NCBI GenBank assembly: GCA_024239075.1
Contig: JANBVI010000009.1
Span: 62,001 to 126,000 of the forward strand
DNA: 64,000 bases
Direction: 5' to 3'
Source of the DNA: Fischerella sp. CENA71
GTDB taxonomy: Bacteria > Cyanobacteriota > Cyanobacteriia > Cyanobacteriales > Nostocaceae
This document shows positions 1 to 64,000 of the stretch, one piece after another. A program made the position numbers and the translations under genes. Every line of letters starts with the position of its first letter. The stretch's first letter is position 1. The notes under the pieces are model-generated. The model was not told where the DNA came from. It did not search any database and saw only the letters and a program-made list of their open reading frames with translations.

Positions 1-350
1 CTACTAGAAACCTGAAAGGGTAATTGCTTACGAACGGCGTTGAGTAATTCTATGTTCTCTGCGTAAATTTCAATTTCACCTGTAGGTATGCGGTTATTAA
101 GAGACTCGTCTGGACGTTGTGACACCCTACCTGTGACTTTAATAACATACTCATTGCGTAAAGCATTCGCCTGTTCATAGGAATCTGGGGTACGTTGGGG
201 ATCACTGACAATTTGCACAATCCCAGAGCGATCGCGTAAATCTAAAAATATCACGCCCCCATGATCGCGGCGACGGTCTACCCATCCGTACAAGGTGACA
301 ATTTCTCCAATATGTTGTGTTCGGAGTTCGCCGCAATAGTAAGTTCGCAT
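1..350 (-). CDS. aspS: Aspartyl-tRNA synthetase, N-terminal part (gene runs off the window start)
   Basis: Reading leftwards from an ATG at 350 gives a protein beginning [10 protein letters not shown], followed by [19 protein letters not shown] and IVQIVSDP. This is the OB-fold anticodon-binding domain found at the N terminus of bacterial AspRS. The enzyme charges tRNA-Asp (or tRNA-Asp/Asn in organisms using the indirect route) in the cytoplasm. Only about 116 residues lie in the window; the catalytic class II domain is outside it. The frame is open to position 1 with no disruption. The next gene to the right is also on the minus strand but almost 200 bases away, so it is probably transcribed separately. 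Confidence 0.95.
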
Positions 351-547
351 AGTTGTTAGTTCTGAGTTACCAAGCTAGACAAATAAGTAAAAGTCAAACC
401 TTCTAATTATCTAGCATCATTTGCGATTGTTGTGATTCCGGTTAAAAAAAGATGAAATTATTTAGCAAAATTAGGGGCAGGTTTTCCAACCCGTCCCTAA
501 AGAGTAACAAATGCTTGGTAATATTGAGCAACTAAACAAGCTAAAAT

Positions 548-946
548 TTAAGAACGTGGAGCATTAAAAGCATCCCACGCGGCTTTAGCAGCGTCTTGAC
601 AGCGAGAGCCGAAATCTTCTACTTGTTTGAGGATTAAATGCCAGTTTTTCTCTGCTTCTTGCTGTAATACTAGCCAAGAATGTTCAATGCGATCGCGCTC
701 AATCAGTTTATCACCCTCAATTGCTTGGCGTGCCTGACGTACCGCATTGAGATAAGTTTCGCGGGTGAGAGTTCCTGCGGATTCAGCCTCAGATTGGGCG
801 CGTCTTTTGATGGCTTCAATTAATGCTTTAGTTTCACCTTTAACTTCGTCAGTCTCACCAGCCATTTCCGTTTCTACGATTTCTTCGGTTTGAGAACTGA
901 CTTGTACAACAACCAAGTTTTCTTTATTGTCAGGATTGTAAGTCAT
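548..946 (-). CDS. Conserved hypothetical, acidic helical protein
   Basis: The start is placed at the ATG at 946 (protein MTYNPDNKEN...) rather than the longer frame to 1000, because AAAGGAG lies just upstream of this ATG. The protein has about 132 residues. It is acidic near the N terminus (several Glu-rich stretches around residues 20-45), then a long, charged predicted helix with repeated Arg, Gln and Glu, ending in a small aromatic and Ala-rich tail. No signal peptide, membrane span or catalytic motif is seen. It lies 67 bases downstream of the HtpX-like protease gene on the same strand, so the two may be co-transcribed. I do not recognise the family. Confidence 0.7.
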   Translation of the reverse strand: MTYNPDNKENLVVVQVSSQTEEIVETEMAGETDEVKGETKALIEAIKRRAQSEAESAGTLTRETYLNAVRQARQAIEGDKLIERDRIEHSWLVLQQEAEKNWHLILKQVEDFGSRCQDAAKAAWDAFNAPRS

Positions 947-1012
947 TGGCGTTTCTCCTTTATGTAATAGCTTTAAAAGAGTGAAGAAGTCGGATGACAA
1001 TTGACTATTTGA

Positions 1013-1888
1013 CTAAAAGACTCTTTGTGCTAAATTTTGTTCTTGTTCCAATTTCAGCAATGCTTGCACTCGTGCTTCTGTAGATGGGTGACTAGAGAAC
1101 AGATTACTCATAAACTGTCCTGAGAAGGCATTTGTAATTAATAACGGCTCAAAAGCAGGGTTAGCATTGAGAGGTATTTGTCGCGCTGTCGCATCTAAAC
1201 GTTGTAGCGCCCTGGCTAAAGCACGGGGATTGCCTGTAATTCTAGCGGAACCTGCATCTGCTGCAAACTCTCGTGTGCGAGAGATAGCTAACTGGATAAT
1301 TGTTGCTGCTATTGGGGCAAGTATTACTGTTAATAATAACCCCAGAGGATTAGGCCCATTGCGATCGTCCCGTGAATAGGGTGAAAACCAAAGCCCGTAA
1401 CTCAGCATTTGAGCTAAGAAAGAAATTGCCCCTGCGATCGTTGCAGCAACAGCTTGGGTGAGGGTGTCGCGATTAGCAACGTGAGTAAGTTCGTGGGCAA
1501 TCACACCCTCAAGTTCATCTTCTGGTAATATCTGCAAAATACCTTCAGTGACGGCGACAGCAGAGTGTTGCGGATCGCGCCCTGTTGCAAAGGCGTTGGC
1601 ATTTTGGGAAGGAACAATATATATACTGGGCATTGGTAGATTCGCCTGTTGGGACAATCTTTCTACCATTGCATATAGCCCTGGTGCTGCTTGGGGTGAT
1701 ACAGGTTGAGCGCGATAAGCAGCCAGCGCAATTTTATCAGATTGATACCATGACAATAAATTGGTAACTGCTGCTAGAACAATACCGACAACTACGCCTG
1801 TGCTACCACCAATTATCCAATAACTAATTGTAATTAAAAGCCCGCTTAATAAAGCCAGTAAGGCGACTGTCTTTACCTGATTAATCAT
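1013..1888 (-). CDS. htpX: HtpX-type M48 zinc metalloprotease
   Basis: This is a 291-residue integral membrane protease of the M48B (HtpX) family, thought to degrade damaged membrane proteins from the cytoplasmic side. The N terminus carries two closely spaced membrane segments (about residues 7-25 and 30-48). The zinc motif HELTH is near residue 131, preceded by the family segment NANAFATGRDP. Two more hydrophobic stretches follow (about 145-168 and 182-204), then the third-ligand region SRTREFAADAGSA and a C-terminal HPSTEARVQAL, all typical of HtpX. Length matches the family. It probably shares a transcript with the small hypothetical gene that follows it. Confidence 0.93.
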   Translation of the reverse strand: MINQVKTVALLALLSGLLITISYWIIGGSTGVVVGIVLAAVTNLLSWYQSDKIALAAYRAQPVSPQAAPGLYAMVERLSQQANLPMPSIYIVPSQNANAFATGRDPQHSAVAVTEGILQILPEDELEGVIAHELTHVANRDTLTQAVAATIAGAISFLAQMLSYGLWFSPYSRDDRNGPNPLGLLLTVILAPIAATIIQLAISRTREFAADAGSARITGNPRALARALQRLDATARQIPLNANPAFEPLLITNAFSGQFMSNLFSSHPSTEARVQALLKLEQEQNLAQRVF

Positions 1889-2378
1889 AGTTATTTACCT
1901 TTGGCTAAAACTACTAAAACATTAGCTTGAGCCGCAATTTGATCTTATCGACCTCTACACAGATTTTTCAGGTAGAAATAGCGCCCCTGTTGTGTACGGT
2001 TTTCTCTCTTTATGTTAAGGAATATTGAGAAATTTGGATTATGAAGCAATAGGGAAAAATATTAGAAAGCATCTATCAAAAGTAATAAATAAATATAAAA
2101 TTATAGAAAAATATAAAAATAGTGAGAGATTTAGAATTAGCGATCGCCTAGCTTTGCAAAGTATCTTATGTTGTAATTGCGCTTTACTATATAGTATCGG
2201 TAGAATTTCTAGAAACTAAATATTGGCCATTAACAATACTTTAAAAGTATAGTAGTCTATCACAATAGTTTTGCGGGATGAAGCAGGAGAATATTAAAGG
2301 ATTGAGACAAATGTTCTTTAGTATACACAATCTGAGTCATCTTACGCGATCGCACTGTTATTCTGTAAGGATAACCCC
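1889..2378. other. Intergenic region, no supported gene
   Basis: This AT-rich gap separates the divergent htpX-like gene and the coiled-coil hypothetical gene. A 64-codon open frame (2025-2219) has only a TTG start without a ribosome site and no recognisable protein character, so I do not call it. One HIP1-like site is present near 2140. The region should hold the promoters of both flanking genes. Confidence 0.6.
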
Positions 2379-3233
2379 ATGAGGGAAAATACAAGAAACA
2401 TTGGAGTTTTGCACAAAGTCGGAAAAACTTTGCACGAATTAGCAGAGTTTATTTTTAATCCTTGGTTAAATAGCACATCTGTTCACCCATTAGAACGAAG
2501 AGTGCAAATTCTAGAACGACGCTTATATCAAGGAGTGATAGAAAAGGAGGAGTTTCAAGATATAGTGATTCAGGACTTGCAACAGCAGATAGACTGTTTG
2601 CAAGAAAGTACAAATTCTCGCTTAGAGAATATTATTAACTACGAACTCCGTGATCAAGTCCTAGAAATACTCAAAGAACAGACACATATCATTAACCAAG
2701 TCATCAAACCTGCTGTTGAAGATGTCATCTATGAGTTAGAGCATAAAAAGCAGTCTTCTCAACCCAATATCGATACTGCTGAAATTCAAAACAGACAAGA
2801 CAAACTCCGTCAATCTTTGGCACATATTCAAGATTTGAATGCATCTATTCCTCATATAGAAGCGCAAAGAGTAGCTTGTATCGAAGCTGGACGATGGCTA
2901 CTGTCTCGACGAATAGAATTAGCACAAGCAGTAACAAGTAAACTGATGAATCCACAGCATCCCCAAACAGAAGAATTTCGCCACAATATTTGCAAATATA
3001 TCAAATTACTTGGATGCTGTATGGAAAATGAAATTGAACCACGTCTCTTGTATAAAAAAGTTATTAATCACCGACAGCCACCTATTCAGACATATGTGAA
3101 AGCATTTCAAATCATTAGAACCAAATATATTAATGATTGGGAATCTTCCCATCAAATATCAACTCAAGCGGCGGAAGAATTAAGAAGTTATTTTAACTAC
3201 TTGATTAAATATTTATCGACCAATCATCCTTGA
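2379..3233 (+). CDS. Hypothetical coiled-coil protein
   Basis: This is a 284-residue soluble protein starting with ATG at 2379. After a short hydrophobic patch (AEFIFNPWLN, about residues 22-31) the sequence is strongly helical and charged. Coiled-coil-like heptads run from about residue 40 to 110 (LERRVQILERRLYQ, QDLQQQIDCLQ) and again around 125-160. The C-terminal part is mixed alpha-helical with no catalytic motif. It stands alone on its strand. Tandem copies of a heptamer-like repeat (AATCTAAA type) follow its stop codon. I do not recognise the family and propose no function. Confidence 0.7.
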   Translation: MRENTRNIGVLHKVGKTLHELAEFIFNPWLNSTSVHPLERRVQILERRLYQGVIEKEEFQDIVIQDLQQQIDCLQESTNSRLENIINYELRDQVLEILKEQTHIINQVIKPAVEDVIYELEHKKQSSQPNIDTAEIQNRQDKLRQSLAHIQDLNASIPHIEAQRVACIEAGRWLLSRRIELAQAVTSKLMNPQHPQTEEFRHNICKYIKLLGCCMENEIEPRLLYKKVINHRQPPIQTYVKAFQIIRTKYINDWESSHQISTQAAEELRSYFNYLIKYLSTNHP

Positions 3234-3269
3234 TGGTACAGAACTAGCAGATTTATCTGTGGAGTCAAT

Positions 3270-3356
3270 CCACAATCTAAAATCCTCAAGCTCCTAGATT
3301 TATTTGTGGAGTCAATCCAAAATCTAAAATCTAAAATCCAAAATCTATTGACTGTT
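3270..3356. repeat. Heptamer-type short tandem repeats (ATCTAAA/ATCCAAA)
   Basis: Two related blocks beginning GAGTCAATCC are each followed by runs of ATCTAAA or ATCCAAA units. The same 7-base units occur just before the trmJ start (8158-8192). They resemble the heptanucleotide STRR repeats known from filamentous cyanobacteria. Confidence 0.7.
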
Positions 3357-3575
3357 TCACTCTGAATCCAGAGCATTTTCGATTTGAATCTCGATCGCAC
3401 CAACAACTCGTCGATGATAATTTTCTGCTTGTAACATAAAATTGGTACAACACTCAACTAACTTACTCTTTTGCCAGCATTGTTCCTCATTTAACTGTAT
3501 TGCTAGATTTTGCAGCGCCTGAATCATAGCAGTATTGTGTTCTTGAACACGCTGATCTAAAAATTGATGTTTCAT
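3357..3575 (-). CDS. Small hypothetical protein (72 aa)
   Basis: The start is put at the ATG at 3575 (MKHQFLDQRV...). A GTG seven codons upstream is also possible, and neither has a clear ribosome site. The product is a short, charged, helical protein (QALQNLAIQLNEEQCWQKSK, then a Cys-Cys pair and QAENYHRRVVGAIE) without signal or membrane segment. It is convergent with the coiled-coil gene at 2379-3233, and the helical style of the two is similar. It could be a small accessory protein, but a chance frame cannot be excluded. Confidence 0.4.
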   Translation of the reverse strand: MKHQFLDQRVQEHNTAMIQALQNLAIQLNEEQCWQKSKLVECCTNFMLQAENYHRRVVGAIEIQIENALDSE

Positions 3576-3909
3576 ACAGCAAGTTAAATTTCGCACATTA
3601 CATAATTCTCTGGTTAAGCATGAAACCAGGAAGATAAAGATTAAGATTTGAAGGCTGATCCATCAACCTACATATACTCAAAAAAAACTAGAGCAGCAAA
3701 GCTAGCTAGAGCAAAAATATAAACCTAGTAAATCCGTTATTATTGGAAATTTTGGTTTACCTATTTACGCCTGTTTCAATAATAAAAAACCTACTCTAGT
3801 TTATTTTGCCGTTCTAGAAAAAAACCTCGGCAATCAACCGAGGAAGTAAAGGAGAGATCAATATGTTGATGGGAGATACCGATACCGAAATCAAAAAATC
3901 TTAGCTATC
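3576..3909. other. Intergenic region holding the psb34 terminator
   Basis: No coding region is supported here. The only structure I see is the minus-strand terminator at 3818-3843; the rest is AT-rich sequence without obvious repeats. Confidence 0.5.
3818..3843 (-). terminator. Rho-independent terminator of the psb34-like gene
   Basis: Read on the minus strand, CCTCGG and CCGAGG form a 6-bp stem with a 7-base loop, followed directly by seven T residues. It lies about 65 bases after the stop codon of the psb34-like gene and is correctly oriented for it. Confidence 0.75.
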
Positions 3910-4080
3910 TTAGCTAACCACACAAGCAAACAAAACTAGAGCGCTAACAAATATAGTTGCAACTGCACCTTGTAAAAGGTATTGACGTTGCTGCCAAATT
4001 GCAGGGTACTCAGCGTAGTACATCTTGGGTTCAGTTGCGTAGTTATTTAAAATACCTTCTTCATTAATTGTGGTATACAT
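3910..4080 (-). CDS. psb34: Photosystem II assembly protein Psb34-like (one-helix protein)
   Basis: The start is fixed at the ATG at 4080 by an AAGGA ribosome site; the upstream extension of the frame is not real. The 56-residue product starts MYTTINEEGILNNYATEPKM, followed by YYAEYPAIWQQRQYL and one membrane helix (about residues 32-54). The N-terminal NNYATEP-type arm followed by a single helix fits Psb34 (Synechocystis Ssl1498), a factor that binds CP47-containing PSII assembly intermediates and shares this arm with HliA/HliB. The Chl-binding Hlip motif is absent, so it is not an Hlip itself. It is divergent from the chelatase gene and has its own terminator. The name rests on remembered family features. 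Confidence 0.75.
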   Translation of the reverse strand: MYTTINEEGILNNYATEPKMYYAEYPAIWQQRQYLLQGAVATIFVSALVLFACVVS

Positions 4081-4245
4081 AAGCTTTTTTTCCTTTATTT
4101 GTTTCTTTATGTAAATAAATATAACGGTTTTGTTACAAAAGGTCAATAGGTCTTGACATTAAAAAGCTAATAGCAGTTATTTATTTTCCTGGGTGCTGTA
4201 GCAAGATTAAAATCGAGATGAAGAAACATTTCGTAGCTCAAGGAC

Positions 4246-7200
4246 ATGAAACGCATCGTCTTGGTAGCAGGGTTTGAATCTTTCAACGCCGACTTGTATC
4301 GCAAAGCGGCTTATGTGGCGATCGCTAGTTGTCCAGAGTTGGATATTAGAGTTTTTAGCGATCGCGACATTAGCAGTAAGCGTCAAGAAGTAGAAGCTGC
4401 ACTGGCTGGCGCTGACGTATTTTTTGGTAGCTTGCTGTTTGATTACGATCAGGTGTTGTGGTTGCGCGATCGCATTGCGAATATTCCCATCCGCCTTGTC
4501 TTCGAGTCTGCATTGGAATTGATGAGTTTTACCAAGTTGGGTGCATTTGCGATTGGTGACAAACCCAAAGGTATGCCCAAACCTGTAAAATTTATCCTGG
4601 ACAAATTCAGTCAAGGACGAGAAGAAGATAAATTAGCAGGTTATATCAGCTTCTTAAAAATCGGGCCAAAGCTGTTAAAGTTCGTGCCAGTACAAAAAGT
4701 TCAAGATTTACGCAACTGGCTAATTATCTATGGTTACTGGAACGCAGGCGGGCCGGAAAACGTCGCGGCTTTATTTTGGACATTAGCAGAAAAATACTTG
4801 GGGTTAAAAGTTGGTGACATTCCCCCACCCATCGAAACCCCGAACATGGGATTGCTTCACCCCGATTATCAGGGATATTTTGAATCACCGCGTGAGTATT
4901 TGGAGTGGTATCGACAGAGAATGGACACGGGGACGCGGAGAAAGCCAGACGCGGAGAATCTCGCCGTGCCATCGGGTCACCACGTCACCGCGTCTTCTAC
5001 TCCAGTAGTGGGAATTCTGCTTTATCGCAAGCATGTGATCACCAAACAACCCTACATTAACCAACTCATTCGCAGTTTTGACGCAGCTGGATTAATTCCC
5101 TTACCTATATTTATCAACGGCGTGGAAGGACATGTTGCGGTTCGTGATTGGATGACAAGTGATTACGAAACTCAGCAACGCCAACAGGGTAACATCGAAA
5201 CTCCATCTTTGTCTGAAGAAGCAGTCAAAGTAGATGCGATCGTCTCGACAATTGGTTTTCCTTTAGTGGGCGGCCCTGCTGGTTCAATGGAAGCTGGACG
5301 GCAAGTGGAGGTAGCAAAACGCATTCTAACTGCTAAGAATGTTCCGTATATAGTTGCTGCACCTCTGTTAATTCAAGATATTTATTCTTGGACACGCCAA
5401 GGTATCGGAGGATTACAAAGTGTAGTTTTATACGCTTTACCAGAATTAGATGGTGCGATCGACGTTGTTCCTCTCGGCGGTTTGGTAGGAGAAAATATTT
5501 ATTTGGTTCCTGAACGAGTACAACGTTTAATTGGCAGAATCAAAAACTGGATTCATCTGCGACAAACTCCAGTATCTGCCAGAAAAATTGCCATTATTCT
5601 GTATGGATTTCCGCCTGGTTACGGTGCAGTGGGAACTGCTGCATTATTAAATGTACCTCGTAGTCTTCTGAAATTCCTAGAAGCGCTTCAAGATCAAGGT
5701 TACAACGTCGGTGATTTGCCATCTGATGGAGAAGAGTTGATTCAGCAAGTCAAAGAAGCAGATGAGGCTTTTGATGAGATGGAGAGGGATAGACGCGGTG
5801 ATGGGGATAGAGAAACTTTCACCGCGTCTTTGCGTCAGAATGTTCCCGCCTCTGTTAATGCCAAAACCCTGGAAAAATGGTTGGGATATCTCCGCACTTC
5901 CCGCATAGAAAAGCAATGGAAATCTCTTACGGGTGCTGGGATTAAAACCTATGGCGATGAATTCCATATTGGTGGTGTGCAACTGGGGAATATTTGGATT
6001 GGTGTCCAACCACCGTTGGGGATACAAGGCGATCCGATGCGGTTAATGTTTGAGCGAGATTTAACACCTCATCCTCAGTATGCTGCTTTCTATAAATGGT
6101 TGCAAAATGAGTTCCAGGCTGATGCTGTAGTTCATTTTGGTATGCATGGTACGGTGGAATGGTTGCCTGGTTCACCTTTGGGTAATACGGGTTATTCTTG
6201 GTCAGATATTTTGCTAGGAGATTTGCCCAATCTGTATATATATGCAGCAAATAACCCTTCAGAATCGATTTTGGCGAAGCGTCGCGGTTACGGGGTGTTA
6301 ATTTCTCACAATGTACCGCCCTATGGTCGTGCAGGTTTGTATAAAGAATTGGTGATATTGCGAGATTTGATTGCGGAATATCGCGAAGATCCACAGAAGA
6401 ATTATGCTCTCAAGGAAGCGATTTGTAAAAAGGTTGTTGATACTGGTTTAGATGCAGATTGTCCGTTTGAGGATGCAAAACGTTTGGGTATTCCTTTTAC
6501 GCCAGAGAATGTGCGGATGTTTAGCGCTCATGCTTTTAATGATTATCTGGTGAAGTTGTACGAGTATTTGCAAGTTTTGGAGAGTAGGTTGTTTTCTTCT
6601 GGGTTGCATATTTTGGGGGAAGCGCCGGATGAGGAGGAGATGGCGGCGTATTTGGAGGCGTATTTTGGGAACGAACCGCCAAGGCGCCAAGAACGCCAAG
6701 AGGAAGAGTTAGAAGTTAGAGATTTACTAGAAAAAAGTACTGATGAGTTGACGAATCTTTTGCGGGGTTTGAATGGGGAGTATATTCCGCCTGCGCCTGG
6801 TGGTGATTTGTTACGGGATGGACCTGGTGTGTTACCGACGGGAAGGAATATTCATGCTTTAGATCCTTATAGAATGCCATCTCCGGCGGCGTATGAGAGA
6901 GGAAGGGAAATCGGTCAACAAATTATTGCCCAGCATTTGCAGGAACATGGTAAGTATCCGGAGACTGTGGCGGTGATGTTGTGGGGTTTGGATGCGATTA
7001 AAACTAAGGGTGAGTCTCTGGGGATTCTTTTGGAGTTGGTAGGGGCGGAACCTGTGAAGGAGGGGACGGGGCGAATTGTGCGTTATGAGTTAAAGCCTTT
7101 GGCGCAGGTTGGACATCCCCGGATTGATGTGTTGGGGAATTTGTCGGGGATTTTCCGCGATAGTTTTGTGAATGTGATTGAATTGTTGGATGATTTGTTT

Positions 7201-8013
7201 CAACGAGCGGCTGAGGTTGAGGAACCGGAAGACCAGAATTTTATTAGAAAACATGCTTTGGCTTTGAAAGCGCAGGGTGTGGAGAATGTATCAGCCAGGT
7301 TATTTTCTAATCCGGCGGGTGATTTTGGTTCAATGGTGAATGAGCGTGTGACTGATGGTAACTGGGAATCTGGGGAGGAGTTGGGAAATACTTGGCAAAG
7401 TCGCAATGTGTTTAGTTATGGTAGACAAGATCGGGGTCAAGCAAGACCGGAAGTATTAACACAGTTGTTAAAAACGAGCGATCGCATTGTGCAAGAAATT
7501 GATTCAGTAGAATATGGTTTAACCGATATTCAAGAATATTATGCCAATACGGGCGGTTTGAAAAAAGCAGCTGAAAAAATTGGTGGTAAGAAAGTTACTG
7601 CTAGTTTTGTAGAAAGTTTCTCGAAAGATACCACACCCCGCAAGTTAGATGATTTGTTACGGATGGAGTATCGCACGAAGTTGCTAAACCCCAAATGGGC
7701 GGAAGCAATGGTTAACCAAGGTTCTGGGGGTGCGTTTGAAGTTTCTCAACGGATGACAGCATTAATTGGTTGGGGAGGCACTACAGATTTTACTGATGAT
7801 TGGGTATACGATCAGGCAGCAGATACTTATGCTTTAGACCCAGAAATGGCAGAGAAATTGCGAAAAGCCAACCCGGAAGCTTTTAAAAATATCGTGGGTA
7901 GGATGTTGGAAGCCCACGGACGAGGTTTTTGGCAAGCTAGCGAGGATAAGTTACAAAAGTTACGTGACTTGTATCAGTTGACAGATGAAGAGTTAGAAGG
8001 AGTGACGGTTTAA
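4246..8013 (+). CDS. Magnesium chelatase subunit H, BchH-type paralogue
   Basis: This 1255-residue protein belongs to the ChlH/BchH/CobN family, the large porphyrin-binding subunit that inserts Mg (or Co) with ATPase partners I and D. The core HFGMHGTVEWLPGSPLGN, followed by YAANNPSESILAKRRGYG and PPYGRAGLYKEL, resembles the BchH of purple bacteria more than the roughly 1330-residue ChlH usual in cyanobacteria, whose N terminus is also different. This is therefore probably a second paralogue rather than the main ChlH. Three in-frame low-complexity segments (about residues 226-253, 509-530 and 808-824) are encoded by palindromic or repeat DNA and look like insertions. ATG 4246 overlaps no other gene, and a strong terminator follows. 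Mg versus Co specificity cannot be read from the sequence. Confidence 0.88.
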   Translation: MKRIVLVAGFESFNADLYRKAAYVAIASCPELDIRVFSDRDISSKRQEVEAALAGADVFFGSLLFDYDQVLWLRDRIANIPIRLVFESALELMSFTKLGAFAIGDKPKGMPKPVKFILDKFSQGREEDKLAGYISFLKIGPKLLKFVPVQKVQDLRNWLIIYGYWNAGGPENVAALFWTLAEKYLGLKVGDIPPPIETPNMGLLHPDYQGYFESPREYLEWYRQRMDTGTRRKPDAENLAVPSGHHVTASSTPVVGILLYRKHVITKQPYINQLIRSFDAAGLIPLPIFINGVEGHVAVRDWMTSDYETQQRQQGNIETPSLSEEAVKVDAIVSTIGFPLVGGPAGSMEAGRQVEVAKRILTAKNVPYIVAAPLLIQDIYSWTRQGIGGLQSVVLYALPELDGAIDVVPLGGLVGENIYLVPERVQRLIGRIKNWIHLRQTPVSARKIAIILYGFPPGYGAVGTAALLNVPRSLLKFLEALQDQGYNVGDLPSDGEELIQQVKEADEAFDEMERDRRGDGDRETFTASLRQNVPASVNAKTLEKWLGYLRTSRIEKQWKSLTGAGIKTYGDEFHIGGVQLGNIWIGVQPPLGIQGDPMRLMFERDLTPHPQYAAFYKWLQNEFQADAVVHFGMHGTVEWLPGSPLGNTGYSWSDILLGDLPNLYIYAANNPSESILAKRRGYGVLISHNVPPYGRAGLYKELVILRDLIAEYREDPQKNYALKEAICKKVVDTGLDADCPFEDAKRLGIPFTPENVRMFSAHAFNDYLVKLYEYLQVLESRLFSSGLHILGEAPDEEEMAAYLEAYFGNEPPRRQERQEEELEVRDLLEKSTDELTNLLRGLNGEYIPPAPGGDLLRDGPGVLPTGRNIHALDPYRMPSPAAYERGREIGQQIIAQHLQEHGKYPETVAVMLWGLDAIKTKGESLGILLELVGAEPVKEGTGRIVRYELKPLAQVGHPRIDVLGNLSGIFRDSFVNVIELLDDLFQRAAEVEEPEDQNFIRKHALALKAQGVENVSARLFSNPAGDFGSMVNERVTDGNWESGEELGNTWQSRNVFSYGRQDRGQARPEVLTQLLKTSDRIVQEIDSVEYGLTDIQEYYANTGGLKKAAEKIGGKKVTASFVESFSKDTTPRKLDDLLRMEYRTKLLNPKWAEAMVNQGSGGAFEVSQRMTALIGWGGTTDFTDDWVYDQAADTYALDPEMAEKLRKANPEAFKNIVGRMLEAHGRGFWQASEDKLQKLRDLYQLTDEELEGVTV
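4923..4999. repeat. Palindromic repeat inserted in frame in the chelatase gene (copy 1)
   Basis: The segment starts with GACACGGGGACGCGGAGA and ends with CACCGCGTCTTCT; the GACGCGG and CCGCGTC arms can pair. It encodes a charged, non-conserved stretch (GTRRKPDAENLAV...). Related DNA occurs between genes at 31358-31462 and inside trmJ and the dihydroorotase gene. Confidence 0.75.
5786..5832. repeat. Palindromic repeat inserted in frame in the chelatase gene (copy 2)
   Basis: A perfect 10-bp inverted repeat, GACGCGGTGA (5792-5801) and TCACCGCGTC (5819-5828), surrounds GGGGATAGAGAAA. It encodes RRGDGDRETFTASLRQ, a low-complexity, charged stretch within an otherwise conserved chelatase. Confidence 0.75.
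6670..6712. repeat. CGCCAAG-type repeat inserted in frame in the chelatase gene (copy 3)
   Basis: The run AACCGCCAAGGCGCCAAGAA continues with CGCCAAGAGG and encodes PPRRQERQEEE. The related intergenic repeat style (ACGCAGAGG, ACGCAAAGG) is seen at 11300-11345 and 14310-14350. It differs from the two other insertions in the same gene. Confidence 0.55.
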
Positions 8014-8085
8014 AGTCAAAAATACTTGAGTAGAGGTGCTTTCGTATTGCATATTAGTGAAACAGTAGACCTCTTGCACAGATAT

Positions 8086-8117
8086 AAAGGCGCTATGTGT
8101 TTTCTAGCGCCTTTCTT
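8086..8117 (+). terminator. Terminator of the BchH-type chelatase gene
   Basis: AAAGGCGCTA (8086-8095) and TAGCGCCTTT (8105-8114) form a perfect 10-bp stem with a 9-base loop, followed by a short T-rich tail (CTTAAA after TTT). It lies 73 bases after the chelatase stop codon. Confidence 0.7.
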
Positions 8118-8157
8118 AAAATTCATTGAGTATTTCTAAAACATATACTTGTTGTCA

Positions 8158-8192
8158 TCAATCCAAAATCCAAAATCTAAAATCCAAAATCG
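8158..8192. repeat. Heptamer repeats (ATCCAAA/ATCTAAA) ahead of trmJ
   Basis: About five successive 7-base units run up to the base before the trmJ start codon, so the ribosome-binding region of trmJ is made of this repeat. The same units occur at 3270-3356. Confidence 0.75.
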
Positions 8193-8193
8193 A

Positions 8194-8985
8194 ATGACAA
8201 TAGCTGGAGTAAAAATCATATTAGTAGAACCAGCTGGTCCCCTAAATGTGGGGTCTATAGCACGGGTAATGAAAAACTTTGGACTAAATGAGCTGGTGTT
8301 GGTAAATCCCCAATGTGATCCTTGGGGAACACAAGCCAGACAGATGGCGGTTCATGCTCAAGATGTTTTAGATGCGGCTGTATTAGTTGAGACATTACCC
8401 GCCGCTTTGCAAGGATGTAAAAGAGCGATCGCCACAACTGGTGTTGTTCATGATTGGGATGCACCTTTAGAAAACCCTCAGACAGCATTACCCTGGTTAT
8501 TAGAAGAGATTGGCCAACCCACAGCCTTGATTTTTGGTAGAGAAGATCGGGGGTTAAGTAATCAAGAATTAAACTATGCCCAGCGTTTTGTCCGTATTCC
8601 CACTAGTTCTAGTTATTCTTCGCTCAATTTAGCTACAGCTGTAGCAATTTGTTGTTATGAATTGTCATTAAGTCACAACACAGGAAAAGAAGACAGGGAG
8701 GAATTCTCGGCGTCTCCCTCTCTCCACCTCACCGCGTCTTCTGAAAATGTGGCTGACTCCGAAATTGCATCTATAGAGATTGTGGAAGGATACTATCAGC
8801 AATTAGAATCACTACTGCTGAAAATAGGTTATTTACATCCCCATACAGCAGTTAGCCGCATGGAAAAGTTTCGCCAACTTTATAACCGCACTCAATTGCA
8901 AAAGCATGAGGTTGCTATGTTACGAGGTATCCTGCGACAAGTAGAATGGGCGATCTCAAGTCACAAAAATCATGAAAAATTATGA
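8194..8985 (+). CDS. trmJ: tRNA 2'-O-methyltransferase, TrmJ/TrmH (SPOUT) family
   Basis: The start is the ATG at 8194 (MTIAGVKIILVEPAGPLNVG). The frame extends 15 codons further up, but those are heptamer repeats. The 263-residue product has the SPOUT motifs in order: NVGSIARVMKNFG (motif 1, about residue 16), LIFGREDRGLSNQEL (motif 2, about 112) and IPTSSSYSSLNLATAVAIC (motif 3, about 135). This fits TrmJ, which methylates the ribose of nucleotide 32 in tRNAs using SAM. An unusual segment at about residues 164-186 (KEDREEFSASPSLHLTASSE) is encoded by palindromic repeat DNA and separates the SPOUT domain from the helical C-terminal domain. No ribosome site is visible. Confidence 0.88.
   Translation: MTIAGVKIILVEPAGPLNVGSIARVMKNFGLNELVLVNPQCDPWGTQARQMAVHAQDVLDAAVLVETLPAALQGCKRAIATTGVVHDWDAPLENPQTALPWLLEEIGQPTALIFGREDRGLSNQELNYAQRFVRIPTSSSYSSLNLATAVAICCYELSLSHNTGKEDREEFSASPSLHLTASSENVADSEIASIEIVEGYYQQLESLLLKIGYLHPHTAVSRMEKFRQLYNRTQLQKHEVAMLRGILRQVEWAISSHKNHEKL
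8686..8746. repeat. Palindromic repeat inserted in frame in trmJ
   Basis: AGAAGACAGGGAGG on the left and CCTCACCGCGTCTTCT on the right can fold together through AGAAGAC and GTCTTCT. The segment lies in frame between the SPOUT domain and the C-terminal helices, a linker position that could tolerate extra residues. Confidence 0.7.
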
Positions 8986-9278
8986 CTTTTAGTTAGTAAA
9001 TACGTAATTACCCCACAATTAGTAATTATGGCTTAAACTAAACACAAAAACATAACCAAAATAGAGGAGAATACACCAAGTTAGTATTTCCAAGTAAATT
9101 AGTGTCTATATATACTTACTTGTTAGTCAATTTTGGGGGTAAATTTTTATTTGAACTCGACAGAAAAATCACCTCTGTCTTTCTATTGTAGAGACTAAAG
9201 ATATACTCAGTTCGACTTAGTTCAAATTTCATTACTAATTGCTAGATTATACACTTTACTATCACCATCATTTATTTT

Positions 9279-10895
9279 ATGGAAACCAGAACAAATTTAC
9301 CCGGTTTCTCACGACCTCAGCCAGTGAATGGACGCCAAAAGCCTATCCGTAAATTACAGAAGTTGGGAAAAAGTTCAGCCAAAGTATCTAGCCAACAACA
9401 ACGTCCCCCTCAAGCTGGAACAAAGCTAACACGCGTCAAAGCTACTCCTACTGCTACCCCTGTTGGTGTAGCGAAAAAGCGACCAGGTGTAGTAGTCTCA
9501 GCAACTGTGAAACCTTTACCTGGGAAACCAGGGCAAATTCCACCATACAAACCAAGCAATGCCAAAGTAAAAACTGTACGATCGCGTAAGCAAGCATTAC
9601 CAAAAAAAGTCAGAACATCGCGAAAAACAAGGTTAAAGCCAATGGCTAGAACCATGCTATACGCCTTGCGATTATTAATAGTTGGAATTGGGATTGGTGC
9701 GATCGTCGGAACTGTATTATCAGTGCTAGATCCTGCAAATCAGATGACCACAACAGAGACATCACCTGACAAGTCAGAACAAGCACAAATTCAAGCTGTC
9801 CCTACTCCCACACCTGCTGCTGTTTTATCTTTATCCCAGGAAATTACTTCCTTAAAAACTAGTGTGCAAAGCTTGGCGTCTGCTAACCCAAATCTTACAC
9901 CAGGAGTATTTGTAGTAGATTTGGAAAATGGTAGTTATGTAGATATCAATGCTTCTGCTAGTTTTCCCTCAGCCAGCACAATTAAAATCCCAATTTTAGT
10001 AGCTTTTTTCCAGGATGTTGATGCAGGTAAAATCCGCCTGGATGAAATGCTGACTATGGAAAAAGAAATGATGGTTGGTGGTTCTGGAGATATGCGGTAT
10101 AAACCAGCCGGAACCCAATTTAAGGCGCTGGAAGTCGCGAATAAAATGATGACAATCAGCGATAATACAGCAACCAATATGTTAATAGCCCGGATGGGTG
10201 GTATTGAAGCTTTAAATCAGCGTTTTAGGAGTTGGGGTTTAAATACTACAGTCATTCGCAATCAATTACCTGATTTAGATGGGACAAACACAACCAGTCC
10301 CAAAGAATTGGGAAATTTGATGGCGATGGTTAGTCAAGGTAATTTGTTGAATATGACATCACGCGATCGCATCCTGGGAATTATGCGTAATACTGTCAGA
10401 AACCAATTATTACCAACCGGCTTGGGACAAGGTGCAACTATTGCCCACAAAACAGGTGATATTGGCAGTATGTTAGCAGATGCGGGTTTGGTAGACCTCC
10501 CCAGTGGCAAACGCTACATAGTTGCTGTCATGGTAAAACGTCCCAATAATGATCTCAGTGCCGAAAAACTCATTGGTTCGATCTCCAAGGCTGCTTACCA
10601 ACAATTTAACCAAACTACCCCCACTGTCCAAACTCCTGCACCGACTCCTACAGCAACTGCTGCACCGAGTATCACTCCCAACCCAACCCCGACTACTAGA
10701 TATCAGCCACAGGTTCCGACTGCGCCACTACCAACAATTACTCAACCTACTATTAATTATCAACCATACCCACTGATCACTCCCCCCTTACCTAACACTG
10801 TAGGTAGTCCTCTACCTCCAACAGGTTATCAGTATCAACCACCAATAACCAATCAGCCGCCGTATTATTATCCTCCTTACACCTATTCAAGGTAA
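9279..10895 (+). CDS. Class A beta-lactamase-like serine hydrolase, membrane-anchored
   Basis: This 538-residue protein has a basic, Pro-rich cytoplasmic N terminus (residues 1-120), one membrane span (about 127-149), a serine beta-lactamase/transpeptidase-like domain (about 185-440) and a Pro/Thr/Gln/Tyr-rich tail. The catalytic signatures are present: SASTIKIP (SxxK), ISDNTATN (SDN) and AHKTGDIG (KTG). The domain should lie in the periplasm. It could be a true beta-lactamase or, more likely given the architecture, a cell-wall-related serine hydrolase; activity cannot be decided from motifs. The stop is 6 bases before the ATG of the Psb28-like gene, so the two are almost certainly co-transcribed. 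Confidence 0.85.
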   Translation: METRTNLPGFSRPQPVNGRQKPIRKLQKLGKSSAKVSSQQQRPPQAGTKLTRVKATPTATPVGVAKKRPGVVVSATVKPLPGKPGQIPPYKPSNAKVKTVRSRKQALPKKVRTSRKTRLKPMARTMLYALRLLIVGIGIGAIVGTVLSVLDPANQMTTTETSPDKSEQAQIQAVPTPTPAAVLSLSQEITSLKTSVQSLASANPNLTPGVFVVDLENGSYVDINASASFPSASTIKIPILVAFFQDVDAGKIRLDEMLTMEKEMMVGGSGDMRYKPAGTQFKALEVANKMMTISDNTATNMLIARMGGIEALNQRFRSWGLNTTVIRNQLPDLDGTNTTSPKELGNLMAMVSQGNLLNMTSRDRILGIMRNTVRNQLLPTGLGQGATIAHKTGDIGSMLADAGLVDLPSGKRYIVAVMVKRPNNDLSAEKLIGSISKAAYQQFNQTTPTVQTPAPTPTATAAPSITPNPTPTTRYQPQVPTAPLPTITQPTINYQPYPLITPPLPNTVGSPLPPTGYQYQPPITNQPPYYYPPYTYSR

Positions 10896-10901
10896 TTGTT
10901 C

Positions 10902-11276
10902 ATGGCATCTACTATACCCACAATTCAATTTTTTAATGGTATCTATGAAGAATTAGGTAATGTTAGCTTGCGACGTGGTCGTTCTGGTAAACGTATTGTT
11001 TTGATGATCTTTAACCAGTTGAAAGCCTTAGAGGGATTCAATAGCTTTACAAAACAATCCTTAAATTCTATGCTGTTAAGCGACGAAGAAGGCGAAATCA
11101 GGATCACACCTTCGTCTGTACAATTTATTTTTGGTGGTGCAGAGGGAGATGAGTTGCAGAGAGTAGAGTGCAAACTGGAAATTGAAGAAGACGAACATTG
11201 GGAAAGATTTATGAGATTTATGCATCGTTATGCTGAAGCTAATGGTATGGCCTATGGTGAATCTCCACTCACTTAG
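10902..11276 (+). CDS. psb28: Photosystem II assembly factor Psb28 family (Psb28-2-like)
   Basis: Start at ATG 10902 (MASTIPTIQFFNGI); an earlier TTG in frame is ignored. The 124-residue protein shows the Psb28 pattern: IPTIQFFNGIYE, then a basic strand (RRGRSGKRIVLMIF), LLSDEEGEI in the middle, and the C-terminal signature EHWERFMRFMHRYAEANG. Psb28 binds the cytoplasmic side of CP47 or RC47 during PSII assembly and repair. The region around residues 20-40 differs clearly from typical Psb28, so this is more likely the second paralogue (Psb28-2). It follows the beta-lactamase-like gene by 6 bases, an odd partner. Confidence 0.85.
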   Translation: MASTIPTIQFFNGIYEELGNVSLRRGRSGKRIVLMIFNQLKALEGFNSFTKQSLNSMLLSDEEGEIRITPSSVQFIFGGAEGDELQRVECKLEIEEDEHWERFMRFMHRYAEANGMAYGESPLT

Positions 11277-11299
11277 TGCAGCTTTTAATTAATTCGTAG

Positions 11300-11345
11300 C
11301 GATTTAAAACGCAGAGGGACGCAAAGGTAAACGCAGAGGTTCGCG
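11300..11345. repeat. Dispersed repeat of the AACGCAGAGG type
   Basis: AACGCAGAGGGACGCAAAGG is followed by AAACGCAGAGG and TTCGCGGAG. A similar block occurs at 14312-14355 (AACGCAGAGGAGTGCAAAG...). These imperfect purine-rich units sit in gaps after genes. Confidence 0.6.
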
Positions 11346-11542
11346 GAGTTGGGGTGACAAAATTTTGCCATGAATTTATGCAATTTTGTACTTAGATTGT
11401 GGTAATGGCAAGCTTGATCATTATTCTGGCATAGTCACAACTTTGACCTTAAATGGAGTTTTGTAGTACATCGAAAAGGTTCTAGGAATGGATGTAAACA
11501 TTTTGCAGTAGAATGAGTCCTTTAGAGAGAGGAGGGCAAAAA

Positions 11543-12898
11543 GTGACTAGGGTCATCATAGTGCGTCATGGTCAAAGCACGTATAATACGGAAAAGCGTA
11601 TTCAGGGGCGCACCGATGCGTCTACATTAACTGAAAAAGGTTGTAACGATGCCAATTTAGTTGGTAAAGCCCTCAGTAATATCTCATTCAGTGCAATTTA
11701 TAGTAGTCCTTTGCAGCGAGCCAAACAAACAGCAGAGATCATTTGGCGATCGCTAGAAGATAATTCTGATCAGTCTATTGTACCTCAAACTTCTGATTTG
11801 CTACTTGAGGTTGATTTACCCTTGTGGGAAAAAATGCTTGCAGCAGAAGTAAGGGAGAAATTTCCTGAAGATTACCGCATTTGGAAGGAATCACCGCATC
11901 AACTACAGATGCTTGTTCAAGAAAGTCAGGGGAATAGCCGAGAACATAATCCGATTTTATCTCTGTACGAACAAGCACGGGAATTTTGGCAAGAAATTCT
12001 GCCCCGTCATCAAGGGCAAACTGTATTAATTGTAGGACATAACGGGATTAATCGAGCTTTAATCAGCACAGCACTGGGAATTTCTCCATCTCGCTACCAT
12101 TCTCTCCAACAATCTAACTGCAACATCAGTGTACTGAATTTTGCGGGTGATTTGGGAGATGCAGTCCAGCTAGAATCTATGAATCAAACGCAACACTTGG
12201 GAGATATTCTCCCTTCTTTGCGACCAAACCATCAAGGTGTACGTTTGTTGCTGATTCGTCATGGCGAAACCGAGTGGAACCGCCAAGGAAAATTTCAAGG
12301 TCAAATTGACATTCCTCTCAACGAGAATGGTAGGACACAAGCACAAAAAGCTGCCACATTTCTCAAAGATGTAGAGCTTGATTTTGCCATCACAAGCCCG
12401 ATGCTGCGTCCGAAGGAAACAGCTGAAATTATCTTAAATAATCACCAGAGTATTAAGTTAGAATTGCGAGATGGTTTGAGAGAAATTAGTCACGGACTTT
12501 GGGAAGGAAAATTAGAGTCAGAAATTGAACTAGAATTTCCGGGAGAATTGCAGCGCTGGCGAACAGTACCAGATCAAGTACAAATGCCCTCAGGAGAAAA
12601 TTTACAACAAGTATGGGAACGTAGTGTGGCAACTTGGCAGTCTGTTGTAGAAACAGCATTGACAAACCAACTCCAAACTGGCATAGTCGTTGCTCATGAT
12701 GCTACTAATAAAACTCTGCTTTGCCATATTCTAGGTTTATCAGCAGATAATTTCTGGAATTTCCGTCAGGGAAATGGTGCAGTCAGTGTGATTGATTACC
12801 CTTCAGGATTAAATGGTGTACCAGTGTTGCAAGCAATGAATATTACCACTCACTTGAGTGGCGGGGTGCTAGATCAAACCGCAGCAGGGGCGTTGTAA
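11543..12898 (+). CDS. Two-domain histidine phosphatase (phosphoglycerate mutase-like)
   Basis: The start is the GTG at 11543 because GGAGGG lies 6-10 bases upstream; the longer ATG frame from 11513 would place this ribosome site inside the gene. The 451-residue product contains two tandem histidine phosphatase domains. Domain 1 has VRHGQSTYN (about residue 6) and IVGHNGINRA; domain 2 has IRHGETEWN (about residue 240) and VVAHDATNK. In both, the RHG His would be the phospho-acceptor. It may act as a phosphatase rather than a mutase; the substrate is unknown. The dihydroorotase-like gene starts 10 bases after its stop, pointing to an operon. Confidence 0.88.
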   Translation: MTRVIIVRHGQSTYNTEKRIQGRTDASTLTEKGCNDANLVGKALSNISFSAIYSSPLQRAKQTAEIIWRSLEDNSDQSIVPQTSDLLLEVDLPLWEKMLAAEVREKFPEDYRIWKESPHQLQMLVQESQGNSREHNPILSLYEQAREFWQEILPRHQGQTVLIVGHNGINRALISTALGISPSRYHSLQQSNCNISVLNFAGDLGDAVQLESMNQTQHLGDILPSLRPNHQGVRLLLIRHGETEWNRQGKFQGQIDIPLNENGRTQAQKAATFLKDVELDFAITSPMLRPKETAEIILNNHQSIKLELRDGLREISHGLWEGKLESEIELEFPGELQRWRTVPDQVQMPSGENLQQVWERSVATWQSVVETALTNQLQTGIVVAHDATNKTLLCHILGLSADNFWNFRQGNGAVSVIDYPSGLNGVPVLQAMNITTHLSGGVLDQTAAGAL

Positions 12899-12908
12899 GA
12901 GTTATGAT

Positions 12909-14285
12909 ATGGCAAGTGAATTATTACAACAAGTACGGATTATTGACCCGGTTTCTGGCACTGATCAAGTAGCTGATGTGCTAATTGATGCTGGTTATGT
13001 TCAGTCAGTAGCTAATATTATTTCTGATGTACCACAAGACACTTGTATCCTAGATTGTCGTGGATTAGTCTTAGGAACAGGGTTGATAGATTTGTATAGC
13101 CACTCCGGAGAACCGGGATTTGAAGAACGAGAAACTCTGTCTTCTTTACTACAATCAGCAGCAGCTGGTGGCTTTACTAGAATTAGCATTTTACCCGACA
13201 CATCGCCAGCGATTGATCACCCGGTGGTGGTGGCACAGTTTTGGGAGAAGATGCGGAGATACGGGGATACGGGGAAAGAGGACAGAGAGACATTAGTATG
13301 CGGGGACGCGGGGAATATAGATGAAATACTCTCCGCGTCCCCGCGTCTGAGCTTCTCTGCGTCTTCAGGATTGTCTGTGACTCTTCCCCAACTCAATATC
13401 TGGGGTGCAATCACTCTGGATATTGCTGGTAAGCAAATGACGGAACTGGCAGATTTAGCGGCGGCGGGGGTAGTTGGTTTTACTGATGGTCAGCCTTTGG
13501 AAAATACGGCGCTGGTACGGCGAGTGTTAGAATATCTCCAGCCTTTGGCAAAACCTGTGGCGTTTTGGTGCTGCGATCGCCAACTGAAATCTAATGGAGT
13601 CATGCGCGAAGGATCAGACTCACTCCGCTTTGGTTTACCAGGAAATCCTGCTGCTTCGGAAACCTCTGCGATCGCCACTTTAATCGAATTAGTAGCGGCG
13701 ACGGGGACGCCAGTACATATTATGCGGGTTTCCACTGCCCGCAGCGTCGAATTGATCGCATCAGCAAAAAACCAAGGCTTACCAATTACCGCTAGCACCA
13801 CTTGGATGCATGTTTTACTTGACACTGAAGCACTTAAGAGTTACGACCCAAACTTGCATTTAGAGCCGCCGTTGGGTAATCCGAATGATTCATTGGCGTT
13901 ACGGCAGGCAGTACGCACAGGGATTATAGATGCGATCGCTATTGATCATGCTCCCTACACCTACGAAGAAAAAACAGTAGCATTTGCCGAAGCACCACCA
14001 GGAGCCATAGGTTTAGAGTTAGCACTACCTTTGTTGTGGCAACATTTGGTAGAAACTGGTGAATTTAGCGCCTTAGAATTATGGCAAGCATTGAGTCGTC
14101 GTCCGGCGGAGTGTTTAAAACAGAATTTGAGTGCGATCGCTCCTGGGGAAAAGGCAGAATTAACATTATTTGATCCGCATAAAACCTGGAAAGTTGACGG
14201 ACAAAGCCTTCGCACTCTCTCACAAAATACGTCTTGGTTGGGACAACAGTTGATGGGTAAGGTTGTGAAAATTTGGATGCCTTAG
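12909..14285 (+). CDS. pyrC: Dihydroorotase-like protein with degenerate metal site
   Basis: This 458-residue amidohydrolase follows the dihydroorotase (type I) layout: GLVLGTGLIDLYSHSGEPGF at about residue 55, GFTRISILPDTSPAIDHP, a TWMHVLL strand region, and IDAIAIDHAPYTYEEK near residue 340. In active enzymes the first motif reads HxHLREPG and the last DHAPH. Here the first metal His is Tyr, the substrate-binding Arg is Gly, and the last His is Tyr. The protein may therefore be inactive, like the PyrC' pseudo-DHOases that stabilise aspartate transcarbamoylase, or be active in an altered way. A repeat-encoded segment of about 40 residues (about 113-155) is inserted. It is likely co-transcribed with the histidine phosphatase gene upstream. 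Confidence 0.85.
   Translation: MASELLQQVRIIDPVSGTDQVADVLIDAGYVQSVANIISDVPQDTCILDCRGLVLGTGLIDLYSHSGEPGFEERETLSSLLQSAAAGGFTRISILPDTSPAIDHPVVVAQFWEKMRRYGDTGKEDRETLVCGDAGNIDEILSASPRLSFSASSGLSVTLPQLNIWGAITLDIAGKQMTELADLAAAGVVGFTDGQPLENTALVRRVLEYLQPLAKPVAFWCCDRQLKSNGVMREGSDSLRFGLPGNPAASETSAIATLIELVAATGTPVHIMRVSTARSVELIASAKNQGLPITASTTWMHVLLDTEALKSYDPNLHLEPPLGNPNDSLALRQAVRTGIIDAIAIDHAPYTYEEKTVAFAEAPPGAIGLELALPLLWQHLVETGEFSALELWQALSRRPAECLKQNLSAIAPGEKAELTLFDPHKTWKVDGQSLRTLSQNTSWLGQQLMGKVVKIWMP
13246..13373. repeat. Long palindromic repeat inserted in frame in the dihydroorotase-like gene
   Basis: The segment carries GCGGGGACGCGG on the left and CTCCGCGTCCCCGCGTC on the right, which pair strongly, with further GGGGATACGGGG units. 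It encodes a charged stretch (RRYGDTGKEDRE...) without counterpart in the usual dihydroorotase layout. It is the longest of the in-gene insertions seen here. Confidence 0.75.
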
Positions 14286-14311
14286 TGTTGCTTGATATCA
14301 TAGTGTTTTTA

Positions 14312-14355
14312 AACGCAGAGGAGTGCAAAGTCACCGCAGAGGAGCGCAGAGCGTT
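14312..14355. repeat. Dispersed repeat of the AACGCAGAGG type (second copy)
   Basis: AACGCAGAGGAGTGCAAAG, then CACCGCAGAGG and AGCGCAGAG, matches the style of 11300-11345. It follows the dihydroorotase-like gene. Confidence 0.55.
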
Positions 14356-14505
14356 TTTAAGTTTTAGTTGCGAATTTTGGTGATGATGTAACCACTACTT
14401 TTTAATTCGAGTGCAAGGAGTGTTAGCCTCCTCCCATTTTTGGTAAAAACTACTATAATTATTGAAACAAGACAACTACTTGTAAAATTAAAGCTACACC
14501 TAATT

Positions 14506-15480
14506 GTGTTTACAACTGCACTTATTCAACGAAATCAAACCCAACCGGGTGCATTACCACTAGATTTATTTGCGGCGATCGCAAGCTTAAAAAAAGAATT
14601 GAACGCGGTGATCCTGGCTCATTATTATCAAGAGCCAGATATTCAAGATATTGCAGACTTTATTGGCGATTCTCTCCAACTTTCTAAAGCAGCAGCTGAC
14701 ACCAATGCTGATGTGATCGTCTTTGCTGGTGTTCACTTCATGGCTGAAACAGCGAAGATTCTCAATCCTGATAAAATGGTGCTGTTACCAGATTTAGATG
14801 CTGGTTGTTCTTTAGCGGATACCTGTCCCCCAGAAGCTTTTGCAGCTTTTAAAGCAGCACATCCCGGACATTTAGTAATTTCTTATATCAATTGCTCTGC
14901 TGAAATTAAGGCGATGAGCGATATTATTTGTACTAGTTCCAATGCTGTTAAAATTGTGCAGCAGATACCCAAAGATCAACCGATCATTTTTGCACCAGAT
15001 CGGAATTTGGGACGGTATGTCATGGAACAGACTGGCCGAGATATGGTGTTATGGCAAGGTAGCTGTATTGTCCATGAAACTTTTTCAGAAAAGAAAATCG
15101 TGCAATTGAAAATAGCTCATCCAGAAGCAGAAGCGATCGCACATCCAGAATGTGAACCTGCTGTTTTGCGTCACGCTAGTTTCATCGGTTCTACAGCAGC
15201 TTTACTGAAATATTGTCAACAAAGTCCAACTCAAGAATTTATTGTAGCTACGGAACCGGGAATTATTCACCAGATGCAGAAAGCTGCACCTCACAAGAAT
15301 TTTATTCCTGCGCCACCGATCAATAATTGCAATTGTAATGAATGTCCGTTTATGCGGTTGAATACTTTGGAAAAATTGTATTTGGCTATGAAAAATCGTG
15401 CGCCGGAAATCACGATGTCTGAAGAGATACGATTAGCAGCGTTGCGTCCAATTCAACGGATGTTGGAGATGAGTGTTTAG
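14506..15480 (+). CDS. nadA: Quinolinate synthase
   Basis: NadA condenses iminoaspartate with dihydroxyacetone phosphate to quinolinate in NAD synthesis and carries an oxygen-sensitive [4Fe-4S] cluster. The 324-residue product starts at GTG 14506 (protein [10 protein letters not shown]...). A longer TTG frame from 14440 has no support. Family motifs are clear: [36 protein letters not shown], the cluster Cys in [21 protein letters not shown], and the last Cys in [10 protein letters not shown]. No ribosome site is obvious ahead of the GTG, so the exact start is less sure than the function. Confidence 0.93.
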
Positions 15481-15542
15481 GTAGGTATTGGGTAGAGATG
15501 CGATTTTTCCGTAAGTAAGACAGTGCAAATAACCAAAGGTTT

Positions 15543-15568
15543 GTAGTAAGGACTAAAGTCCTTACTAC
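15543..15568. repeat. Palindromic dispersed repeat (GTAGTAAGGACT family)
   Basis: GTAGTAAGGACT and AGTCCTTACTAC are perfect 12-base arms separated by AA. Related copies, each starting GGTTTGTA, lie at 24439-24491 and 40698-40751. This copy could also act as a terminator-like hairpin after nadA. Confidence 0.75.
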
Positions 15569-15677
15569 GAACTTACTTCAATAATTTTATATTCAGGAAT
15601 AATTAATCTATCTGCGTTCTATTTTTATACTCTGCTAAAATTATGTACACAGGCTTAATACTAAAGGAAATAAGTCT

Positions 15678-15783
15678 ATGACAGCGGAAAAAGTATACAC
15701 CTAAGTCATCAGCCACTTATCACGCAACTCGTCCTGATGTAATAGTTGGACTAAGGCGTGTTTTCAACATATCACCACATTAG
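15678..15783 (+). pseudogene. Possible remnant of a small gene with a one-base frameshift
   Basis: An ATG at 15678 with AAGGAAA upstream opens MTAEKVYT and then stops. If the extra T at 15702 is removed, the frame continues KSSATYHATRPDVIVGLRRV and on to a stop at 15781. The good ribosome site and protein-like continuation suggest a decayed or frameshifted small gene. I do not recognise the product, and chance is possible. Confidence 0.25.
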
Positions 15784-15799
15784 TTATATCGAGAAGTAT

Positions 15800-16636
15800 A
15801 TGCAAAGAAGATATTTGCTAAAACAGACATGTCTATTGGGTAGTTCAGCATTGATAACCAGTTGTGCAAACTTAGTAAATCATAAAGAAATTCTGAGCTT
15901 TATATCTCTAAGAATGTCAGTACAAGTACCGCAAGAGAAACAAAAAATCTTTGAACACAGTCAATATATTGTTTGGAAATTTGTAGACAAACCTGGATTC
16001 TTTTTTCAAGCAGGAATGGCAGTCGATGCAGATGGCGCTCCTAATGCTTACCATCCTCAAGACCAAGGTTTAGATAGTTTAGAACATGCAGGAGAGCAAG
16101 GCAATTGGTGGGCATTAGTTACTGATAATTATAGATTGGACGGCAAACCTATTATTCAGAAGAGTAACGACCCTTACCCGGGTTTTTATATTTCAAAAAC
16201 AGCACTTTATGATGCTACAAAAGAATTAAAAAATCCTCAAAGATATGTAGATTCGCGAAAAATTCCCTATATAGTTCTACCGCAAAATAACAATGAAGAA
16301 TTTTTAAAATTAACAAATGTTAATCTAGGAGATTTTGCTGTTGTTTATAATACCAAAAATCACAAAATGGCTTTTGCTATTTTTGCTGATACCAGTCTTT
16401 ACTTTGCTGGCGGGATTGAAGAATATCGTTTTGGAGAGGGATCAATCGCTCTAGCTAATATGTTAGAAATCCCTTCTAATCCTAGAAACGGTGGTGTCAG
16501 TGATGGTTTACTTTACCTGGTATTTCCTGGTTCAGGAAATGGCCAGCCCAGAGATGTTTCAGTAATTAATTATCAAACTAAAAAGCTTTTTCAAAATTGG
16601 GGCGGACTTTCTCAACTGCAAGCTTGTTTTCAATAA
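15800..16636 (+). CDS. Glycoside hydrolase family 75-like (chitosanase-type) lipoprotein
   Basis: The start is the ATG at 15800 (GAGAAG upstream). The N terminus MQRRYLLKQTCLLG, ending LITSCAN, combines a twin-arginine-like motif with a lipobox, so the protein should be an exported lipoprotein of 278 residues. The mature part has the pattern I associate with GH75 chitosanases: VDADGAPNAYHP near residue 76, YVDSRKIPYIVLP, LGDFAVVYN and RFGEGSIALANML. GH75 enzymes cut partly deacetylated GlcNAc polymers. The next gene encodes a GlcNAc polymer-type synthase with deacetylase domain, which supports this reading. The family call is from memory of motifs. Confidence 0.65.
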   Translation: MQRRYLLKQTCLLGSSALITSCANLVNHKEILSFISLRMSVQVPQEKQKIFEHSQYIVWKFVDKPGFFFQAGMAVDADGAPNAYHPQDQGLDSLEHAGEQGNWWALVTDNYRLDGKPIIQKSNDPYPGFYISKTALYDATKELKNPQRYVDSRKIPYIVLPQNNNEEFLKLTNVNLGDFAVVYNTKNHKMAFAIFADTSLYFAGGIEEYRFGEGSIALANMLEIPSNPRNGGVSDGLLYLVFPGSGNGQPRDVSVINYQTKKLFQNWGGLSQLQACFQ

Positions 16637-17248
16637 TAAGTAATAAATACTGCTATCCAATTAAGGTTAAGAGTTTTAAATTTTAACTGAATATCATAGA
16701 AATTGTCAATAAATATATTATTAATTTTTATAAATCAAAATGTAATAGTAATGAGATTTTTATCTTGAATAAACATAATATTTATTGTCATCTTACTGCC
16801 ATTTCATCGTTACACTATCGCCATATCAAACGAATAGTATTTCAATTGCCTACAGTTTTTCTTTTCACACAAAGCTTTTTCTCAAGATAAATGGAACATG
16901 ATTAATCTATTTTCTCGAACTATATTCAGAAAATTATTGTTCCGATGTAGAAGCTGTTTTTGTTTTCGAAAAAACTCCAAGCTAAGTTATGTAGCAATCC
17001 TAGATTAGTTTTGTCATAATTATTGAATTTTCATAGACATCAAGAGCAAAATACACCTCTTACAAAAGTCAAATTGATCCCCTTATATCTCCTCGTTGCG
17101 AGGAGAATAAATCTTCCTCTCTTCCGATTTTGGGAAGAGATTTGGTCTGATGAAAAAAGGTGTCAACTATTTAGGATTGCTAGATAAGCATGAAATAAAT
17201 CTAAATTTAGCTGCGATGTATATGTATTGATAATTAGAGGAGCATTTG
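16637..17248. other. Long AT-rich leader region upstream of the polysaccharide synthase gene
   Basis: No coding region is supported in these 612 bases. Two adjacent hairpins lie 100-160 bases before the next start codon (listed separately). The rest is AT-rich and may hold the promoter of the fusion gene. Confidence 0.5.
17089..17140 (+). promoter_or_regulatory. Two tandem hairpins in the leader of the polysaccharide synthase gene
   Basis: CTCCTCG/CGAGGAG (17089-17105, 3-base loop) is followed by TCTCTTCC/GGAAGAGA (17118-17140). No U-run follows either hairpin, so a simple terminator is unlikely. The role is unknown; RNA stability, attenuation or a ligand-binding leader are possible. Confidence 0.35.
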
Positions 17249-20200
17249 ATGACTAAAAATTTTATTCATCCAGTTTTTTACGACCCGCATTATCGACGAT
17301 GGCAGTGGATTAAACGGGTAATAAAGGTGGCAATCCCTGTGCTAGTAACTGTATTTTTAAGCTTTGTTGCTAGTATGGTTATCCAACCTCAACTGCCAAA
17401 TTTAAGTTTAGTCACGGTGCATCATATTATGAAAGTGCATAACTTTCTGTCAGCACAAAATCATTTGTTCAACTCACAGGCACAAAAAGTAGACTATAAG
17501 TCAAATTTTGGTAAATATGCAAAAAATGATATTCATAAATCTACAGCTACTACTGTGAATGCCAAAGCATATGTAAAGCCTGAAATTATAGGCTTCTATG
17601 TTAACTGGGATGACAATAGTTTTACCTCTCTCAAGCAGAATATTGCATATTTAGATCAGCTCATGCCAGAGTGGTTGCATCTCAAAACTGCTGATGGGGC
17701 GATCGCTATCGATGATGAGGTTAAGCAACAAAAAGCATTGACCTACATCAAACAACATCGATCAAATTTACCCATCATCCCATTAATTAACAACTACGAC
17801 AACAGCACGCAAAATTGGAATACTGCGAAATTGGTGACAATGTTGCAAAATCCAACAGCACGCCAGCACTTAATTCAGAACCTGTTGAATTTTGTTCGCG
17901 AAAACGATTTTGCTGGGATCAATATTGACTTTGAAAATATTCCTGATGACCTTCAGACAAATCTGGTTGTGTTTATGCACGAACTGTACGCGCAGTTTCA
18001 CCCTCTAAATTTAGAAGTTTCCCAATCAGTACCTTTAGACGATCCATCATTTAACTACAAGAAATTGGCACAGTCCAATGATTACCTGATACTGATGGCT
18101 TATGATGAACACGAGACAACAAGTGAAGCAGGAGCAGTTGCTTCCCAAAATTGGTATGTGGAACACCTACAGCATCGCTTTGCAGAGTTACCAGGTGATA
18201 AATACGTAATTGCCATTGGTAACTACGGCTATGACTGGAAGGACAAGAGCAACTCTAGCACAGAGGTTTCTTTTCAAGAAGCATTAAAAACTGCACAAGA
18301 ATCTGAGGGAAAAATAATCTTCAATCCAGATACCCTCAATCCCACCTTTGATTATTTCGACGACAAAGATCAGTTACACCATGTTTGGTTTCTAGATGCA
18401 ATTACGGCTTTTAACGAAGTTGTAGCAGGTCAAAATTTCGGCGCACGAGGTTTTGGATTATGGCGACTTGGTTCGGAAGATCCCTCAATTTGGCAGGTGT
18501 TTGACAAGCGGATGTACCTCGGACAAAAAACTGCTCAAACCCTCAGCGCTATTCACTACGGTTTCGACATTGATTACGAAGGACAGGGCGAGGTTCTGAA
18601 AGTAACTGCAACACCCAATGATGGCAAACGAGATATTACTTACGACCAGAAGTCTGGTTTGATTGTTGATGAACACCTAGAATCTTATCCTTCACCTTAT
18701 GTAATTAACCGTTGGGGAGGAGATAACAAAAAGAAAATAGCTCTTACCTTTGATGACGGGCCAGATCCTCGTTATACACCTGCGATCTTAGATATACTGC
18801 ACCGTTATCATACACCAGGCACTTTTTTTGTCATTGGCATGAATGCTGCTAGCAACCCGGATTTACTTCAGCGTATGGTGAAAGAGGGTCATGAAATTGG
18901 CAGCCATACGTTTACACACCCCAATATTTCTATTATTCCCCATAAGGAGCTGAAACTAGAACTCAACGCTACTGAACGCTTATTGGAAGGGGAAATAGGC
19001 ATTCGTACTCTTTTGTTTCGACCACCGTATGCGGAAGATGTGGAACCAGAAACACCCGATCAAGTCAGTCCTTTGAAATATACAGGTAGTCTTGGTTATT
19101 ACACAATCGGTATGCAGATTGATCCGAGTGATTGGCAACAGCCAGGTGTAGAGAAGATTGTTCAAGCAACAATTGACCAAGCGCTCAAAGGAGAAGGTAA
19201 TATTGTTTTATTACATGACAGTGGTGGCGATCGCTCCCAAACTATAGCTGCACTACCAGGAATTATTCAAGGATTACGCGATCGCGGCTTTGAATTGGTG
19301 AGTGTTTCTAACCTGCTTAGATTGACACGCAATCAAGTTATGCCAACCGTTCCAGCCAACGAACAGTTGATGGCGAAACTAGATGGGACGGCGTTTTTGC
19401 TGATGAACGGAGTTAACCAATTTGTTTACTATCTGTTCGTGATTGGCATTGGATTTTCGACAATGCGGTTATTGTTCGTTGCAACCTTAGCTGTTTACGA
19501 ATGGAAATCTCGCCGATCATACAAATATCCAGTCAATCATCTACCTTCTGTGAGTGTGGTAGTGCCAGCTTTCAATGAAGAAAAGGTGATTCATAAAACA
19601 ATCAACTCAATATTACGCAGCAACTACAAGAACTTTAACATTATTGTTGTCGATGATGGTTCTCAAGACGCTACATATCAACGCGTCGTGAAAACTTTTG
19701 CGGACAACTGCCGTGTAAGTATTTTTACGAAAACGAATGCAGGTAAAGCACAGGCGCTAAACTATGGCATCAAACAAAGCGATGCAGAAATTATTGTCGC
19801 CTTGGATGCTGATACTATTTTGCGTCCCAATGCCATCAAAAACCTTGTACGTCATTTTGCTGATCCAATGATCGGAGCAGTTGCAGGTAATGCAAAAGTT
19901 GGCAACCGGATTAATATCCTCACCTATTGGCAAGCACTAGAATACATCACCAGCCAGAATCTTGAACGTCGAGCCTTTGGTTTACTCAACTGTATTAGTG
20001 TAGTACCTGGTGCAATCGGTGCTTGGCGGCGTCAGCTTATCTTGCAAGCTGGAGGTTATCAAAACGATACTTTAGCGGAAGATGCTGATTTGACACTGAG
20101 TCTTTTGCGGATGGGTTATAGAATTGGCTACGAAGAAAATGCGATCGCTCTGACAGAAGCACCAGACAATGTCGGTGGCTTCCTCAAGCAGCGAAATCGC

Positions 20201-20650
20201 TGGATGTTCGGCACATTACAGGCAGCTTGGAAGCATCGTGACACTTTGTTTCGTTCTCAATATGGGGCGCTGGGAATGTTTGCTATCCCCAATGTCTTTG
20301 TATTCCAAATTCTGTTTCCTCTCGTCTCACCGTTAATGGATTTTGTGATGCTGTGGTCAATCGCTTGGACTATTTGGCAACAACATCAACAACCCGTTGA
20401 GTATTCCAATAATGCTTTACCACAGCTTGTTTGCTACTATTTAGTGTTTTTAACGGTTGATTTTCTCGCTGCCTTCGTTGCCTTTGCGCTAGAACGTAAA
20501 GAAGACTGGAAGTTGCTTGTATGGTTACTGCCACAGCGCTTCTTTTATCGTCAACTCATGTATTACGTGGCGATCAAATCTGTAATTGCTGCGATCAAGG
20601 GTCAGATTGTTGGTTGGGGTAAACTTGAGCGTAAAGCAACAGTTAGTTAA
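17249..20650 (+). CDS. Three-domain GH18-NodB deacetylase-GT2 synthase fusion
   Basis: The start is the ATG at 17249 after AGAGGAG. The 1133-residue protein has an N-terminal membrane span (about 20-45), a YaaH/SleL-like GH18 domain (about 110-470, GINIDFENIP with catalytic Glu), a NodB-type deacetylase (about 490-700: ALTFDDGPDP, IGSHTFTHPN, FRPPYAED), further membrane spans near 715-745, and a processive GT2 domain (about 765-1000: VVVPAFNEE, VDDGSQD, DADT, AEDADLT, QRNRW) followed by C-terminal membrane segments. It probably synthesises a beta-linked GlcNAc-type polymer, deacetylates it outside the membrane, and may trim it. The GH75-like lipoprotein upstream supports a chitosan- or PNAG-like product. 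Confidence 0.88.
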   Translation: MTKNFIHPVFYDPHYRRWQWIKRVIKVAIPVLVTVFLSFVASMVIQPQLPNLSLVTVHHIMKVHNFLSAQNHLFNSQAQKVDYKSNFGKYAKNDIHKSTATTVNAKAYVKPEIIGFYVNWDDNSFTSLKQNIAYLDQLMPEWLHLKTADGAIAIDDEVKQQKALTYIKQHRSNLPIIPLINNYDNSTQNWNTAKLVTMLQNPTARQHLIQNLLNFVRENDFAGINIDFENIPDDLQTNLVVFMHELYAQFHPLNLEVSQSVPLDDPSFNYKKLAQSNDYLILMAYDEHETTSEAGAVASQNWYVEHLQHRFAELPGDKYVIAIGNYGYDWKDKSNSSTEVSFQEALKTAQESEGKIIFNPDTLNPTFDYFDDKDQLHHVWFLDAITAFNEVVAGQNFGARGFGLWRLGSEDPSIWQVFDKRMYLGQKTAQTLSAIHYGFDIDYEGQGEVLKVTATPNDGKRDITYDQKSGLIVDEHLESYPSPYVINRWGGDNKKKIALTFDDGPDPRYTPAILDILHRYHTPGTFFVIGMNAASNPDLLQRMVKEGHEIGSHTFTHPNISIIPHKELKLELNATERLLEGEIGIRTLLFRPPYAEDVEPETPDQVSPLKYTGSLGYYTIGMQIDPSDWQQPGVEKIVQATIDQALKGEGNIVLLHDSGGDRSQTIAALPGIIQGLRDRGFELVSVSNLLRLTRNQVMPTVPANEQLMAKLDGTAFLLMNGVNQFVYYLFVIGIGFSTMRLLFVATLAVYEWKSRRSYKYPVNHLPSVSVVVPAFNEEKVIHKTINSILRSNYKNFNIIVVDDGSQDATYQRVVKTFADNCRVSIFTKTNAGKAQALNYGIKQSDAEIIVALDADTILRPNAIKNLVRHFADPMIGAVAGNAKVGNRINILTYWQALEYITSQNLERRAFGLLNCISVVPGAIGAWRRQLILQAGGYQNDTLAEDADLTLSLLRMGYRIGYEENAIALTEAPDNVGGFLKQRNRWMFGTLQAAWKHRDTLFRSQYGALGMFAIPNVFVFQILFPLVSPLMDFVMLWSIAWTIWQQHQQPVEYSNNALPQLVCYYLVFLTVDFLAAFVAFALERKEDWKLLVWLLPQRFFYRQLMYYVAIKSVIAAIKGQIVGWGKLERKATVS

Positions 20651-20685
20651 TTAATAATACCAGCAAATCTTGTACTCTAATTTCT

Positions 20686-20723
20686 GAGATTGATGGTGTC
20701 AAATAAAAAATACTATCAATCTC
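20686..20723. terminator. Hairpin between convergent genes
   Basis: GAGATTGAT (20686-20694) and ATCAATCTC (20715-20723) form a perfect 9-bp stem in the gap between two convergent genes. There is no T-run, so its terminator role is only likely from position. Confidence 0.4.
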
Positions 20724-20765
20724 CTCGCTTACCGACACAATACAGCGTCTATTTTTGAATAGAAA

Positions 20766-21626
20766 CTACAATTTATTCTTCTGGGCTTCTTTCTGCGCCG
20801 CTTCACTATATTTCTTATATAATTTAGTCCGAATTTGTGCTTCTTGATAACGACTATGGCTGGGTGGGACATTACTCATTAAATCAGAAGCCCTCTGCCA
20901 GTCGGCTGCTATTTCTAACCATTGAGTTGAGGTCTTTGCTATTTTACCTGCATCGGAAGCTTGGTTAGCAATGCGTACTGCTATTACAAATGAGTCTTCT
21001 GAGTTTGGAGATTTTTGTGTTGGGATTAAAGATTTAGCTGTTTCTGGTATGAAGGTATTTTGCAGTTTACCATTTAATACTGCATAAATCATTGAGATTA
21101 ATAAGAGAACGAATAAGCTTAAAGTTAAAGAAAAAAACATCCGGTTCCAAGCATTTTTCTTGACTTTATTATTAATTGGTATCGGCTGATATAATTGATT
21201 TTTAGTGAAATTTAATTTCCCTGACTCAGATTTTTTATCTTGGTAATTTTTAATTAATTGCTGGAAAATATTAGGCTGTTCTAAGATGATTTCTTCTGAC
21301 CACAATAATTGCTTTTCTGGGTCACGAATAATTTCTTCTAACCATAACAATTGCTGTTCTTGAACAAGGCGACTGTTGATATTGACTCTACCAATATTAC
21401 GCGGTTTTATTGATTCAATAATTTGTTGAATTTGCTTAACTAAGGTAGATTGCTCTAGTTTATCTAGTGTGGCAGCCTCACACAAAATTTGTAATACACC
21501 ATCATGATAAATTGCTCTGGTTCTCACGCCAGAATTTGCTAATTGTTCATTTAACACTTGAATAATCGCAGCAACGCTACCCTGACGTGCTTGCCAAGCG
21601 ATATCATTGGTTCTGTTTACCATCAT
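20766..21626 (-). CDS. Hypothetical membrane protein
   Basis: This is a 286-residue protein that starts at the ATG at 21626 or the next ATG codon. Its N-terminal part (about residues 5-75: QARQGSVAAIIQVLNEQL, RAIYHDGVLQILCE) looks like a small alpha/beta domain. A charged linker follows, then one membrane helix (about 163-185) and a C-terminal helical domain (about 205-286) with NQASDAGKIAKTSTQWLEIA and repeated Ala, Gln and Lys. This layout is one I associate with cyanobacteria-specific proteins of unknown function. It is convergent with the polysaccharide synthase gene. No function is proposed. Confidence 0.7.
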   Translation of the reverse strand: MMVNRTNDIAWQARQGSVAAIIQVLNEQLANSGVRTRAIYHDGVLQILCEAATLDKLEQSTLVKQIQQIIESIKPRNIGRVNINSRLVQEQQLLWLEEIIRDPEKQLLWSEEIILEQPNIFQQLIKNYQDKKSESGKLNFTKNQLYQPIPINNKVKKNAWNRMFFSLTLSLFVLLLISMIYAVLNGKLQNTFIPETAKSLIPTQKSPNSEDSFVIAVRIANQASDAGKIAKTSTQWLEIAADWQRASDLMSNVPPSHSRYQEAQIRTKLYKKYSEAAQKEAQKNKL

Positions 21627-21767
21627 GTGTAGAAAGTACGATCGCTTTTCAGCCTAAGTTATAACTGACAAATCAGTAAAAATATATTTAGGCTTGTGCT
21701 GAATACAACCAAGCCTGTTTTTGATTGTATGAGTAAATACACCAGCTTGCCACATGTAGTCTAAAAA

Positions 21768-22889
21768 TTAAAAATTTATTAAACTAGAATCAATATCTTC
21801 CAACTTGGGACAACCGCTTAACGCCATTGCCAAATCAAGTTCATTCTGTAAAATTTCGATGATCTGATTTACACCAGCTTGTCTATCTACAGCTAATCCC
21901 CATAACACAGGACGCCCTACTAGAACGGCTTTTGCTCCCAATGCCAAAGCCTTAAGAATATCAGTACCTCTACGGATACCACCGTCTACAATCACTTCAG
22001 CACGGCCATCTACAGCTTTTACAACTTCAGCTAAACCATCCAAAGAAGCGATCGCACCGTCTAGTTGACGCCCACCATGATTAGAAACAATGATTACTTT
22101 AGCGCCAGATTCAACAGCACGGACAGCATCATCACCGCGTAAAATTCCTTTGATCGCCAATGGCAAGGGAGATATAGACTGTAACCATTCTAAATCGCGC
22201 CAAGTGACCGCCGGGTCGAGTTGTTGGGCAAAATAAGTAAATAAGGCCGATTCTCCCTGTTCATCAGGAATGTTTATTCCAGAAAGAGTAACAAGATTTG
22301 CTAGTTGCAAGCCTGGTGGTAGGGTGAATTGGTTGCGTGTATCTCGTTCCCGTCTCCCAAGAACAGGTGCATCGACAGTGACACATAGCGCTTGATAACC
22401 TGCTGCATAAGCACGTTCTACTAAAGCACGGGTAAGATTGCGATCGCGATGGATATATAACTGAAACCACAAAGGTGGATTTGAAGTTTGCGAACGATTT
22501 GAATAATAAGTATGGGCGACTTCTTCGAGACTTTTAGTAGACATTGTACTCAACACCATACCCACGCCAGCACTCGATGCAGCTTTTGCTGTGGCTAATT
22601 CTCCCTCTGGATGAGCAAGACATTGAAACGCCATCGGTGCAATCAACAAAGGCATTTGCAGAGGTTGATCTAAAATCGTAGTTGTCAGATGGCGATCGCT
22701 CACATCGACTAGCACACGCGGACGAAGTTTGATTCTATCGAAAGCGGCGTGATTGTCCCTTAATGTGATTTCATCCCAAGCACCACTGGCGTAGTAATCC
22801 CAAGCCATACGAGACAAGCACTTTTGCGCCTGCTGTTCGTACTCGAATAAATTCAGTGGTTTGGTAAAGTAATTTTCTAATTCTTCCAC
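21768..22889 (-). CDS. FMN-dependent alpha-hydroxyacid oxidase (lactate/glycolate oxidase)
   Basis: This 373-residue TIM-barrel flavoenzyme oxidises L-2-hydroxyacids. It has the family features: YYASGAWDEITL near residue 32, RPRVLVDVSD, LIAPMAFQCLAHPEGE, the catalytic KGILRGDDA lysine and SNHGGRQLDGA with the catalytic His near residue 273, then DGGIRRGTDILKALALGA. In Nostoc PCC 7120 the related enzyme is a lactate oxidase, used to remove oxygen or lactate, so lactate is a reasonable first guess, but glycolate cannot be excluded. The gene is separated from its neighbours and divergent from the methyltransferase gene. Confidence 0.93.
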   Translation of the reverse strand: MEELENYFTKPLNLFEYEQQAQKCLSRMAWDYYASGAWDEITLRDNHAAFDRIKLRPRVLVDVSDRHLTTTILDQPLQMPLLIAPMAFQCLAHPEGELATAKAASSAGVGMVLSTMSTKSLEEVAHTYYSNRSQTSNPPLWFQLYIHRDRNLTRALVERAYAAGYQALCVTVDAPVLGRRERDTRNQFTLPPGLQLANLVTLSGINIPDEQGESALFTYFAQQLDPAVTWRDLEWLQSISPLPLAIKGILRGDDAVRAVESGAKVIIVSNHGGRQLDGAIASLDGLAEVVKAVDGRAEVIVDGGIRRGTDILKALALGAKAVLVGRPVLWGLAVDRQAGVNQIIEILQNELDLAMALSGCPKLEDIDSSLINF

Positions 22890-22967
22890 TAAAACCCCAG
22901 TCTTAAAAAGTCTGTAAATATATTAGGACTTACCGATTGAGATTGCCAAAGCTCGCACAAAACAATT

Positions 22968-23792
22968 ATGAAAAACCTCAAAGAAATTATCGCTAATTAC
23001 TCCAATCAGGACTTAGAACAGCGCAAAAATTGGTATTCTCCAGCAGCAGAAGCTTACAACAAAACAAGACCACATTATCCTGAAGATTTGATTCGTCAAG
23101 TTATAGATATTGCTCAACTTTCCTCTACTGCAAATATTTTAGAGGTAGGATGTGGGCCAGCAACTGCAACGATTGCATTTGCTCCATTAGGTTGCTCCAT
23201 ATTATGTTTAGAACCCAACTCAGATTTTTGTCAGTTAGCTCAACAAAATTGTCAACAGTATCTAAATGTAGAGATTCAAAACCTATCCTTTGAAGAATGG
23301 AACTTAGAACCAGAAAAATTTGATGCTGTTTTAGCAGCGAGTTCTTTTCACTGGATACCGTCGGAAATTGGATATCCAAAAGCAGCAAATGCTCTCAAAC
23401 AAAATGGCTACTTAATTTTATTGTGGAATAAAGAACTTCAGCCAAGCTATCAAGTTTACCAAAGTTTATCCAAAGTTTATCAAATCCACGCTCCATCCCT
23501 AGACAGATATGAAGATAGAGAAACTCAAGAAAATATCTTGAGAAAATTGGGCGAAATGATCACAGATTCTGGGCAATTTAAAAACTTAGTAGCCGGAAAC
23601 ATTGAGTCTGAAGTCACTTATACAGCTGATGAGTATTTGACGCTTTTGAACACTTATTCACCATATCTCAAATTAGAGCCACAAAGCAAAGAGGCTTTAT
23701 TTGCAGGATTGCAGAATATGATAGACCATGAATTTGGTGGAAGTCTTCAGTTATCATATGTTTCCGCCTTTCACATTGCTCAAAAATTTTAG
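22968..23792 (+). CDS. Class I SAM-dependent methyltransferase
   Basis: This 274-residue protein has the class I methyltransferase fold: ILEVGCGPATATIAFA (motif I, about residue 47), LCLEPNSDFCQLA (acidic motif II), FDAVLAASSFHWI (motif IV) and a LILLWNKE strand. The conserved YNKTRPHYPEDL near residue 20 is typical of small UbiE/methyltransferase-11-like proteins. The substrate is unknown. It is divergent from the hydroxyacid oxidase gene and has no tight partner downstream. Confidence 0.88.
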   Translation: MKNLKEIIANYSNQDLEQRKNWYSPAAEAYNKTRPHYPEDLIRQVIDIAQLSSTANILEVGCGPATATIAFAPLGCSILCLEPNSDFCQLAQQNCQQYLNVEIQNLSFEEWNLEPEKFDAVLAASSFHWIPSEIGYPKAANALKQNGYLILLWNKELQPSYQVYQSLSKVYQIHAPSLDRYEDRETQENILRKLGEMITDSGQFKNLVAGNIESEVTYTADEYLTLLNTYSPYLKLEPQSKEALFAGLQNMIDHEFGGSLQLSYVSAFHIAQKF

Positions 23793-23918
23793 AATCTATT
23801 GAAAGAGCGAATTTTTTCATAAAAATAGATGAGAAAAGCTCTGTCTAGAGAGCGTTTTAGCTGATGAGCTAGATGAAGTAAATATGAGGATGCTAAATCT
23901 AATGGACATTAGTATCTT

Positions 23919-24347
23919 ATGAAAGTAATTGCAACTGTAGGACGCTTACTCGCAACAACTCTATTTTGTGTATCAGCGATCGCTTTTACTTGGCAAAGTG
24001 CATTTCTCTCGAACACCTCAGCAATGGCTGCTCCTGCTGCAAACTTGATCGCAGCAGCAGACGTAGGCAATCAAGTGCAAGGGAAAGCCAATGAAGATGC
24101 TCGACGAGCCAAGGGTTTCATCCGGGATACAGCAGATCAAGTTGAGCAAACAGCAAGGAAAAATGCTAAACGTGTTGAGCAAGCAACAGATGATAATGGT
24201 AGTTTTATCGAGCGCAAAGCCAAAAGAGATACAGCTCGAATTCACAAAAGAGCAGAAGAAGATGCTGCTCGGACTCAAAAAGCAGTAGACAAAACAAAAA
24301 ATGCAGTTGAACGCACTGTTGATAATATCAAAGATGCTTTTAACTAA
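23919..24347 (+). CDS. Exported LEA-like amphipathic helical protein
   Basis: This is a 142-residue protein with a cleavable signal peptide (hydrophobic segment about 8-30, probable cut after SAMA near residue 37). The mature part is almost pure charged helix with repeating Lys, Glu, Ala, Asp and Arg and no aromatic core (ANEDARRAKGFIRDTADQVE..., KNAVERTVDNIKDAF). The 11-residue-like periodicity resembles LEA group 3 or apolipoprotein-like proteins linked to desiccation or membrane protection. A periplasmic or lumenal stress role is an inference. Dispersed repeats follow the gene. Confidence 0.7.
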   Translation: MKVIATVGRLLATTLFCVSAIAFTWQSAFLSNTSAMAAPAANLIAAADVGNQVQGKANEDARRAKGFIRDTADQVEQTARKNAKRVEQATDDNGSFIERKAKRDTARIHKRAEEDAARTQKAVDKTKNAVERTVDNIKDAFN

Positions 24348-24350
24348 CTT

Positions 24351-24434
24351 GAAAAGGGTGTAGGAGTGTAAGGGTGGGTATAGGAGGAGTTATATTTTCA
24401 TGTTTAGTAGTGAATTTTTCTCATGAATAACTAG
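24351..24434. repeat. Dispersed repeat, GGGTGTAGGAG family (copy A)
   Basis: The block contains GGGTGTAGGAG, TAGGAGGAGTTATATTTTCA and ends near CTAGT. Copies B (34912-34979) and C (39738-39812) share GTGTAGGAGGA, ATTTTCATT and the closing TCTAG(T/C)TTGAAA. All three lie just after coding regions or in gaps. Confidence 0.6.
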
Positions 24435-24438
24435 TGGG

Positions 24439-24491
24439 TTTGTAGTGAGGAATTTAGTCCTTTATGAGCGCTTAAGCGCTCATAAAGGACT
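24439..24491. repeat. Palindromic dispersed repeat with a perfect 36-base palindrome
   Basis: The block starts with GGTTTGTAGTGAGGA and contains AGTCCTTTATGAGCGCTT followed by its exact reverse complement (24456-24491). The start matches the family at 15543 and 40698, but the palindrome here has been extended by GAGCGC. Confidence 0.75.
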
Positions 24492-24658
24492 CAGCAATTT
24501 TAGCTTGCCAGACCAACAACTTACCCCTATAAGGCGAATGTTGCTAAAATCGGCTAGTCTAGCTGCCGTTAACAGTTATCAAGTTAGCTGTTCACTGAGA
24601 GTTAGTAATTGATGACTGATCTATAAATAGCAGTTTATCAACTGCCAGGAGTTAAGGC

Positions 24659-25810
24659 GTGAATCTAGGTCAATGGATCGGCTTAATTGCCATACTCGTA
24701 TCTGTGTATATATTGTGGCAACTTAAAGAGGTACTTCTACTAATGTTTGCTGCAATAGTATTAGCAACTACCTTGAATCGACTCGCTCGGAGATTTCAAC
24801 GCTCCGGGATGAAACGCGGGTTCGCCGTAGCCTTATCAGTGGGAATTTTTCTAATTGCCATAGTCGGTTTTTTCTGGCTAATTGTCCCGCCTTTTGCCGT
24901 TCAGTTTCAACAAGTTACTTATCAAGTTCCCAGAGGTATAGAACGCTTTAATATTTGGTTCTCCCAGATTAGATCAGCTCTTCCCAGCCAATTAACTCCA
25001 TTCATTCCTGATATCAACAGTTTGAGCCAACAAGCACAGCCATTTATTAATCGGGCAGTTGGTACTTCATTCGCTGTCGTTTCTGGTTCTTTGGAAGTAG
25101 TCCTCAAAATATTATTAGTGCTTGTTTTAACAGGGATGTTCTTAGCTGATCCCCAAGCTTACCGCAAGCTATTCATTCGCTTATTTCCTTCTTTTTATCG
25201 GCGACGGGTAGATGGAATTTTAGATAGATGCGAAGTTTCCTTGGAAGGATGGGTTACAGGCGCTTTTATTGCTATGTCTGTGGTGGGATTGATGAGCGTC
25301 ATCGGCTTATCAATTTTGCGTGTTCCCGCTGCTCTTGCTTTAGGGGTTTTAGCAGGATTTCTAAACTTGATTCCCAATCTAGGCCCGACACTAAGTGTGG
25401 TTCCAGCCATGGCGATCGCACTTTTAGATGCTCCCTGGAAATCCCTGGCTGTGTTGGGACTCTACTTTTTCATTCAACAAACAGAAAGTAATTTCATCAC
25501 ACCAATTGTAATGGCACATCAGGTTTCCTTACTCCCAGCCATTACTTTAATTTCTCAACTATTTTTTGCATATTTGTTTGGCTTTTTAGGATTATTTTTA
25601 GCTCTACCGCTCACTGTTGTGGCTAAAATTTGGCTAGAAGAAGTTTTTGTGAAAGATGTTTTAGACCAATGGAATAATAAATCTAAACGAGAAACTGAAT
25701 TTATTATTGTTTCTGATAAATTAAACGATGAAACTACACCAGAAACAGATGATTTAGCAGTTAAAAAAATCACGAATAGCGAAGAACAGTCATGTACTGA
25801 TGATACTTAA
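24659..25810 (+). CDS. AI-2E family (UPF0118) membrane transporter
   Basis: The start is the GTG at 24659 (CCAGGAG upstream). The 383-residue protein has about seven membrane segments: two near the N terminus (residues 3-42), one at 58-78, a loop with the characteristic Phe/Gln-rich region, then segments from about 146 to 165 and a group between 205 and 330. The family signature near residues 235-260 (LAGFLNLIPNLGPTLSVVPA) is clear. AI-2E proteins (TqsA/PerM-like) export small molecules; the cargo here is unknown. A charged C-terminal tail of about 45 residues follows. A highly repetitive gap lies upstream. Confidence 0.9.
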   Translation: MNLGQWIGLIAILVSVYILWQLKEVLLLMFAAIVLATTLNRLARRFQRSGMKRGFAVALSVGIFLIAIVGFFWLIVPPFAVQFQQVTYQVPRGIERFNIWFSQIRSALPSQLTPFIPDINSLSQQAQPFINRAVGTSFAVVSGSLEVVLKILLVLVLTGMFLADPQAYRKLFIRLFPSFYRRRVDGILDRCEVSLEGWVTGAFIAMSVVGLMSVIGLSILRVPAALALGVLAGFLNLIPNLGPTLSVVPAMAIALLDAPWKSLAVLGLYFFIQQTESNFITPIVMAHQVSLLPAITLISQLFFAYLFGFLGLFLALPLTVVAKIWLEEVFVKDVLDQWNNKSKRETEFIIVSDKLNDETTPETDDLAVKKITNSEEQSCTDDT

Positions 25811-25836
25811 TATGTTTGTGATGTATGATTTTTGGT

Positions 25837-26544
25837 TTAAGAATGTGTGTTGTTGTTGTGTCTTCTATAAATTTTATAGAAGATGCGATCGCATATTTTT
25901 TTTAATTTAGATAAGAGTCGATAACTTTTGCGAACAATATCTAGGAAAAAGTAGGGAAGCCTGAGCCGCAATGGCGAGAAGATAGGGCGATATAAGCAAT
26001 AGTATGCTCTTTTGAGATTGTTCCATTTGGAACATTTTTCTTCATGGAGAAAGTCGGAAATATCTACAACTAATCCCCTACCTTGATACATCATGACATT
26101 ACGCCCATGCACATCATGAGGATACAGTCCCTGGCGACGTGCATAGTCTAGGGCCTCGTCGATGTCTTTTATAACTTGCTTAGGGATACGCAGACCACGT
26201 TGGATACAGTCATAAAGGGTAACTCCATGTAACCGCTTCAGGATTAAAAAGCCTTCTGTAGCATATAGACATTCGGAGAAAGCGGGGTGAGAACCCAGAC
26301 GATGGTAAACTTCTACCTCTTCCTCAAAACCTGGACGTCCGGGTGCATAAATTTTTACCACCCAGTCCCGGTAATCTGGGTGATAGACTACTGCGGCGTA
26401 ATTTCCGGCTCCCAGTTTTTGCCAAGGATGGGGAAGATAGCTGATTTTTACTGGATCATGGGGATCTATGCTCTCAATCTGTAATTTAGGAATTAACTCT
26501 TGGTGAACAGTCTCTATGAACTGATCTATGAGCGATCTATCCAT
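25837..26544 (-). CDS. Protein kinase-fold protein, atypical
   Basis: This 235-residue protein has kinase-like motifs: LGAGNYAAVVYHP at about residue 42 (Gly-loop), VVKIYAPG with the ATP Lys, FLILKRLHG (hinge), YPHDVHGRNVMMYQ (HxDxxxxN catalytic loop) and VVDISDF in place of DFG. The C lobe is short and ends in a basic, Lys/Arg/Tyr-rich tail. The DFG-to-DIS change and small size make it an atypical or partly degenerate member; it may phosphorylate a protein or a small molecule. It is convergent with the AI-2E transporter gene. Confidence 0.72.
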   Translation of the reverse strand: MDRSLIDQFIETVHQELIPKLQIESIDPHDPVKISYLPHPWQKLGAGNYAAVVYHPDYRDWVVKIYAPGRPGFEEEVEVYHRLGSHPAFSECLYATEGFLILKRLHGVTLYDCIQRGLRIPKQVIKDIDEALDYARRQGLYPHDVHGRNVMMYQGRGLVVDISDFLHEEKCSKWNNLKRAYYCLYRPIFSPLRLRLPYFFLDIVRKSYRLLSKLKKICDRIFYKIYRRHNNNTHS

Positions 26545-26670
26545 ACTGAGTCTCGTGAGAGTAGTTTAATAGTTCGGGATTATACATTATTCCTAGATGA
26601 TTTAGTGTCATTCTTAGCCTAACAACACTTTGAAATTGATGAGGCTTGCCCCGAAACTAAGAGACAAAAT

Positions 26671-26695
26671 CCCCGACTTTTTAGACAAGTCGGGG
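26671..26695. repeat. CCCCGACTT/AAGTCGGGG hairpin repeat
   Basis: CCCCGACTT and AAGTCGGGG form a perfect 9-bp stem with a 7-base loop. Hairpins of this sequence type are common dispersed elements in Nostoc genomes. It could also act as a bidirectional transcription barrier. Confidence 0.7.
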
Positions 26696-26881
26696 GTCTA
26701 AGCTCTGGGATTCTCACAACTCACATAAGATTGCGATCGCTCATTTTGATTGTGATCTGATCTTGTGCGTTATGGACACCTATATCTGTCAAAGATTTCT
26801 TTCATGAAGTTGTAAATAAAGCTTTACACAAGTCATTATTCTTCATAAATTGTCAATATAATTACTCAATATTAATCAAAA

Positions 26882-26911
26882 GTTAATTAAACATTTCCTG
26901 ACACTTAACCT
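26882..26911 (+). promoter_or_regulatory. Candidate Pho box (SphR/PhoB operator)
   Basis: Three 8-base units are spaced by exactly 3 bases: GTTAATTA, ATTTCCTG and CTTAACCT. The third matches the cyanobacterial Pho box unit (PyTTAAPyPyT/A) perfectly, the first in seven of eight positions, the middle weakly. It lies 355 bases ahead of a gene whose product has three phosphoester-cleaving domains, which is what SphR would be expected to control. Confidence 0.5.
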
Positions 26912-27266
26912 ATAAATATCTTATCCTTTAAGTCAGCGATTTTAAACTGAAATAAATAATTAAATGCAATTAAATAAGATATACAGAATTCCTTCTTTCG
27001 ATTTATAACCTTTACTTTGTTGAAAAGGAATATTTTTCCCAGATGTTTGCTTATTTTTCTATTTATTCTGAAGTAAATTTAGAGAAAAATGCTGAATATA
27101 TTAAGTAAAGTTACTGTTAAATATTTAATTTTATGTTGTCGATTTTGCTAAAAATCTTCTACTTCTTATTTTTATATAGAGAATATATTGCAGTTTTTAT
27201 ATGAATTATTCTTGCTCCAACCACATATAAGTATTTGCATGAAATTAAGTAACATATTCATTCACC

Positions 27267-30200
27267 ATGACACAAGATACAATTCGCTTTGCTCAGTTTA
27301 ACGCTTCCCTAAACCGGAATACAGAAGGGCAGCTGATTGAAGATTTATCTACGCCAGACAATTCTCAAGCTCAAGCTATTGCCGAAATTATTCAACGCAC
27401 CAATCCTGATGTCATCAGTATTCAAGAGTTTGATTATTATGCAGATGACCCAACTAAAGCAGTTGATTTGTTTCGCAAGAACTATCTACAAGTCAGTCAA
27501 AATGGAGCAGACCCGGTTGAATATCCCTATTTTTATATTGCTCCTTCCAATACGGGGATTAGTTCTGGTTATGATTTGAACAATGATGGCAAGATTGTAA
27601 CCACACCAGGTGAAAGTGGATACGGAGACGACGCCTTTGGTTTTGGCAATTTTCCTGGGCAGTATGGAATGCTCTTGCTGTCCAAGTATCCAATTGATAC
27701 AGATAACGTGCGTACTTTCCAGAATTTTCTGTGGAAAGATATGCCCGATTCTTTGCTATCAACGATCGCACTTCCTAATTCTGATACTCCTTGGTACTCT
27801 CAACAAGAGCAAGAATTACTGCGGCTATCTTCCAAGAGTCATTGGGATGTGCCAATCGAGGTGAATGGTCAAATTATTCACGCATTAGTCAGTCATCCCA
27901 CACCGCCTGTATTCGATGGACAAGAAGACCGCAATGGCAAGCGTAACCATGATGAGATTCGCTTCTGGTCAGACTATATCACTCCTGGAGCAGGCGATTA
28001 TATCTATGACGACAACGGCAATTATGGAGGACTGACCAAACAATCAGCCTTCGTGATTTTGGGTGATCAAAATGCCGATCCTAATGACGGGGACAGTTAT
28101 AACTATGCAATTCGGCAGTTACTAGAAAATAGATACGTCAATACTAGTGTCACACCAAACAGCCTGGGTGGTTCGGAACAAGCGCTACTGGATGGCAGAA
28201 ATAATACTACTCATATCAGTGATCCAGCGTATGACACAGCAGATTTCAATGACAATAACCCTGGAAACATCCGTGCTGACTATGTTTTACCTTCTAAAAA
28301 CTTAGCAATTCGGGATGCCAAAGTATTCTGGCCTACCACTAACGATCCACTTTATCGGCTAGTGGGCGATCGCCAAAATGTGAATACCACGCCTTCTTCA
28401 GACCACAGTTTAGTATGGGCAGATTTAACCATGACAAAAGCTTCTCTAGTCAAATATTCTTCACTACCGGCTGATACCTATGCCGACGGCCCACCATCGG
28501 GTCAAAATGATGGTAATGGGAAAGTCATTTCCGGTAACGGGCGTACTGGGCCTTTTCCGGGACAACCTGTACAAGGTTTTAGTGGAGTACAGTTTGCTGA
28601 CTCCGATAGCTACTGGTTTTTGTCAGATAACGGTTTTGGTGGTCAAACCAACAGTGCTGATTATCTACTGCGGATTTACAAAATCGATCCAGATTTCAAA
28701 ACGGTAGACAATGGTACTGGCAATGCACAGTGGACTGATTATATCCAATTATCCGATCCGCATAACCTCATTCCTTGGCAAATTGTCAACGAAACGACAA
28801 CAGACCGCTTCTTAACAGGGGCTGACTTCGATCCTGAATCTATTGTTTTAGCTGAAGACGGTACAATTTGGATTGGTGAAGAATTCGGTCCCTATCTCTT
28901 ACATTTTGATAGTAATGGCGTGTTGATTGATGCGCCTGTTTCTACTCCCAATATTTACCCACTTAACACTCTCAACGGACAAGATCCAATTGTCATCGGT
29001 CATCGTGGTGGGGCGCCGGGAATTCGTCCAGAACATACGATTGGCGATTTAGGCGGAAATTTAGTTGCTTCTAATAATTTGGGCGCTGAATTTGGGGCTG
29101 ATTTTCTGGAACCAGATTTAGTTGTCACCAAAGATGGAGTTTTGATCGTCCGTCACGAACCAGTGTTGGCGAGTGTGAAGACAGATGCAAACGGCAACAT
29201 TATTTATGATAGTAACGGCAAGCCTGTTATCCTCGAAGCCACAACCAACGTTGCTAATTTTGAAAAATTTAGCGATCGCTTAACGACTAAAGTATTAGAT
29301 GGGCAAACGATCACAGGCTGGTTTGCAGAAGACTTCACACTGGCTGAAATTAAAGAACTGCGGGCTGTTGAACGTATTCCCAACATCCGTCCTGAAAGTG
29401 CTAAGTATGATGGTTACTTCCAAATCCCCACACTGGAAGAATACATCAACTTTATCAAAGAGTACGAAGCCGAAACCGGGATAAAATTGGGTATCTATCC
29501 CGAAACCAAACACCCTACCTACTTTGCTCAAGAAGGCAAATTTTTAGATGGTACTCCCATCAATTACGATACCTCACAAATTTTAATTGATACCTTAATT
29601 GCCAATAATTTCGTCGATCCTGACCGGATTTTCATTCAGTCTTTTGAAGTTTCTAATCTCGTTGAACTAGAAAACGAGATTATGCCTAATGCTGGGATTG
29701 ATATTCCCTTGGTACAGTTAATAGATAGTAGTGGTTCTCCCTACGACTATATATATCAGGGAATTGGTAAAACCTACGCCGATCTAATTACTCCCGATGG
29801 CTTGACAGAAATTGCTACCTATGCTGAAGGTATTGGTCCCAGTAAGCGACTGATTGTACCAGCTAAAACAGTTGATAGAAATGGTGATGGTCAACCAGAC
29901 GATATTAACGGCGATGGACAAATCAGTGATGCCGATAGATATTTAGGAGAACCGACAACCTTAGTTTACGATGCTCACCAAGCAGGGTTGTTAGTGCATC
30001 CTTATACCTTCCGCAGCGATGCATATTTTCTGTCACCCGACTACAAAGGCAACCCACAACTAGAATATGAGCAGTTTATTCGGTTAGGAGTAGATGGCTA
30101 CTTCACCGATTTTGCAAATGATGGAGTTGTTGCAAGAGATAAAATTATTGCCGATTATGTGGCTTCTCCCCAGAATCCAGGAGTAGAAAACAACGAAGCG

Positions 30201-31343
30201 ATCGCCAATCTGGGCGGTTCTAAGGGCTTTGAAGGCATGAGTTACAGCCCTGATCACAAGACACTCTACCCAATTCTAGAAGGATACGTTGCAGGCGACC
30301 CCACAGATGCCCTACGTGTTTACAAGTTTGATGTTGCGACTAAATCCTTTAGCAATGATTTGGTTGGTTATTATCAATTAAGCGATCCTAGCCATGCGAT
30401 CGGCGATGCAACTCCGATCAACGACCACGAATTTCTGATCATTGAAAGAGATAATTTATCGGGAGACAATGCGAAGTTCAAGAAAGTCTTCAAAGTCGAT
30501 ATTTCCCAAACCAACGCCCAGGGTTATCTCTACAAAGAAGAAGTAGTTGATTTACTTAACATTGCTGATCCTAATGATCTCAATGGTGATGGTAGCAACG
30601 TCTTTACTTTCCCCTTCCAGACTATTGAAAATATTTTAGTTCTGGACAAAAATACCATTCTGCTCGCTAACGACAACAACTATCCATTCAACGCCACCCG
30701 CAACCCATCTCAACCAGACAACGATGAATTTATCGTATTGAAATTATCTAAGCCGCTTGATCTTGATCCGCGTTTAGGAACACCCAAATCAACCATCTAC
30801 GGTACATCAGGAGATGATTATTTTGATGATTATCTCTACGATCCAAATACCGATAATGCTGCTCTCTATCCAGATTTATTCATTGGAGATAATCAAAAAC
30901 TCTTTACCGGAGATGGCAATGACATTGTTGATGTCAGTATATTTGGTAGCAGCAACCAAATTGACACTGGTAATGATGATGATATTGTATTGGCTGGTAC
31001 AAAAAATATCATAAACACTGGTTCAGGTAACGACGAATTATATCTTGGTGTTGACGGAGGCCAAAACATTGTTACTGGCGGTGAAGGATCTGATGAGTTT
31101 TGGATTGTTACCGATGAGACAGACTTACCAGCAAAACCTAATACAATTGCTGACTTTAACATTACAGAAAAAGATGTAATTGGCTTTGCAAACATCAGCT
31201 TTACCTATGAATCTCTTGGTAGCGATTGGACAACCCGCCAAGAAGGTGATAACACCATCATCAGTGTCTATGGACAAGATGTAGCCGTCTTACTCGGAAT
31301 TCAGGCTACCAGTCTAACTCAGGCAAACTTCGCTTTTGCTTAA
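27267..31343 (+). CDS. RTX-type secreted phosphoesterase: EEP nuclease-like, phytase-like and GDPD domains
   Basis: This 1358-residue protein joins several phosphate-releasing domains. Residues 1-390 are an endonuclease/exonuclease/phosphatase (EEP) domain (RFAQFNASL, ISIQEFD, LGDQNADPNDG, SSDHSLVWADL). Residues about 395-570 and 980-1190 are two halves of an esterase-like phytase domain (GFSGVQF, WFLSDNGFGG, then GSKGFEGMSYSPD). Between them, about 573-960, sits a glycerophosphodiester phosphodiesterase (GHRGGAPGIRPEHT, LEPDLVVTKDG, VRHEP). The C terminus (from about 1205) has Gly-Asp calcium-binding repeats (GDGND, NTGSGNDEL) and ends ANFAFA, as in type I secreted proteins. No signal peptide is present. 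An exporter gene set follows. Confidence 0.88.
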   Translation: MTQDTIRFAQFNASLNRNTEGQLIEDLSTPDNSQAQAIAEIIQRTNPDVISIQEFDYYADDPTKAVDLFRKNYLQVSQNGADPVEYPYFYIAPSNTGISSGYDLNNDGKIVTTPGESGYGDDAFGFGNFPGQYGMLLLSKYPIDTDNVRTFQNFLWKDMPDSLLSTIALPNSDTPWYSQQEQELLRLSSKSHWDVPIEVNGQIIHALVSHPTPPVFDGQEDRNGKRNHDEIRFWSDYITPGAGDYIYDDNGNYGGLTKQSAFVILGDQNADPNDGDSYNYAIRQLLENRYVNTSVTPNSLGGSEQALLDGRNNTTHISDPAYDTADFNDNNPGNIRADYVLPSKNLAIRDAKVFWPTTNDPLYRLVGDRQNVNTTPSSDHSLVWADLTMTKASLVKYSSLPADTYADGPPSGQNDGNGKVISGNGRTGPFPGQPVQGFSGVQFADSDSYWFLSDNGFGGQTNSADYLLRIYKIDPDFKTVDNGTGNAQWTDYIQLSDPHNLIPWQIVNETTTDRFLTGADFDPESIVLAEDGTIWIGEEFGPYLLHFDSNGVLIDAPVSTPNIYPLNTLNGQDPIVIGHRGGAPGIRPEHTIGDLGGNLVASNNLGAEFGADFLEPDLVVTKDGVLIVRHEPVLASVKTDANGNIIYDSNGKPVILEATTNVANFEKFSDRLTTKVLDGQTITGWFAEDFTLAEIKELRAVERIPNIRPESAKYDGYFQIPTLEEYINFIKEYEAETGIKLGIYPETKHPTYFAQEGKFLDGTPINYDTSQILIDTLIANNFVDPDRIFIQSFEVSNLVELENEIMPNAGIDIPLVQLIDSSGSPYDYIYQGIGKTYADLITPDGLTEIATYAEGIGPSKRLIVPAKTVDRNGDGQPDDINGDGQISDADRYLGEPTTLVYDAHQAGLLVHPYTFRSDAYFLSPDYKGNPQLEYEQFIRLGVDGYFTDFANDGVVARDKIIADYVASPQNPGVENNEAIANLGGSKGFEGMSYSPDHKTLYPILEGYVAGDPTDALRVYKFDVATKSFSNDLVGYYQLSDPSHAIGDATPINDHEFLIIERDNLSGDNAKFKKVFKVDISQTNAQGYLYKEEVVDLLNIADPNDLNGDGSNVFTFPFQTIENILVLDKNTILLANDNNYPFNATRNPSQPDNDEFIVLKLSKPLDLDPRLGTPKSTIYGTSGDDYFDDYLYDPNTDNAALYPDLFIGDNQKLFTGDGNDIVDVSIFGSSNQIDTGNDDDIVLAGTKNIINTGSGNDELYLGVDGGQNIVTGGEGSDEFWIVTDETDLPAKPNTIADFNITEKDVIGFANISFTYESLGSDWTTRQEGDNTIISVYGQDVAVLLGIQATSLTQANFAFA

Positions 31344-31357
31344 ACAGAGGGAATAGA

Positions 31358-31462
31358 GAAGGAGGACACGAGGACACGGAGACATTATTAACATTTCTCC
31401 GCGTCACTCCTTCACCCCGTCACCGCGTCTTCTCCCGATCCCCAATCCCCGTTCCCTGTTCT
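31358..31462. repeat. Intergenic copy of the GACGCGG palindromic repeat
   Basis: GGACACGAGGACACGGAGA on the left and TCTCCGCGTC, then CACCGCGTCTTCTCC on the right, match in style and arms the insertions inside the chelatase, trmJ and dihydroorotase genes. Heptamer-like CCCAATCCCC follows. Confidence 0.7.
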
Positions 31463-31469
31463 CCTAATT

Positions 31470-32195
31470 ATGAGCGTAATTCTACAAGTTCGCGAACAAA
31501 AAGTTACAGCAGAAGAAATAATACCTTTGCTGGCAAACTACCAGTTATTGCCACAACTGTTGCGAGAAATTATCATTGATCAGGCGATCGCACCCTTTGA
31601 TTGCACGCCAGAAGAAGAAGAAAAAGCCTATCAGGGTTTTTACTTACAGCAACGTTTAAGAACAGAAGCTGAACGTCAAGCTTGGTTACGCGATCGCCAC
31701 ATGACTCCAGAACAAGTCCGCAAGTTAGTTATCCGGGCGTTACGAGTGGAAAAGTTTAAACACGCTACTTGGAACGAACTAGATGCTTACTTTCAAATTC
31801 GTAAACCCCAACTTGATCGAGTCGTTTATTCGGTTATTCGTACCAAAGATAGCGGTATTGCTCAAGAAATATACTTCCGTTTGCAAGCAGAGGAACAGTC
31901 TTTTGCCGAACTTGCTCCCAAATATTCAATGGGGCCAGAAGCCCGCACCAAAGGTATAGTTGGGCCAGTAGAACTAGGTAAACTCCACCCCAAGCTGGCT
32001 AAATTGTTAACTGTCATTCAGCCAGGACAAATTTTACCACCCACGCTAATAGATAATTGGTTAGTCATTCTCAGGTTAGAAAAGATACTTTCTGCTGAGT
32101 TAAATGACCATACCCGTTGGCAATTGCGCCATGAGTTATTTCTCAAATGGTTGGGACAACAAGTTGCAGAATTCAACCCCCTCAATAACTGTTAA
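31470..32195 (+). CDS. PpiC-type (parvulin) peptidyl-prolyl isomerase
   Basis: This is a 241-residue parvulin-family protein. An N-terminal helical part (residues 1-110, with a SurA-like LLANYQLLPQLLREIIIDQA and RDRHMTPEQVRKLVIRALR) precedes a parvulin domain (about 115-205: FAELAPKYSMGPEARTKG, GPVELGKLHPKLAKLL, GQILPPTLIDNWLVILRLE). There is no signal peptide, so it should act in the cytoplasm. It sits between the RTX enzyme and the ABC exporter gene, an arrangement I recall as common for cyanobacterial type I secretion loci, where such a protein may keep the cargo export-competent. That role is inferred. Confidence 0.88.
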   Translation: MSVILQVREQKVTAEEIIPLLANYQLLPQLLREIIIDQAIAPFDCTPEEEEKAYQGFYLQQRLRTEAERQAWLRDRHMTPEQVRKLVIRALRVEKFKHATWNELDAYFQIRKPQLDRVVYSVIRTKDSGIAQEIYFRLQAEEQSFAELAPKYSMGPEARTKGIVGPVELGKLHPKLAKLLTVIQPGQILPPTLIDNWLVILRLEKILSAELNDHTRWQLRHELFLKWLGQQVAEFNPLNNC

Positions 32196-32279
32196 GACTC
32201 TTGGTGTCTTAGTGTCTTAGTGGTTTCATTTTCACCACCAAGACTCCAAGGCACAAAGGTACATAGTTGTGATCGCTTT

Positions 32280-34901
32280 ATGACCCAAAACAAGAGTGCA
32301 ATCCAAACTTTTTTATCAGGTATCCCACCCTTTAAACAATTATCTCCTGCTCAATTGCAGCAATTATGCCAAAAATTGCAAGTGCAGCGTTTCGGGATGG
32401 GACAAGCTATTCTACCACTAGAAGAGTTACCACCCTATGTAGCAATTATTTATACAGGACAGGCGCGGATAATTGGTAATCACTCCCAAAATAATATCCC
32501 TGTAACATTGCTCAAATTACAACCAGGGAAAATCGTCGGCTGGAGAAGCTTGTTGCAAGGTATACCCTGTGAAAAAGTCATGGCTTGTGAGGAAGAAACC
32601 CTCTGTCTTGTACTTCCAAGTGAGGAATTCTTGACTCTGTTGGAAGAGGAACCAAGTTTAAAAGCTTATTTTGTAGGGTCAAGTACAGACGCGATTAATT
32701 CTAAAGACGCGATGAATCGCGTCTCTATGATTCCCGATTCCCAAAATAAAAAATATCCCCATGTCCGGGACTCTTGGCGCAATGCTACTCTCGCCTGTTT
32801 ACAGATGGTGAGTCAGTATTATGGGATGCCTTTTCGTCGGGAGAATATTCGTAGAGCGATCGCCAATAATCACAAAGATGCAACAAAACCAGTTTCTCTA
32901 CAATTATGTGGGGCAATTGCGGATTTTATGGGATTAAAGGCGCAATTGGTAACAGTCCCAGCAAATGCAATGAATCGTTTACCCACACCTGCGTTGATTC
33001 ATTGGCAAGATAGCATGGCGGTGGTTTATGAAACAAGCGATGCAAGAGTCGTTTTGGGTGTACCAGAACGTGGGATTGTGCGTCAAAAAATGACTGAGTT
33101 CCTGAAAAATTGGGGTGAACAAGCTCAAGTTTTACTACTGACAGCCACTTCCGCAACGCCGCAGCAAAAGTTTGGCTTGAGTTGGTTTTTACCTTCACTG
33201 AACCGTCACCGCACAGTTTTATTGGAAGTTCTGATTGCTTCATTTTTTGTGCAGTTGTTCGGACTTGCCAATCCGTTGATGATTCAAGTGATCATTGATA
33301 AGGTTTTGGTGCAGAACAGTATTGATACTTTGCAAGTGTTGGGTGTCTTTTTACTGTTAGCGGCGATATTTGAAGCGGTTCTCGGTACTTTACGCACTTA
33401 TTTATTTGCAGAAGCGACTAATAGAATTGACTTAGCTCTGGGTTCAGAAATTATTGATCACTTGCTGCGTTTACCTCTGCGTTATTTTGATCGTCATCCA
33501 GTCGGAGAATTAGCAACGAGGGTAAATGAACTAGAGAATATACGTCAGTTTCTCACGGGTACAGCTTTGACTGTGGTGTTAGATTCTGTGTTTTCGGTGA
33601 TCTACATCGTTGTCATGGTGATCTATAGCTGGGTGTTGACATTGGTATCTTTGTCTACGATTCCTTTGTTTGCCATACTCAGTTTAGTTGCAGCACCGAT
33701 AGTCAGGCGACAATTGCGAGAAAAAGCCGAACGCAACGCCGAAACCCAATCTTATTTAGTAGAAGTGCTTTCTGGAATTCAAACAGTCAAAGCCCAAAAT
33801 ATTGAATTGCGTACCCGTTGGCAATGGCAAGAACACTATGCCCGTTATGTTTCATCTGGGTTTAAAACCATAGTAACTTCTACTGCTGCGAGTTCAGCGA
33901 GTAATTTTCTCAATCAACTTTCAGGATTATTGGTGTTGTGGGTGGGCGCGTATTTAGTACTCAAGGGCGAACTTTCTTTGGGTCAGTTGATTGCTTTCCG
34001 GATTATTGCGGGGTATGTTACTAGCCCATTGTTACGATTATTGCAATTATGGCAAAACTTCCAACAAACAGCCCTGTCCTTAGAACGTCTGAGTGATATT
34101 GTTGATACGCCGCAGGAAGTTACACAAATCGACCAAGATAATATTCCCATGCCTGTGATTCAGGGTGCTGTTACTTACGAAAACGTTTCTTTCCGGTTTG
34201 CTGCTGGCGGTTCACTGCAATTAGACAATATCAATTTAGCGTTTCCGGCTCAAAGGGTGGTGGGAGTTGTGGGGATGAGCGGTTCTGGTAAAAGTACGTT
34301 GATGAAATTGTTACCACGTTTGTATGAACTCAATGCAGGTAGGATTCTCATTGATGGTTACGACATTAGTAAAGTTGAATTATATTCACTGCGATCGCAA
34401 ATTGGCATTATTCCCCAAGATACTTTGTTATTTGACGGCACTGTTCTAGAAAATATCGCCCTGACAAATCCGGAAGCAACCAGCGAAGAAGTTATTACTG
34501 CTGCCAAAATTGCCGTCGCCCACGACTTTATCATGAACTTGCCCAACGGCTACAACACAAGAGTTGGTGAACGTGGTTCTGCACTATCGGGAGGACAAAG
34601 ACAACGAATTGCGATCGCTCGTACAATTTTACAAAATCCCCAGTTATTAATTTTGGACGAAGCAACCAGCGCTCTCGACTACGACACCGAACGCCAAGTA
34701 TGTACTAATTTAATTCAAGCCTTTCGAGGGCGAACCATGTTCATCATCACCCATCGCCTCAGCACAATTCAACAAGCAGATGAAATTGTCCTCATGCATC
34801 AAGGTAAAGTCGCTGAACGTGGTACGCACAACCAACTCATGCACCAACGTGGGCGCTACTACCATCTGTATCAGCAACAGGATGGGTTAGTTGTTGGTTA
34901 A
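32280..34901 (+). CDS. HlyB-like ABC exporter with CNB domain and degenerate C39 domain
   Basis: The start is the ATG at 32280; a longer GTG frame begins inside an intergenic repeat and is not used. The 873-residue protein has a cyclic-nucleotide-binding-like domain (about 10-130), a C39-peptidase-like domain (about 160-290), a six-helix transmembrane domain (about 310-600) and an ATPase with GMSGSGKST, LSGGQRQRIA and LLILDEATSALD. The C39 active-site Cys region DCGxACL reads NATLACL, so the catalytic Cys is lost; HlyB-type C39-like domains bind cargo without cutting it. A repeat-encoded segment (about residues 135-155) links the first two domains. The HlyD gene lies downstream. Confidence 0.92.
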   Translation: MTQNKSAIQTFLSGIPPFKQLSPAQLQQLCQKLQVQRFGMGQAILPLEELPPYVAIIYTGQARIIGNHSQNNIPVTLLKLQPGKIVGWRSLLQGIPCEKVMACEEETLCLVLPSEEFLTLLEEEPSLKAYFVGSSTDAINSKDAMNRVSMIPDSQNKKYPHVRDSWRNATLACLQMVSQYYGMPFRRENIRRAIANNHKDATKPVSLQLCGAIADFMGLKAQLVTVPANAMNRLPTPALIHWQDSMAVVYETSDARVVLGVPERGIVRQKMTEFLKNWGEQAQVLLLTATSATPQQKFGLSWFLPSLNRHRTVLLEVLIASFFVQLFGLANPLMIQVIIDKVLVQNSIDTLQVLGVFLLLAAIFEAVLGTLRTYLFAEATNRIDLALGSEIIDHLLRLPLRYFDRHPVGELATRVNELENIRQFLTGTALTVVLDSVFSVIYIVVMVIYSWVLTLVSLSTIPLFAILSLVAAPIVRRQLREKAERNAETQSYLVEVLSGIQTVKAQNIELRTRWQWQEHYARYVSSGFKTIVTSTAASSASNFLNQLSGLLVLWVGAYLVLKGELSLGQLIAFRIIAGYVTSPLLRLLQLWQNFQQTALSLERLSDIVDTPQEVTQIDQDNIPMPVIQGAVTYENVSFRFAAGGSLQLDNINLAFPAQRVVGVVGMSGSGKSTLMKLLPRLYELNAGRILIDGYDISKVELYSLRSQIGIIPQDTLLFDGTVLENIALTNPEATSEEVITAAKIAVAHDFIMNLPNGYNTRVGERGSALSGGQRQRIAIARTILQNPQLLILDEATSALDYDTERQVCTNLIQAFRGRTMFIITHRLSTIQQADEIVLMHQGKVAERGTHNQLMHQRGRYYHLYQQQDGLVVG
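32689..32748. repeat. AGACGCGAT palindrome inserted in frame in the exporter gene
   Basis: AGACGCGAT (32705-32713) and ATCGCGTCT (32716-32724) form a perfect palindrome with a 2-base centre, preceded by an imperfect half copy (ACAGACGCGATTAATTC). It encodes STDAINSKDAMNRVSM in the linker between the CNB-like and C39-like domains. The same core occurs at 47751, 50096 and 52702. Confidence 0.8.
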
Positions 34902-34911
34902 CCAAATGGCT

Positions 34912-34979
34912 GTGGGGGTGTAGGAGGAGTTAAATTTTCATTCCTTATTTGTGGGTGTGATCACCCGTGGGGGTCTAGT
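34912..34979. repeat. Dispersed repeat, GGGTGTAGGAG family (copy B)
   Basis: GGGGGTGTAGGAGGAGTTAA is followed by ATTTTCATTCC and GTGGGTGTGATCACCCGTGG, ending TCTAG. It leads straight into the 21-bp array, whose first unit (TTTGAAACC) overlaps the end of the family consensus. Confidence 0.65.
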
Positions 34980-35390
34980 TTGAAACCCGAAAGTTCTCGT
35001 TTGAAACCTGAAAGTTCTCGTTTGAAACCCGAAAGTTCTCGTTTGAAACCCGAAAGTTCTAGTTTGAAACCCGAAAGTTCTAGTTTGAAACCTGAAAGTT
35101 CTCGTTTGAAATCTGAAAGTTCTCGTTTGAAACCTGAAAGTTCTCGTTTGAAATCTGAACGTTCTAGTTTGAAACCTGAAAGTTCTAGTTTGAAACCTGA
35201 AAGTTCTCGTTTGAAACCTGAAAGTTCTCGTTTAAAACCTGAAAGTTCTCATTTGAAACCTGAAAGTTCTCGTTTGAAACCTGAAAATTCTAGTTTGAAA
35301 CCTGAAAATTCTAGTTTGAAACCTGAAAATTCTAGTTTGAAACCTGAAAGTTCTCGTTTGAAACCTGAAAGTTCTCGTTTGAAACCTAAA
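34978..35390. repeat. 21-bp tandem repeat array (about 19-20 units)
   Basis: The unit is GTTTGAAACCTGAAAGTTCT plus one base; neighbouring units differ at a few positions (CCC/CCT, CGT/AGT, AAA/AAT). Because the period is a multiple of three, a frame of 180 codons (34980-35522, heptads LKPESSR) stays open, but it has only a TTG start and no ribosome site, so I do not call it a gene. Each unit holds the small palindrome GTTTGAAAC. The array lies between the exporter ATPase and HlyD genes. Confidence 0.9.
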
Positions 35391-35409
35391 ATCTCTCCCT
35401 ACTTGATAT

Positions 35410-35564
35410 CTTGCACCAACCCCATATCCCGCCTCAGAATTAATTCTGAGGCTAATAGCATAAGTTCGTTAAAACGGACTCAAACATTTTCCTGGTCAGA
35501 TTTATCTGACTTTAGCTATTAGCCAAGAAATTTATTTATTGGCGGGATATGGGGTTGATGCAAG
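35410..35564. repeat. MITE-like 155-bp palindromic element
   Basis: Terminal inverted repeats of 24 bases (CTTGCACCAACCCCATATCC... at 35410-35433 against 35541-35564) differ at one position. Inside are nested pairs: TCAGAATTAATTCTGA, GGCTAATAGC against GCTATTAGCC, and GTCAGATTTATCTGAC. There is no coding capacity. It behaves like a non-autonomous mobile element or a strongly folded RNA between the exporter and HlyD genes. Confidence 0.8.
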
Positions 35565-35601
35565 ATTTGAATTTTGAATTTTGAATTGGTATTACACCTC
35601 T

Positions 35602-37161
35602 ATGAATAACTTCAACGGTTCTCATCCTTACTCTAATGGTCATGGAAACAACGGTAATACTGCTGTTTCGATTCAGGACGATACATCTTTGGTGACTCCT
35701 GCGATTGATATAGCGCCAACACTCAAACGCTTTGATCAGTCTGTGGTGTTACGACAGTCGTCAATTTTACCAAGGGCGGTTGCTTGGACTTTGATAACTA
35801 TGACTACTGCTGGGGTGATCTGGGCTTGTGTAGCACAGTTTGAAGAAGCGATTCCTGCTCAAGGTAAACTCGAACCGGAAGGAGCTGTGACGGAAGTACA
35901 AGCACCGATTACTGGTGTTGCGAAAAGGATTCTAGTCAAAGATGGACAACAAGTCAAACAAGGTGATTTATTGCTGACTCTCGATCCAACAGTCGATAAT
36001 GCTGAACAAACATCACTGCGAAAAATTCGCGCTGCTTTGATGGGGGAGAATCAGTTTTACCAAATCCAAATGGCTGGTCAAACTCCTGCGAATTCAAAAC
36101 TGCTGGCGTCGCTACCTGCTGAACAAGCTTTTTTAACAAAACACCGTGCGGAATTGGTTGCAGAAAATCAACTTTATCGGCTGCAATTGCAAGGTGCTAC
36201 GACTGGTGGAGGGTTAAGTGCAGAGCAACAAACACGATTACAGTCTGCGGAAGCTGAGGTGCGATCGCGCATTAGTGCTGCTAAGTTAGAAGTTGATCAG
36301 TTGCAAAAGCAGTTAAAACAAAATCAAGTTGAACTGGCTAGTGCTAAAGATTTACTAGTTATAGAAAAAACGATTCTCACAGACTTGACAGTGTTGGCAA
36401 ATCAGGGAGGAATTGGTAGAAATCAGTATTACAAGCAACAACAGCAATTCCGCAGTCGCCAAGCAGATGTGGATCGACTTTTAGAGGAACAAAAAAGACT
36501 AGAGTATGCAATTACACAAGCTGATGAAAAGGTAAAAAATGCGATCGCCCTGACTCAAACAGAGGTACTAACTAAAATTGCTGATAATCAAAAGCGAATT
36601 GCAGAAATAGACAGTCAACTCACTAAAGCAATTGTTGACAATGAGCAGCAAATTGCTCAAATTGATAGTCAAATCAGCAAAACCCAGCAAAATCTACGTT
36701 ACCAAGAACTTAAAGCCCCCGTTTCAGGTACTATATTTGATTTACAAGCCCATAATCCTGGTTATGTGACTAATTCTTCAGCGCCAATTCTTAAAATAGT
36801 TCCCAATCAATCCCTTGTTGCTAAAGTCTTCATTACCAACCGCGACATCGGTTTTGTCAAAGAAGGAATGAAAGTTGATGTGAGAATTGATTCATTTCCT
36901 TACAGTGAATTTGGGGATATAAAAGGTAAACTAGTTTGGGTTGGTTCCGACGCTTTACCCCCGGATAATATTTATTCCTTCTACAGATTTCCTGCTAAAG
37001 TCGTGCTTGAACAGCAGTATTTAATGATTGGCGATCGCCAAGTCAATCTCCAATCAGGAATGTCAGTCAGTACCAATATCAAACTTCGCAAACGCAACGT
37101 TGCTAGTATTTTTACTGACCTGTTTAGCAAGAATATAGAAAGTTTGAAGTTTGTGAGGTAA
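35602..37161 (+). CDS. HlyD-family membrane fusion protein of a type I secretion system
   Basis: The start is the ATG at 35602 (MNNFNGSHPYSNG), without a strong ribosome site. The 519-residue protein has an Asn/Gly-rich cytoplasmic N terminus, one membrane span (about 62-83), a lipoyl-like half (VTEVQAPITGVAKRILVKDG at about 92-110), a long coiled coil (about 200-360, rich in Gln, Lys and Ala), the second lipoyl half (LKAPVSGTIFDLQAHNPGYV) and a beta-barrel region (VAKVFITNRDIGFVKEG). It should bridge the inner-membrane exporter to a TolC-type outer-membrane channel, which is not in the window. The RTX enzyme upstream is the probable cargo. Confidence 0.93.
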   Translation: MNNFNGSHPYSNGHGNNGNTAVSIQDDTSLVTPAIDIAPTLKRFDQSVVLRQSSILPRAVAWTLITMTTAGVIWACVAQFEEAIPAQGKLEPEGAVTEVQAPITGVAKRILVKDGQQVKQGDLLLTLDPTVDNAEQTSLRKIRAALMGENQFYQIQMAGQTPANSKLLASLPAEQAFLTKHRAELVAENQLYRLQLQGATTGGGLSAEQQTRLQSAEAEVRSRISAAKLEVDQLQKQLKQNQVELASAKDLLVIEKTILTDLTVLANQGGIGRNQYYKQQQQFRSRQADVDRLLEEQKRLEYAITQADEKVKNAIALTQTEVLTKIADNQKRIAEIDSQLTKAIVDNEQQIAQIDSQISKTQQNLRYQELKAPVSGTIFDLQAHNPGYVTNSSAPILKIVPNQSLVAKVFITNRDIGFVKEGMKVDVRIDSFPYSEFGDIKGKLVWVGSDALPPDNIYSFYRFPAKVVLEQQYLMIGDRQVNLQSGMSVSTNIKLRKRNVASIFTDLFSKNIESLKFVR

Positions 37162-37391
37162 AAAAGAACGAGGAACAGGGAAATTTTTAAAGATTTAGCA
37201 TAGCAAAACCGGATTTGCACTAAATCCAAAATTGAGGGAAAATTTTCTCAATACAGTAACGAAGATAAGCGTCTAAATAGTGGATTGTGGTCAACTTGCT
37301 TACCATCTTCATAAATCAATTTTGCCAACACAAAACCTACTACAACGCTGTGTTGACTAAGCTGTAATAAATGCTACTTTAAAATAGGTTT
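37162..37391. other. Intergenic gap after hlyD
   Basis: AT-rich sequence with a short imperfect palindrome around CAAAACCGGATTTGCACTAAATCC near 37205. No gene or clear terminator is seen before the small ORF at 37392. Confidence 0.4.
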
Positions 37392-37613
37392 ATGGCCAGA
37401 AGACGGACAATATTTCAGATAGCAGAAAAGTCAGAAAGTTGTTTAGACCAAGGACAAACCCAAGATCCAGATGTAGTACAAAAGATGCGATCGCATTTTT
37501 GGCATCGGATGCCAAATTGCTTAACAAATAAAGCCAAAAAAGCATTTCCCAGGCTTTCGCAATTATGTCATCGACATTGGGTAAAGCAAAATATATCCAG
37601 ATCGATAAATTAA
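37392..37613 (+). CDS. Doubtful small ORF (73 aa, basic)
   Basis: This 73-codon frame starts with ATG (MARRRTIFQIAEKSES...) and is rich in Arg, Lys, His and Cys. There is no clear ribosome site, membrane segment or known motif. It lies alone in a 507-base gap between hlyD and ftsH. A real small basic protein is possible, but chance is about as likely. Confidence 0.3.
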   Translation: MARRRTIFQIAEKSESCLDQGQTQDPDVVQKMRSHFWHRMPNCLTNKAKKAFPRLSQLCHRHWVKQNISRSIN

Positions 37614-37629
37614 TATTCTTTTAATATAC

Positions 37630-37649
37630 GGGCGCATGGCTATGCGCCC
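37630..37649. terminator. GGGCGCAT/ATGCGCCC hairpin downstream of ftsH
   Basis: A perfect 8-bp stem with a 4-base loop lies 20 bases past the ftsH stop codon (minus strand). No T-run follows on the minus strand, so it may be either a terminator or one of the dispersed GGGCGCA-type repeats common in Nostoc. Confidence 0.45.
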
Positions 37650-37668
37650 CTATTCTGTTCTGTATGCT

Positions 37669-39588
37669 CTACCCACCACTAACTACTAACTGTTGCTTTT
37701 CAGGTAACTGAGTATACTCAGCAACAATTTTGCGGAATTGCTCTCCTTCTATCGTCTCCTGTTCTACTAACAAGTCTACAAGACGGTCTACTAATGCGCG
37801 GTTTTCACGGATGATTTTTCGGGCTTCTTGGTAACAAGAAATAGCCATTTCCCGTACTTGTCTATCAATCTTGGTGGCCATTTCTTCCGAATATTCGTTG
37901 CGGCTAACCCAATCTCTACCCAAGAAGACATCACTATTTTGAGTTTCTAAAGCTACTAGTCCCAAGTCAGACATACCATACATTGTCACCATCTTTCGGG
38001 CTAGGTTCGCAACCATTTTCAAATCATTACTAGCGCCACCTGTAACTTCAGATTCTCCAAATACTTCTGCTTCTGAGGCTTTTCCTCCCAATGTCATAGT
38101 AATGTTGTCTTGTATCCAAGCACGAGTGTAAAGACCACTATCAATCATCTCTTCATTGAGAATTTGCTGAGAGAAACCACCTACTCCACCAGAACGGGGA
38201 ATAATGGTGACTTTATTTAAAGGGTCTGCGTGGGGTAAAAGTGTAGCCAAAAGAGCGTGTCCTATCTCGTGATAAGCAATCAATCGCTTTTTGTTGCTAT
38301 CTAACAATGGGTTGAGAGTTAACCCAATCGTCAGTCTATCAATAGCATCGTCAATTTCTATCTGTGTAATGAAATCTTTGCGTCTGCGTGCTGTGAGAAT
38401 TGCAGCTTCATTCAACAAGTTAGCTAAATCTGCTCCTGTAAAACCAGGGGTGCGACGTGCCACAACTTCTAGGGAAACTGCTGGATCAACCTTCTTATTA
38501 CGAGCGTGAACTTTTAAAATTTCTAAACGCCCTTTCCTGTCTGGTGCATCAACAATTACCTGACGGTCAAATCTTCCAGGTCTGAGTAATGCTGCATCCA
38601 AAACGTCTGGGCGGTTAGTGGCAGCAATAATAATAATACCTGTATTGCCCTCAAAACCATCCATTTCGGTCAGCAACTGATTAAGAGTTTGCTCTCTCTC
38701 GTCGTTACCACCACCAATACCAGCACCCCTTTGTCTACCAACAGCATCAATTTCATCGATAAATATCAAACAAGGGGCATTATCTTTGGCTTTTTTGAAT
38801 AAGTCACGAACGCGAGACGCACCGACACCAACAAACATTTCCACAAATTCTGAACCGGAAATGCTAAAGAAGGGAACGCCTGCTTCCCCAGCAATGGCTT
38901 TTGCTAATAAGGTTTTACCAGTACCCGGAGGCCCTACTAACAGGACTCCTTTGGGAATGCGGGCGCCGACAGCAGTAAATTTTTCTGGTTGTTTGAGGAA
39001 GGTGACGACTTCTTGCAATTCTTCTTTCGCTTCTTCAATACCCGCGACATCATCGAATTTAATACCAGTTTTTGCCTCCATTTGAAAACGAGCTCTGGAT
39101 TTACCAAAGTTCATGGCTTGACTAGAAGCATTCGTAGATCGGCGAAGGAAGAGCAACATTAAAGCAACCAGTGGCAAAATCCACATGAGATTGATCAAAA
39201 GACCAACAGCAGCTTTACTGTTAGCAGAGGAAACCTCGTCAAACTGGACATTTTTATTAGCTTTAAGTGTATTGATTAATTCTGGGTTTTGATCCAAAAG
39301 TTTTACACGTTGCGGTTGAGCATTTGGCTCCTGTCCCTTGAGATAGACATCTGCTACTTTTTCGCTTTCGTCTAAATCTACCCTGACGACTTCTCCATTT
39401 TCAATTTTTTGGAGCAGCTTACCATAGGTAAGAGTATTGTTATCCTGCTGTTCTGCTTTTTGTGCTAAGGCTGGAGTCCCTACTACAAATCCTGGTGACA
39501 TCATCATAGCGGCTACCAACGCCCCTGCCAAAGCTGTACGTTTTGTCGCTCGCTGTTTTGTTGACACCTTTTTTTCAAAACTTCTCAT
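37669..39588 (-). CDS. ftsH: ATP-dependent zinc metalloprotease FtsH
   Basis: This 639-residue AAA+ membrane protease fits the FtsH family. The N terminus has a first hydrophobic segment (about 20-42) and a second (about 128-147). The ATPase domain shows [13 protein letters not shown] (Walker A, about 215), [13 protein letters not shown] (Walker B) and the [18 protein letters not shown] second region of homology. The protease domain has the zinc motif HEIGH and a Glu/Asp-containing C-terminal third-ligand region. In cyanobacteria FtsH complexes remove damaged D1 protein or control other membrane proteins. Which of the four usual FtsH paralogues this is cannot be settled here. Confidence 0.97.
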
Positions 39589-40096
39589 AAGAATTACCCT
39601 TTGTCCGCTGCCATGATCTGAGCGCTGGTTTTTTATGGCTTTATTTTTTAGAAAGAGTAGAAATAACCTTTTCTCACTCTAGTGTAGCTCTGCATTCAGG
39701 TATTAGGATAGGTTCTGCTCTGTGCCGTTGATTCAACTTGAAAAAGGGTGTAGGAGGAATCATATTTTCATTACCTCGTTGTGTGATTTATCACATGAGC
39801 GTCTAGCTTGAAAGTGGGAATTGGGAACTATTAATTCTTTTATCAGAAAATATTGTTTTCAACAGGGATTTGACAGGTTTGGTTACATATAGTTAAGATA
39901 TATTCATACTCGTAATGAGTTCGTTTATCAAAAATATCTTCCTTAAGGGAGTTTAGCTAACTTCACAAGAGATATACGAGTGTAAGGATGTGGGAATAGG
40001 AAATTAGTCATAGTTAATAACTAGCATTCCTCAACCGTGATGTATGCAGTTAATGTCACTTTTTATTGAAGTTAATTAGCAACTGGGTGATTGATT
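39589..40096. other. Intergenic region between divergent ftsH and FMN reductase genes
   Basis: This 508-base gap contains the dispersed repeat at 39738-39812 and otherwise AT-rich sequence. The divergent promoters of ftsH and the reductase should lie here. No gene is supported. Confidence 0.5.
39738..39812. repeat. Dispersed repeat, GGGTGTAGGAG family (copy C)
   Basis: The block reads AAAAAGGGTGTAGGAGGAAT, then CATATTTTCATTACC, GTGTGATTTATCACATGAGC and ends GTCTAGCTTGAAAG. The inner GTGTGAT/ATCACATGAG resembles GTGTGATCACCCGTGG in copy B, so the family carries its own small palindrome. Confidence 0.65.
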
Positions 40097-40642
40097 ATGG
40101 TAAAAATAGTTGGCATTGGTGGCAGTTTAAGGGCAAACTCTTATAGTCAAATAGCTTTACGTTTAGCAGCCCAACGGGTAGAAGCTTTAGGTGCAGAAGT
40201 GGAAATATTGGACTTACGGGAAATGCAGTTACCGTTTTGTAATGGAGAACAGGAGTATCCAGATTATCCAGATGTGCAAAGGTTGCAATATGCTGTGAGT
40301 CGTGCTGATGGCTTGATTTTGGCAACACCAGAATATCACGGCAGTATCAGTGGTGTTTTAAAAAATGCCTTAGATTTGATGAGTTTTGAGCAATTGTCTG
40401 GTAAGGTTACAGGATTAATTAGTGTGTTGGGGGGACAATCTAACAGCAACGCCCTGAATGATCTGAGGATAATTATGCGTTGGGTACACGGCTGGGTGAT
40501 TCCCGAACAGATTGCTATTGGACAAGTGTGGAAAGCTTTCAGCCCTGAAGGGAAGTTATTAGATGACAAGCTTGCTCAACGTTTTGATCAATTTGCTCAG
40601 AGTTTAGTAGATAATACCCGCAAGCTCAGAGAAGTGGATTAA
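40097..40642 (+). CDS. NADPH-dependent FMN reductase family protein
   Basis: The start is the ATG at 40097 (MVKIVGIGGSLRANSYSQIA). The 181-residue flavodoxin-like protein has the FMN phosphate loop GSLRANSYS at its N terminus, LDLREMQLPFCNGE, ATPEYHGSISGVLKNALDLM (the family's PEYxGSxxGxLKNxxD pattern, about residue 80) and LGGQSNSNALNDLR. It probably reduces FMN, quinones or chromate-like acceptors with NADPH; the physiological substrate is unknown. It is divergent from ftsH and not tightly linked to other genes. Confidence 0.92.
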   Translation: MVKIVGIGGSLRANSYSQIALRLAAQRVEALGAEVEILDLREMQLPFCNGEQEYPDYPDVQRLQYAVSRADGLILATPEYHGSISGVLKNALDLMSFEQLSGKVTGLISVLGGQSNSNALNDLRIIMRWVHGWVIPEQIAIGQVWKAFSPEGKLLDDKLAQRFDQFAQSLVDNTRKLREVD

Positions 40643-40697
40643 TTTGTTTGCGATCGCGTAGCGGCTGCTTTGCAGCATTGCTTTCACGTTGCAAAAG

Positions 40698-40751
40698 GTT
40701 TGTAATAAGTACTTTAGTCTTTTCTTGAGGACTAAAGTCCTTACTATGAAC
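40698..40751. repeat. Palindromic dispersed repeat (GTAGTAAGGACT family, long form)
   Basis: The block begins GGTTTGTAATAAGTACTTTA and ends ACTAAAGTCCTTACTATGAA, the two ends being nearly reverse complementary around TTTTCTTGAG. It is the third copy of the family at 15543 and 24439. It lies between the convergent reductase and hypothetical genes, where it might also act as a terminator. Confidence 0.7.
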
Positions 40752-40755
40752 TTAA

Positions 40756-41655
40756 TTAATTTTGAGAAAAGGTAATTTTATCCACCGCAACCTTTGACAT
40801 CGGTGTCATCTCTCCAGTTTCTATATCCACAGAAAAAAGAGAATTAGTTGCTTCATGTTTAGGATTAGCAAGTGCATAAACTTTTCCTGATGGAGAGAAG
40901 GTAAGACTTAGTAAGTCATTTTGCAAAGGCCGTTTATCAAATGTTAATGGTGATAAGGTGACGATGTTTCCTTTGCCGGTAAGCATAGACCTATTATCCA
41001 GGTCTAGCTGTACTAATTTTGTAACACCTTCCACGCCAAGAGTAGTACCATAAATTTTTCCATCCGGGCTGAGTGCAAGATTGCTAAATCGTCTCTCCGG
41101 TGGTAGTTCTGGTAAAAATAAATCAGAATCAGAAGAGACTTGGCCATTTTTAGGATTAATTATTACCATCTCAAAAGGAGGAAGACCTCCATTGAGGCTT
41201 ACTATACCAATTAGTTTGTCGTCTTTTGTAGCCACTAAATTTTCAATTGTACAATTAGATTTTTTAAATCCAGATATTTTTTTAGATTTAGAATAGCGAC
41301 GATCAGAAAATAGCAATTTACTATAATTTCCGTGTTTTGTTAATGCTGTACTTACAAGCACAAATATCCCATTTGATAGAGAAGTAAAACCAGTGATTCG
41401 CTCACTTGGTTGAGTATATACTGCTTTGCTGGCTATCTCGGTTTTTGTATCAGTGTTGTCTACTTTTGTTGGGAGAATCTCATTAAAAGTTTTAGGTAGA
41501 ATTTGGCTCGTCAAAGCTTGTCTACCAGTTGGTAGCTCTAAAGAAACTAAAGAAATTGCTGGGGTAGTATTAGCTAAGTCGGTAGAGATTGTTTGACTTA
41601 GACTTTGCTTTTTGTTAAATTTTGCTCCGATGAGTGAGTTTGATCCATTTGCCAA
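40756..41655 (-). CDS. Hypothetical beta-propeller-like protein
   Basis: The start is a TTG at 41655, chosen because a GGAGG site lies 7-8 bases upstream; no ATG is as well placed. The 299-residue protein shows repeated beta-propeller-like strands: LVATKDDKLIGIVSLN, SNLALSPDGKIYGTTLG and LTFSPSGKVYALANPK, each followed by a VIINPKNG or FSVDIETGE type strand. No signal peptide or catalytic residues are seen. It may be a binding or scaffold protein. Its neighbours give no clue. Confidence is good for the gene and low for the function. Confidence 0.72.
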   Translation of the reverse strand: MANGSNSLIGAKFNKKQSLSQTISTDLANTTPAISLVSLELPTGRQALTSQILPKTFNEILPTKVDNTDTKTEIASKAVYTQPSERITGFTSLSNGIFVLVSTALTKHGNYSKLLFSDRRYSKSKKISGFKKSNCTIENLVATKDDKLIGIVSLNGGLPPFEMVIINPKNGQVSSDSDLFLPELPPERRFSNLALSPDGKIYGTTLGVEGVTKLVQLDLDNRSMLTGKGNIVTLSPLTFDKRPLQNDLLSLTFSPSGKVYALANPKHEATNSLFSVDIETGEMTPMSKVAVDKITFSQN

Positions 41656-41998
41656 TGTCTTACCTCCAAATTTGGCGATCGCTATTCATAGCACCAACTG
41701 ACCAAATTGTTGACATTTGAATTTCAGCCCATAATTTGGCAATTTTAGTATATGTTACTTTAATCCTAGTCAATATTAATGTTTGCAAAATTCTGAAAGT
41801 GTACGGTAATCCAGGAAGTAGTAAGAAACTGTTTTGATGCTAATTGCTATCACTTAGCTGTGTTAATTCTTACAAATCTAAACTGTTAGCTATTGCCTAC
41901 CACGATATATAATGAAATATTTTTTAGAATAAAAAATAAAACATAGAGCGTGAGAAAATCAAACTTCAACTTCTGATATTCTTGAGTAGGTATTTCAC
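41656..41998. other. Intergenic region between divergent genes
   Basis: This 343-base AT-rich gap separates the hypothetical propeller-like gene and the FAD oxidoreductase. One HIP1-like site (GCGATCGC near 41685) is present. I see no gene, hairpin or repeat of note. Confidence 0.5.
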
Positions 41999-43003
41999 AT
42001 GTCTTCGTTTACGACCTCAACAGCCTCTACACTTTCCTATCTGGTGATTGGCGGTGGAATGTCTGGTTTAATTGCAGCTACAGTTCTACGCGATCGCCAC
42101 ATGCAAGTTACTGTAGTTGATAAAGGTCGGGCGATTGGTGGGAGAATGGCAACTCGTCGCATCCAAAATGCTCAATACGGCGAAGGTATTTTTGATTACG
42201 GCGCTCAGTATTTTACTGTCCAAAATTCCAGATTTCAAACTTTAGTCAATAGCTGGATTCAAGAAGGAATTGTTAAGCAAGGGTCGCTTAATAATCATAT
42301 ATTGAGTAGAGAAATTTACTATAGAGGCATCAGTAGCAACCGTGCTATTGCTCATTATTTAGCTAAAAATTTGGATGTTCATACAAATACAAAAGTTATA
42401 AAATTTACATGGCTAGATGATTATTGGCAAGTCCAAACAGAAACTAACGACACCTTCTCAGCAGATGTATTATTACTAACGCCACCTCTACCTCAAACTC
42501 TGGAATTATTAGAGCGATCGCAAATACAATTACCAGCACAAACAAAACATCGACTAGAACAGATAGTCTATTATCGTTGCATAGCAGTACTTGCTCTGTT
42601 GTCACAACCGAGCCAGATTCCCAATCCTGGAGGTATGCAATTAGATGGAAATATCCTGAGTTGGATTGCTTGCAATCAAAAAAAGGGAATTTCACCGCAA
42701 GGTAACGCAGTAACACTCCTTGCAAATTCTGAGTTTAGCGAAACTCATTGGGAGGCGGATAATGCAGTGATTACCAATCAACTTTTTGAAGCTGCATCAC
42801 CGTGGTTAGGATCTTCGGTGATTGATTATCAAGTGCATCGTTGGCGCTACAGCCAACCGCAAACAGTCTACGGTGAACCTTACTTGTTACTAACTGAACC
42901 GGGGCCAATAGTTATATGTGGAGATGCTTTTATTCAACCAGATGTGGAAGGCGCGGTTTTGTCTGGATTAGCTGCTGCTGATTATTTATTAAGTAATTTA
43001 TAA
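41999..43003 (+). CDS. FAD-dependent amine oxidase-like (renalase-type) oxidoreductase
   Basis: This 334-residue flavoprotein has a Rossmann GxGxxG-type motif (VIGGGMSGLIAATVL, about residue 16), a second binding strand ending VVDKGRAIGGRMATRR, and a C-terminal FAD motif (VICGDAFIQPDVEGAVLSGLAAA). The pattern, including DYGAQYFTVQ near residue 63, fits the renalase/amine oxidase-related NAD(P)-binding family common in cyanobacteria. The substrate is unknown. The PrmA-like methyltransferase gene follows after 114 bases that contain a structured leader. Confidence 0.9.
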   Translation: MSSFTTSTASTLSYLVIGGGMSGLIAATVLRDRHMQVTVVDKGRAIGGRMATRRIQNAQYGEGIFDYGAQYFTVQNSRFQTLVNSWIQEGIVKQGSLNNHILSREIYYRGISSNRAIAHYLAKNLDVHTNTKVIKFTWLDDYWQVQTETNDTFSADVLLLTPPLPQTLELLERSQIQLPAQTKHRLEQIVYYRCIAVLALLSQPSQIPNPGGMQLDGNILSWIACNQKKGISPQGNAVTLLANSEFSETHWEADNAVITNQLFEAASPWLGSSVIDYQVHRWRYSQPQTVYGEPYLLLTEPGPIVICGDAFIQPDVEGAVLSGLAAADYLLSNL

Positions 43004-43044
43004 AAAGTGAAAAATCAATATACATATTAAGATAAAAAAGTTAA

Positions 43045-43111
43045 CTTCCGCCGATCAGCAAAGCCGTTCGGTGAGATTTCCCAGTACCTGTACGGCTAAA
43101 CCCGAAGGAAG
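43045..43111 (+). promoter_or_regulatory. Candidate structured leader (riboswitch-like) of the PrmA-like gene
   Basis: CTTCC (43045-43049) pairs with GGAAG (43107-43111), which is also the ribosome site 6 bases before the ATG. Inside, GCCGT (43063-43067) pairs with ACGGC (43092-43096), and TTCGG (43067-43071) can form a pseudoknot with CCGAA (43102-43106). Folding would hide the ribosome site. The stretch GGTGAGATTTCC recalls part of the cobalamin core, but the rest does not fit, so I cannot assign a known class. Confidence 0.45.
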
Positions 43112-43117
43112 AAAATT

Positions 43118-44104
43118 ATGTCATGGATGCAGTTAAGTCTCAACACAACAGAAGAGGCTGTCGATTGGGTTTGTAGCCTACTTGCTTCAACTAACTATAC
43201 CAGTGATATTCGGATTACAAAATATACTGAATTCAACTTACACAAACGAACAGATCAAGATATCAATATCACACAACCTTGTTGGGCATTTACTGTCTGC
43301 TTCTATATACCCTGCGACGTTCATACAAATGTACGTAGATCAGAAATTGTTGACTTACTTTCATCCTTAGAACGGGTAGGACTCGCTAGTACTATTCACA
43401 CAAATGTATTTGAGGAAAAACCAGCAAATTCTGAAAAAATTAGTCCCGTTATTCGTCGTATCGGTAAACGTTTTGTTGTGCTTTCTGCTGATACGCCTGA
43501 TCATTCTCAAGCAGTAGACGAAGTTACGTTGAGACTAAAGACAAGTCTTGCTTTTGGCAGTGGTTTACATCCAGCAACTATCCTCAGCCTCCAACTAATT
43601 GAACGTCATGTTGTTCCCAAAATGAATGTTCTTGATCTGGGATCGGGTTCAGGTATTCTGAGTGTGGCAATGGCAAAACTGGGGGCGCAAGTATTGGCGT
43701 TAGACAACGATCCAATTGCTGTGGAATCAACTCATGATGCTGTACATCGCAATCAGGTTGAGCAGCTGGTAACAGTCAGGGAAGGGAGTTTGGGACAGGG
43801 AAGCAGCTTAGGACATTGGCTAGGTAGGGATACAATCAGTAACGTAGTAGCCATTGAACCAACAGCCAGCTTTGATCTCATAGTTGCGAATATCCTAGCG
43901 CGGATACATATCGCTCTCGCTCCTGATTTTCGGCGATCGCTGCGTCACACTGATCAGCAGACAGGTATATTGATTACATCCGGTTTTACCATCGATTATG
44001 AAGATGCAGTGACAACATCTTTGAAAGACGAAGGATTCGAGGTTATTGATTGTGAAAGATTAGATGAATGGGTGGCGCTTGCTTACAGTTTGGGCGTTGC
44101 ATAA
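43118..44104 (+). CDS. prmA: Ribosomal protein L11 methyltransferase-like (PrmA family)
   Basis: This 328-residue class I methyltransferase has the PrmA-type middle: LKTSLAFGSGLHPATILSLQL (about residue 143), NVLDLGSGSGILSVAMAKLG (SAM motif I), LALDNDPIAVESTHDAV and FDLIVANILARIHIAL (motif IV, with the N-I-L catalytic region). PrmA trimethylates L11. The N-terminal 110 residues are unlike the usual substrate-binding domain, and a spacer near residues 225-250 is unusual, so the substrate may not be L11. Start at ATG 43118, with GGAAG as ribosome site inside a folded leader. Confidence 0.78.
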   Translation: MSWMQLSLNTTEEAVDWVCSLLASTNYTSDIRITKYTEFNLHKRTDQDINITQPCWAFTVCFYIPCDVHTNVRRSEIVDLLSSLERVGLASTIHTNVFEEKPANSEKISPVIRRIGKRFVVLSADTPDHSQAVDEVTLRLKTSLAFGSGLHPATILSLQLIERHVVPKMNVLDLGSGSGILSVAMAKLGAQVLALDNDPIAVESTHDAVHRNQVEQLVTVREGSLGQGSSLGHWLGRDTISNVVAIEPTASFDLIVANILARIHIALAPDFRRSLRHTDQQTGILITSGFTIDYEDAVTTSLKDEGFEVIDCERLDEWVALAYSLGVA

Positions 44105-44152
44105 TTTTGGGATGATTTTGTAATTTGCATCAATTTAGTTTTTGTAACTACT

Positions 44153-44788
44153 TCACTTTGTTCCAAATAATCTATCCCCAGCGTCTCCTAATCCAGGAAT
44201 AATGTAGCCATGATCATCCAACTTTTCATCTATAGCCGCAGTGTATATAGGGACATCGGGGTGTACTTCTGTGAAATGTGCGATTCCTTCCGGTGCAGCA
44301 AGTAAGCAAACAAACTTGAGCGATCGCGGATTGGTTGATTTGAGTCTTTCCACTGCTGCAACAGCAGAATTCCCAGTCGCCAGCATCGGATCGACTACCA
44401 CTACATCTCGCTTTTCTATGTCGTGAGGAACTTTGAAATAATACTCTACAGGAATCAAGGTCTTGGGATCACGGTATAAACCAATGTGTCCCACTCGTGC
44501 TGATGGTAGCAGCTCTAGCATTCCGTCCAAAATTCCCTGTCCTGCTCGTTGAATAGAAATGATCACCAACTTTTTGTCTGATGCAAGCACAGGAGCATTC
44601 ATTTGACCTAAAGGTGTTTGAATTAGTTCACATTTGAGCTTTAAGTCTCGCGTCACCTCATATGCCAACAACATACTAATTTCTTTTAACAAAAAACGAA
44701 ATTTTGCCGTACTGGTTTCAACCTTACGCATCAGCGTCAGTTTGTGCTGAATTAATGGATGCTCAATTAGTATTACTTGATTTCCCAT
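44153..44788 (-). CDS. upp: Uracil phosphoribosyltransferase
   Basis: The start is the ATG at 44788 ([17 protein letters not shown]); the longer frame to 44911 is built from repeat DNA and not used. The 211-residue protein has the UPRT signatures: [56 protein letters not shown] (PRPP loop) and the uracil-binding [17 protein letters not shown] at the C terminus. It makes UMP from uracil and PRPP. It is third in a same-strand series after URC1-like and URC4-like genes. In yeast the URC route also uses a UPRT (Urc6), so it may feed the degradative pathway rather than only salvage. Confidence 0.95.
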
Positions 44789-44790
44789 GT

Positions 44791-44911
44791 TAGTAATTGG
44801 GGGTTGGGGATCGAGGAAAGGGAGATGAGAAGTGTGGGGAGACAAGGAGGACAAAGGAGAATTATTTAACAAGTCTCTTCCCAATGACCATTGACAAATG
44901 ACAAATGACAA
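44791..44911. repeat. Mixed low-complexity repeat between upp and the URC4-like gene
   Basis: A purine-rich block (GGGGGTTGGGGATCGAGG, AGGGAGATGAGAAGTGTGGG) is followed by ATGACCATTGACAAATGACA, a heptamer-type repeat of TGACAAA units. The same TGAC units occur at 46240-46328 and the reverse form at 62311-62343. Confidence 0.6.
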
Positions 44912-46195
44912 CTAGAATACTGTGCCATCACTTTCTATCTGTATAGGAGGAATACCACCTGTGCGGAGTTGAGCAGCTATTTTTCGTCCAGCTGTCCAGG
45001 TTCCTCCTTGTAAAATTTTTACCAATGGTAATTCCTCGTTACTCATACCTAACTTGTCTCGGACTGTAGCGGCGATTTGATCTAGGAGAATTACAGTCAA
45101 GGCGCGCCATTCAACGATAACTTCAGACGCCACTGATTGAGGTTCAGAAAAAATATCTGGGTGTTTACCCTTGATCAGTCCTAAGTCTAGGCATAAGCCG
45201 CCATTGCGATATTCTGGTAATCCAGTCAGAGCATCTAAATTTATTATTTCTATACCTAATTCTTGGAGAGGTTCCAGTAGAGAATAAGTCAGCCACTGAG
45301 ATAGTTTGTGAAAAGGTATCAAACCGTCATCAGTCACGGCTGGATGAAACCAGACATCTCCCAGATTTGCTCTAGCAATTTCTACGCGTCCAGGCCAAAT
45401 GTCGCTAAGTCCTTGCAAAACAGCATTTAATACAGTTGCAGCTGCTAACTGGTTATTTTTTACTTTCGTAAAAAGATAATTTACTAAATTACCAGGGCGG
45501 GGATTTTGTTCCCCAAACATCTGGGGCGAAGCTAGCAGGACTTGACCTAACTTTTGTAATAATTGCGATCGCCCTGCAATTCCCACCAAAGGATTATCTG
45601 CGGTGACACCAAATCCATCAGCTAGTTCTTGTGCTGTTAATTGTTGTAATCTTTGGGCATTTGCTTGTAAAGGTTGATGGCGATCGCTCGCAAAAAGTCC
45701 TTGACAAAACATTTGGTAGCTGGCAACGGCCAAACCTTCAGAACGCCTAAAAATCAACTGAGTTTCTTCTTCATAAAAATGCCAGCGATCGCCAGCACCA
45801 GCATCTAGTAATACACTAATTATTGCTAAATCAAACTTAGCAGCAGCTTTCTCGATTGGCGTCATCTGGGCTAACTTCTGATCTAACTTAGCCAACCGTG
45901 GCACTTCACCAACTTCAAAATGTCGCCAACGACTGTGAAACGGGATTTGTAAATCAGGATATTGCTCCCGTATCACTTCAATCACATAATCTGCTACTCG
46001 TTCCAACTGATCTAAATCGCAAGCAAAATGATCAGACTTACCTGCAACAGCGATTGTAAATATTTGTTCACAACGCTCTCGAATCGCAATTGGCGATCGC
46101 AAATAAGCAACCAGATCAGTTTCTGCTCGTGGCGTTTTACTATTACAATCAGACGCTTGTAACTCTATCGCGTCCTTGGCGGTTTCTATTTCCAC
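44912..46195 (-). CDS. URC4-like protein of pyrimidine (uracil) catabolism, DUF1688
   Basis: The start is taken at the GTG at 46195, 8 bases after AAGGAAG; a GTG at 46222 is also possible. The 427-residue protein fits DUF1688/Urc4: SPIAIRERCEQIFTIA near the N terminus, HSRWRHFEVGEVPRL, LDAGAGDRWHFYEE, FRRSEGLAVASYQMF, RPGNLVNYL, WFHPAVTDDGLIPFHKLSQWL and LKILQGGTWTAGRKIA-like C terminus. Urc4 is required for uracil breakdown in Lachancea kluyveri; its reaction is not well defined. It lies between URC1-like and upp genes on the same strand, the gene set expected for the pathway. Confidence 0.85.
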   Translation of the reverse strand: MEIETAKDAIELQASDCNSKTPRAETDLVAYLRSPIAIRERCEQIFTIAVAGKSDHFACDLDQLERVADYVIEVIREQYPDLQIPFHSRWRHFEVGEVPRLAKLDQKLAQMTPIEKAAAKFDLAIISVLLDAGAGDRWHFYEEETQLIFRRSEGLAVASYQMFCQGLFASDRHQPLQANAQRLQQLTAQELADGFGVTADNPLVGIAGRSQLLQKLGQVLLASPQMFGEQNPRPGNLVNYLFTKVKNNQLAAATVLNAVLQGLSDIWPGRVEIARANLGDVWFHPAVTDDGLIPFHKLSQWLTYSLLEPLQELGIEIINLDALTGLPEYRNGGLCLDLGLIKGKHPDIFSEPQSVASEVIVEWRALTVILLDQIAATVRDKLGMSNEELPLVKILQGGTWTAGRKIAAQLRTGGIPPIQIESDGTVF

Positions 46196-46239
46196 GTTTC
46201 CAACTTCCTTCAACCGACACACCCTCTCAAAAAAGTCAA

Positions 46240-46328
46240 GAGTCCATTGTCAACGGTCAATTGTCAATGGTCAAAAAACCATTTGCTCTGGACAATTGAC
46301 ACTTGACTCTTGACCATTGACCCTTGAC
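46240..46328. repeat. TGACCATTGAC-type heptamer repeats between URC4-like and URC1-like genes
   Basis: Units such as CAATTGTCAATGGTCAA, ACAATTGACACTTGACTC and TTGACCATTGACCC fill the gap. They belong to the common cyanobacterial short-repeat type and make up nearly all of the sequence between the two genes. Confidence 0.7.
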
Positions 46329-47594
46329 TTAATCTGTTAAAGAACGCCCTTTTACTTCCGCTAAATCATCTATCTCCAACACCTTGCCTGTGGTATAATA
46401 ACCAGCAGCTTTTTTGGCTTCAATTTCGACACGGGCATCTTGGGGAACTAACTCTTCGGGAATGGGTATGCGTTCCACAATTTCGATCCCGGCTGTCGTA
46501 ATGGCATTGTATTTCATGTTACTCATTGATACCATGCGATCGATGCGGGTGACTCCCAACCAATGCAAAACATCTGGCATTAACTCCTGAAAGCGCATGT
46601 CTTGCACACCCGCAACACATTCAGTACGAGCAAAATAGGCATCAGCGCGATCGCCTCCTTCTTGTCGCTTGCGGGCGTTGTAAACCAAGAATTTCGTCAC
46701 CTCTCCCAAAGCACGTCCTTCTTTGCGGCAGTAAACAATGATCCCAACACCGCCTTCCTGTGCGGTTTGCACACAAACTTCTATGCCATGTACCAGATAA
46801 GGGCGACAGGTGCAAATATCTGACCCGAAAACATCAGAACCATTGCATTCATCATGTACTCGTACTGCTAAAGGTTTACTAGGGTCGTTAATTGCTGCTA
46901 CATCCCCAACAATATAAACCGTCACACCCCCAATTGGCGGTAAAAATACCTCCAAATCTGTTCGCGTCACTAGTTCCGGGAACATTCCTCCGGTTTGTTC
47001 AAATAAAGCACGTCGTAATTCACCCTCACTGATTTGAAAACGCTTGGCAACTCCTGGTAAATACCAAACTGGCTCAATCGCAGCTTTGGTAACAACCAAA
47101 TCGCCGCCTGGTTTCATAATCTTGCCATCGATCGCCAAGCGTCCTCTGGTCACAGCCTCCAATAATTCAGGCATATTTATGTGGGCTTTGGTAATTGCAA
47201 TCGTCGGGCGAATATCATACCCTTGCTCGTAGTAAGGTGCGAATACTTCACCCACAATTGCCCCAAAGGGATCGAGGGAGACAATCTTATCAGGATCAAA
47301 CCAACTAGGATGCGGTCCGATATGCTCAATTGGAGAAGTATTAGTAAGATCCGCCCTATGATCTGACTGTAATGCACCACTTGCCACTGCTAAGGCACGA
47401 TAAACCGCATAACTGCCAGAATGAGTACCAATCACATTACGGTGTGCTTGCTTTGTCAAAGTGGCAATCACGGGACCCCGTTCCATCGGGTCGCTTGCTC
47501 CCCATTTGATAGGAATTGGTTTGGGGCCAAAGCGACTGGGATGAGAAGTTAGAACTATATGCCTGGAAACGCTGTTTTGGTTTGGCATAGTCAT
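46329..47594 (-). CDS. URC1-like GTP cyclohydrolase II homologue
   Basis: This 421-residue protein is a GTP cyclohydrolase II homologue with an extra N-terminal domain of about 200 residues (ASDPMERGPVIATL, HRNVIGTHSGSYAVYRAL, HINMPELLEAVTRGRL), the layout of Urc1. The C-terminal domain keeps zinc Cys residues (RVHDECNGSDVFGSDICTCR) and VYCRKEGRALGEVTKFLVYN in place of the RibA QEGRGIGL region. Urc1 acts in uracil catabolism, probably opening the pyrimidine ring at the nucleotide level. It is first of a same-strand series URC1-like, URC4-like, upp. The usual riboflavin role is less likely because of the altered motifs and context. Confidence 0.85.
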   Translation of the reverse strand: MTMPNQNSVSRHIVLTSHPSRFGPKPIPIKWGASDPMERGPVIATLTKQAHRNVIGTHSGSYAVYRALAVASGALQSDHRADLTNTSPIEHIGPHPSWFDPDKIVSLDPFGAIVGEVFAPYYEQGYDIRPTIAITKAHINMPELLEAVTRGRLAIDGKIMKPGGDLVVTKAAIEPVWYLPGVAKRFQISEGELRRALFEQTGGMFPELVTRTDLEVFLPPIGGVTVYIVGDVAAINDPSKPLAVRVHDECNGSDVFGSDICTCRPYLVHGIEVCVQTAQEGGVGIIVYCRKEGRALGEVTKFLVYNARKRQEGGDRADAYFARTECVAGVQDMRFQELMPDVLHWLGVTRIDRMVSMSNMKYNAITTAGIEIVERIPIPEELVPQDARVEIEAKKAAGYYTTGKVLEIDDLAEVKGRSLTD

Positions 47595-48020
47595 TTATTT
47601 TTTCTTGGGATATTTCTTATTAGTCACTAGCCAGCAGTCAAACGTCAATAGTTGATGGCTACATGTTCTGTGAGATTTTTTCTATGCTCCATATCTTTAC
47701 AAATATCCTGAAAATTTTACTCACACCCACAAAATCCTCCTACAACCTTAGTAGAGACGCGTAGACGCTCGTAAGAGCGGCTTCAAGGTAAGAGTATAAT
47801 CGCGTCTCTACTACACCTCTACATCCTCTTTTCGCAGAGCTAAAAACCTTCATTCTCTCCGGATTGCACAATACCGTATTACAGGCTACAACAAACCACA
47901 CATTGATTGCTTTAACTTGCAATTTATAAGGGGAATTTTAAAAGGTCGATTAAGAAGTTTATTTTGAGAACGTTTTGTGCGAAATTTGATCCAAAGATAC
48001 TATACTCTCACGTCAAATTC
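47595..48020. other. Intergenic region, mostly dispersed repeat
   Basis: The gap between divergent URC1-like and TPR genes contains a GTAGGAGGATTTTGTGGG-type block (minus strand, 47718-47750), the GTAGAGACGCG element (47751-47811) and about 200 further bases of AT-rich sequence. No gene is supported. Confidence 0.5.
47751..47811. repeat. GTAGAGACGCG element with 11-bp inverted ends
   Basis: GTAGAGACGCG (47751-47761) and CGCGTCTCTAC (47801-47811) are perfect inverted ends around a 39-base centre. Positions 47771-47810 are identical, in opposite orientation, to 52734-52773 (40 of 40 bases). Confidence 0.85.
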
Positions 48021-48491
48021 ATGGATTCTTTATTTGTCAATTCCTTACTTGAAGACTTGAAAAATTCTGATGAAAAAGTCCGCGAACAAGCGACAAAAAA
48101 GCTTTGGCGCATCTGGTATCAGCAAAAGGGAATATATGGCTTAGAAATGATTGAACGCAGTCAGAAATTACTAGATTCAGGGCAAACTAGCAAAGCCGAA
48201 GCAATCTTGACTGAGTTAATTAATGAACAACCAGACTTTGCTGAAGCTTGGAATCGTCGTGCTTTTCTTTATTACACAACTAGCCAGTATGAAAAATCTT
48301 TGGCTGATTGTCTAATGACTATTCAGATTAATACAGTTCATTTTGGCGCATTGCATGGCATGGGCTTAAGTTATGCAGCTTTAGCAGAATACGCAAAAGC
48401 GATCGCAGCTTTTAAGCGCGCCCTCGAAATTCAACCCTATTCTCTGATCAATCAAAAATTAATTCTCGAATGTTCATTTCGATTAAGTTAA
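48021..48491 (+). CDS. TPR-repeat protein
   Basis: The start is put at the ATG at 48021 (MDSLFVNSLLEDLKNSDEK); the frame extends further up but the extension has no support. The 156-residue protein opens with a helical segment (KVREQATKKLWRIWYQQKG, as in cyanobacterial TPR proteins) and has about two and a half tetratricopeptide repeats (residues 45-150: ERSQKLLDSGQTSKAEAILT, PDFAEAWNRRAFLYY, LHGMGLSYAALAEYAKAIAA). TPR domains mediate protein contacts; the partner is unknown. It is divergent from the URC1-like gene. Confidence 0.78.
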   Translation: MDSLFVNSLLEDLKNSDEKVREQATKKLWRIWYQQKGIYGLEMIERSQKLLDSGQTSKAEAILTELINEQPDFAEAWNRRAFLYYTTSQYEKSLADCLMTIQINTVHFGALHGMGLSYAALAEYAKAIAAFKRALEIQPYSLINQKLILECSFRLS

Positions 48492-49053
48492 AACACAAAA
48501 AAATAATATTTTGTATGAAATTTGACCAAAGACTAGAAAATAATATTTAAAGTCTCAATTGGTGCAAATAATTATTCAGTATGGCTTATTTGTTATTGAT
48601 ACCAGTGGAAAGTTCATTTGTGTCAATAACAATCAGTAGCCATGAATAAATTTTTACAGCCCGTTTCTTAACATTAGAAAGCTGGAAAAATGTGATAATT
48701 CAAAGCAATATAAAATTTTGTTGGTAGCTTTATAAAAAGCTAATTAATTTGCATGAAAACATTTTGTTTGCTTGTGCTGTAATTTTTTAGACAAACAGAA
48801 TTTGTGCGATCGCACTGTTAATAAGTGGATAAGCAAAATTAAATTTATTCGTGGAGACTCTTAACAAGGAACAGGAAACGGGGAATAGCTTGAAGAATGT
48901 GTAATTAATCTCTGTTTTGTGTGTGTACTTTGTGTCTTAATCTACGAGTAGCCCTTCGGGTTCGCCAGGTGCTTTATGCGGGGAACCCGTCCACCGCACT
49001 GGCTCACCCCTAGCGCGTCTATGTGGTTAGTTGCCAAAAAATAAACTTCAACC
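48492..49053. other. Intergenic region with a dispersed repeat
   Basis: This 562-base gap has AT-rich sequence in its first half and, at 48946-49022, the repeat block TAGCCCTTCGGGTTCGCCAG followed by GGGGAACCCGTCCACCGCAC and TGGCTCACC, a common Nostoc repeat type. No gene is supported. Confidence 0.5.
48946..49022. repeat. Dispersed repeat of the CGGGTTCGCCAG...GGGGAACCCG type
   Basis: The block contains CCCTTCGGGTTCGCCAG and GGGGAACCCGTCCACCGCAC, followed by TGGCTCACCCC. GGGTTC and GAACCC can pair. I recall very similar sequences scattered through Nostoc genomes. Confidence 0.6.
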
Positions 49054-50424
49054 ATGACAACATATAAAAAACCCTACAATTTAGAAATCCTAATTAATTC
49101 CCTACCAGGAATCGAAATCATCACAGATTCCTCTCAAGTCGCAAAATTATCTCAGGATTATCATACCTTCAGCCCGGTTCTGGTTCCCAAACTAGCAGGA
49201 AAAGTCGGGGATATAGTTATACGCCCTGCCAACGAACAAGAAGTATTAAAAATTGCAGCTGCTTGTGTCAAACATCGAATTCCTGTGACGGTGCGGGGTG
49301 CAGGGACAGGAAATTATGGGCAATGTGTACCTTTGCACGGCGGTGTCATTCTTGATATGACACGGATGCAGGAGATTTGCTGGATCAAACCAGGAGTAGC
49401 GCGAGCAGAAGCAGGGGTAAAATTAGCAGCACTAGATAAAAAAACACGGGAAATTGGTTGGGAAATACGGATGGCACCCTCTACCTACCGCACAGCAACA
49501 ATTGGCGGCTTTGTGGCTGGTGGTAGTGGGGGAATTGGGTCAATACAGTATGGATTTTTAGGCGATCGCGGTAATCTTTTAGCACTAAAAGTTGTTACCT
49601 TAGAAGATGAACCACGTGTAATTGAACTACGCGGCGACGATGTCCAAAAAGTCAACCATGCTTGGGGAATTAACGGTATTATCACTGAAGTAGAAATTCC
49701 CCTCGGCCCGGCTTATACTTGGACAGAAGTAATTATTACCTTCCCAGAATTTATGGCAGCAGCCAGATTTGGGCAAGCGATCGCGGATGCTGATGGCATG
49801 ATCAAAAAAGAAATTGCTGTCTTTGCATCCCCCATCCCCCAATACTTTACGCCGTTGCGGCAATATATCCCCGATGGTACTCACGCCGCTTTGTTGTTAA
49901 TTGCGGAACCGAGTTTAGAGTTTTTGCCTGGATTGGTGCAGCAGCATGGTGGTAATATTACATATCAAAAAACAATACAAGAAGCTGGTAAAGGTGCGAA
50001 CTTATTAGAATTCACTTGGAATCACACCACTCTTCATGCCCGCAGTCTTGATACTTCTATCACCTATTTACAAAGTCTCTTCCCGGCCGATGTAAAGACG
50101 CGCCATGGCGCGTCTCTACAGTTATTAGAGCAGATGTATCATTACTACGGGGATGAAGTCATGATGCATGTAGAATTTGTTCGTGCCAACGGTGCAACAA
50201 CTCCCGCAGCTTTACAACTTGTACGGTACACCACCGAGGAACGACTGAACGAAATCATCCGCCATCACGAAGAACAGGGTATATTTATTGCTAATCCCCA
50301 CACTTACATTATTGAAGATGGTGGTAGAAAAGTTATCGATCCAGAACAATTGCGATTTAAGGAAATGGTAGATCCCTATGGGTTGATGAATCCTGGTAAG
50401 AGTAGAGAGATTGGGGGAGTTTGA
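49054..50424 (+). CDS. FAD-linked oxidase, GlcD-like
   Basis: This 456-residue protein belongs to the FAD-linked oxidase (PCMH/GlcD) family. The FAD-binding part has VIRPANEQEVLKIAAACVKH, VTVRGAGTGNYGQCVPLHGGV (about residue 83) and ATIGGFVAGGSGGIGSIQYG. The C-terminal substrate part has FVRANGATTPAALQLVRY and ends MVDPYGLMNPGKSREIGGV, the usual family end. The substrate (a hydroxyacid or aldonolactone) is unknown. An in-frame repeat insertion (about residues 346-356, VKTRHGASLQ) interrupts the C-terminal domain. The rtcA gene starts 52 bases after the stop. Confidence 0.9.
   Translation: MTTYKKPYNLEILINSLPGIEIITDSSQVAKLSQDYHTFSPVLVPKLAGKVGDIVIRPANEQEVLKIAAACVKHRIPVTVRGAGTGNYGQCVPLHGGVILDMTRMQEICWIKPGVARAEAGVKLAALDKKTREIGWEIRMAPSTYRTATIGGFVAGGSGGIGSIQYGFLGDRGNLLALKVVTLEDEPRVIELRGDDVQKVNHAWGINGIITEVEIPLGPAYTWTEVIITFPEFMAAARFGQAIADADGMIKKEIAVFASPIPQYFTPLRQYIPDGTHAALLLIAEPSLEFLPGLVQQHGGNITYQKTIQEAGKGANLLEFTWNHTTLHARSLDTSITYLQSLFPADVKTRHGASLQLLEQMYHYYGDEVMMHVEFVRANGATTPAALQLVRYTTEERLNEIIRHHEEQGIFIANPHTYIIEDGGRKVIDPEQLRFKEMVDPYGLMNPGKSREIGGV
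50090..50120. repeat. AGACGCGCC palindrome inserted in frame in the GlcD-like gene
   Basis: AGACGCGCCATGGCGCGTCT (50096-50115) is a perfect 20-base palindrome, flanked by GTAA and CTAC as in the intergenic GTAGAGACGCG elements. It adds about 10 residues to the protein. Confidence 0.8.
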
Positions 50425-50476
50425 GAAGATGGGGGAGTGTGGGGAGATGAGGAGACAACCACCCTATTAACTAATT

Positions 50477-51523
50477 ATGATTTACATAGATGGTTCTTAC
50501 GGCGAGGGCGGGGGGCAAGTTCTTCGCAGTTCCTTGAGTTTAGCTGCTATTACGGGCAACCCAATTAGTATTTACAATATCCGTGCTGGGCGCAAAAAAC
50601 CAGGGTTAGCAGCGCAACATTTAACAGGAGTTCGTGCGACTGCGACAATTTGTGATGCCGAAGTACGGGGTGATGCTTTGGGTTCGATGATGCTGGGATT
50701 TATTCCTGCTGGGGCGGTGAAAGCAGGAAATTACACCTTTGATGTTAGCGAAGCGCGCGAGGGTGGTTCTGCTGGTGCTGTGACTTTGGTTTTGCAAACT
50801 GTGCTTTTACCTTTGGCGTTAGCAACTGGTGATTCACAGGTAACGCTCAAAGGTGGAACTCATGTCCCCTTTAGCCCACCGATGACATACATTGAACAAG
50901 TATATCTGCCCATACTCAAACAGATGGGTGTAGAAGTAGACGTGAAGTTGGGTGCTTGGGGTTGGTATCCCCAAGGCGGAGGTGTGGTGGAGTTATGGGT
51001 GAGTGGTGGTAGAAGACTTGCTGGAATAAATTTGGTAAAACGTGGTAATTTACAGCAAGTGCGAGGGTTAGCGATCGCCACAGAATTACCTGCTCATATT
51101 CCCCAACGCATAGCTAGCCGTACCGAGAATTTATTACGGGAAGCAGGATTGAAACATACAATCAAGCCTGTGCGAGAAAAAGGTGTAGCACCGGGGGTTG
51201 GTTTATTTCTGAGTGCGGAGTATGAAAATAGCCTTGCTGGGTTTAGTAGCTTGGGACGTTTGGGTTTACCAGCAGAAAAAGTTGCCCAGATCGCTTGTGA
51301 GGAACTACTTAAATTTAATCAAACTGGTGCAGCAGTGGATGAACATTTAGCAGATCAATTATTATTACCTGCTGCTTTGGCCTCAGATCAAAGTGAGTAT
51401 CAGGTGGCGGAAATTAGTACGCACTTAACAACGAATGCTTGGGTACTTGAACAATTTGGATTAGCAAAGATAAAAATCGATGCAGATCAAAAAATAGTGA
51501 GAGTGGAACCTTTGAGTCGATGA
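50477..51523 (+). CDS. rtcA: RNA 3'-terminal phosphate cyclase
   Basis: RtcA turns RNA 3'-phosphates into 2',3'-cyclic phosphates via an adenylated histidine, and takes part in RNA end processing or repair. The 348-residue protein shows IDGSYGEGGGQVLRSSLSLA at the N terminus, RAGRKKPGLAAQHLTGVRA, GGSAGAVTLVLQ, YPQGGGVVEL and the active-site region EISTHLTTNAWVLEQF near residue 312 with the nucleophilic His. Length and motifs match active enzymes. No rtcB is nearby. The related RNA-repair gene pnkp lies 11 kb away in the same window. The GlcD-like gene precedes it. Confidence 0.96.
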   Translation: MIYIDGSYGEGGGQVLRSSLSLAAITGNPISIYNIRAGRKKPGLAAQHLTGVRATATICDAEVRGDALGSMMLGFIPAGAVKAGNYTFDVSEAREGGSAGAVTLVLQTVLLPLALATGDSQVTLKGGTHVPFSPPMTYIEQVYLPILKQMGVEVDVKLGAWGWYPQGGGVVELWVSGGRRLAGINLVKRGNLQQVRGLAIATELPAHIPQRIASRTENLLREAGLKHTIKPVREKGVAPGVGLFLSAEYENSLAGFSSLGRLGLPAEKVAQIACEELLKFNQTGAAVDEHLADQLLLPAALASDQSEYQVAEISTHLTTNAWVLEQFGLAKIKIDADQKIVRVEPLSR

Positions 51524-51961
51524 TTAGGAATTTTAACGTACTTTAGCTATGAGCAATTAATTTATTGCAGGGTGCTAATGTGTTTTTGAGGTAAAAACAC
51601 TCGTGAACGGAGTTCAAAGACTCATTGACGAGTATCAAAGACTCATTGACGGAGTTCAAAGACTCATTGACGAGTATCAAAGACTCGTTGACGAGTATTA
51701 AAGACTCATTGACGAGTATTAAAGACTCATTGACGAGTATTAAAGACTCATTGACGAGTATTAAAGACTCATTGACGAGTATTAAAGACTCATTGACGAG
51801 TATTAAAGACTCATTGACGAGTATCAAATACTCGTTGACGGAGTTCAAAGACTCGCTCACGAAGCTCAAATACCTCAATAGGGTTAAGTCGTGACGCCCA
51901 CCCCATAGCGTAAATTAAGCTAAAATTCAAGCAGTGCAAGGACTTTCCCTCTATCTATCCC
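51524..51961. other. Intergenic region dominated by a 21-bp tandem array
   Basis: After rtcA the sequence passes a small hairpin (GCAATTAATTTATTGC, 51553-51568) into the tandem array at 51603-51880, then about 80 bases of ordinary AT-rich sequence with the ccdA promoter region. Confidence 0.6.
51603..51880. repeat. 21-bp tandem repeat array (about 13 units)
   Basis: The unit is TTGACGAGTATTAAAGACTC plus one base, with variants (GACGGAGTTCAAAGACTC, GTATCAAAG). Each unit contains the inverted pair ACTC/GAGT. Frames on both strands stay open across it (heptads SIKDSLT on the plus strand, LVNESLI on the minus strand) because 21 is divisible by three. No ribosome site or good start supports translation. 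Confidence 0.9.
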
Positions 51962-52699
51962 ATGCTTGAAAACCTGCAAACCCAATTTTACGAACTAGAA
52001 CAATTCGCCAACTCCCTTGTCTCTAATCAGTTGACGCATCTGAGTTTATTAAGCGTTGGTATAATTTTTTTTGCCGGATTAATTACCAGTCTGACGCCCT
52101 GTATGCTGTCTATGCTGCCGATTACTATTGGCTACATTGGCGGTTATGAAGCGAAAAGTCGTCTGCAATCAGCTGCTCAATCTACTTGGTTTGCTTTAGG
52201 ATTAGCAACCACTCTTGCAAGTTTGGGAATAGTAGCAGCTTTGGTTGGAAAAGTTTACGGACAAATCGGTATCGGTTTACCAATTATTGTCAGTGTGATA
52301 GCTATCCTCATGGGGCTAAATTTACTTGAAGCTTTGCCATTGCAAATGCCCTCTTTTGGTGGTACGGATTGGATTTCTCAAGAATTACCTCAAGGTGTGC
52401 GAGCCTATGCGATCGGTCTAAGTTTTGGTTTAGTCGCTTCTCCTTGCAGTACTCCTGTTTTAGCAAGTTTATTAGGTTGGGTTGCTAGTACACAAGACCT
52501 TATTTTAGGTGCGGTTTTGCTCATTTCTTACACCGCAGGACATGTAGCACCATTAATTTTGGCAGGTACGTTTACAGCTTCTATTAAAAAAATACTAGAA
52601 TTACGCCGTTGGTCTAGTTGGATTAACCCAATTAGCGGAGCGTTGTTGGTAGGATTTGGTGTTTTTTCCCTCGTTTCTCGTATTCCTTTTAGTAGTTAG
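51962..52699 (+). CDS. ccdA: Cytochrome c biogenesis protein CcdA
   Basis: CcdA is a thiol-reductant transporter that keeps apocytochrome c Cys residues reduced on the lumenal side. The 245-residue protein has six predicted membrane segments. The first motif GLITSLTPCMLSMLPITIGY carries the redox Cys near residue 46, and the second, GLVASPCSTPVLASLLG, carries its partner Cys near residue 162. Both follow the usual CcdA P-C pattern. The Ccs1 gene follows on the same strand after 173 bases that include the GTAGAGACGCG repeats, giving the System II pair common in cyanobacteria. Confidence 0.95.
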   Translation: MLENLQTQFYELEQFANSLVSNQLTHLSLLSVGIIFFAGLITSLTPCMLSMLPITIGYIGGYEAKSRLQSAAQSTWFALGLATTLASLGIVAALVGKVYGQIGIGLPIIVSVIAILMGLNLLEALPLQMPSFGGTDWISQELPQGVRAYAIGLSFGLVASPCSTPVLASLLGWVASTQDLILGAVLLISYTAGHVAPLILAGTFTASIKKILELRRWSSWINPISGALLVGFGVFSLVSRIPFSS

Positions 52700-52701
52700 T
52701 A

Positions 52702-52789
52702 GTAGAGACGCGAGGAACATCGCGTCTGTACAATAGAGACGCGATTATACTCTTACCTTGAAGCCGCTCTTACCCTGGTCTACGCATCT
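52702..52789. repeat. GTAGAGACGCG elements between ccdA and ccs1
   Basis: GTAGAGACGCG (52702-52712) with CGCGTCTGTAC (52721-52731) forms one short palindromic copy. A second, longer copy follows whose bases 52734-52773 are the exact reverse complement of 47771-47810. Confidence 0.85.
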
Positions 52790-52872
52790 GTAATAATTCA
52801 CGACTACAAATCAACAACCAACTAACAACCAAGCAACTACTAACTACTAATAATTTACTTGTTTTAATTCAA

Positions 52873-54321
52873 ATGACTTTAGACAATACAAAGAATTCAG
52901 TTTCTGAAAGTTCACCTGACAGTTCACCTGAAAAATCTAGAGAACAATCTACTGAAAAATCAAATTGGTGGGCGGTTGTCGTACAATTCTTACGACAGGA
53001 TTTTTTACCTGTACTGACAGATTTACGTTTAGCGATCGCACTCTTACTCATCATTGCCCTATTTAGTGTCACTGGTACTGTCATTGAACAAGGTCAATCA
53101 CTGGATTTTTACAAAGCTAATTATCCAGAAGAGCCAGCTTTATTTGGTTTCCTATCTTGGAAAGTGATTTTAACTGTGGGGTTAGATCATGTTTATCGTA
53201 CCTGGTGGTTTTTTGCTTTACTCATCTTTTTTGGTACTAGCTTAACTGCTTGTAGTTTTACTCGACAGTTACCAGCTTTAAAAGCTGCACGTCGTTGGAA
53301 GTTTTATGACCAACCCCGACAATTTACTAAGCTAGCATTGAGTGCAGAATTAGATCATGGTTCGGTTGATTCCCTGACTCAAATATTACAGAAGCGCAAC
53401 TACAAAGTTTTTCAAAAAGAAGAGCAAAATAATATTCTTTATGCACGCAAAGGAATCATCGGACGCATCGGCCCCATCATTGTACATATCGGGATTGTCA
53501 CGATTCTTTTGGGGTCAATGTGGGGAGCCATGACAGGGTTTATGGCCCAAGAAATGATTGCTAGTGGTGATACATTCCAGGTCAAAAATATTATTGATGC
53601 AGGGCCTTGGGCTGCAATAAACAAGGCTCAAGATTGGTCTGTGCGTGTGAATCGTTTTTGGATTGATTATACTCCTAGTGGCAATATTGACCAGTTTTAC
53701 TCAGATTTATCTGTTTTAAATAACCAAAACCAAGAGGTTGATCACAAGACAATTTATGTTAATCAACCTCTGCGTTATCGCGGTGTAACTTTTTATCAAA
53801 CAGATTGGGGAATTTCTGCGGTACGGGTGCGAGTTAACCGAAGTCCAGTTTTTCAAATTCCTATGGCGCCACTCAACACTAATAATGGGCGCATCTGGGG
53901 AACCTGGATTCCAACAAAACCAGATTTAAGTGAAGGTGTCTCTTTACTAGCCAAAGATTTACAAGGAACAGTATTAATTTATGACGCCGCAGGTCAACTT
54001 TTTAACACTCTGCGGACGGGTATGGCTACGGAAATCAATGGTGTGAAACTAACAGTTTTGGATGTCGTTGGTAGCACTGGTTTACAAATCAAAGCCGATC
54101 CAGGAATTCCGATGGTTTATTCTGGCTTTGCTTTGTTGATGTTGGGTGTGGTGATGAGTTATTTTTCTCACTCACAAGTTTGGGCGTTGCAAACAGATGG
54201 ATGTCTGTATGTAGGTGGTAAAACGAATCGCGCCCAGGTAGCATTTGAGCAGGAAATTTTAGGAATTTTGGATCGCCTAAGTCAAGAACCAAAAGATCAG
54301 GATAAGGCGATCGCATCTTAG
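52873..54321 (+). CDS. ccs1: Cytochrome c biogenesis protein Ccs1 (ResB family)
   Basis: This 482-residue ResB/Ccs1 protein works with CcsA to attach haem to c-type cytochromes in the lumen. A Ser/Glu/Lys-rich N terminus (about 1-35) precedes membrane segments at about 53-70 and 110-130, then [22 protein letters not shown] (about 195-217), a long lumenal domain with [19 protein letters not shown], and a last membrane segment (about 418-438, [17 protein letters not shown]). These are the family's landmarks. It follows ccdA; ccsA is not in this window. Confidence 0.94.
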
Positions 54322-54386
54322 AAATTTTGGGGAACAGGGAACGGGGACAAGGGAAGGGAGAATAACTATTGACTCTTGACCAAAAA

Positions 54387-54806
54387 CTAACCCTCAGATT
54401 TCACATGACGAACTTCAATCACTGTATGCACGTTACCGCGTGGGGTAAAATCTGCTTTGAGGGTGATTTCTAAAGGATCGCAAGCAGCGACAACATCATC
54501 CAATATTTGATTGGCTGATTCTTCATGAGAAATGTAGCGATCGCGGTAACTGTTAATGTAAAGTTTCAGGGCTTTTAATTCTACCACCAGTTGATCAGGT
54601 ATGTAGGTAATATGAATGGTGGCAAAGTCTGGATAGCCAGAAAATGGACATTTACAAGTAAATTCCGGCAATGTGATATCTATGTTATAGCGTCGTCCAA
54701 TGCGTGGATTAGGAAATGTAATTAGTTGTCCTTCCGCGATTTCGCGTTCGCCATACTTCATTTCTTGAGTTAGCTGTGACACACTTTCAGATAAAGGGTT
54801 ACTCAT
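54387..54806 (-). CDS. queF: NADPH-dependent 7-cyano-7-deazaguanine reductase QueF
   Basis: QueF reduces preQ0 to preQ1 in queuosine synthesis. The 139-residue type I (short) form has the catalytic Cys in CKCPFSGYPDFATIHITYIP (about residue 50-56), the following KALKLYINSYRDRYISHEE, typical of the NADPH-binding QueF motif, and the C-terminal DFTPRGNVHTVIEVRH. Length and motifs match. It lies 15 bases downstream of the Cys-rich hypothetical gene on the same strand, so the two are probably co-transcribed. Confidence 0.95.
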   Translation of the reverse strand: MSNPLSESVSQLTQEMKYGEREIAEGQLITFPNPRIGRRYNIDITLPEFTCKCPFSGYPDFATIHITYIPDQLVVELKALKLYINSYRDRYISHEESANQILDDVVAACDPLEITLKADFTPRGNVHTVIEVRHVKSEG

Positions 54807-54821
54807 AATCGAAATTTAAAA

Positions 54822-55226
54822 TTAGAATTCTTCTGATTGCCAGTCTGGGCAATTGTCACCATCCCAACCATAAGGATGCATACCACAGACTAATAAATTA
54901 CCACCATAAGCTTGACCGTGGTAGTGGCAGCAACCAATGCAAGCTGGATTTTTTTCGGCTGAAGGTTCAACTGGATAGGGAAAACCAGGATCTAAATCAT
55001 CACCTATGACATCTTCCAATTCCCAGTACATTTCCAAAAATGGTTCAGCCAATTCCTGAAAATACTGATCTATTTCGACTGCGATCGTATTTTGCCATTC
55101 TTCGGCAACTTCTTCTGTCACTTCAACAAAAGTCTCTACCATTTCACTTATTCCCAGGAAAAAGCCTTCGACTTCATCGCTTACTGTTTGTACCATTTCC
55201 CAAAAATCCTTTTGCCAATTTTCCAT
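54822..55226 (-). CDS. Cys-rich conserved hypothetical protein
   Basis: This 134-residue protein has an acidic helical N terminus (about 1-75: EVEGFFLGISEMVETFVEV, rich in Glu and Val) and a compact C-terminal module with conserved-looking Cys, His and aromatic residues (NPACIGCCHYHGQAYGGN, then LLVCGMHPYGWDGDNCPDW). Four or five Cys residues spaced this way suggest a metal or Fe-S site. No signal peptide is seen. It is directly upstream of queF with a 15-base gap, so a link to queuosine synthesis or to a redox partner is possible but unproven. Confidence 0.75.
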   Translation of the reverse strand: MENWQKDFWEMVQTVSDEVEGFFLGISEMVETFVEVTEEVAEEWQNTIAVEIDQYFQELAEPFLEMYWELEDVIGDDLDPGFPYPVEPSAEKNPACIGCCHYHGQAYGGNLLVCGMHPYGWDGDNCPDWQSEEF

Positions 55227-55653
55227 ATAATTAACGCTTTGGTGGGTAGTAGTGGTTTACTATATAAAATTTGTATCTCAGGGTAAGAGCGGCTTCGGTG
55301 TAGGATGGATTTGAGTCCTCAAGTGCGAATCACACTTAGCGCTTACTGCAAACTAAGTAACCTTGATTTGGTAGAGTGCTATTGTATCTACATGGAAATA
55401 GTCTATTGTTTCAGTTTGCCGCAGAAGGCGTTTTCTCAAGTATGAGTATTTAAGCTTAAACTAAACACCTTAAGGTAGTTTTCTAAAGAGTAATATCTTA
55501 CAAAAATTAAATTTTCATCTAACTTTAAGTGTTACCTAACTGATAGCAACGAACAACACCCAGACAAACATGTTTTAACTAAATTCTACGCTATATAGCA
55601 ATGGGTTGATCTCAGCAAAACAAAGCTAATATCAACCCAGCATAAATTTATAA
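55227..55653. other. Intergenic region between the Cys-rich and phasin-like genes
   Basis: The start holds a partial copy of the repeat GGTAAGAGCGGCTTC (55283-55297), also found in the GTAGAGACGCG elements. Near the end, GGGTTGAT and ATCAACCC (55604-55637) form an 8-bp stem downstream of the phasin-like gene. No gene is supported. Confidence 0.45.
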
Positions 55654-56043
55654 TTAATTGTCGCGTTGCAAACGCTTTAACTCGTTTTCTAAATCCAGAA
55701 CTTGCTGGCGTAGTTGATCTACATTCTCATTATCGCCTTGAACATCTTTCGCCGTCGGTTGCTCGTCTTCTTCGATAATTTCGATGCGGCGCGGTTCAGA
55801 TGGAGTAGTGTTTGGTTCTGCTGTACCATCAGCTGCTTGCTGCTGGGCTTGCTTCATCATCTCCTCAACGAAACGGCGAGCTTCTTCTGTGGTCATTTCG
55901 CCCCTTGCCACCATTTCGTCTGCCAGCTTTTGGATTTGCGATCGCACTTCAGATAAAGTCCCACCAGCTTTTTCGCCCGCGTAAGCAGCTAAACCAACAC
56001 CAAGGTAAAAAGCTTTTTTAACAATATCTCCAAAACCAGCCAT
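55654..56043 (-). CDS. Phasin-like small protein
   Basis: This 129-residue protein starts MAGFGDIVKKAFYLGVGLAA, followed by LSEVRSQIQKLADEMVARGE and TEEARRFVEEMMKQAQQQ. The pattern matches cyanobacterial phasin-like (PHA granule-type) proteins, which may coat storage granules or act as small scaffold proteins. A Pro/Thr/Glu-rich linker and a C-terminal coiled coil (VDQLRQQVLDLENELKRLQR) follow. No polyhydroxyalkanoate genes are in the window. The SRP RNA gene ends about 20 bases upstream of its start codon on the same strand. Confidence 0.75.
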   Translation of the reverse strand: MAGFGDIVKKAFYLGVGLAAYAGEKAGGTLSEVRSQIQKLADEMVARGEMTTEEARRFVEEMMKQAQQQAADGTAEPNTTPSEPRRIEIIEEDEQPTAKDVQGDNENVDQLRQQVLDLENELKRLQRDN

Positions 56044-56065
56044 TACAGCCTTTACGCTCCTAAAA

Positions 56066-56156
56066 ATAGGGCGACCCGGAGATTACGCCTACCATAAGCA
56101 TCCCGTGTTGCTGCTACCTTCCGGTCCTGACAAGATTTGGGCGTTACAGTCGCATA
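56066..56156 (-). ncRNA. ffs: Bacterial small signal recognition particle RNA (4.5S-type)
   Basis: Read on the minus strand, the sequence has the SRP RNA apical loop GTCAGGACCGGAAGGTAGCA followed by GCAAC, the most conserved part of domain IV. The flanking arms pair: GCGAC near the 5' end with GTCGC near the 3' end, and AACGCC with GGCGTA. This RNA pairs with Ffh for cotranslational targeting. A short T-run (CCTATTTTTAGG) follows the 3' arm. The ends are estimated to a few bases. It lies upstream of the phasin-like gene. Confidence 0.95.
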
Positions 56157-56203
56157 AGTCCAGGTCTATAAACAAGCATAGCATGAAATATTGTATATGT
56201 GTG

Positions 56204-56470
56204 TTACTCGACTACAATTTTCCATTCATATAGTTTGTAGTTAACACAGTCGTTTATGATCAATGGGTCATTAGCTACAATTTTCTGGGCTTCTGCCATG
56301 GATGCAGCTTCAAACACCATCATCCCGCCTCCCATCTCTGCCCAGTAGCCAGTTTTAGCATTGTATCCTTTAGCAATCAAATCTTTTACGTAAGCTCTGT
56401 GAGCAGGTACATATTTGTCAAAAATAGATTTATCAACTTTGCCTTCCTCAATCTTGACAAAAATCGGCAT
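56204..56470 (-). CDS. YCII-related (YciI-like) protein
   Basis: The start is placed at the ATG at 56470 because GGGAGA lies about 10 bases upstream; an ATG six codons earlier is possible. The 88-residue protein (MPIFVKIEEGKVDKSIFDKY..., then PAHRAYVKDLIAKG and YWAEMGGGMMVFEAASMAEA) fits the YCII family, a ferredoxin-like fold. The conserved His (PAHRAYV) is present. It may be a small oxidoreductase or dehydrochlorinase-type enzyme, but the substrate is unknown. It is on the same strand as ffs. Confidence 0.88.
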   Translation of the reverse strand: MPIFVKIEEGKVDKSIFDKYVPAHRAYVKDLIAKGYNAKTGYWAEMGGGMMVFEAASMAEAQKIVANDPLIINDCVNYKLYEWKIVVE

Positions 56471-56488
56471 ATACTTGTCATCTCCCAT

Positions 56489-56970
56489 GAAAAAACTAGG
56501 TGGTAAGGATGTAAGGCTTCCTACATCCCTTTGTTAGCTGTTTTCTCAAATATTCTTTATATATAGAATCAAAATTCTATCAATCACATAAATACATAAA
56601 TGTTGTTTCATAGTAAGGGTTTCAACCCTTTTGAAACTTTGTAGTTATAGCTACAGTTATGGCTAACAAACTTTCTTATATTGTGTGTGTTTATTGATAT
56701 CTTGCACTCCTGCACTAGTAGTCGCGGCTACACACAGACGAAGCGTAGCGGCTTCTCGTAGAGTAAGGAAAATTCACTACGTGGTTTTAAAAGCTTTGAT
56801 TTTCCATTAGTCTACTTTGTTAGACTTAATTTGTATAGTTTAGTGAAATTTTAATCACTGTATATTGCACTCTTTGAGAGTGATTAGCATTCTTTTGTTT
56901 TTCCATTACCAATCTCAATCTTTGATTGTTACTTTGATTTTGTAACTATTGATATACTCCTTGTGCTAAG
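56489..56970. other. Intergenic region with hairpin and dispersed repeat fragments
   Basis: The gap holds GGATGTAAGGC...GCTTCCTACATCC-type sequence (56506-56528) and, at 56722-56762, CGCGGCTACACACAGACGAA followed by GCGTAGCGGCTTCTCGTAGAG, which resembles common Nostoc repeats. No gene is supported; the promoter of the exported hypothetical gene should lie in the last 100 bases. Confidence 0.45.
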
Positions 56971-57708
56971 ATGTTGCGACTTTATCATTTAATAATCGGT
57001 GTAGCTTTGTTGGTTTTTGTACCATTGGGATTAAAAGTTACAGGTTCTGGCTCTTCTCAAAAGAGTAATTCTCCCAAAGTGGTACAAGTTTCTCGTGTTA
57101 CCACTCCTAGTTCTAATGGAAACAATATTTGGAAAAAATTTGTCGATAAAACCGCTAGTCCTAAAGGTTGGCAAGTTTTACCTTGTGATGGTAATACATC
57201 TTTATTATGTATCTCTGCAAATGGACAGCGTATTGGTACGGTAGAGATGTCAATTTTACCACTTGAAAAACAGCCAAATTTTCAAAAGTTTTTGACTCAA
57301 GCTGGTATTGATCCTAGTAAAAAGATAGACCATCAAAATCCTCAGTATCAAACTCAACTATCATCAGCACTGAATGCTTGGGTAAATGAACATTACGCCG
57401 GATTGGAGAAAGATCGTCAAGGTAGTTATGGCGATCGCATTCATTTTTCCAGCTATCCATCTCAAAGAGTACAGATTGGTAAACTTCCTGGAATCCGATA
57501 TGGTTTTGTGGGACTAAAGCATCAAGGTGGAGTGCAAGAACAACATGTAGGTTATGTTACCTTTGACGGTGAAGCACTTTATGTGATTACAACTGCTTTT
57601 GATCCAAATTCTAAAACAGGTAAGTTTGATAAATTAGAGAATCTAGCAGCTTTTGAACCTTATTTAGATGCGATCGCTTTGAATTTACGTCTACCAAGTT
57701 CAATCTAA
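56971..57708 (+). CDS. Hypothetical exported or membrane-anchored protein
   Basis: This 245-residue protein has an N-terminal hydrophobic segment (about residues 5-22, LIIGVALLVFVPLGLKV) that is a signal peptide or anchor, then a Ser-rich linker. The outer part has WQVLPCDGNTSLLCISANG, with a probable Cys pair, and the strands PSQRVQIGKLPGIRYGFVGL and QEQHVGYVTFDGEALYVITT. The pattern fits a small beta-rich periplasmic domain of a kind I associate with cyanobacteria. I do not recognise a function. A strong terminator follows the gene. Confidence 0.72.
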   Translation: MLRLYHLIIGVALLVFVPLGLKVTGSGSSQKSNSPKVVQVSRVTTPSSNGNNIWKKFVDKTASPKGWQVLPCDGNTSLLCISANGQRIGTVEMSILPLEKQPNFQKFLTQAGIDPSKKIDHQNPQYQTQLSSALNAWVNEHYAGLEKDRQGSYGDRIHFSSYPSQRVQIGKLPGIRYGFVGLKHQGGVQEQHVGYVTFDGEALYVITTAFDPNSKTGKFDKLENLAAFEPYLDAIALNLRLPSSI

Positions 57709-57731
57709 ATAAAATACATAACAAAATATAT

Positions 57732-57798
57732 AACCTCACTTCGTTCTATCGGACACTCTTGTGTTTACCGAGAAGAGGAAATGGAAGTGAGGTTTTTT
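57732..57798 (+). terminator. Terminator of the exported hypothetical gene
   Basis: AACCTCACTTC (57732-57742) and GAAGTGAGGTT (57784-57794) form an 11-bp stem with a 41-base loop, followed by TTTT. It sits 24 bases after the stop codon and may also serve the convergent kinase gene. Confidence 0.75.
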
Positions 57799-57852
57799 AT
57801 TTATTTTGGCATTAAATAAGATTAATCAAGACAAAAATCAGTTACCAATTGG

Positions 57853-59634
57853 TTATAAAGATGTTGTATTTGGTGTAATGTTCACTTCTTGCAGTAATGA
57901 ACTTGGCTCAAAAGATTTTTGGGTTGATGTTTCTTTTGATAATGCAGCAACAACTTTAGGTGGAGCTAATTTTTGATTTTTGCCTTGCAAACGTTGCTTT
58001 TGGACATATTCTTCTAATTTAGTTTGAGCAGTTGCATATACAGAAGAATTTTTTGGAACTTGCTGGAGGAAGTTTACGGCTGCGTTAAATTCGCCTATTT
58101 CCGCCTTATTATAGGCTTGTTGTAACAGAAAAACTGCTCTAATATGCTGCTTTTGCTGGTATTCAGCTAATTTTTTTTGAACTAAGTTATTAACGGAATT
58201 TTCTTGAGGAATTTGCTGAAGATATTCTAAAGCAGTGCTGAAATCTTTATTACCAGCTTTTTCATAAGCTCTTGCTAATAAATTGTTTGTTTGTGTTTCA
58301 ATTTTGGCTTTAGCTTGCTCAACGATTGGCTCTGATTTTGACTGCCAATATAAAATATCAGGTATTTGAGAAACAGCGTGTATAACCTCTGACCATTCTT
58401 CTTGTTCTGATGCTTGTTTCGCTAATAAATATTGCTCAGTAGCAAGTTGCCATTGGTTTTGCCATTCTTCAATGGTACTTTGTGCTTCTGGATAAACATT
58501 ACTGTTTAAGGGAATAGATTTTGCCAGAGCGATCGCTCCTTCCAAATCTCCTGATTGAAATTCTTCTGTTGCTTTATATAAAGTTTCTGTTTCAGAATAT
58601 GCTGGAGAATTCATTAAAGAATAGACTCCAAATCCCATCACTAAAGAATTAGCCAACAGTCCTACTCTCATTCCCGTCAGCAAAGGAGGAGATTTCACAG
58701 ATACATCTTCTCGAACCACATTAGAAATTTGCTCACTAGATTTAACAGATGTAGCATTCTGCAAATCTATTGTCTGCGCTGGATAATATTCCATAGACAT
58801 TTGCTCCAGCGCTCGCAATATTTCAGGTACTGACTGAAAACGATCTTTGTAGTCATAACGAATCATTTGACTGAGAATTGCAGCCAGATAATCACTGACA
58901 GGGGTTTGATGAGAACGCCAAAGAAACTCATTGCTACGAGGATCTGTTTTTAATTGCAATGGGGACAAACCCGTTAAAGCCTGAATCGCAATCATACCCA
59001 CAGCATAAATATCACTATTGGGCTGTGTCTGATCAATAAATTGTTCTGGGGGAATATAACCTAATGAAGTTACAGGAACTCTATAAATTGGCAATGCTCT
59101 ATCCACACCAAAATTAATTGGTTGAATAGAACCAAAATCAATGAGGACTAATTTACCATCACTAGCACGTCGAATTAAATTTTCTGGCTTCACGTCGCAG
59201 TGAATTACTCCTTGCGAGTGAACAAATTTGAGAATTTCTAATACATCTTTTAAAAATTGGATAATTTCGTATTCAGTCCATAAATAATCAGAACGTTGAT
59301 TAATTGGTAATTCTACTGACAGTGCATGTCCTTCAATAAATTCTTGCACCAAATAAAAACGTTCGTTTTCTTCAAAACAACCAATCAGTTGAGGAATTTG
59401 ATCATGGTGTCCTAAATACTTTAAAGTTTCGGTCTCAGTGAGAAAGTGCAACCTCAACGATTGTAAATAGGCAGGTTGAGAGCTAGAAACCTTTAGTTGC
59501 TTAATGACACATTTAGGTTGATGTGGCTGTTCAACGTCAATTGCAATGTATGTTTGTCCAAACACACCAGCACCCAAATTTTGGACAATTTGATACTGTC
59601 CTTGTAGTACTTTACCGATCATGTGGTAGGCCAT
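57853..59634 (-). CDS. Serine/threonine protein kinase with C-terminal TPR-like repeats
   Basis: This 593-residue PKN2-type kinase has a kinase domain (about 12-280): LGAGVFGQTYIA (Gly-loop), KCVIKQLK (ATP Lys), GVIHCDVKPENLIRR (catalytic loop with Asp), LVLIDFGSIQ and GYIPPEQF. One membrane span is near 325-345 (MRVGLLANSLVMGFGVYSLM). The outer or C-terminal part has repeated helices (YLQQIPQENSVNNLVQ, FLQQVPKNSSVYATAQ) resembling TPR units. It should sense or phosphorylate at the membrane. The start is the ATG at 59634; a nearby second ATG is possible. Confidence 0.92.
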   Translation of the reverse strand: MAYHMIGKVLQGQYQIVQNLGAGVFGQTYIAIDVEQPHQPKCVIKQLKVSSSQPAYLQSLRLHFLTETETLKYLGHHDQIPQLIGCFEENERFYLVQEFIEGHALSVELPINQRSDYLWTEYEIIQFLKDVLEILKFVHSQGVIHCDVKPENLIRRASDGKLVLIDFGSIQPINFGVDRALPIYRVPVTSLGYIPPEQFIDQTQPNSDIYAVGMIAIQALTGLSPLQLKTDPRSNEFLWRSHQTPVSDYLAAILSQMIRYDYKDRFQSVPEILRALEQMSMEYYPAQTIDLQNATSVKSSEQISNVVREDVSVKSPPLLTGMRVGLLANSLVMGFGVYSLMNSPAYSETETLYKATEEFQSGDLEGAIALAKSIPLNSNVYPEAQSTIEEWQNQWQLATEQYLLAKQASEQEEWSEVIHAVSQIPDILYWQSKSEPIVEQAKAKIETQTNNLLARAYEKAGNKDFSTALEYLQQIPQENSVNNLVQKKLAEYQQKQHIRAVFLLQQAYNKAEIGEFNAAVNFLQQVPKNSSVYATAQTKLEEYVQKQRLQGKNQKLAPPKVVAALSKETSTQKSFEPSSLLQEVNITPNTTSL

Positions 59635-60055
59635 GAGCTGTTTCTTAAGTCACCATTTATATTTAGATTTTCGGTGAATGCTCCCTGTTTCCGGAATTAT
59701 TGCTCGGTAGATTTTTGAAAGTGTTGTTATTTTATAACACTTTAATCTATATAAAATTACGTAGTTAGTAAATTATAAATATTACACTACGTCTGATAAA
59801 ACAATATAAGTATTATACATTGTCAGTATTTTTGATCACGGCAAAATTTTTTGCTTTAACGTAAGTTCAAAGAAGCTTGGTGCTGACTCAAAAAATACAC
59901 CTCTCTAAATGAGTATTACTTTTATTTGACCATAGGATGATGTAGAGAAAACATATACTCGCTTTCCTAGTGAAGAGGGGCAACACAAATATTCAGAAGA
60001 AACCAGAAACATCTGAATTTGTGTCAACCCCAATTTCATTCACGAAGGAATAATA
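59635..60055. other. Intergenic region between divergent kinase and catalase genes
   Basis: An AT-rich gap of 421 bases that should hold divergent promoters. No gene, repeat or hairpin of note is seen; the catalase ribosome site (GAAGGAA) is at 60042. Confidence 0.5.
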
Positions 60056-60967
60056 ATGTTTTACCACACCAAGAAGCTACAATACTTTAAACCGCCCGAA
60101 AAATCCGATCCAATCTACGCGATGAAGATTCAAGAACTCATCGGCGGGACTTTTGGAGAAATGACTGTAATGATGCAGTATCTGTTTCAAGGCTGGAATT
60201 GTCGAGGCCCTGCGAAATACAGAGATATGCTCCTCGACATTGGTACTGAGGAAATCGGTCATGTCGAAATGTTAGCTACAATGATTGCTCACCTACTTGA
60301 TAAAGCACCACTGAAAGTCCAAGAAGATGGTGCTAAAGATGCAGTTGTGGGTGCGGTGATGGGCGGTACAAACCCACGGGATGTGATCATGGCGGCGGCG
60401 ATGAATCCTCAGCACGCGATTGTTTCCGGCTTGGGTGCAATGCCGGCTGATAGTGTAGGCTTTCCTTGGAACGGCCGTTTTATAGTTGCCAGTGGTAATT
60501 TATTGGCAGATTTCCGTTCAAATCTCCATGCTGAGTCTCAAGGACGCTTGCAAGCGGTACGAATGTATGAGATGAGTGACGATCCGGGAGTCAAAGATAC
60601 CCTGAGTTTCATGATCGCCCGCGATACCATGCATCAAAATCAGTGGCTAGCTGCGATCGAGGATCTCAAATTGGAAGGATTAGAAGATACTCCTGTTCCC
60701 AGTTCCTTCCCCTTGGAACTAGAGAAGCGCGAGTTTGCTTATCAATTCTGGAATCATTCTGAAGGTAAGGAAAGTGCTGAAGGTCGATGGGCAAAAGGTA
60801 CTTCAATGGATGGGAAAGGCGAATTTAAGTATATCGAAAATCCTCAACCTTTAGGGCCAGAACCTCAACCACCCCAAGTCGCTCCGCAACTGCATGGTAC
60901 GCCCTTAACTAAAGGGACGGAGGCTATCAGACAACAGGAGAGCGATCGCAGCATGATAATTGGCTAA
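60056..60967 (+). CDS. Manganese catalase
   Basis: This 303-residue dimanganese catalase removes hydrogen peroxide without haem. The four-helix-bundle metal ligands are visible: a Glu in KIQELIGGTFGEMTVMMQYL (about 22-41), IGTEEIGHVEMLATMI (E and H, about residues 62-77), the helix after LRSNLHAESQGRLQAVRM-like sequence at about 155-173, and TMHQNQWLAAIEDL (H, about 190-203). Anabaena has two such enzymes, KatA and KatB; I cannot say which this matches. A ribosome site AAGGAA precedes the ATG. A strong terminator follows. Confidence 0.95.
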   Translation: MFYHTKKLQYFKPPEKSDPIYAMKIQELIGGTFGEMTVMMQYLFQGWNCRGPAKYRDMLLDIGTEEIGHVEMLATMIAHLLDKAPLKVQEDGAKDAVVGAVMGGTNPRDVIMAAAMNPQHAIVSGLGAMPADSVGFPWNGRFIVASGNLLADFRSNLHAESQGRLQAVRMYEMSDDPGVKDTLSFMIARDTMHQNQWLAAIEDLKLEGLEDTPVPSSFPLELEKREFAYQFWNHSEGKESAEGRWAKGTSMDGKGEFKYIENPQPLGPEPQPPQVAPQLHGTPLTKGTEAIRQQESDRSMIIG

Positions 60968-61015
60968 TCCTCCCAACTATCAAAAAATCAATGCTCTTGC
61001 TCACTCAGTATCTGA

Positions 61016-61050
61016 AAAAATGGCAGTTCATGATTATAACTGCCATTTTT
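61016..61050 (+). terminator. Terminator of the Mn-catalase gene
   Basis: AAAAATGGCAGTT (61016-61028) and AACTGCCATTTTT (61038-61050) form a perfect stem with a 9-base loop, ending in a T-run. It lies 50 bases after the catalase stop codon. Confidence 0.9.
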
Positions 61051-61109
61051 CTAATCACTGTTCGCCTTGAACAGGGCAAAATAGAGACAGGTGTCCCCCC
61101 GTCCTCAAT

Positions 61110-62300
61110 ATGAGCCATCTGAGCTATTGCCTTAATCCCAGCTGTTCCCACCCCCAAAACAAGAATAATGGGAAATTTTGCCAAACTTGCGGTGCTAAGT
61201 TACTTCTCAAGGAACGCTACCGTGCCATTAAACCTATAGGACAAGGCGGTTTTGGCAGAACTTTTCTTGCAGTAGATGAGGATAAACCCTCTAAACCACG
61301 TTGTGTGATTAAGCAATTTTATCCCCAAGCTCAAGGTACTAGTACTGTACAAAAAGCAGTGGAGTTATTTAATCAAGAAGCAATGCGGTTGGATGAATTA
61401 GGGAAACATCCGCAAATTCCAGAACTGCTAGCGTATTTTACCCAAGATGACAGGCAATATCTTGTGCAAGAGTTTATAGATGGGCAAAATTTGGGAGAAG
61501 AATTAGCAGCAAAAGGGGCTTTCAACGAAACGCAGATTCGGCAACTGCTCAATAATTTATTGTCTGTCTTACAATTTTGTCATGCTAGGCAAGTCATTCA
61601 TCGAGATATTAAGCCTGAAAATATTATTCGTCGTAGGTTTCCCTTGGAAAATGAGGAAAGTCAACACAACAGGGATTTAGTTCTAGTCGATTTTGGTGCT
61701 TCTAAAGTTGTTACCCATACAGCCCTCAACCGTACTGGTACAAGCATTGGTAGTCCAGAATACGTTGCACCGGAACAAATGCGGGGACAAGCAATATTTG
61801 CGAGTGATATCTACAGCTTGGGTGCTACTTCTGTACGATTATTAACCGAGCGATCGCCTTTCGATTTGTACGATATTAATAACGCTACTTGGGTTTGGCA
61901 ACACTACGTTAAAAATCCCGTCAGCGAAGAATTAAGCGGTATTCTCAACAAAATGCTGCAAAGCATTCCCGCCCAGCGTTACCAAACTACAGATGAAGTT
62001 CTCAGAGACTTAAATAAAAAATCTTCTGTTGCTACCAGTCTCACCTTACCTGCACAGCCAGTTGTGGCTTCACCTCCACCTCCACCCACTCCTAAACCTA
62101 CTCATAGTTATAATCCTATTGAAAAAGAATTAGAAGAAATGAGAACTACATTTCTCGGTTCTCATAAATCTGCAAATAACAAAACAGCGCGATCGCCCCA
62201 ACCATCAACAAATCAACCTGCTCCTCACAGCAAAATCGACGAAGAATTAGAAGAATTACGAGCTAAATATCTCGGTAATAACAATTCTCCTGATGTGTGA
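61110..62300 (+). CDS. Serine/threonine protein kinase with N-terminal zinc ribbon
   Basis: This 396-residue kinase begins with a zinc-ribbon-like module (CLNPSC, then FCQTCGAKLL, residues 7-30) and a kinase domain (about 33-300): IGQGGFGRTFLAVD, RCVIKQFYPQ (ATP Lys), QVIHRDIKPENIIRR (catalytic Asp), LVDFGASK and GSPEYVAPEQMRG. A Pro-rich linker follows, with two copies of a short motif, IEKELEEMRTTFLG and IDEELEELRAKYLG, near residues 345 and 380. There is no membrane span, so it is cytoplasmic. Its substrates are unknown; the repeated tail motif may be a docking or activation segment. Confidence 0.93.
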   Translation: MSHLSYCLNPSCSHPQNKNNGKFCQTCGAKLLLKERYRAIKPIGQGGFGRTFLAVDEDKPSKPRCVIKQFYPQAQGTSTVQKAVELFNQEAMRLDELGKHPQIPELLAYFTQDDRQYLVQEFIDGQNLGEELAAKGAFNETQIRQLLNNLLSVLQFCHARQVIHRDIKPENIIRRRFPLENEESQHNRDLVLVDFGASKVVTHTALNRTGTSIGSPEYVAPEQMRGQAIFASDIYSLGATSVRLLTERSPFDLYDINNATWVWQHYVKNPVSEELSGILNKMLQSIPAQRYQTTDEVLRDLNKKSSVATSLTLPAQPVVASPPPPPTPKPTHSYNPIEKELEEMRTTFLGSHKSANNKTARSPQPSTNQPAPHSKIDEELEELRAKYLGNNNSPDV

Positions 62301-62310
62301 TGTTAATAAT

Positions 62311-62427
62311 TTGTCATTTGTCATTTGTCATTGGTCATTTGTCCCTCTGCTCCCTGCTAAGAGGTTCCTTTTGTCTCCTGTGTCCCCTTTTCAATCCCCA
62401 ATCCCTAATCCCTAATCCCTAATCCCC
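62311..62427. repeat. Heptamer repeats (TTGTCAT and ATCCCTA units)
   Basis: Units of TTGTCAT (62311-62343) are followed by a short unique stretch and then ATCCCTA units (62393-62427) that reach into the stop codon of the Pnkp gene. These are classic cyanobacterial STRR heptamers. Confidence 0.85.
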
Positions 62428-64000
62428 TACAACCTGGGATCTACAGGTTCACTCTCTAGTGCCAAAATTCCAACGATGCACTCATGGACACGGCGTAGGG
62501 GTGCGTGACTCACAAAACGTTCTAATGCTTCTACACCCAAAGCAAACTCTCGCTTTGCTAAAGAACGCTTGAGTGATAATCCCCGTTGACGCAAACGTTT
62601 TATATTTTCAGGTGTAGAGTACTCCAAGCCATAAACAGTTCGCAAATACTCTTGTCCGCGACATTTCATTGCAGGTTGAATAATTCCCTGATTGTTTTTC
62701 ACAATAAATTGTATTGGTTTAATGACCATACCTTCACGACCCATTGCTGTCAGTTCTTCCCACCAACTGACTCCTGCGGCTTCACTGCTTGGATCTGTTA
62801 AATCTATGACTTTATATGCTGTTAGTGACAGTAAGCTGGGGTCATGCAGAGCTATGTTTGTTACCTCTTGCATATGCCATTGGTGATCTTTGTCGGTGTG
62901 GACAGCTGTTTCTGTTGCCAAGATGTGCAACGGTGCGAGTCTATAGTCAGAAATTGGGTTAACAGGCCAGCAGTAGCGATGGTAAGCTGTGATGTATTTT
63001 TCAGACATCTCGGCTTTTTGTTGATATTTGGTTAATTGTAGAGTCACATCTACACGACGCCGTTCAGCCTTCTTCAGTAAGGTGATAGTATCACCAAGAG
63101 CAAGCTTTGATGCAACGCTAACAGGCGCATATTGTTCTCGTAATTGTCTTTGGCCTTTAGCTGACGAAGGTACGAATTCACACTCTAAGCACACCCAATC
63201 AGTCTGAAATTTTTCCCAGAAGCCACTAGCACTAAGGCAAGTATTTAAACTTACCAATAATTTTGTTTCTAGAGTCGCGTCTTCAAAAAACTTGTTACCT
63301 GTACGGGTATAGCAGATACCAATACCTTCATTCACTACACCAAAACGCTTTTCTGCTGCTGTTTCATCCCGACAAACAATTACCACTACTGGTGAACCTA
63401 TATGTTTTTCTTTACATATGACTTGGGAAATTCCTTGGTTACGATAGTAAGCAAAAGCTTGTCCAGGGTGTTCCAAGTATCCCAAAAATGGGGATGTTCC
63501 TACTGGAGACATAGTAGGTGGTAGATAAATCAGCCATTTGGGATTAGCTGTAAAACGACTGATCACCTCCAAAGCTGCGATCGCATTTTCTTCTCGAATT
63601 TTAATATTAGGTAGTAAGCGGGTATGAATAATTCGCTTACCTATTACATCATTAATATGTAGTACATCATCTTGTTGCTCTTGGGCTGTTATTGCTTCTT
63701 TAACAACGCCATCAATAGGTTTGGCTGGTTGAGTATAAACACGAATAGCAGGAACACTGACTAATTCTTTTTCGGGATAGCGCAGAGCTGTCAGTTTGCC
63801 TCCAAAAACACAACCTGTGTCAATATTAATCGTGTTATTCAGCCATTCTGCTGAGAGTACGGGTGTATGTCCATAGACAACCATTGCTTTACCCTGGTAC
63901 TCTGCTGCCCAATTGTAACGAATAGGCAAGCCAAATTCGTCTATTTCTCCTGTTGTTTCACCATATAAAGCAAATTCTCGGATTTGAGCCGAGCCTCGTC
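62427..64000 (-). CDS. pnkp: Polynucleotide kinase-phosphatase/ligase Pnkp, C-terminal part (runs off the window end)
   Basis: The open frame continues unbroken to 64000 (codons for ALYGETTGEIDEFGLPIR and beyond), so the apparent start at 63929 is not real. What is visible is the end of the metallophosphatase domain (AMVVYGHTPV, NTINIDTGCVFGGKLTALRY) and the whole C-terminal ligase-like domain, with the nucleotidyltransferase motif CKEKHIGSPVVVIVCRD (Lys as nucleophile), GVVNEGIGICYTRTG, WLNL-like strands and a C-terminal VIKPIQFIVKNNQG and CRGQEYLRTVYG. Pnkp repairs cleaved RNA together with the methyltransferase Hen1, whose gene would lie outside the window. The N-terminal kinase is also outside. 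Confidence 0.93.
   Translation of the reverse strand, partial: RGSAQIREFALYGETTGEIDEFGLPIRYNWAAEYQGKAMVVYGHTPVLSAEWLNNTINIDTGCVFGGKLTALRYPEKELVSVPAIRVYTQPAKPIDGVVKEAITAQEQQDDVLHINDVIGKRIIHTRLLPNIKIREENAIAALEVISRFTANPKWLIYLPPTMSPVGTSPFLGYLEHPGQAFAYYRNQGISQVICKEKHIGSPVVVIVCRDETAAEKRFGVVNEGIGICYTRTGNKFFEDATLETKLLVSLNTCLSASGFWEKFQTDWVCLECEFVPSSAKGQRQLREQYAPVSVASKLALGDTITLLKKAERRRVDVTLQLTKYQQKAEMSEKYITAYHRYCWPVNPISDYRLAPLHILATETAVHTDKDHQWHMQEVTNIALHDPSLLSLTAYKVIDLTDPSSEAAGVSWWEELTAMGREGMVIKPIQFIVKNNQGIIQPAMKCRGQEYLRTVYGLEYSTPENIKRLRQRGLSLKRSLAKREFALGVEALERFVSHAPLRRVHECIVGILALESEPVDPRL

Follow-up and report, generated by a model that had tools for sequence, protein, structure and literature searches.

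What does a gene set resembling the uracil-breakdown genes of yeast do in a cyanobacterium, and what would its least understood protein contribute? The 64,000-nt stretch of Fischerella sp. CENA71 DNA analysed here (the window) carries such a set (Table 1). Earlier papers describe clustered, uracil-induced genes in S. pombe, namely urg1 (GTP cyclohydrolase II family), urg3 (DUF1688) and urg2 (uracil phosphoribosyltransferase, UPRT) (PMC2174524); a yeast URC pathway in which urea is broken down by URC3 and URC5 and 3-hydroxypropionate is formed (PMC7530994, PMC3869809); the conservation and grouping of URC1 and URC4 in bacteria (PMC3869809); and a UTP cyclohydrolase of the URC pathway (Zhang et al. 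2021, cited in PMC12507026). Our literature search combining the URC pathway with cyanobacteria found no paper.

Table 1. Features of the URC locus, in window coordinates
Feature	Position	Strand	Remarks
URC operon	47594–44153	minus	Three ORFs on one strand
URC1/UrcA-like protein	46329–47594	minus	421 aa; PF12471 N-terminal domain plus GTP cyclohydrolase II domain; putative UTP cyclohydrolase
URC4 (DUF1688, PF07958)	44912–46222	minus	436 aa; domain from residue 40; start codon uncertain
URC-type uracil phosphoribosyltransferase	44153–44788	minus	Likely ATG 44788; ORF to 44911 is 252 aa
Filler in the URC4/URC1 gap, made of inverted and direct repeats resembling GTCAATTGTCAATGGTCA	46235–46328		Second short block at 44885–44911
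TPR-repeat gene, divergent	47964–48491	plus	Neighbours URC1 across the window's clade (conserved synteny)
NtcA-like box GTAGCCTGTAATAC	47876–47889	minus	281 nt before the start of URC1

The original prediction of three same-strand genes encoding a URC1-like protein, a DUF1688 protein and a UPRT is confirmed by the ORF positions and by Pfam and NCBIfam models. URC1 exceeds the Pfam cut-offs for both PF12471 (297 bits) and PF00925 (64 bits), URC4 matches PF07958 at 526.6 bits against a cut-off of 25, and the third protein matches PF14681 (UPRTase) above cut-off at 250 bits. The UPRT frame opens with a TTG codon at position 44911, inside the intergenic filler; alignment with other UPRTs and the ORF lengths of relatives make the downstream ATG the likely start. 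NCBI already names DUF1688 proteins "URC4/urg3 family protein", and the window's set is a standard bacterial URC operon of an already known, if little studied, type, sharing the URC1, URC4 (DUF1688) and UPRT genes with URC1–URC4–URC6 of Lachancea (Saccharomyces) kluyveri and with urg1–urg3–urg2 of fission yeast.

Several observations beyond the window bear on this assignment. DUF1688 occurs in 25 of 292 genomes of the phylum, which are 25 of the 139 genomes of the same class, and URC1 accompanies it in 24 of the 25, one copy (G215) being split over two frames, whereas the 25th genome (G039) has a broken URC1. Other PF12471 matches in the sample amount to three short remnants, in genus g7; the position of these remnants is marked by the same TPR-repeat gene that adjoins the window's operon. 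In 25 of 32 loci (one with a broken URC1), a count that includes some near-identical genomes, URC1 precedes a co-oriented DUF1688 gene by at most 1.7 kb, and 19 of those 25 have no predicted ORF in between. Such proximity and shared orientation argue that the grouping is not due to chance. The identical URC1–URC4–UPRT order is found on plasmids of Azospirillum, Pseudoroseomonas and Gordonia, where the genes are annotated as 'GTP cyclohydrolase II', 'URC4/urg3 family protein' and 'upp'. Compared with these bacterial operons, cyanobacterial URC1 and URC4 nevertheless form their own clades (support 99/97 and 97/92, against four and three other rows, respectively); the broken or split G039 URC1 and URC4 and G215 URC1 were excluded from trees and alignments.

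The UPRT is likewise distinct. In the UPRT tree, 28 URC-type proteins fall on one side of a branch with support 100/99 and 20 other UPRTs on the other, two of these 'housekeeping' rows (G004 and G032, from outside the class) branching nearer the URC side; the 20-row comparison set covers the second UPRT for only 12 of the 25 genomes with DUF1688. Of these 25 genomes, 21 have a URC-type UPRT; within the UPRT set used, none was found in G039, G062, G195 and G203. Family models, gene order, co-occurrence and trees all support the original URC1–URC4–UPRT reading, leaving the assignment of the three genes to the URC pathway well supported at the level of sequence.

URC4 is the least understood member, and here profile comparison was informative. 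Alignment of DUF1688 with Qng1, the queuosine-5′-phosphate N-glycosidase family (DUF2419, PF10343), by hhalign gave probabilities of 75–83%. Among 86 controls the maxima were 1.8% with DUF1688 and 6.0% with Qng1, and reversed profiles gave 0.2%. The alignment is co-linear and near full-length, spanning 298 columns with 25 conserved positions identical in both families and about 21% identity; Cupriavidus URC4 was left out of the comparison. PF10343 (Q_salvage) is matched by 16 of 24 DUF1688 proteins (best E 4.2e-4), below its cut-off of 25 bits in the window's URC4 (12.4 bits) and that of Azospirillum (13.5 bits), and in a lax Pfam scan of the window's URC4 the EcoRI model (E 0.027) ranked ahead of Q_salvage (E 0.12). 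PDB sequence searches, run once with one DUF1688 protein and once with a DUF1688 profile, returned weak matches only (E at least 0.34), which we take as chance, and the viral contigs scanned held no DUF1688 relative; an AF2 model built from seven sequences was unusable (pLDDT 43). Judged from the profile alignments, DUF1688 is a distant homologue of Qng1 that differs from it in falling below the family cut-off, in lacking the presumed equivalent of D298 and in its operon. Among the four Qng1 loci seen here, two have Qng1 followed by a tgt-like gene, recognised by eye.

What this homology implies for function depends on how the active sites compare. According to PMC11592518, D298 is an active-site residue of Qng1. 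Assuming that D298 is the D of DWLLW, it aligns to Q405 of DUF1688 and W302 to the invariant W409, so that substrate handling must differ. It is therefore conceivable, though in our judgement unlikely, that the likeness reflects a shared fold only and that URC4 acts on the urea moiety or an earlier ring-opened intermediate rather than as a glycosidase; the shortfall against the PF10343 cut-off fits such a reading, whereas the length and conserved identities of the co-linear match speak against it, as does the conversion of ribosylurea to urea by yeast URC4, described in PMC7530994, which amounts to glycosidic cleavage. Release of urea from ribosylurea is what an N-glycosidase would do, and this is probably how URC4 acts, with (phospho)ribosylurea as its substrate. 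For URC1 the rival reading would be a GTP cyclohydrolase II of the usual kind, or a duplicate of one, serving riboflavin or another GTP-derived product. URC1 shares the catalytic domain and zinc site of RibA and RibBA, including the zinc cysteines and the equivalents of E. coli Tyr105, Asp126 and Arg128, but it has the extra PF12471 domain, misses the RibA model TIGR00505 (57.8 bits against a cut-off of 205.85) and satisfies NF005536 (773 bits against 403), a model itself named 'GTP cyclohydrolase II'. The change of QEGRGIGL to KEGRALGEV with retention of the zinc cysteines, noted in the original prediction, was correctly read, yet it is a trait of the whole URC1 family: KEGR-LGEV, the zinc ligands C250, C261 and C263, and Y305, D332 and R334 are invariant in all 33 aligned proteins (29 cyanobacterial, three other bacterial and PDB 7eev; broken or split copies under 380 aa excluded), and residue 295, alanine here, is alanine in 32 and glycine in one. 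URC1 is also 68.9% identical over 411 columns to 7eev, labelled 'GTP cyclohydrolase II' in its PDB file, which we take to be UrcA, a UTP cyclohydrolase, with 7ej3 placed alongside as bacterial UrcA. With a second PF00925 protein, a RibBA-like 570-aa frame (251 bits), elsewhere in the window's genome, and with URC1 tied to DUF1688 across the whole genome sample, a GTP-directed role is very improbable.

Enzymes that could take up the products of URC1 and URC4 were found in the same genomes. Of the 25 genomes with DUF1688, 13, the window's included, encode a semialdehyde dehydrogenase scoring above the TIGR01722 cut-off (MMSDH), against 0 of 114 others of the class (10 of 19 genera with DUF1688 and 0 of 50 without; Fisher p 8e-12 for genomes and 3e-7 for genera, kinship not corrected for), and the MMSDH gene lies directly 3′ of the URC-type UPRT in G255, G157 and G262. 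This tie agrees with malonate semialdehyde as the C3 product; the 12 DUF1688 genomes without MMSDH above cut-off imply another C3 fate there. Urease is present in all 25 DUF1688 genomes. Whereas the yeast route uses URC3 and URC5 and forms 3-hydroxypropionate, these cyanobacteria thus have urease throughout and MMSDH in about half. An AllA-like gene (PF04115) adjoins a URC gene in six of the 25 (G005, G008, G060, G116, G172 and G213), and PF04115 occurs in 78 of 292 genomes overall, in 21 of 25 with DUF1688 and in 57 of 114 others of the class, one of which has an XdhC gene two genes away from it; being widespread without DUF1688, it was rejected as a URC component and is regarded as an associated gene only.

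All nine URC1 copies of the window's clade are preceded by an NtcA-like box. NtcA-activated promoters follow the consensus GTAN8TAC, 20–24 nt, TAN3T. In the window no TAN3T lies 20–24 nt after the box, so the −10 element is missing, and the full NtcA-type promoter precedes URC1 in three clade members (L036, L044 and L046), that is, in 3 of 29 URC1 genes as against 1 of 341 controls. A single GTAN8TAC box means little, since the motif is over-represented in the window (23 observed, 9.7 expected) and precedes 15 of 117 control ORFs in the loci of the clade; the weight of the NtcA evidence lies in the nine-of-nine presence and the full promoter only. Predicted from this box, the URC operon of the window's clade is probably under nitrogen control through NtcA.

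From gene identity, conserved order, co-occurrence, the second UPRT, the presence of urease and MMSDH and the DUF1688–Qng1 homology, all read from sequence, we infer every substrate, product and direction of the following steps. Uracil, from RNA turnover or uptake, would be joined to PRPP by the URC-type UPRT to give UMP, which general kinases would raise to UTP. URC1 (UrcA), as a zinc-dependent relative of GTP cyclohydrolase II, would open the pyrimidine ring hydrolytically and cleave it to give malonate semialdehyde, a C3 acid aldehyde, together with phospho-ribosylurea, whose N-glycosidic bond the Qng1-like URC4 would hydrolyse to urea and a sugar phosphate. Urease (G000:C8) would convert urea to two NH3 and CO2, and MMSDH (G000:C6) would convert malonate semialdehyde to acetyl-CoA and CO2. 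We consider it quite likely that the set is an operon for uracil catabolism through these URC steps. The same chemistry might serve another purpose, the disposal of surplus internal pyrimidine nucleotides (from RNA turnover or UTP overflow) instead of the use of external uracil as food, a possibility that we take seriously while rating it somewhat below even. Profile searches of the window's genome found neither NCS1 (PF02133) nor NCS2 (PF00860) base permeases, which disfavours external uracil as food, nor the NF005759 cytosine deaminase; a dedicated UPRT could recycle uracil formed inside the cell, and the window keeps the NtcA box alone. Relatives, however, have a cytosine permease, a cytosine deaminase or a BMP-type ABC transporter near their URC genes, and the full promoter in three clade members hints at nitrogen supply. 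The suggestion that the pathway yields nitrogen from pyrimidines thus stands in part, favoured by the clade's NtcA-like box and the universal urease and weakened, where external uracil is concerned, by the missing NCS1 and NCS2 permeases.

New here are the DUF1688–Qng1 homology, the co-occurrence with MMSDH, the separate UPRT clade and the NtcA-like box of the clade. None of the papers found to name DUF1688 appears to be about queuosine; most subscription journals lie outside the search, so a published DUF1688–Qng1 link is possible. Whether Urc4 is a new branch of the Qng1 superfamily, converting phospho-ribosylurea to urea and ribose phosphate and, with UTP cyclohydrolase and MMSDH, completing an NtcA-controlled cyanobacterial route that would start at UTP, end in urea, ribose phosphate and acetyl-CoA and recover pyrimidine nitrogen and perhaps carbon, we hold to be evenly balanced. 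Pfam continues to list Urc4 as a 'protein of unknown function', though its gene belongs to the yeast route of uracil breakdown, and the link of DUF1688 to a solved and assayed N-glycosidase family narrows this gap to a single enzyme assay. The tie of MMSDH to the URC genes in cyanobacteria is an argument for a malonate semialdehyde product, and the sequence relationships suggest that the least understood URC enzyme clips urea from a sugar. The NtcA-like box would give pyrimidine breakdown a testable place in the nitrogen economy of cyanobacteria.

We examined the original prediction of a URC1–URC4–UPRT gene set against ORF coordinates and Pfam/NCBIfam models, which place the three genes at the predicted minus-strand positions and in the families named (Table). 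URC1 scores 773 bits against NF005536 (cut-off 403) and falls short of the RibA model TIGR00505 (57.8; cut-off 205.85), and the UPRT likely starts at the ATG at 44788, with the upstream stretch of its ORF being intergenic filler. In this 7.47-Mb, 99.9% complete genome, URC1 is 97.6–98.8% and DUF1688 (URC4) 88–92% identical to the nearest named copies, from Fischerella muscicola, Westiellopsis prolifica, Pelatocladus and Fischerella PCC 9431. These identities make Hapalosiphonaceae (Nostocales) the most probable family of origin. A convergent PrmA-like methyltransferase gene (43118–44104) scores 131.8, below the curated prmA cut-off of 183, and a repeat array at 51543–51894, open both ways, encodes repeated SLILVNE and TSIKDSL peptides.

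Coordinates of URC genes in the window, and of remnants and neighbours in sampled loci (L###)
Feature	Position	Strand	Family
URC1	46329–47594	−	PF12471 + PF00925; NF005536
URC4 (DUF1688)	44912–46222	−	PF07958
UPRT	44153–44911	−	PF14681
Decayed URC1	L167:6935–7958		
Decayed URC1	L168:6397–7537		
Decayed URC1	L169:6157–7326		
Cyclase-like	L041:10244–11326		PF00211
Cyclase-like	L048:6822–7904		PF00211
Cyclase-like	L051:10318–11430		PF00211
Cyclase-like	L054:10845–11927		PF00211
Cyclase-like	L126:4896–6008		PF00211
Lyase-like	L031:5449–5940		PF04115
Lyase-like	L038:11750–12289		PF04115
Lyase-like	L039:11007–11495		PF04115
Lyase-like	L117:7379–7870		PF04115
Lyase-like	L118:7776–8327		PF04115
Lyase-like	L119:4817–5314		PF04115

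As a gene discovery the set is ordinary, URC1–URC4–UPRT being already a known kind of operon. The same order is annotated on Azospirillum, Pseudoroseomonas and Gordonia plasmids, where DUF1688 is named 'URC4/urg3 family protein'; of 13 DUF1688 matches on plasmids, 9 carry this name and the remaining 4 lack annotation. The structures nearest to URC1, 7eev and 7ej3 (68.9% identity; PDB name 'GTP cyclohydrolase II'), are presumably UrcA. The fission yeast urg1–urg2–urg3 cluster, which is uracil-induced, comprises the identical three families (PMC2174524).

Among 292 sampled genomes of the phylum, DUF1688 occurs in 25, all within the 139 of the window's class. PF12471, the URC1 N-domain, occurs in 28. 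Of these, 23 have an intact copy and one (G215) a copy split over two frames, all 24 being DUF1688 genomes; G039 has a broken copy, and its DUF1688 is likewise interrupted by a stop; the last three, all of one genus (g7), keep short remnants. The decayed URC1 copies, accompanied in L167 and L169 by UPRT remnants, adjoin the same TPR gene that borders URC1 in the window, showing that the operon was lost in place. In trees, cyanobacterial URC1 sequences group in a single clade apart from the few non-cyanobacterial ones included, as do those of DUF1688, and the well-supported groups are broadly alike between the two. Read most simply, the operon is old in cyanobacteria and has frequently been lost as a unit.

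Two further neighbours recur in relatives. In 6 of 25 DUF1688 genomes a URC gene is directly adjoined by one for a ureidoglycolate-lyase-like protein, which scores under the NCBIfam cut-offs wherever these were applied and is frequent where URC genes are absent as well. Five genomes, all of one family, encode a class III nucleotidyl cyclase-like protein beside URC1; in four, its gene stands between those of URC1 and DUF1688. If this tied cyclic nucleotides to the breakdown of UTP, it would be unexpected.

Urease is present in all 28 genomes queried, 25 of them with DUF1688. The NtcA-like box GTAN8TAC lies 133–295 nt upstream of URC1 in 9/9 copies of the window's clade (tree support 96/81), five of them near-identical, and in 2/20 copies outside it, compared with 15/117 control ORFs in that clade's loci and 22/341 in all loci. 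The longer GTAN8TAC-N20–24-TAN3T, which we take to be the NtcA promoter consensus, precedes 3/29 URC1 genes (G019, G030, G074) and 1/341 controls; in the window, its −10 part (TAN3T) was not found at the right distance from the box. Genes for uptake or deamination lie close to URC genes in relatives: a cytosine permease (L039, L117), a cytosine deaminase (L041, and L048 and L054 by clustering with the L041 protein) and a BMP-type ABC transporter (L046, also in Azospirillum). Profile searches of the window's genome for the base permease families NCS1 and NCS2 and the cytosine deaminase model NF005759 found none, which makes internal pyrimidine turnover a serious rival explanation of the operon's purpose.

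The window's genome encodes a second UPRT (contig C76). In a 48-row tree, one branch (support 100/99) splits 28 URC-associated UPRTs, which group together whether linked to URC1 or not, from 20 others. These 28 represent 21 of 25 DUF1688 genomes, four named cyanobacteria and three other bacteria, so a dedicated UPRT is part of the pathway in most genomes; no URC-type UPRT was found for G039, G062, G195 and G203 in the set analysed.

The predicted alteration of the RibA-type motif alongside retained zinc cysteines was borne out: QEGR.IGL of GCH II is KEGR.LGEV in URC1, and Cys 250, 261 and 263, with Y305, D332, R334 and K361, are kept in 33/33 aligned URC1 rows. These align with E. coli GCH II C54, C65, C67, Y105, D126, R128 and K154, whose zinc-binding and catalytic roles we assume. 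Together, the changed motif and kept residues fit hydrolytic ring opening by URC1 of another base than in GCH II.

For DUF1688, 'unknown function' in Pfam, sequence searches of the PDB (single protein and profile) found no solved relative. In a lax Pfam scan, 16 of 24 DUF1688 proteins matched Q_salvage (PF10343, the Qng1 family; best E 4.2e-4) and at most 3 matched any other foreign family; the window protein itself, however, matches EcoRI (E 0.027) better than Q_salvage (0.12). Profile–profile comparison of DUF1688 with four intact Q_salvage proteins (L161–L164) gave a probability of 76 (E 2.3e-5) over 298 co-linear columns; once one PDB sequence had been included, it was 75 in one direction and 83 in the other. 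By contrast, the 86 controls (26 families and 60 single proteins, taken from the same loci) reached at most 1.8 against DUF1688 and 6.0 against Q_salvage, reversed profiles 0.2, and DUF1688 against URC1 0.3. Twenty-five conserved positions are identical between the families, including D140, W147, R218, K306, Q309, Y338, E371, R373 and W409. The Q_salvage profile matches PDB entries 7uk3, 7u07, 7ulc, 7u5a, 7ugk and 8dl3. A tgt-like gene, recognised by eye, comes directly after the Qng1-like gene in two (L161, L163) of the four loci, all outside the window's class.

Qng1 acts on queuosine-5′-monophosphate (PMC11592518, PMC11130926), and yeast URC4 takes ribosylurea to urea (PMC7530994). Given these activities and the homology, the likeliest reaction predicted from sequence is that Urc4 would hydrolyse the N-glycosidic bond of (phospho)ribosylurea. 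Counting against a glycosidase, however, Qng1 D298, taken as the D of DWLLW, is unmatched in the DUF1688 alignment.

The proposed three-carbon product of URC1 is malonate semialdehyde. Scoring at most five candidates per genome, we found a semialdehyde dehydrogenase (MMSDH) above the TIGR01722 cut-off in 22/292 genomes, 9 outside and 13 inside the window's class. All 13 carry DUF1688 (13/25, against 0/114 without it); by genus the counts are 10/19 against 0/50 and by family 7/11 against 0/18, with kinship not modelled. No MMSDH above the cut-off was found in 12/25 DUF1688 genomes. In G157, G255 and G262 it directly follows an unlinked URC-type UPRT, and in the window's genome it lies on a different contig from the operon (G000:C6:34347–35774; 572.9 bits). 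The operon is informative on mechanism: it yields a proposal for Urc4 that can be tested and points to a good candidate enzyme for the three-carbon step.
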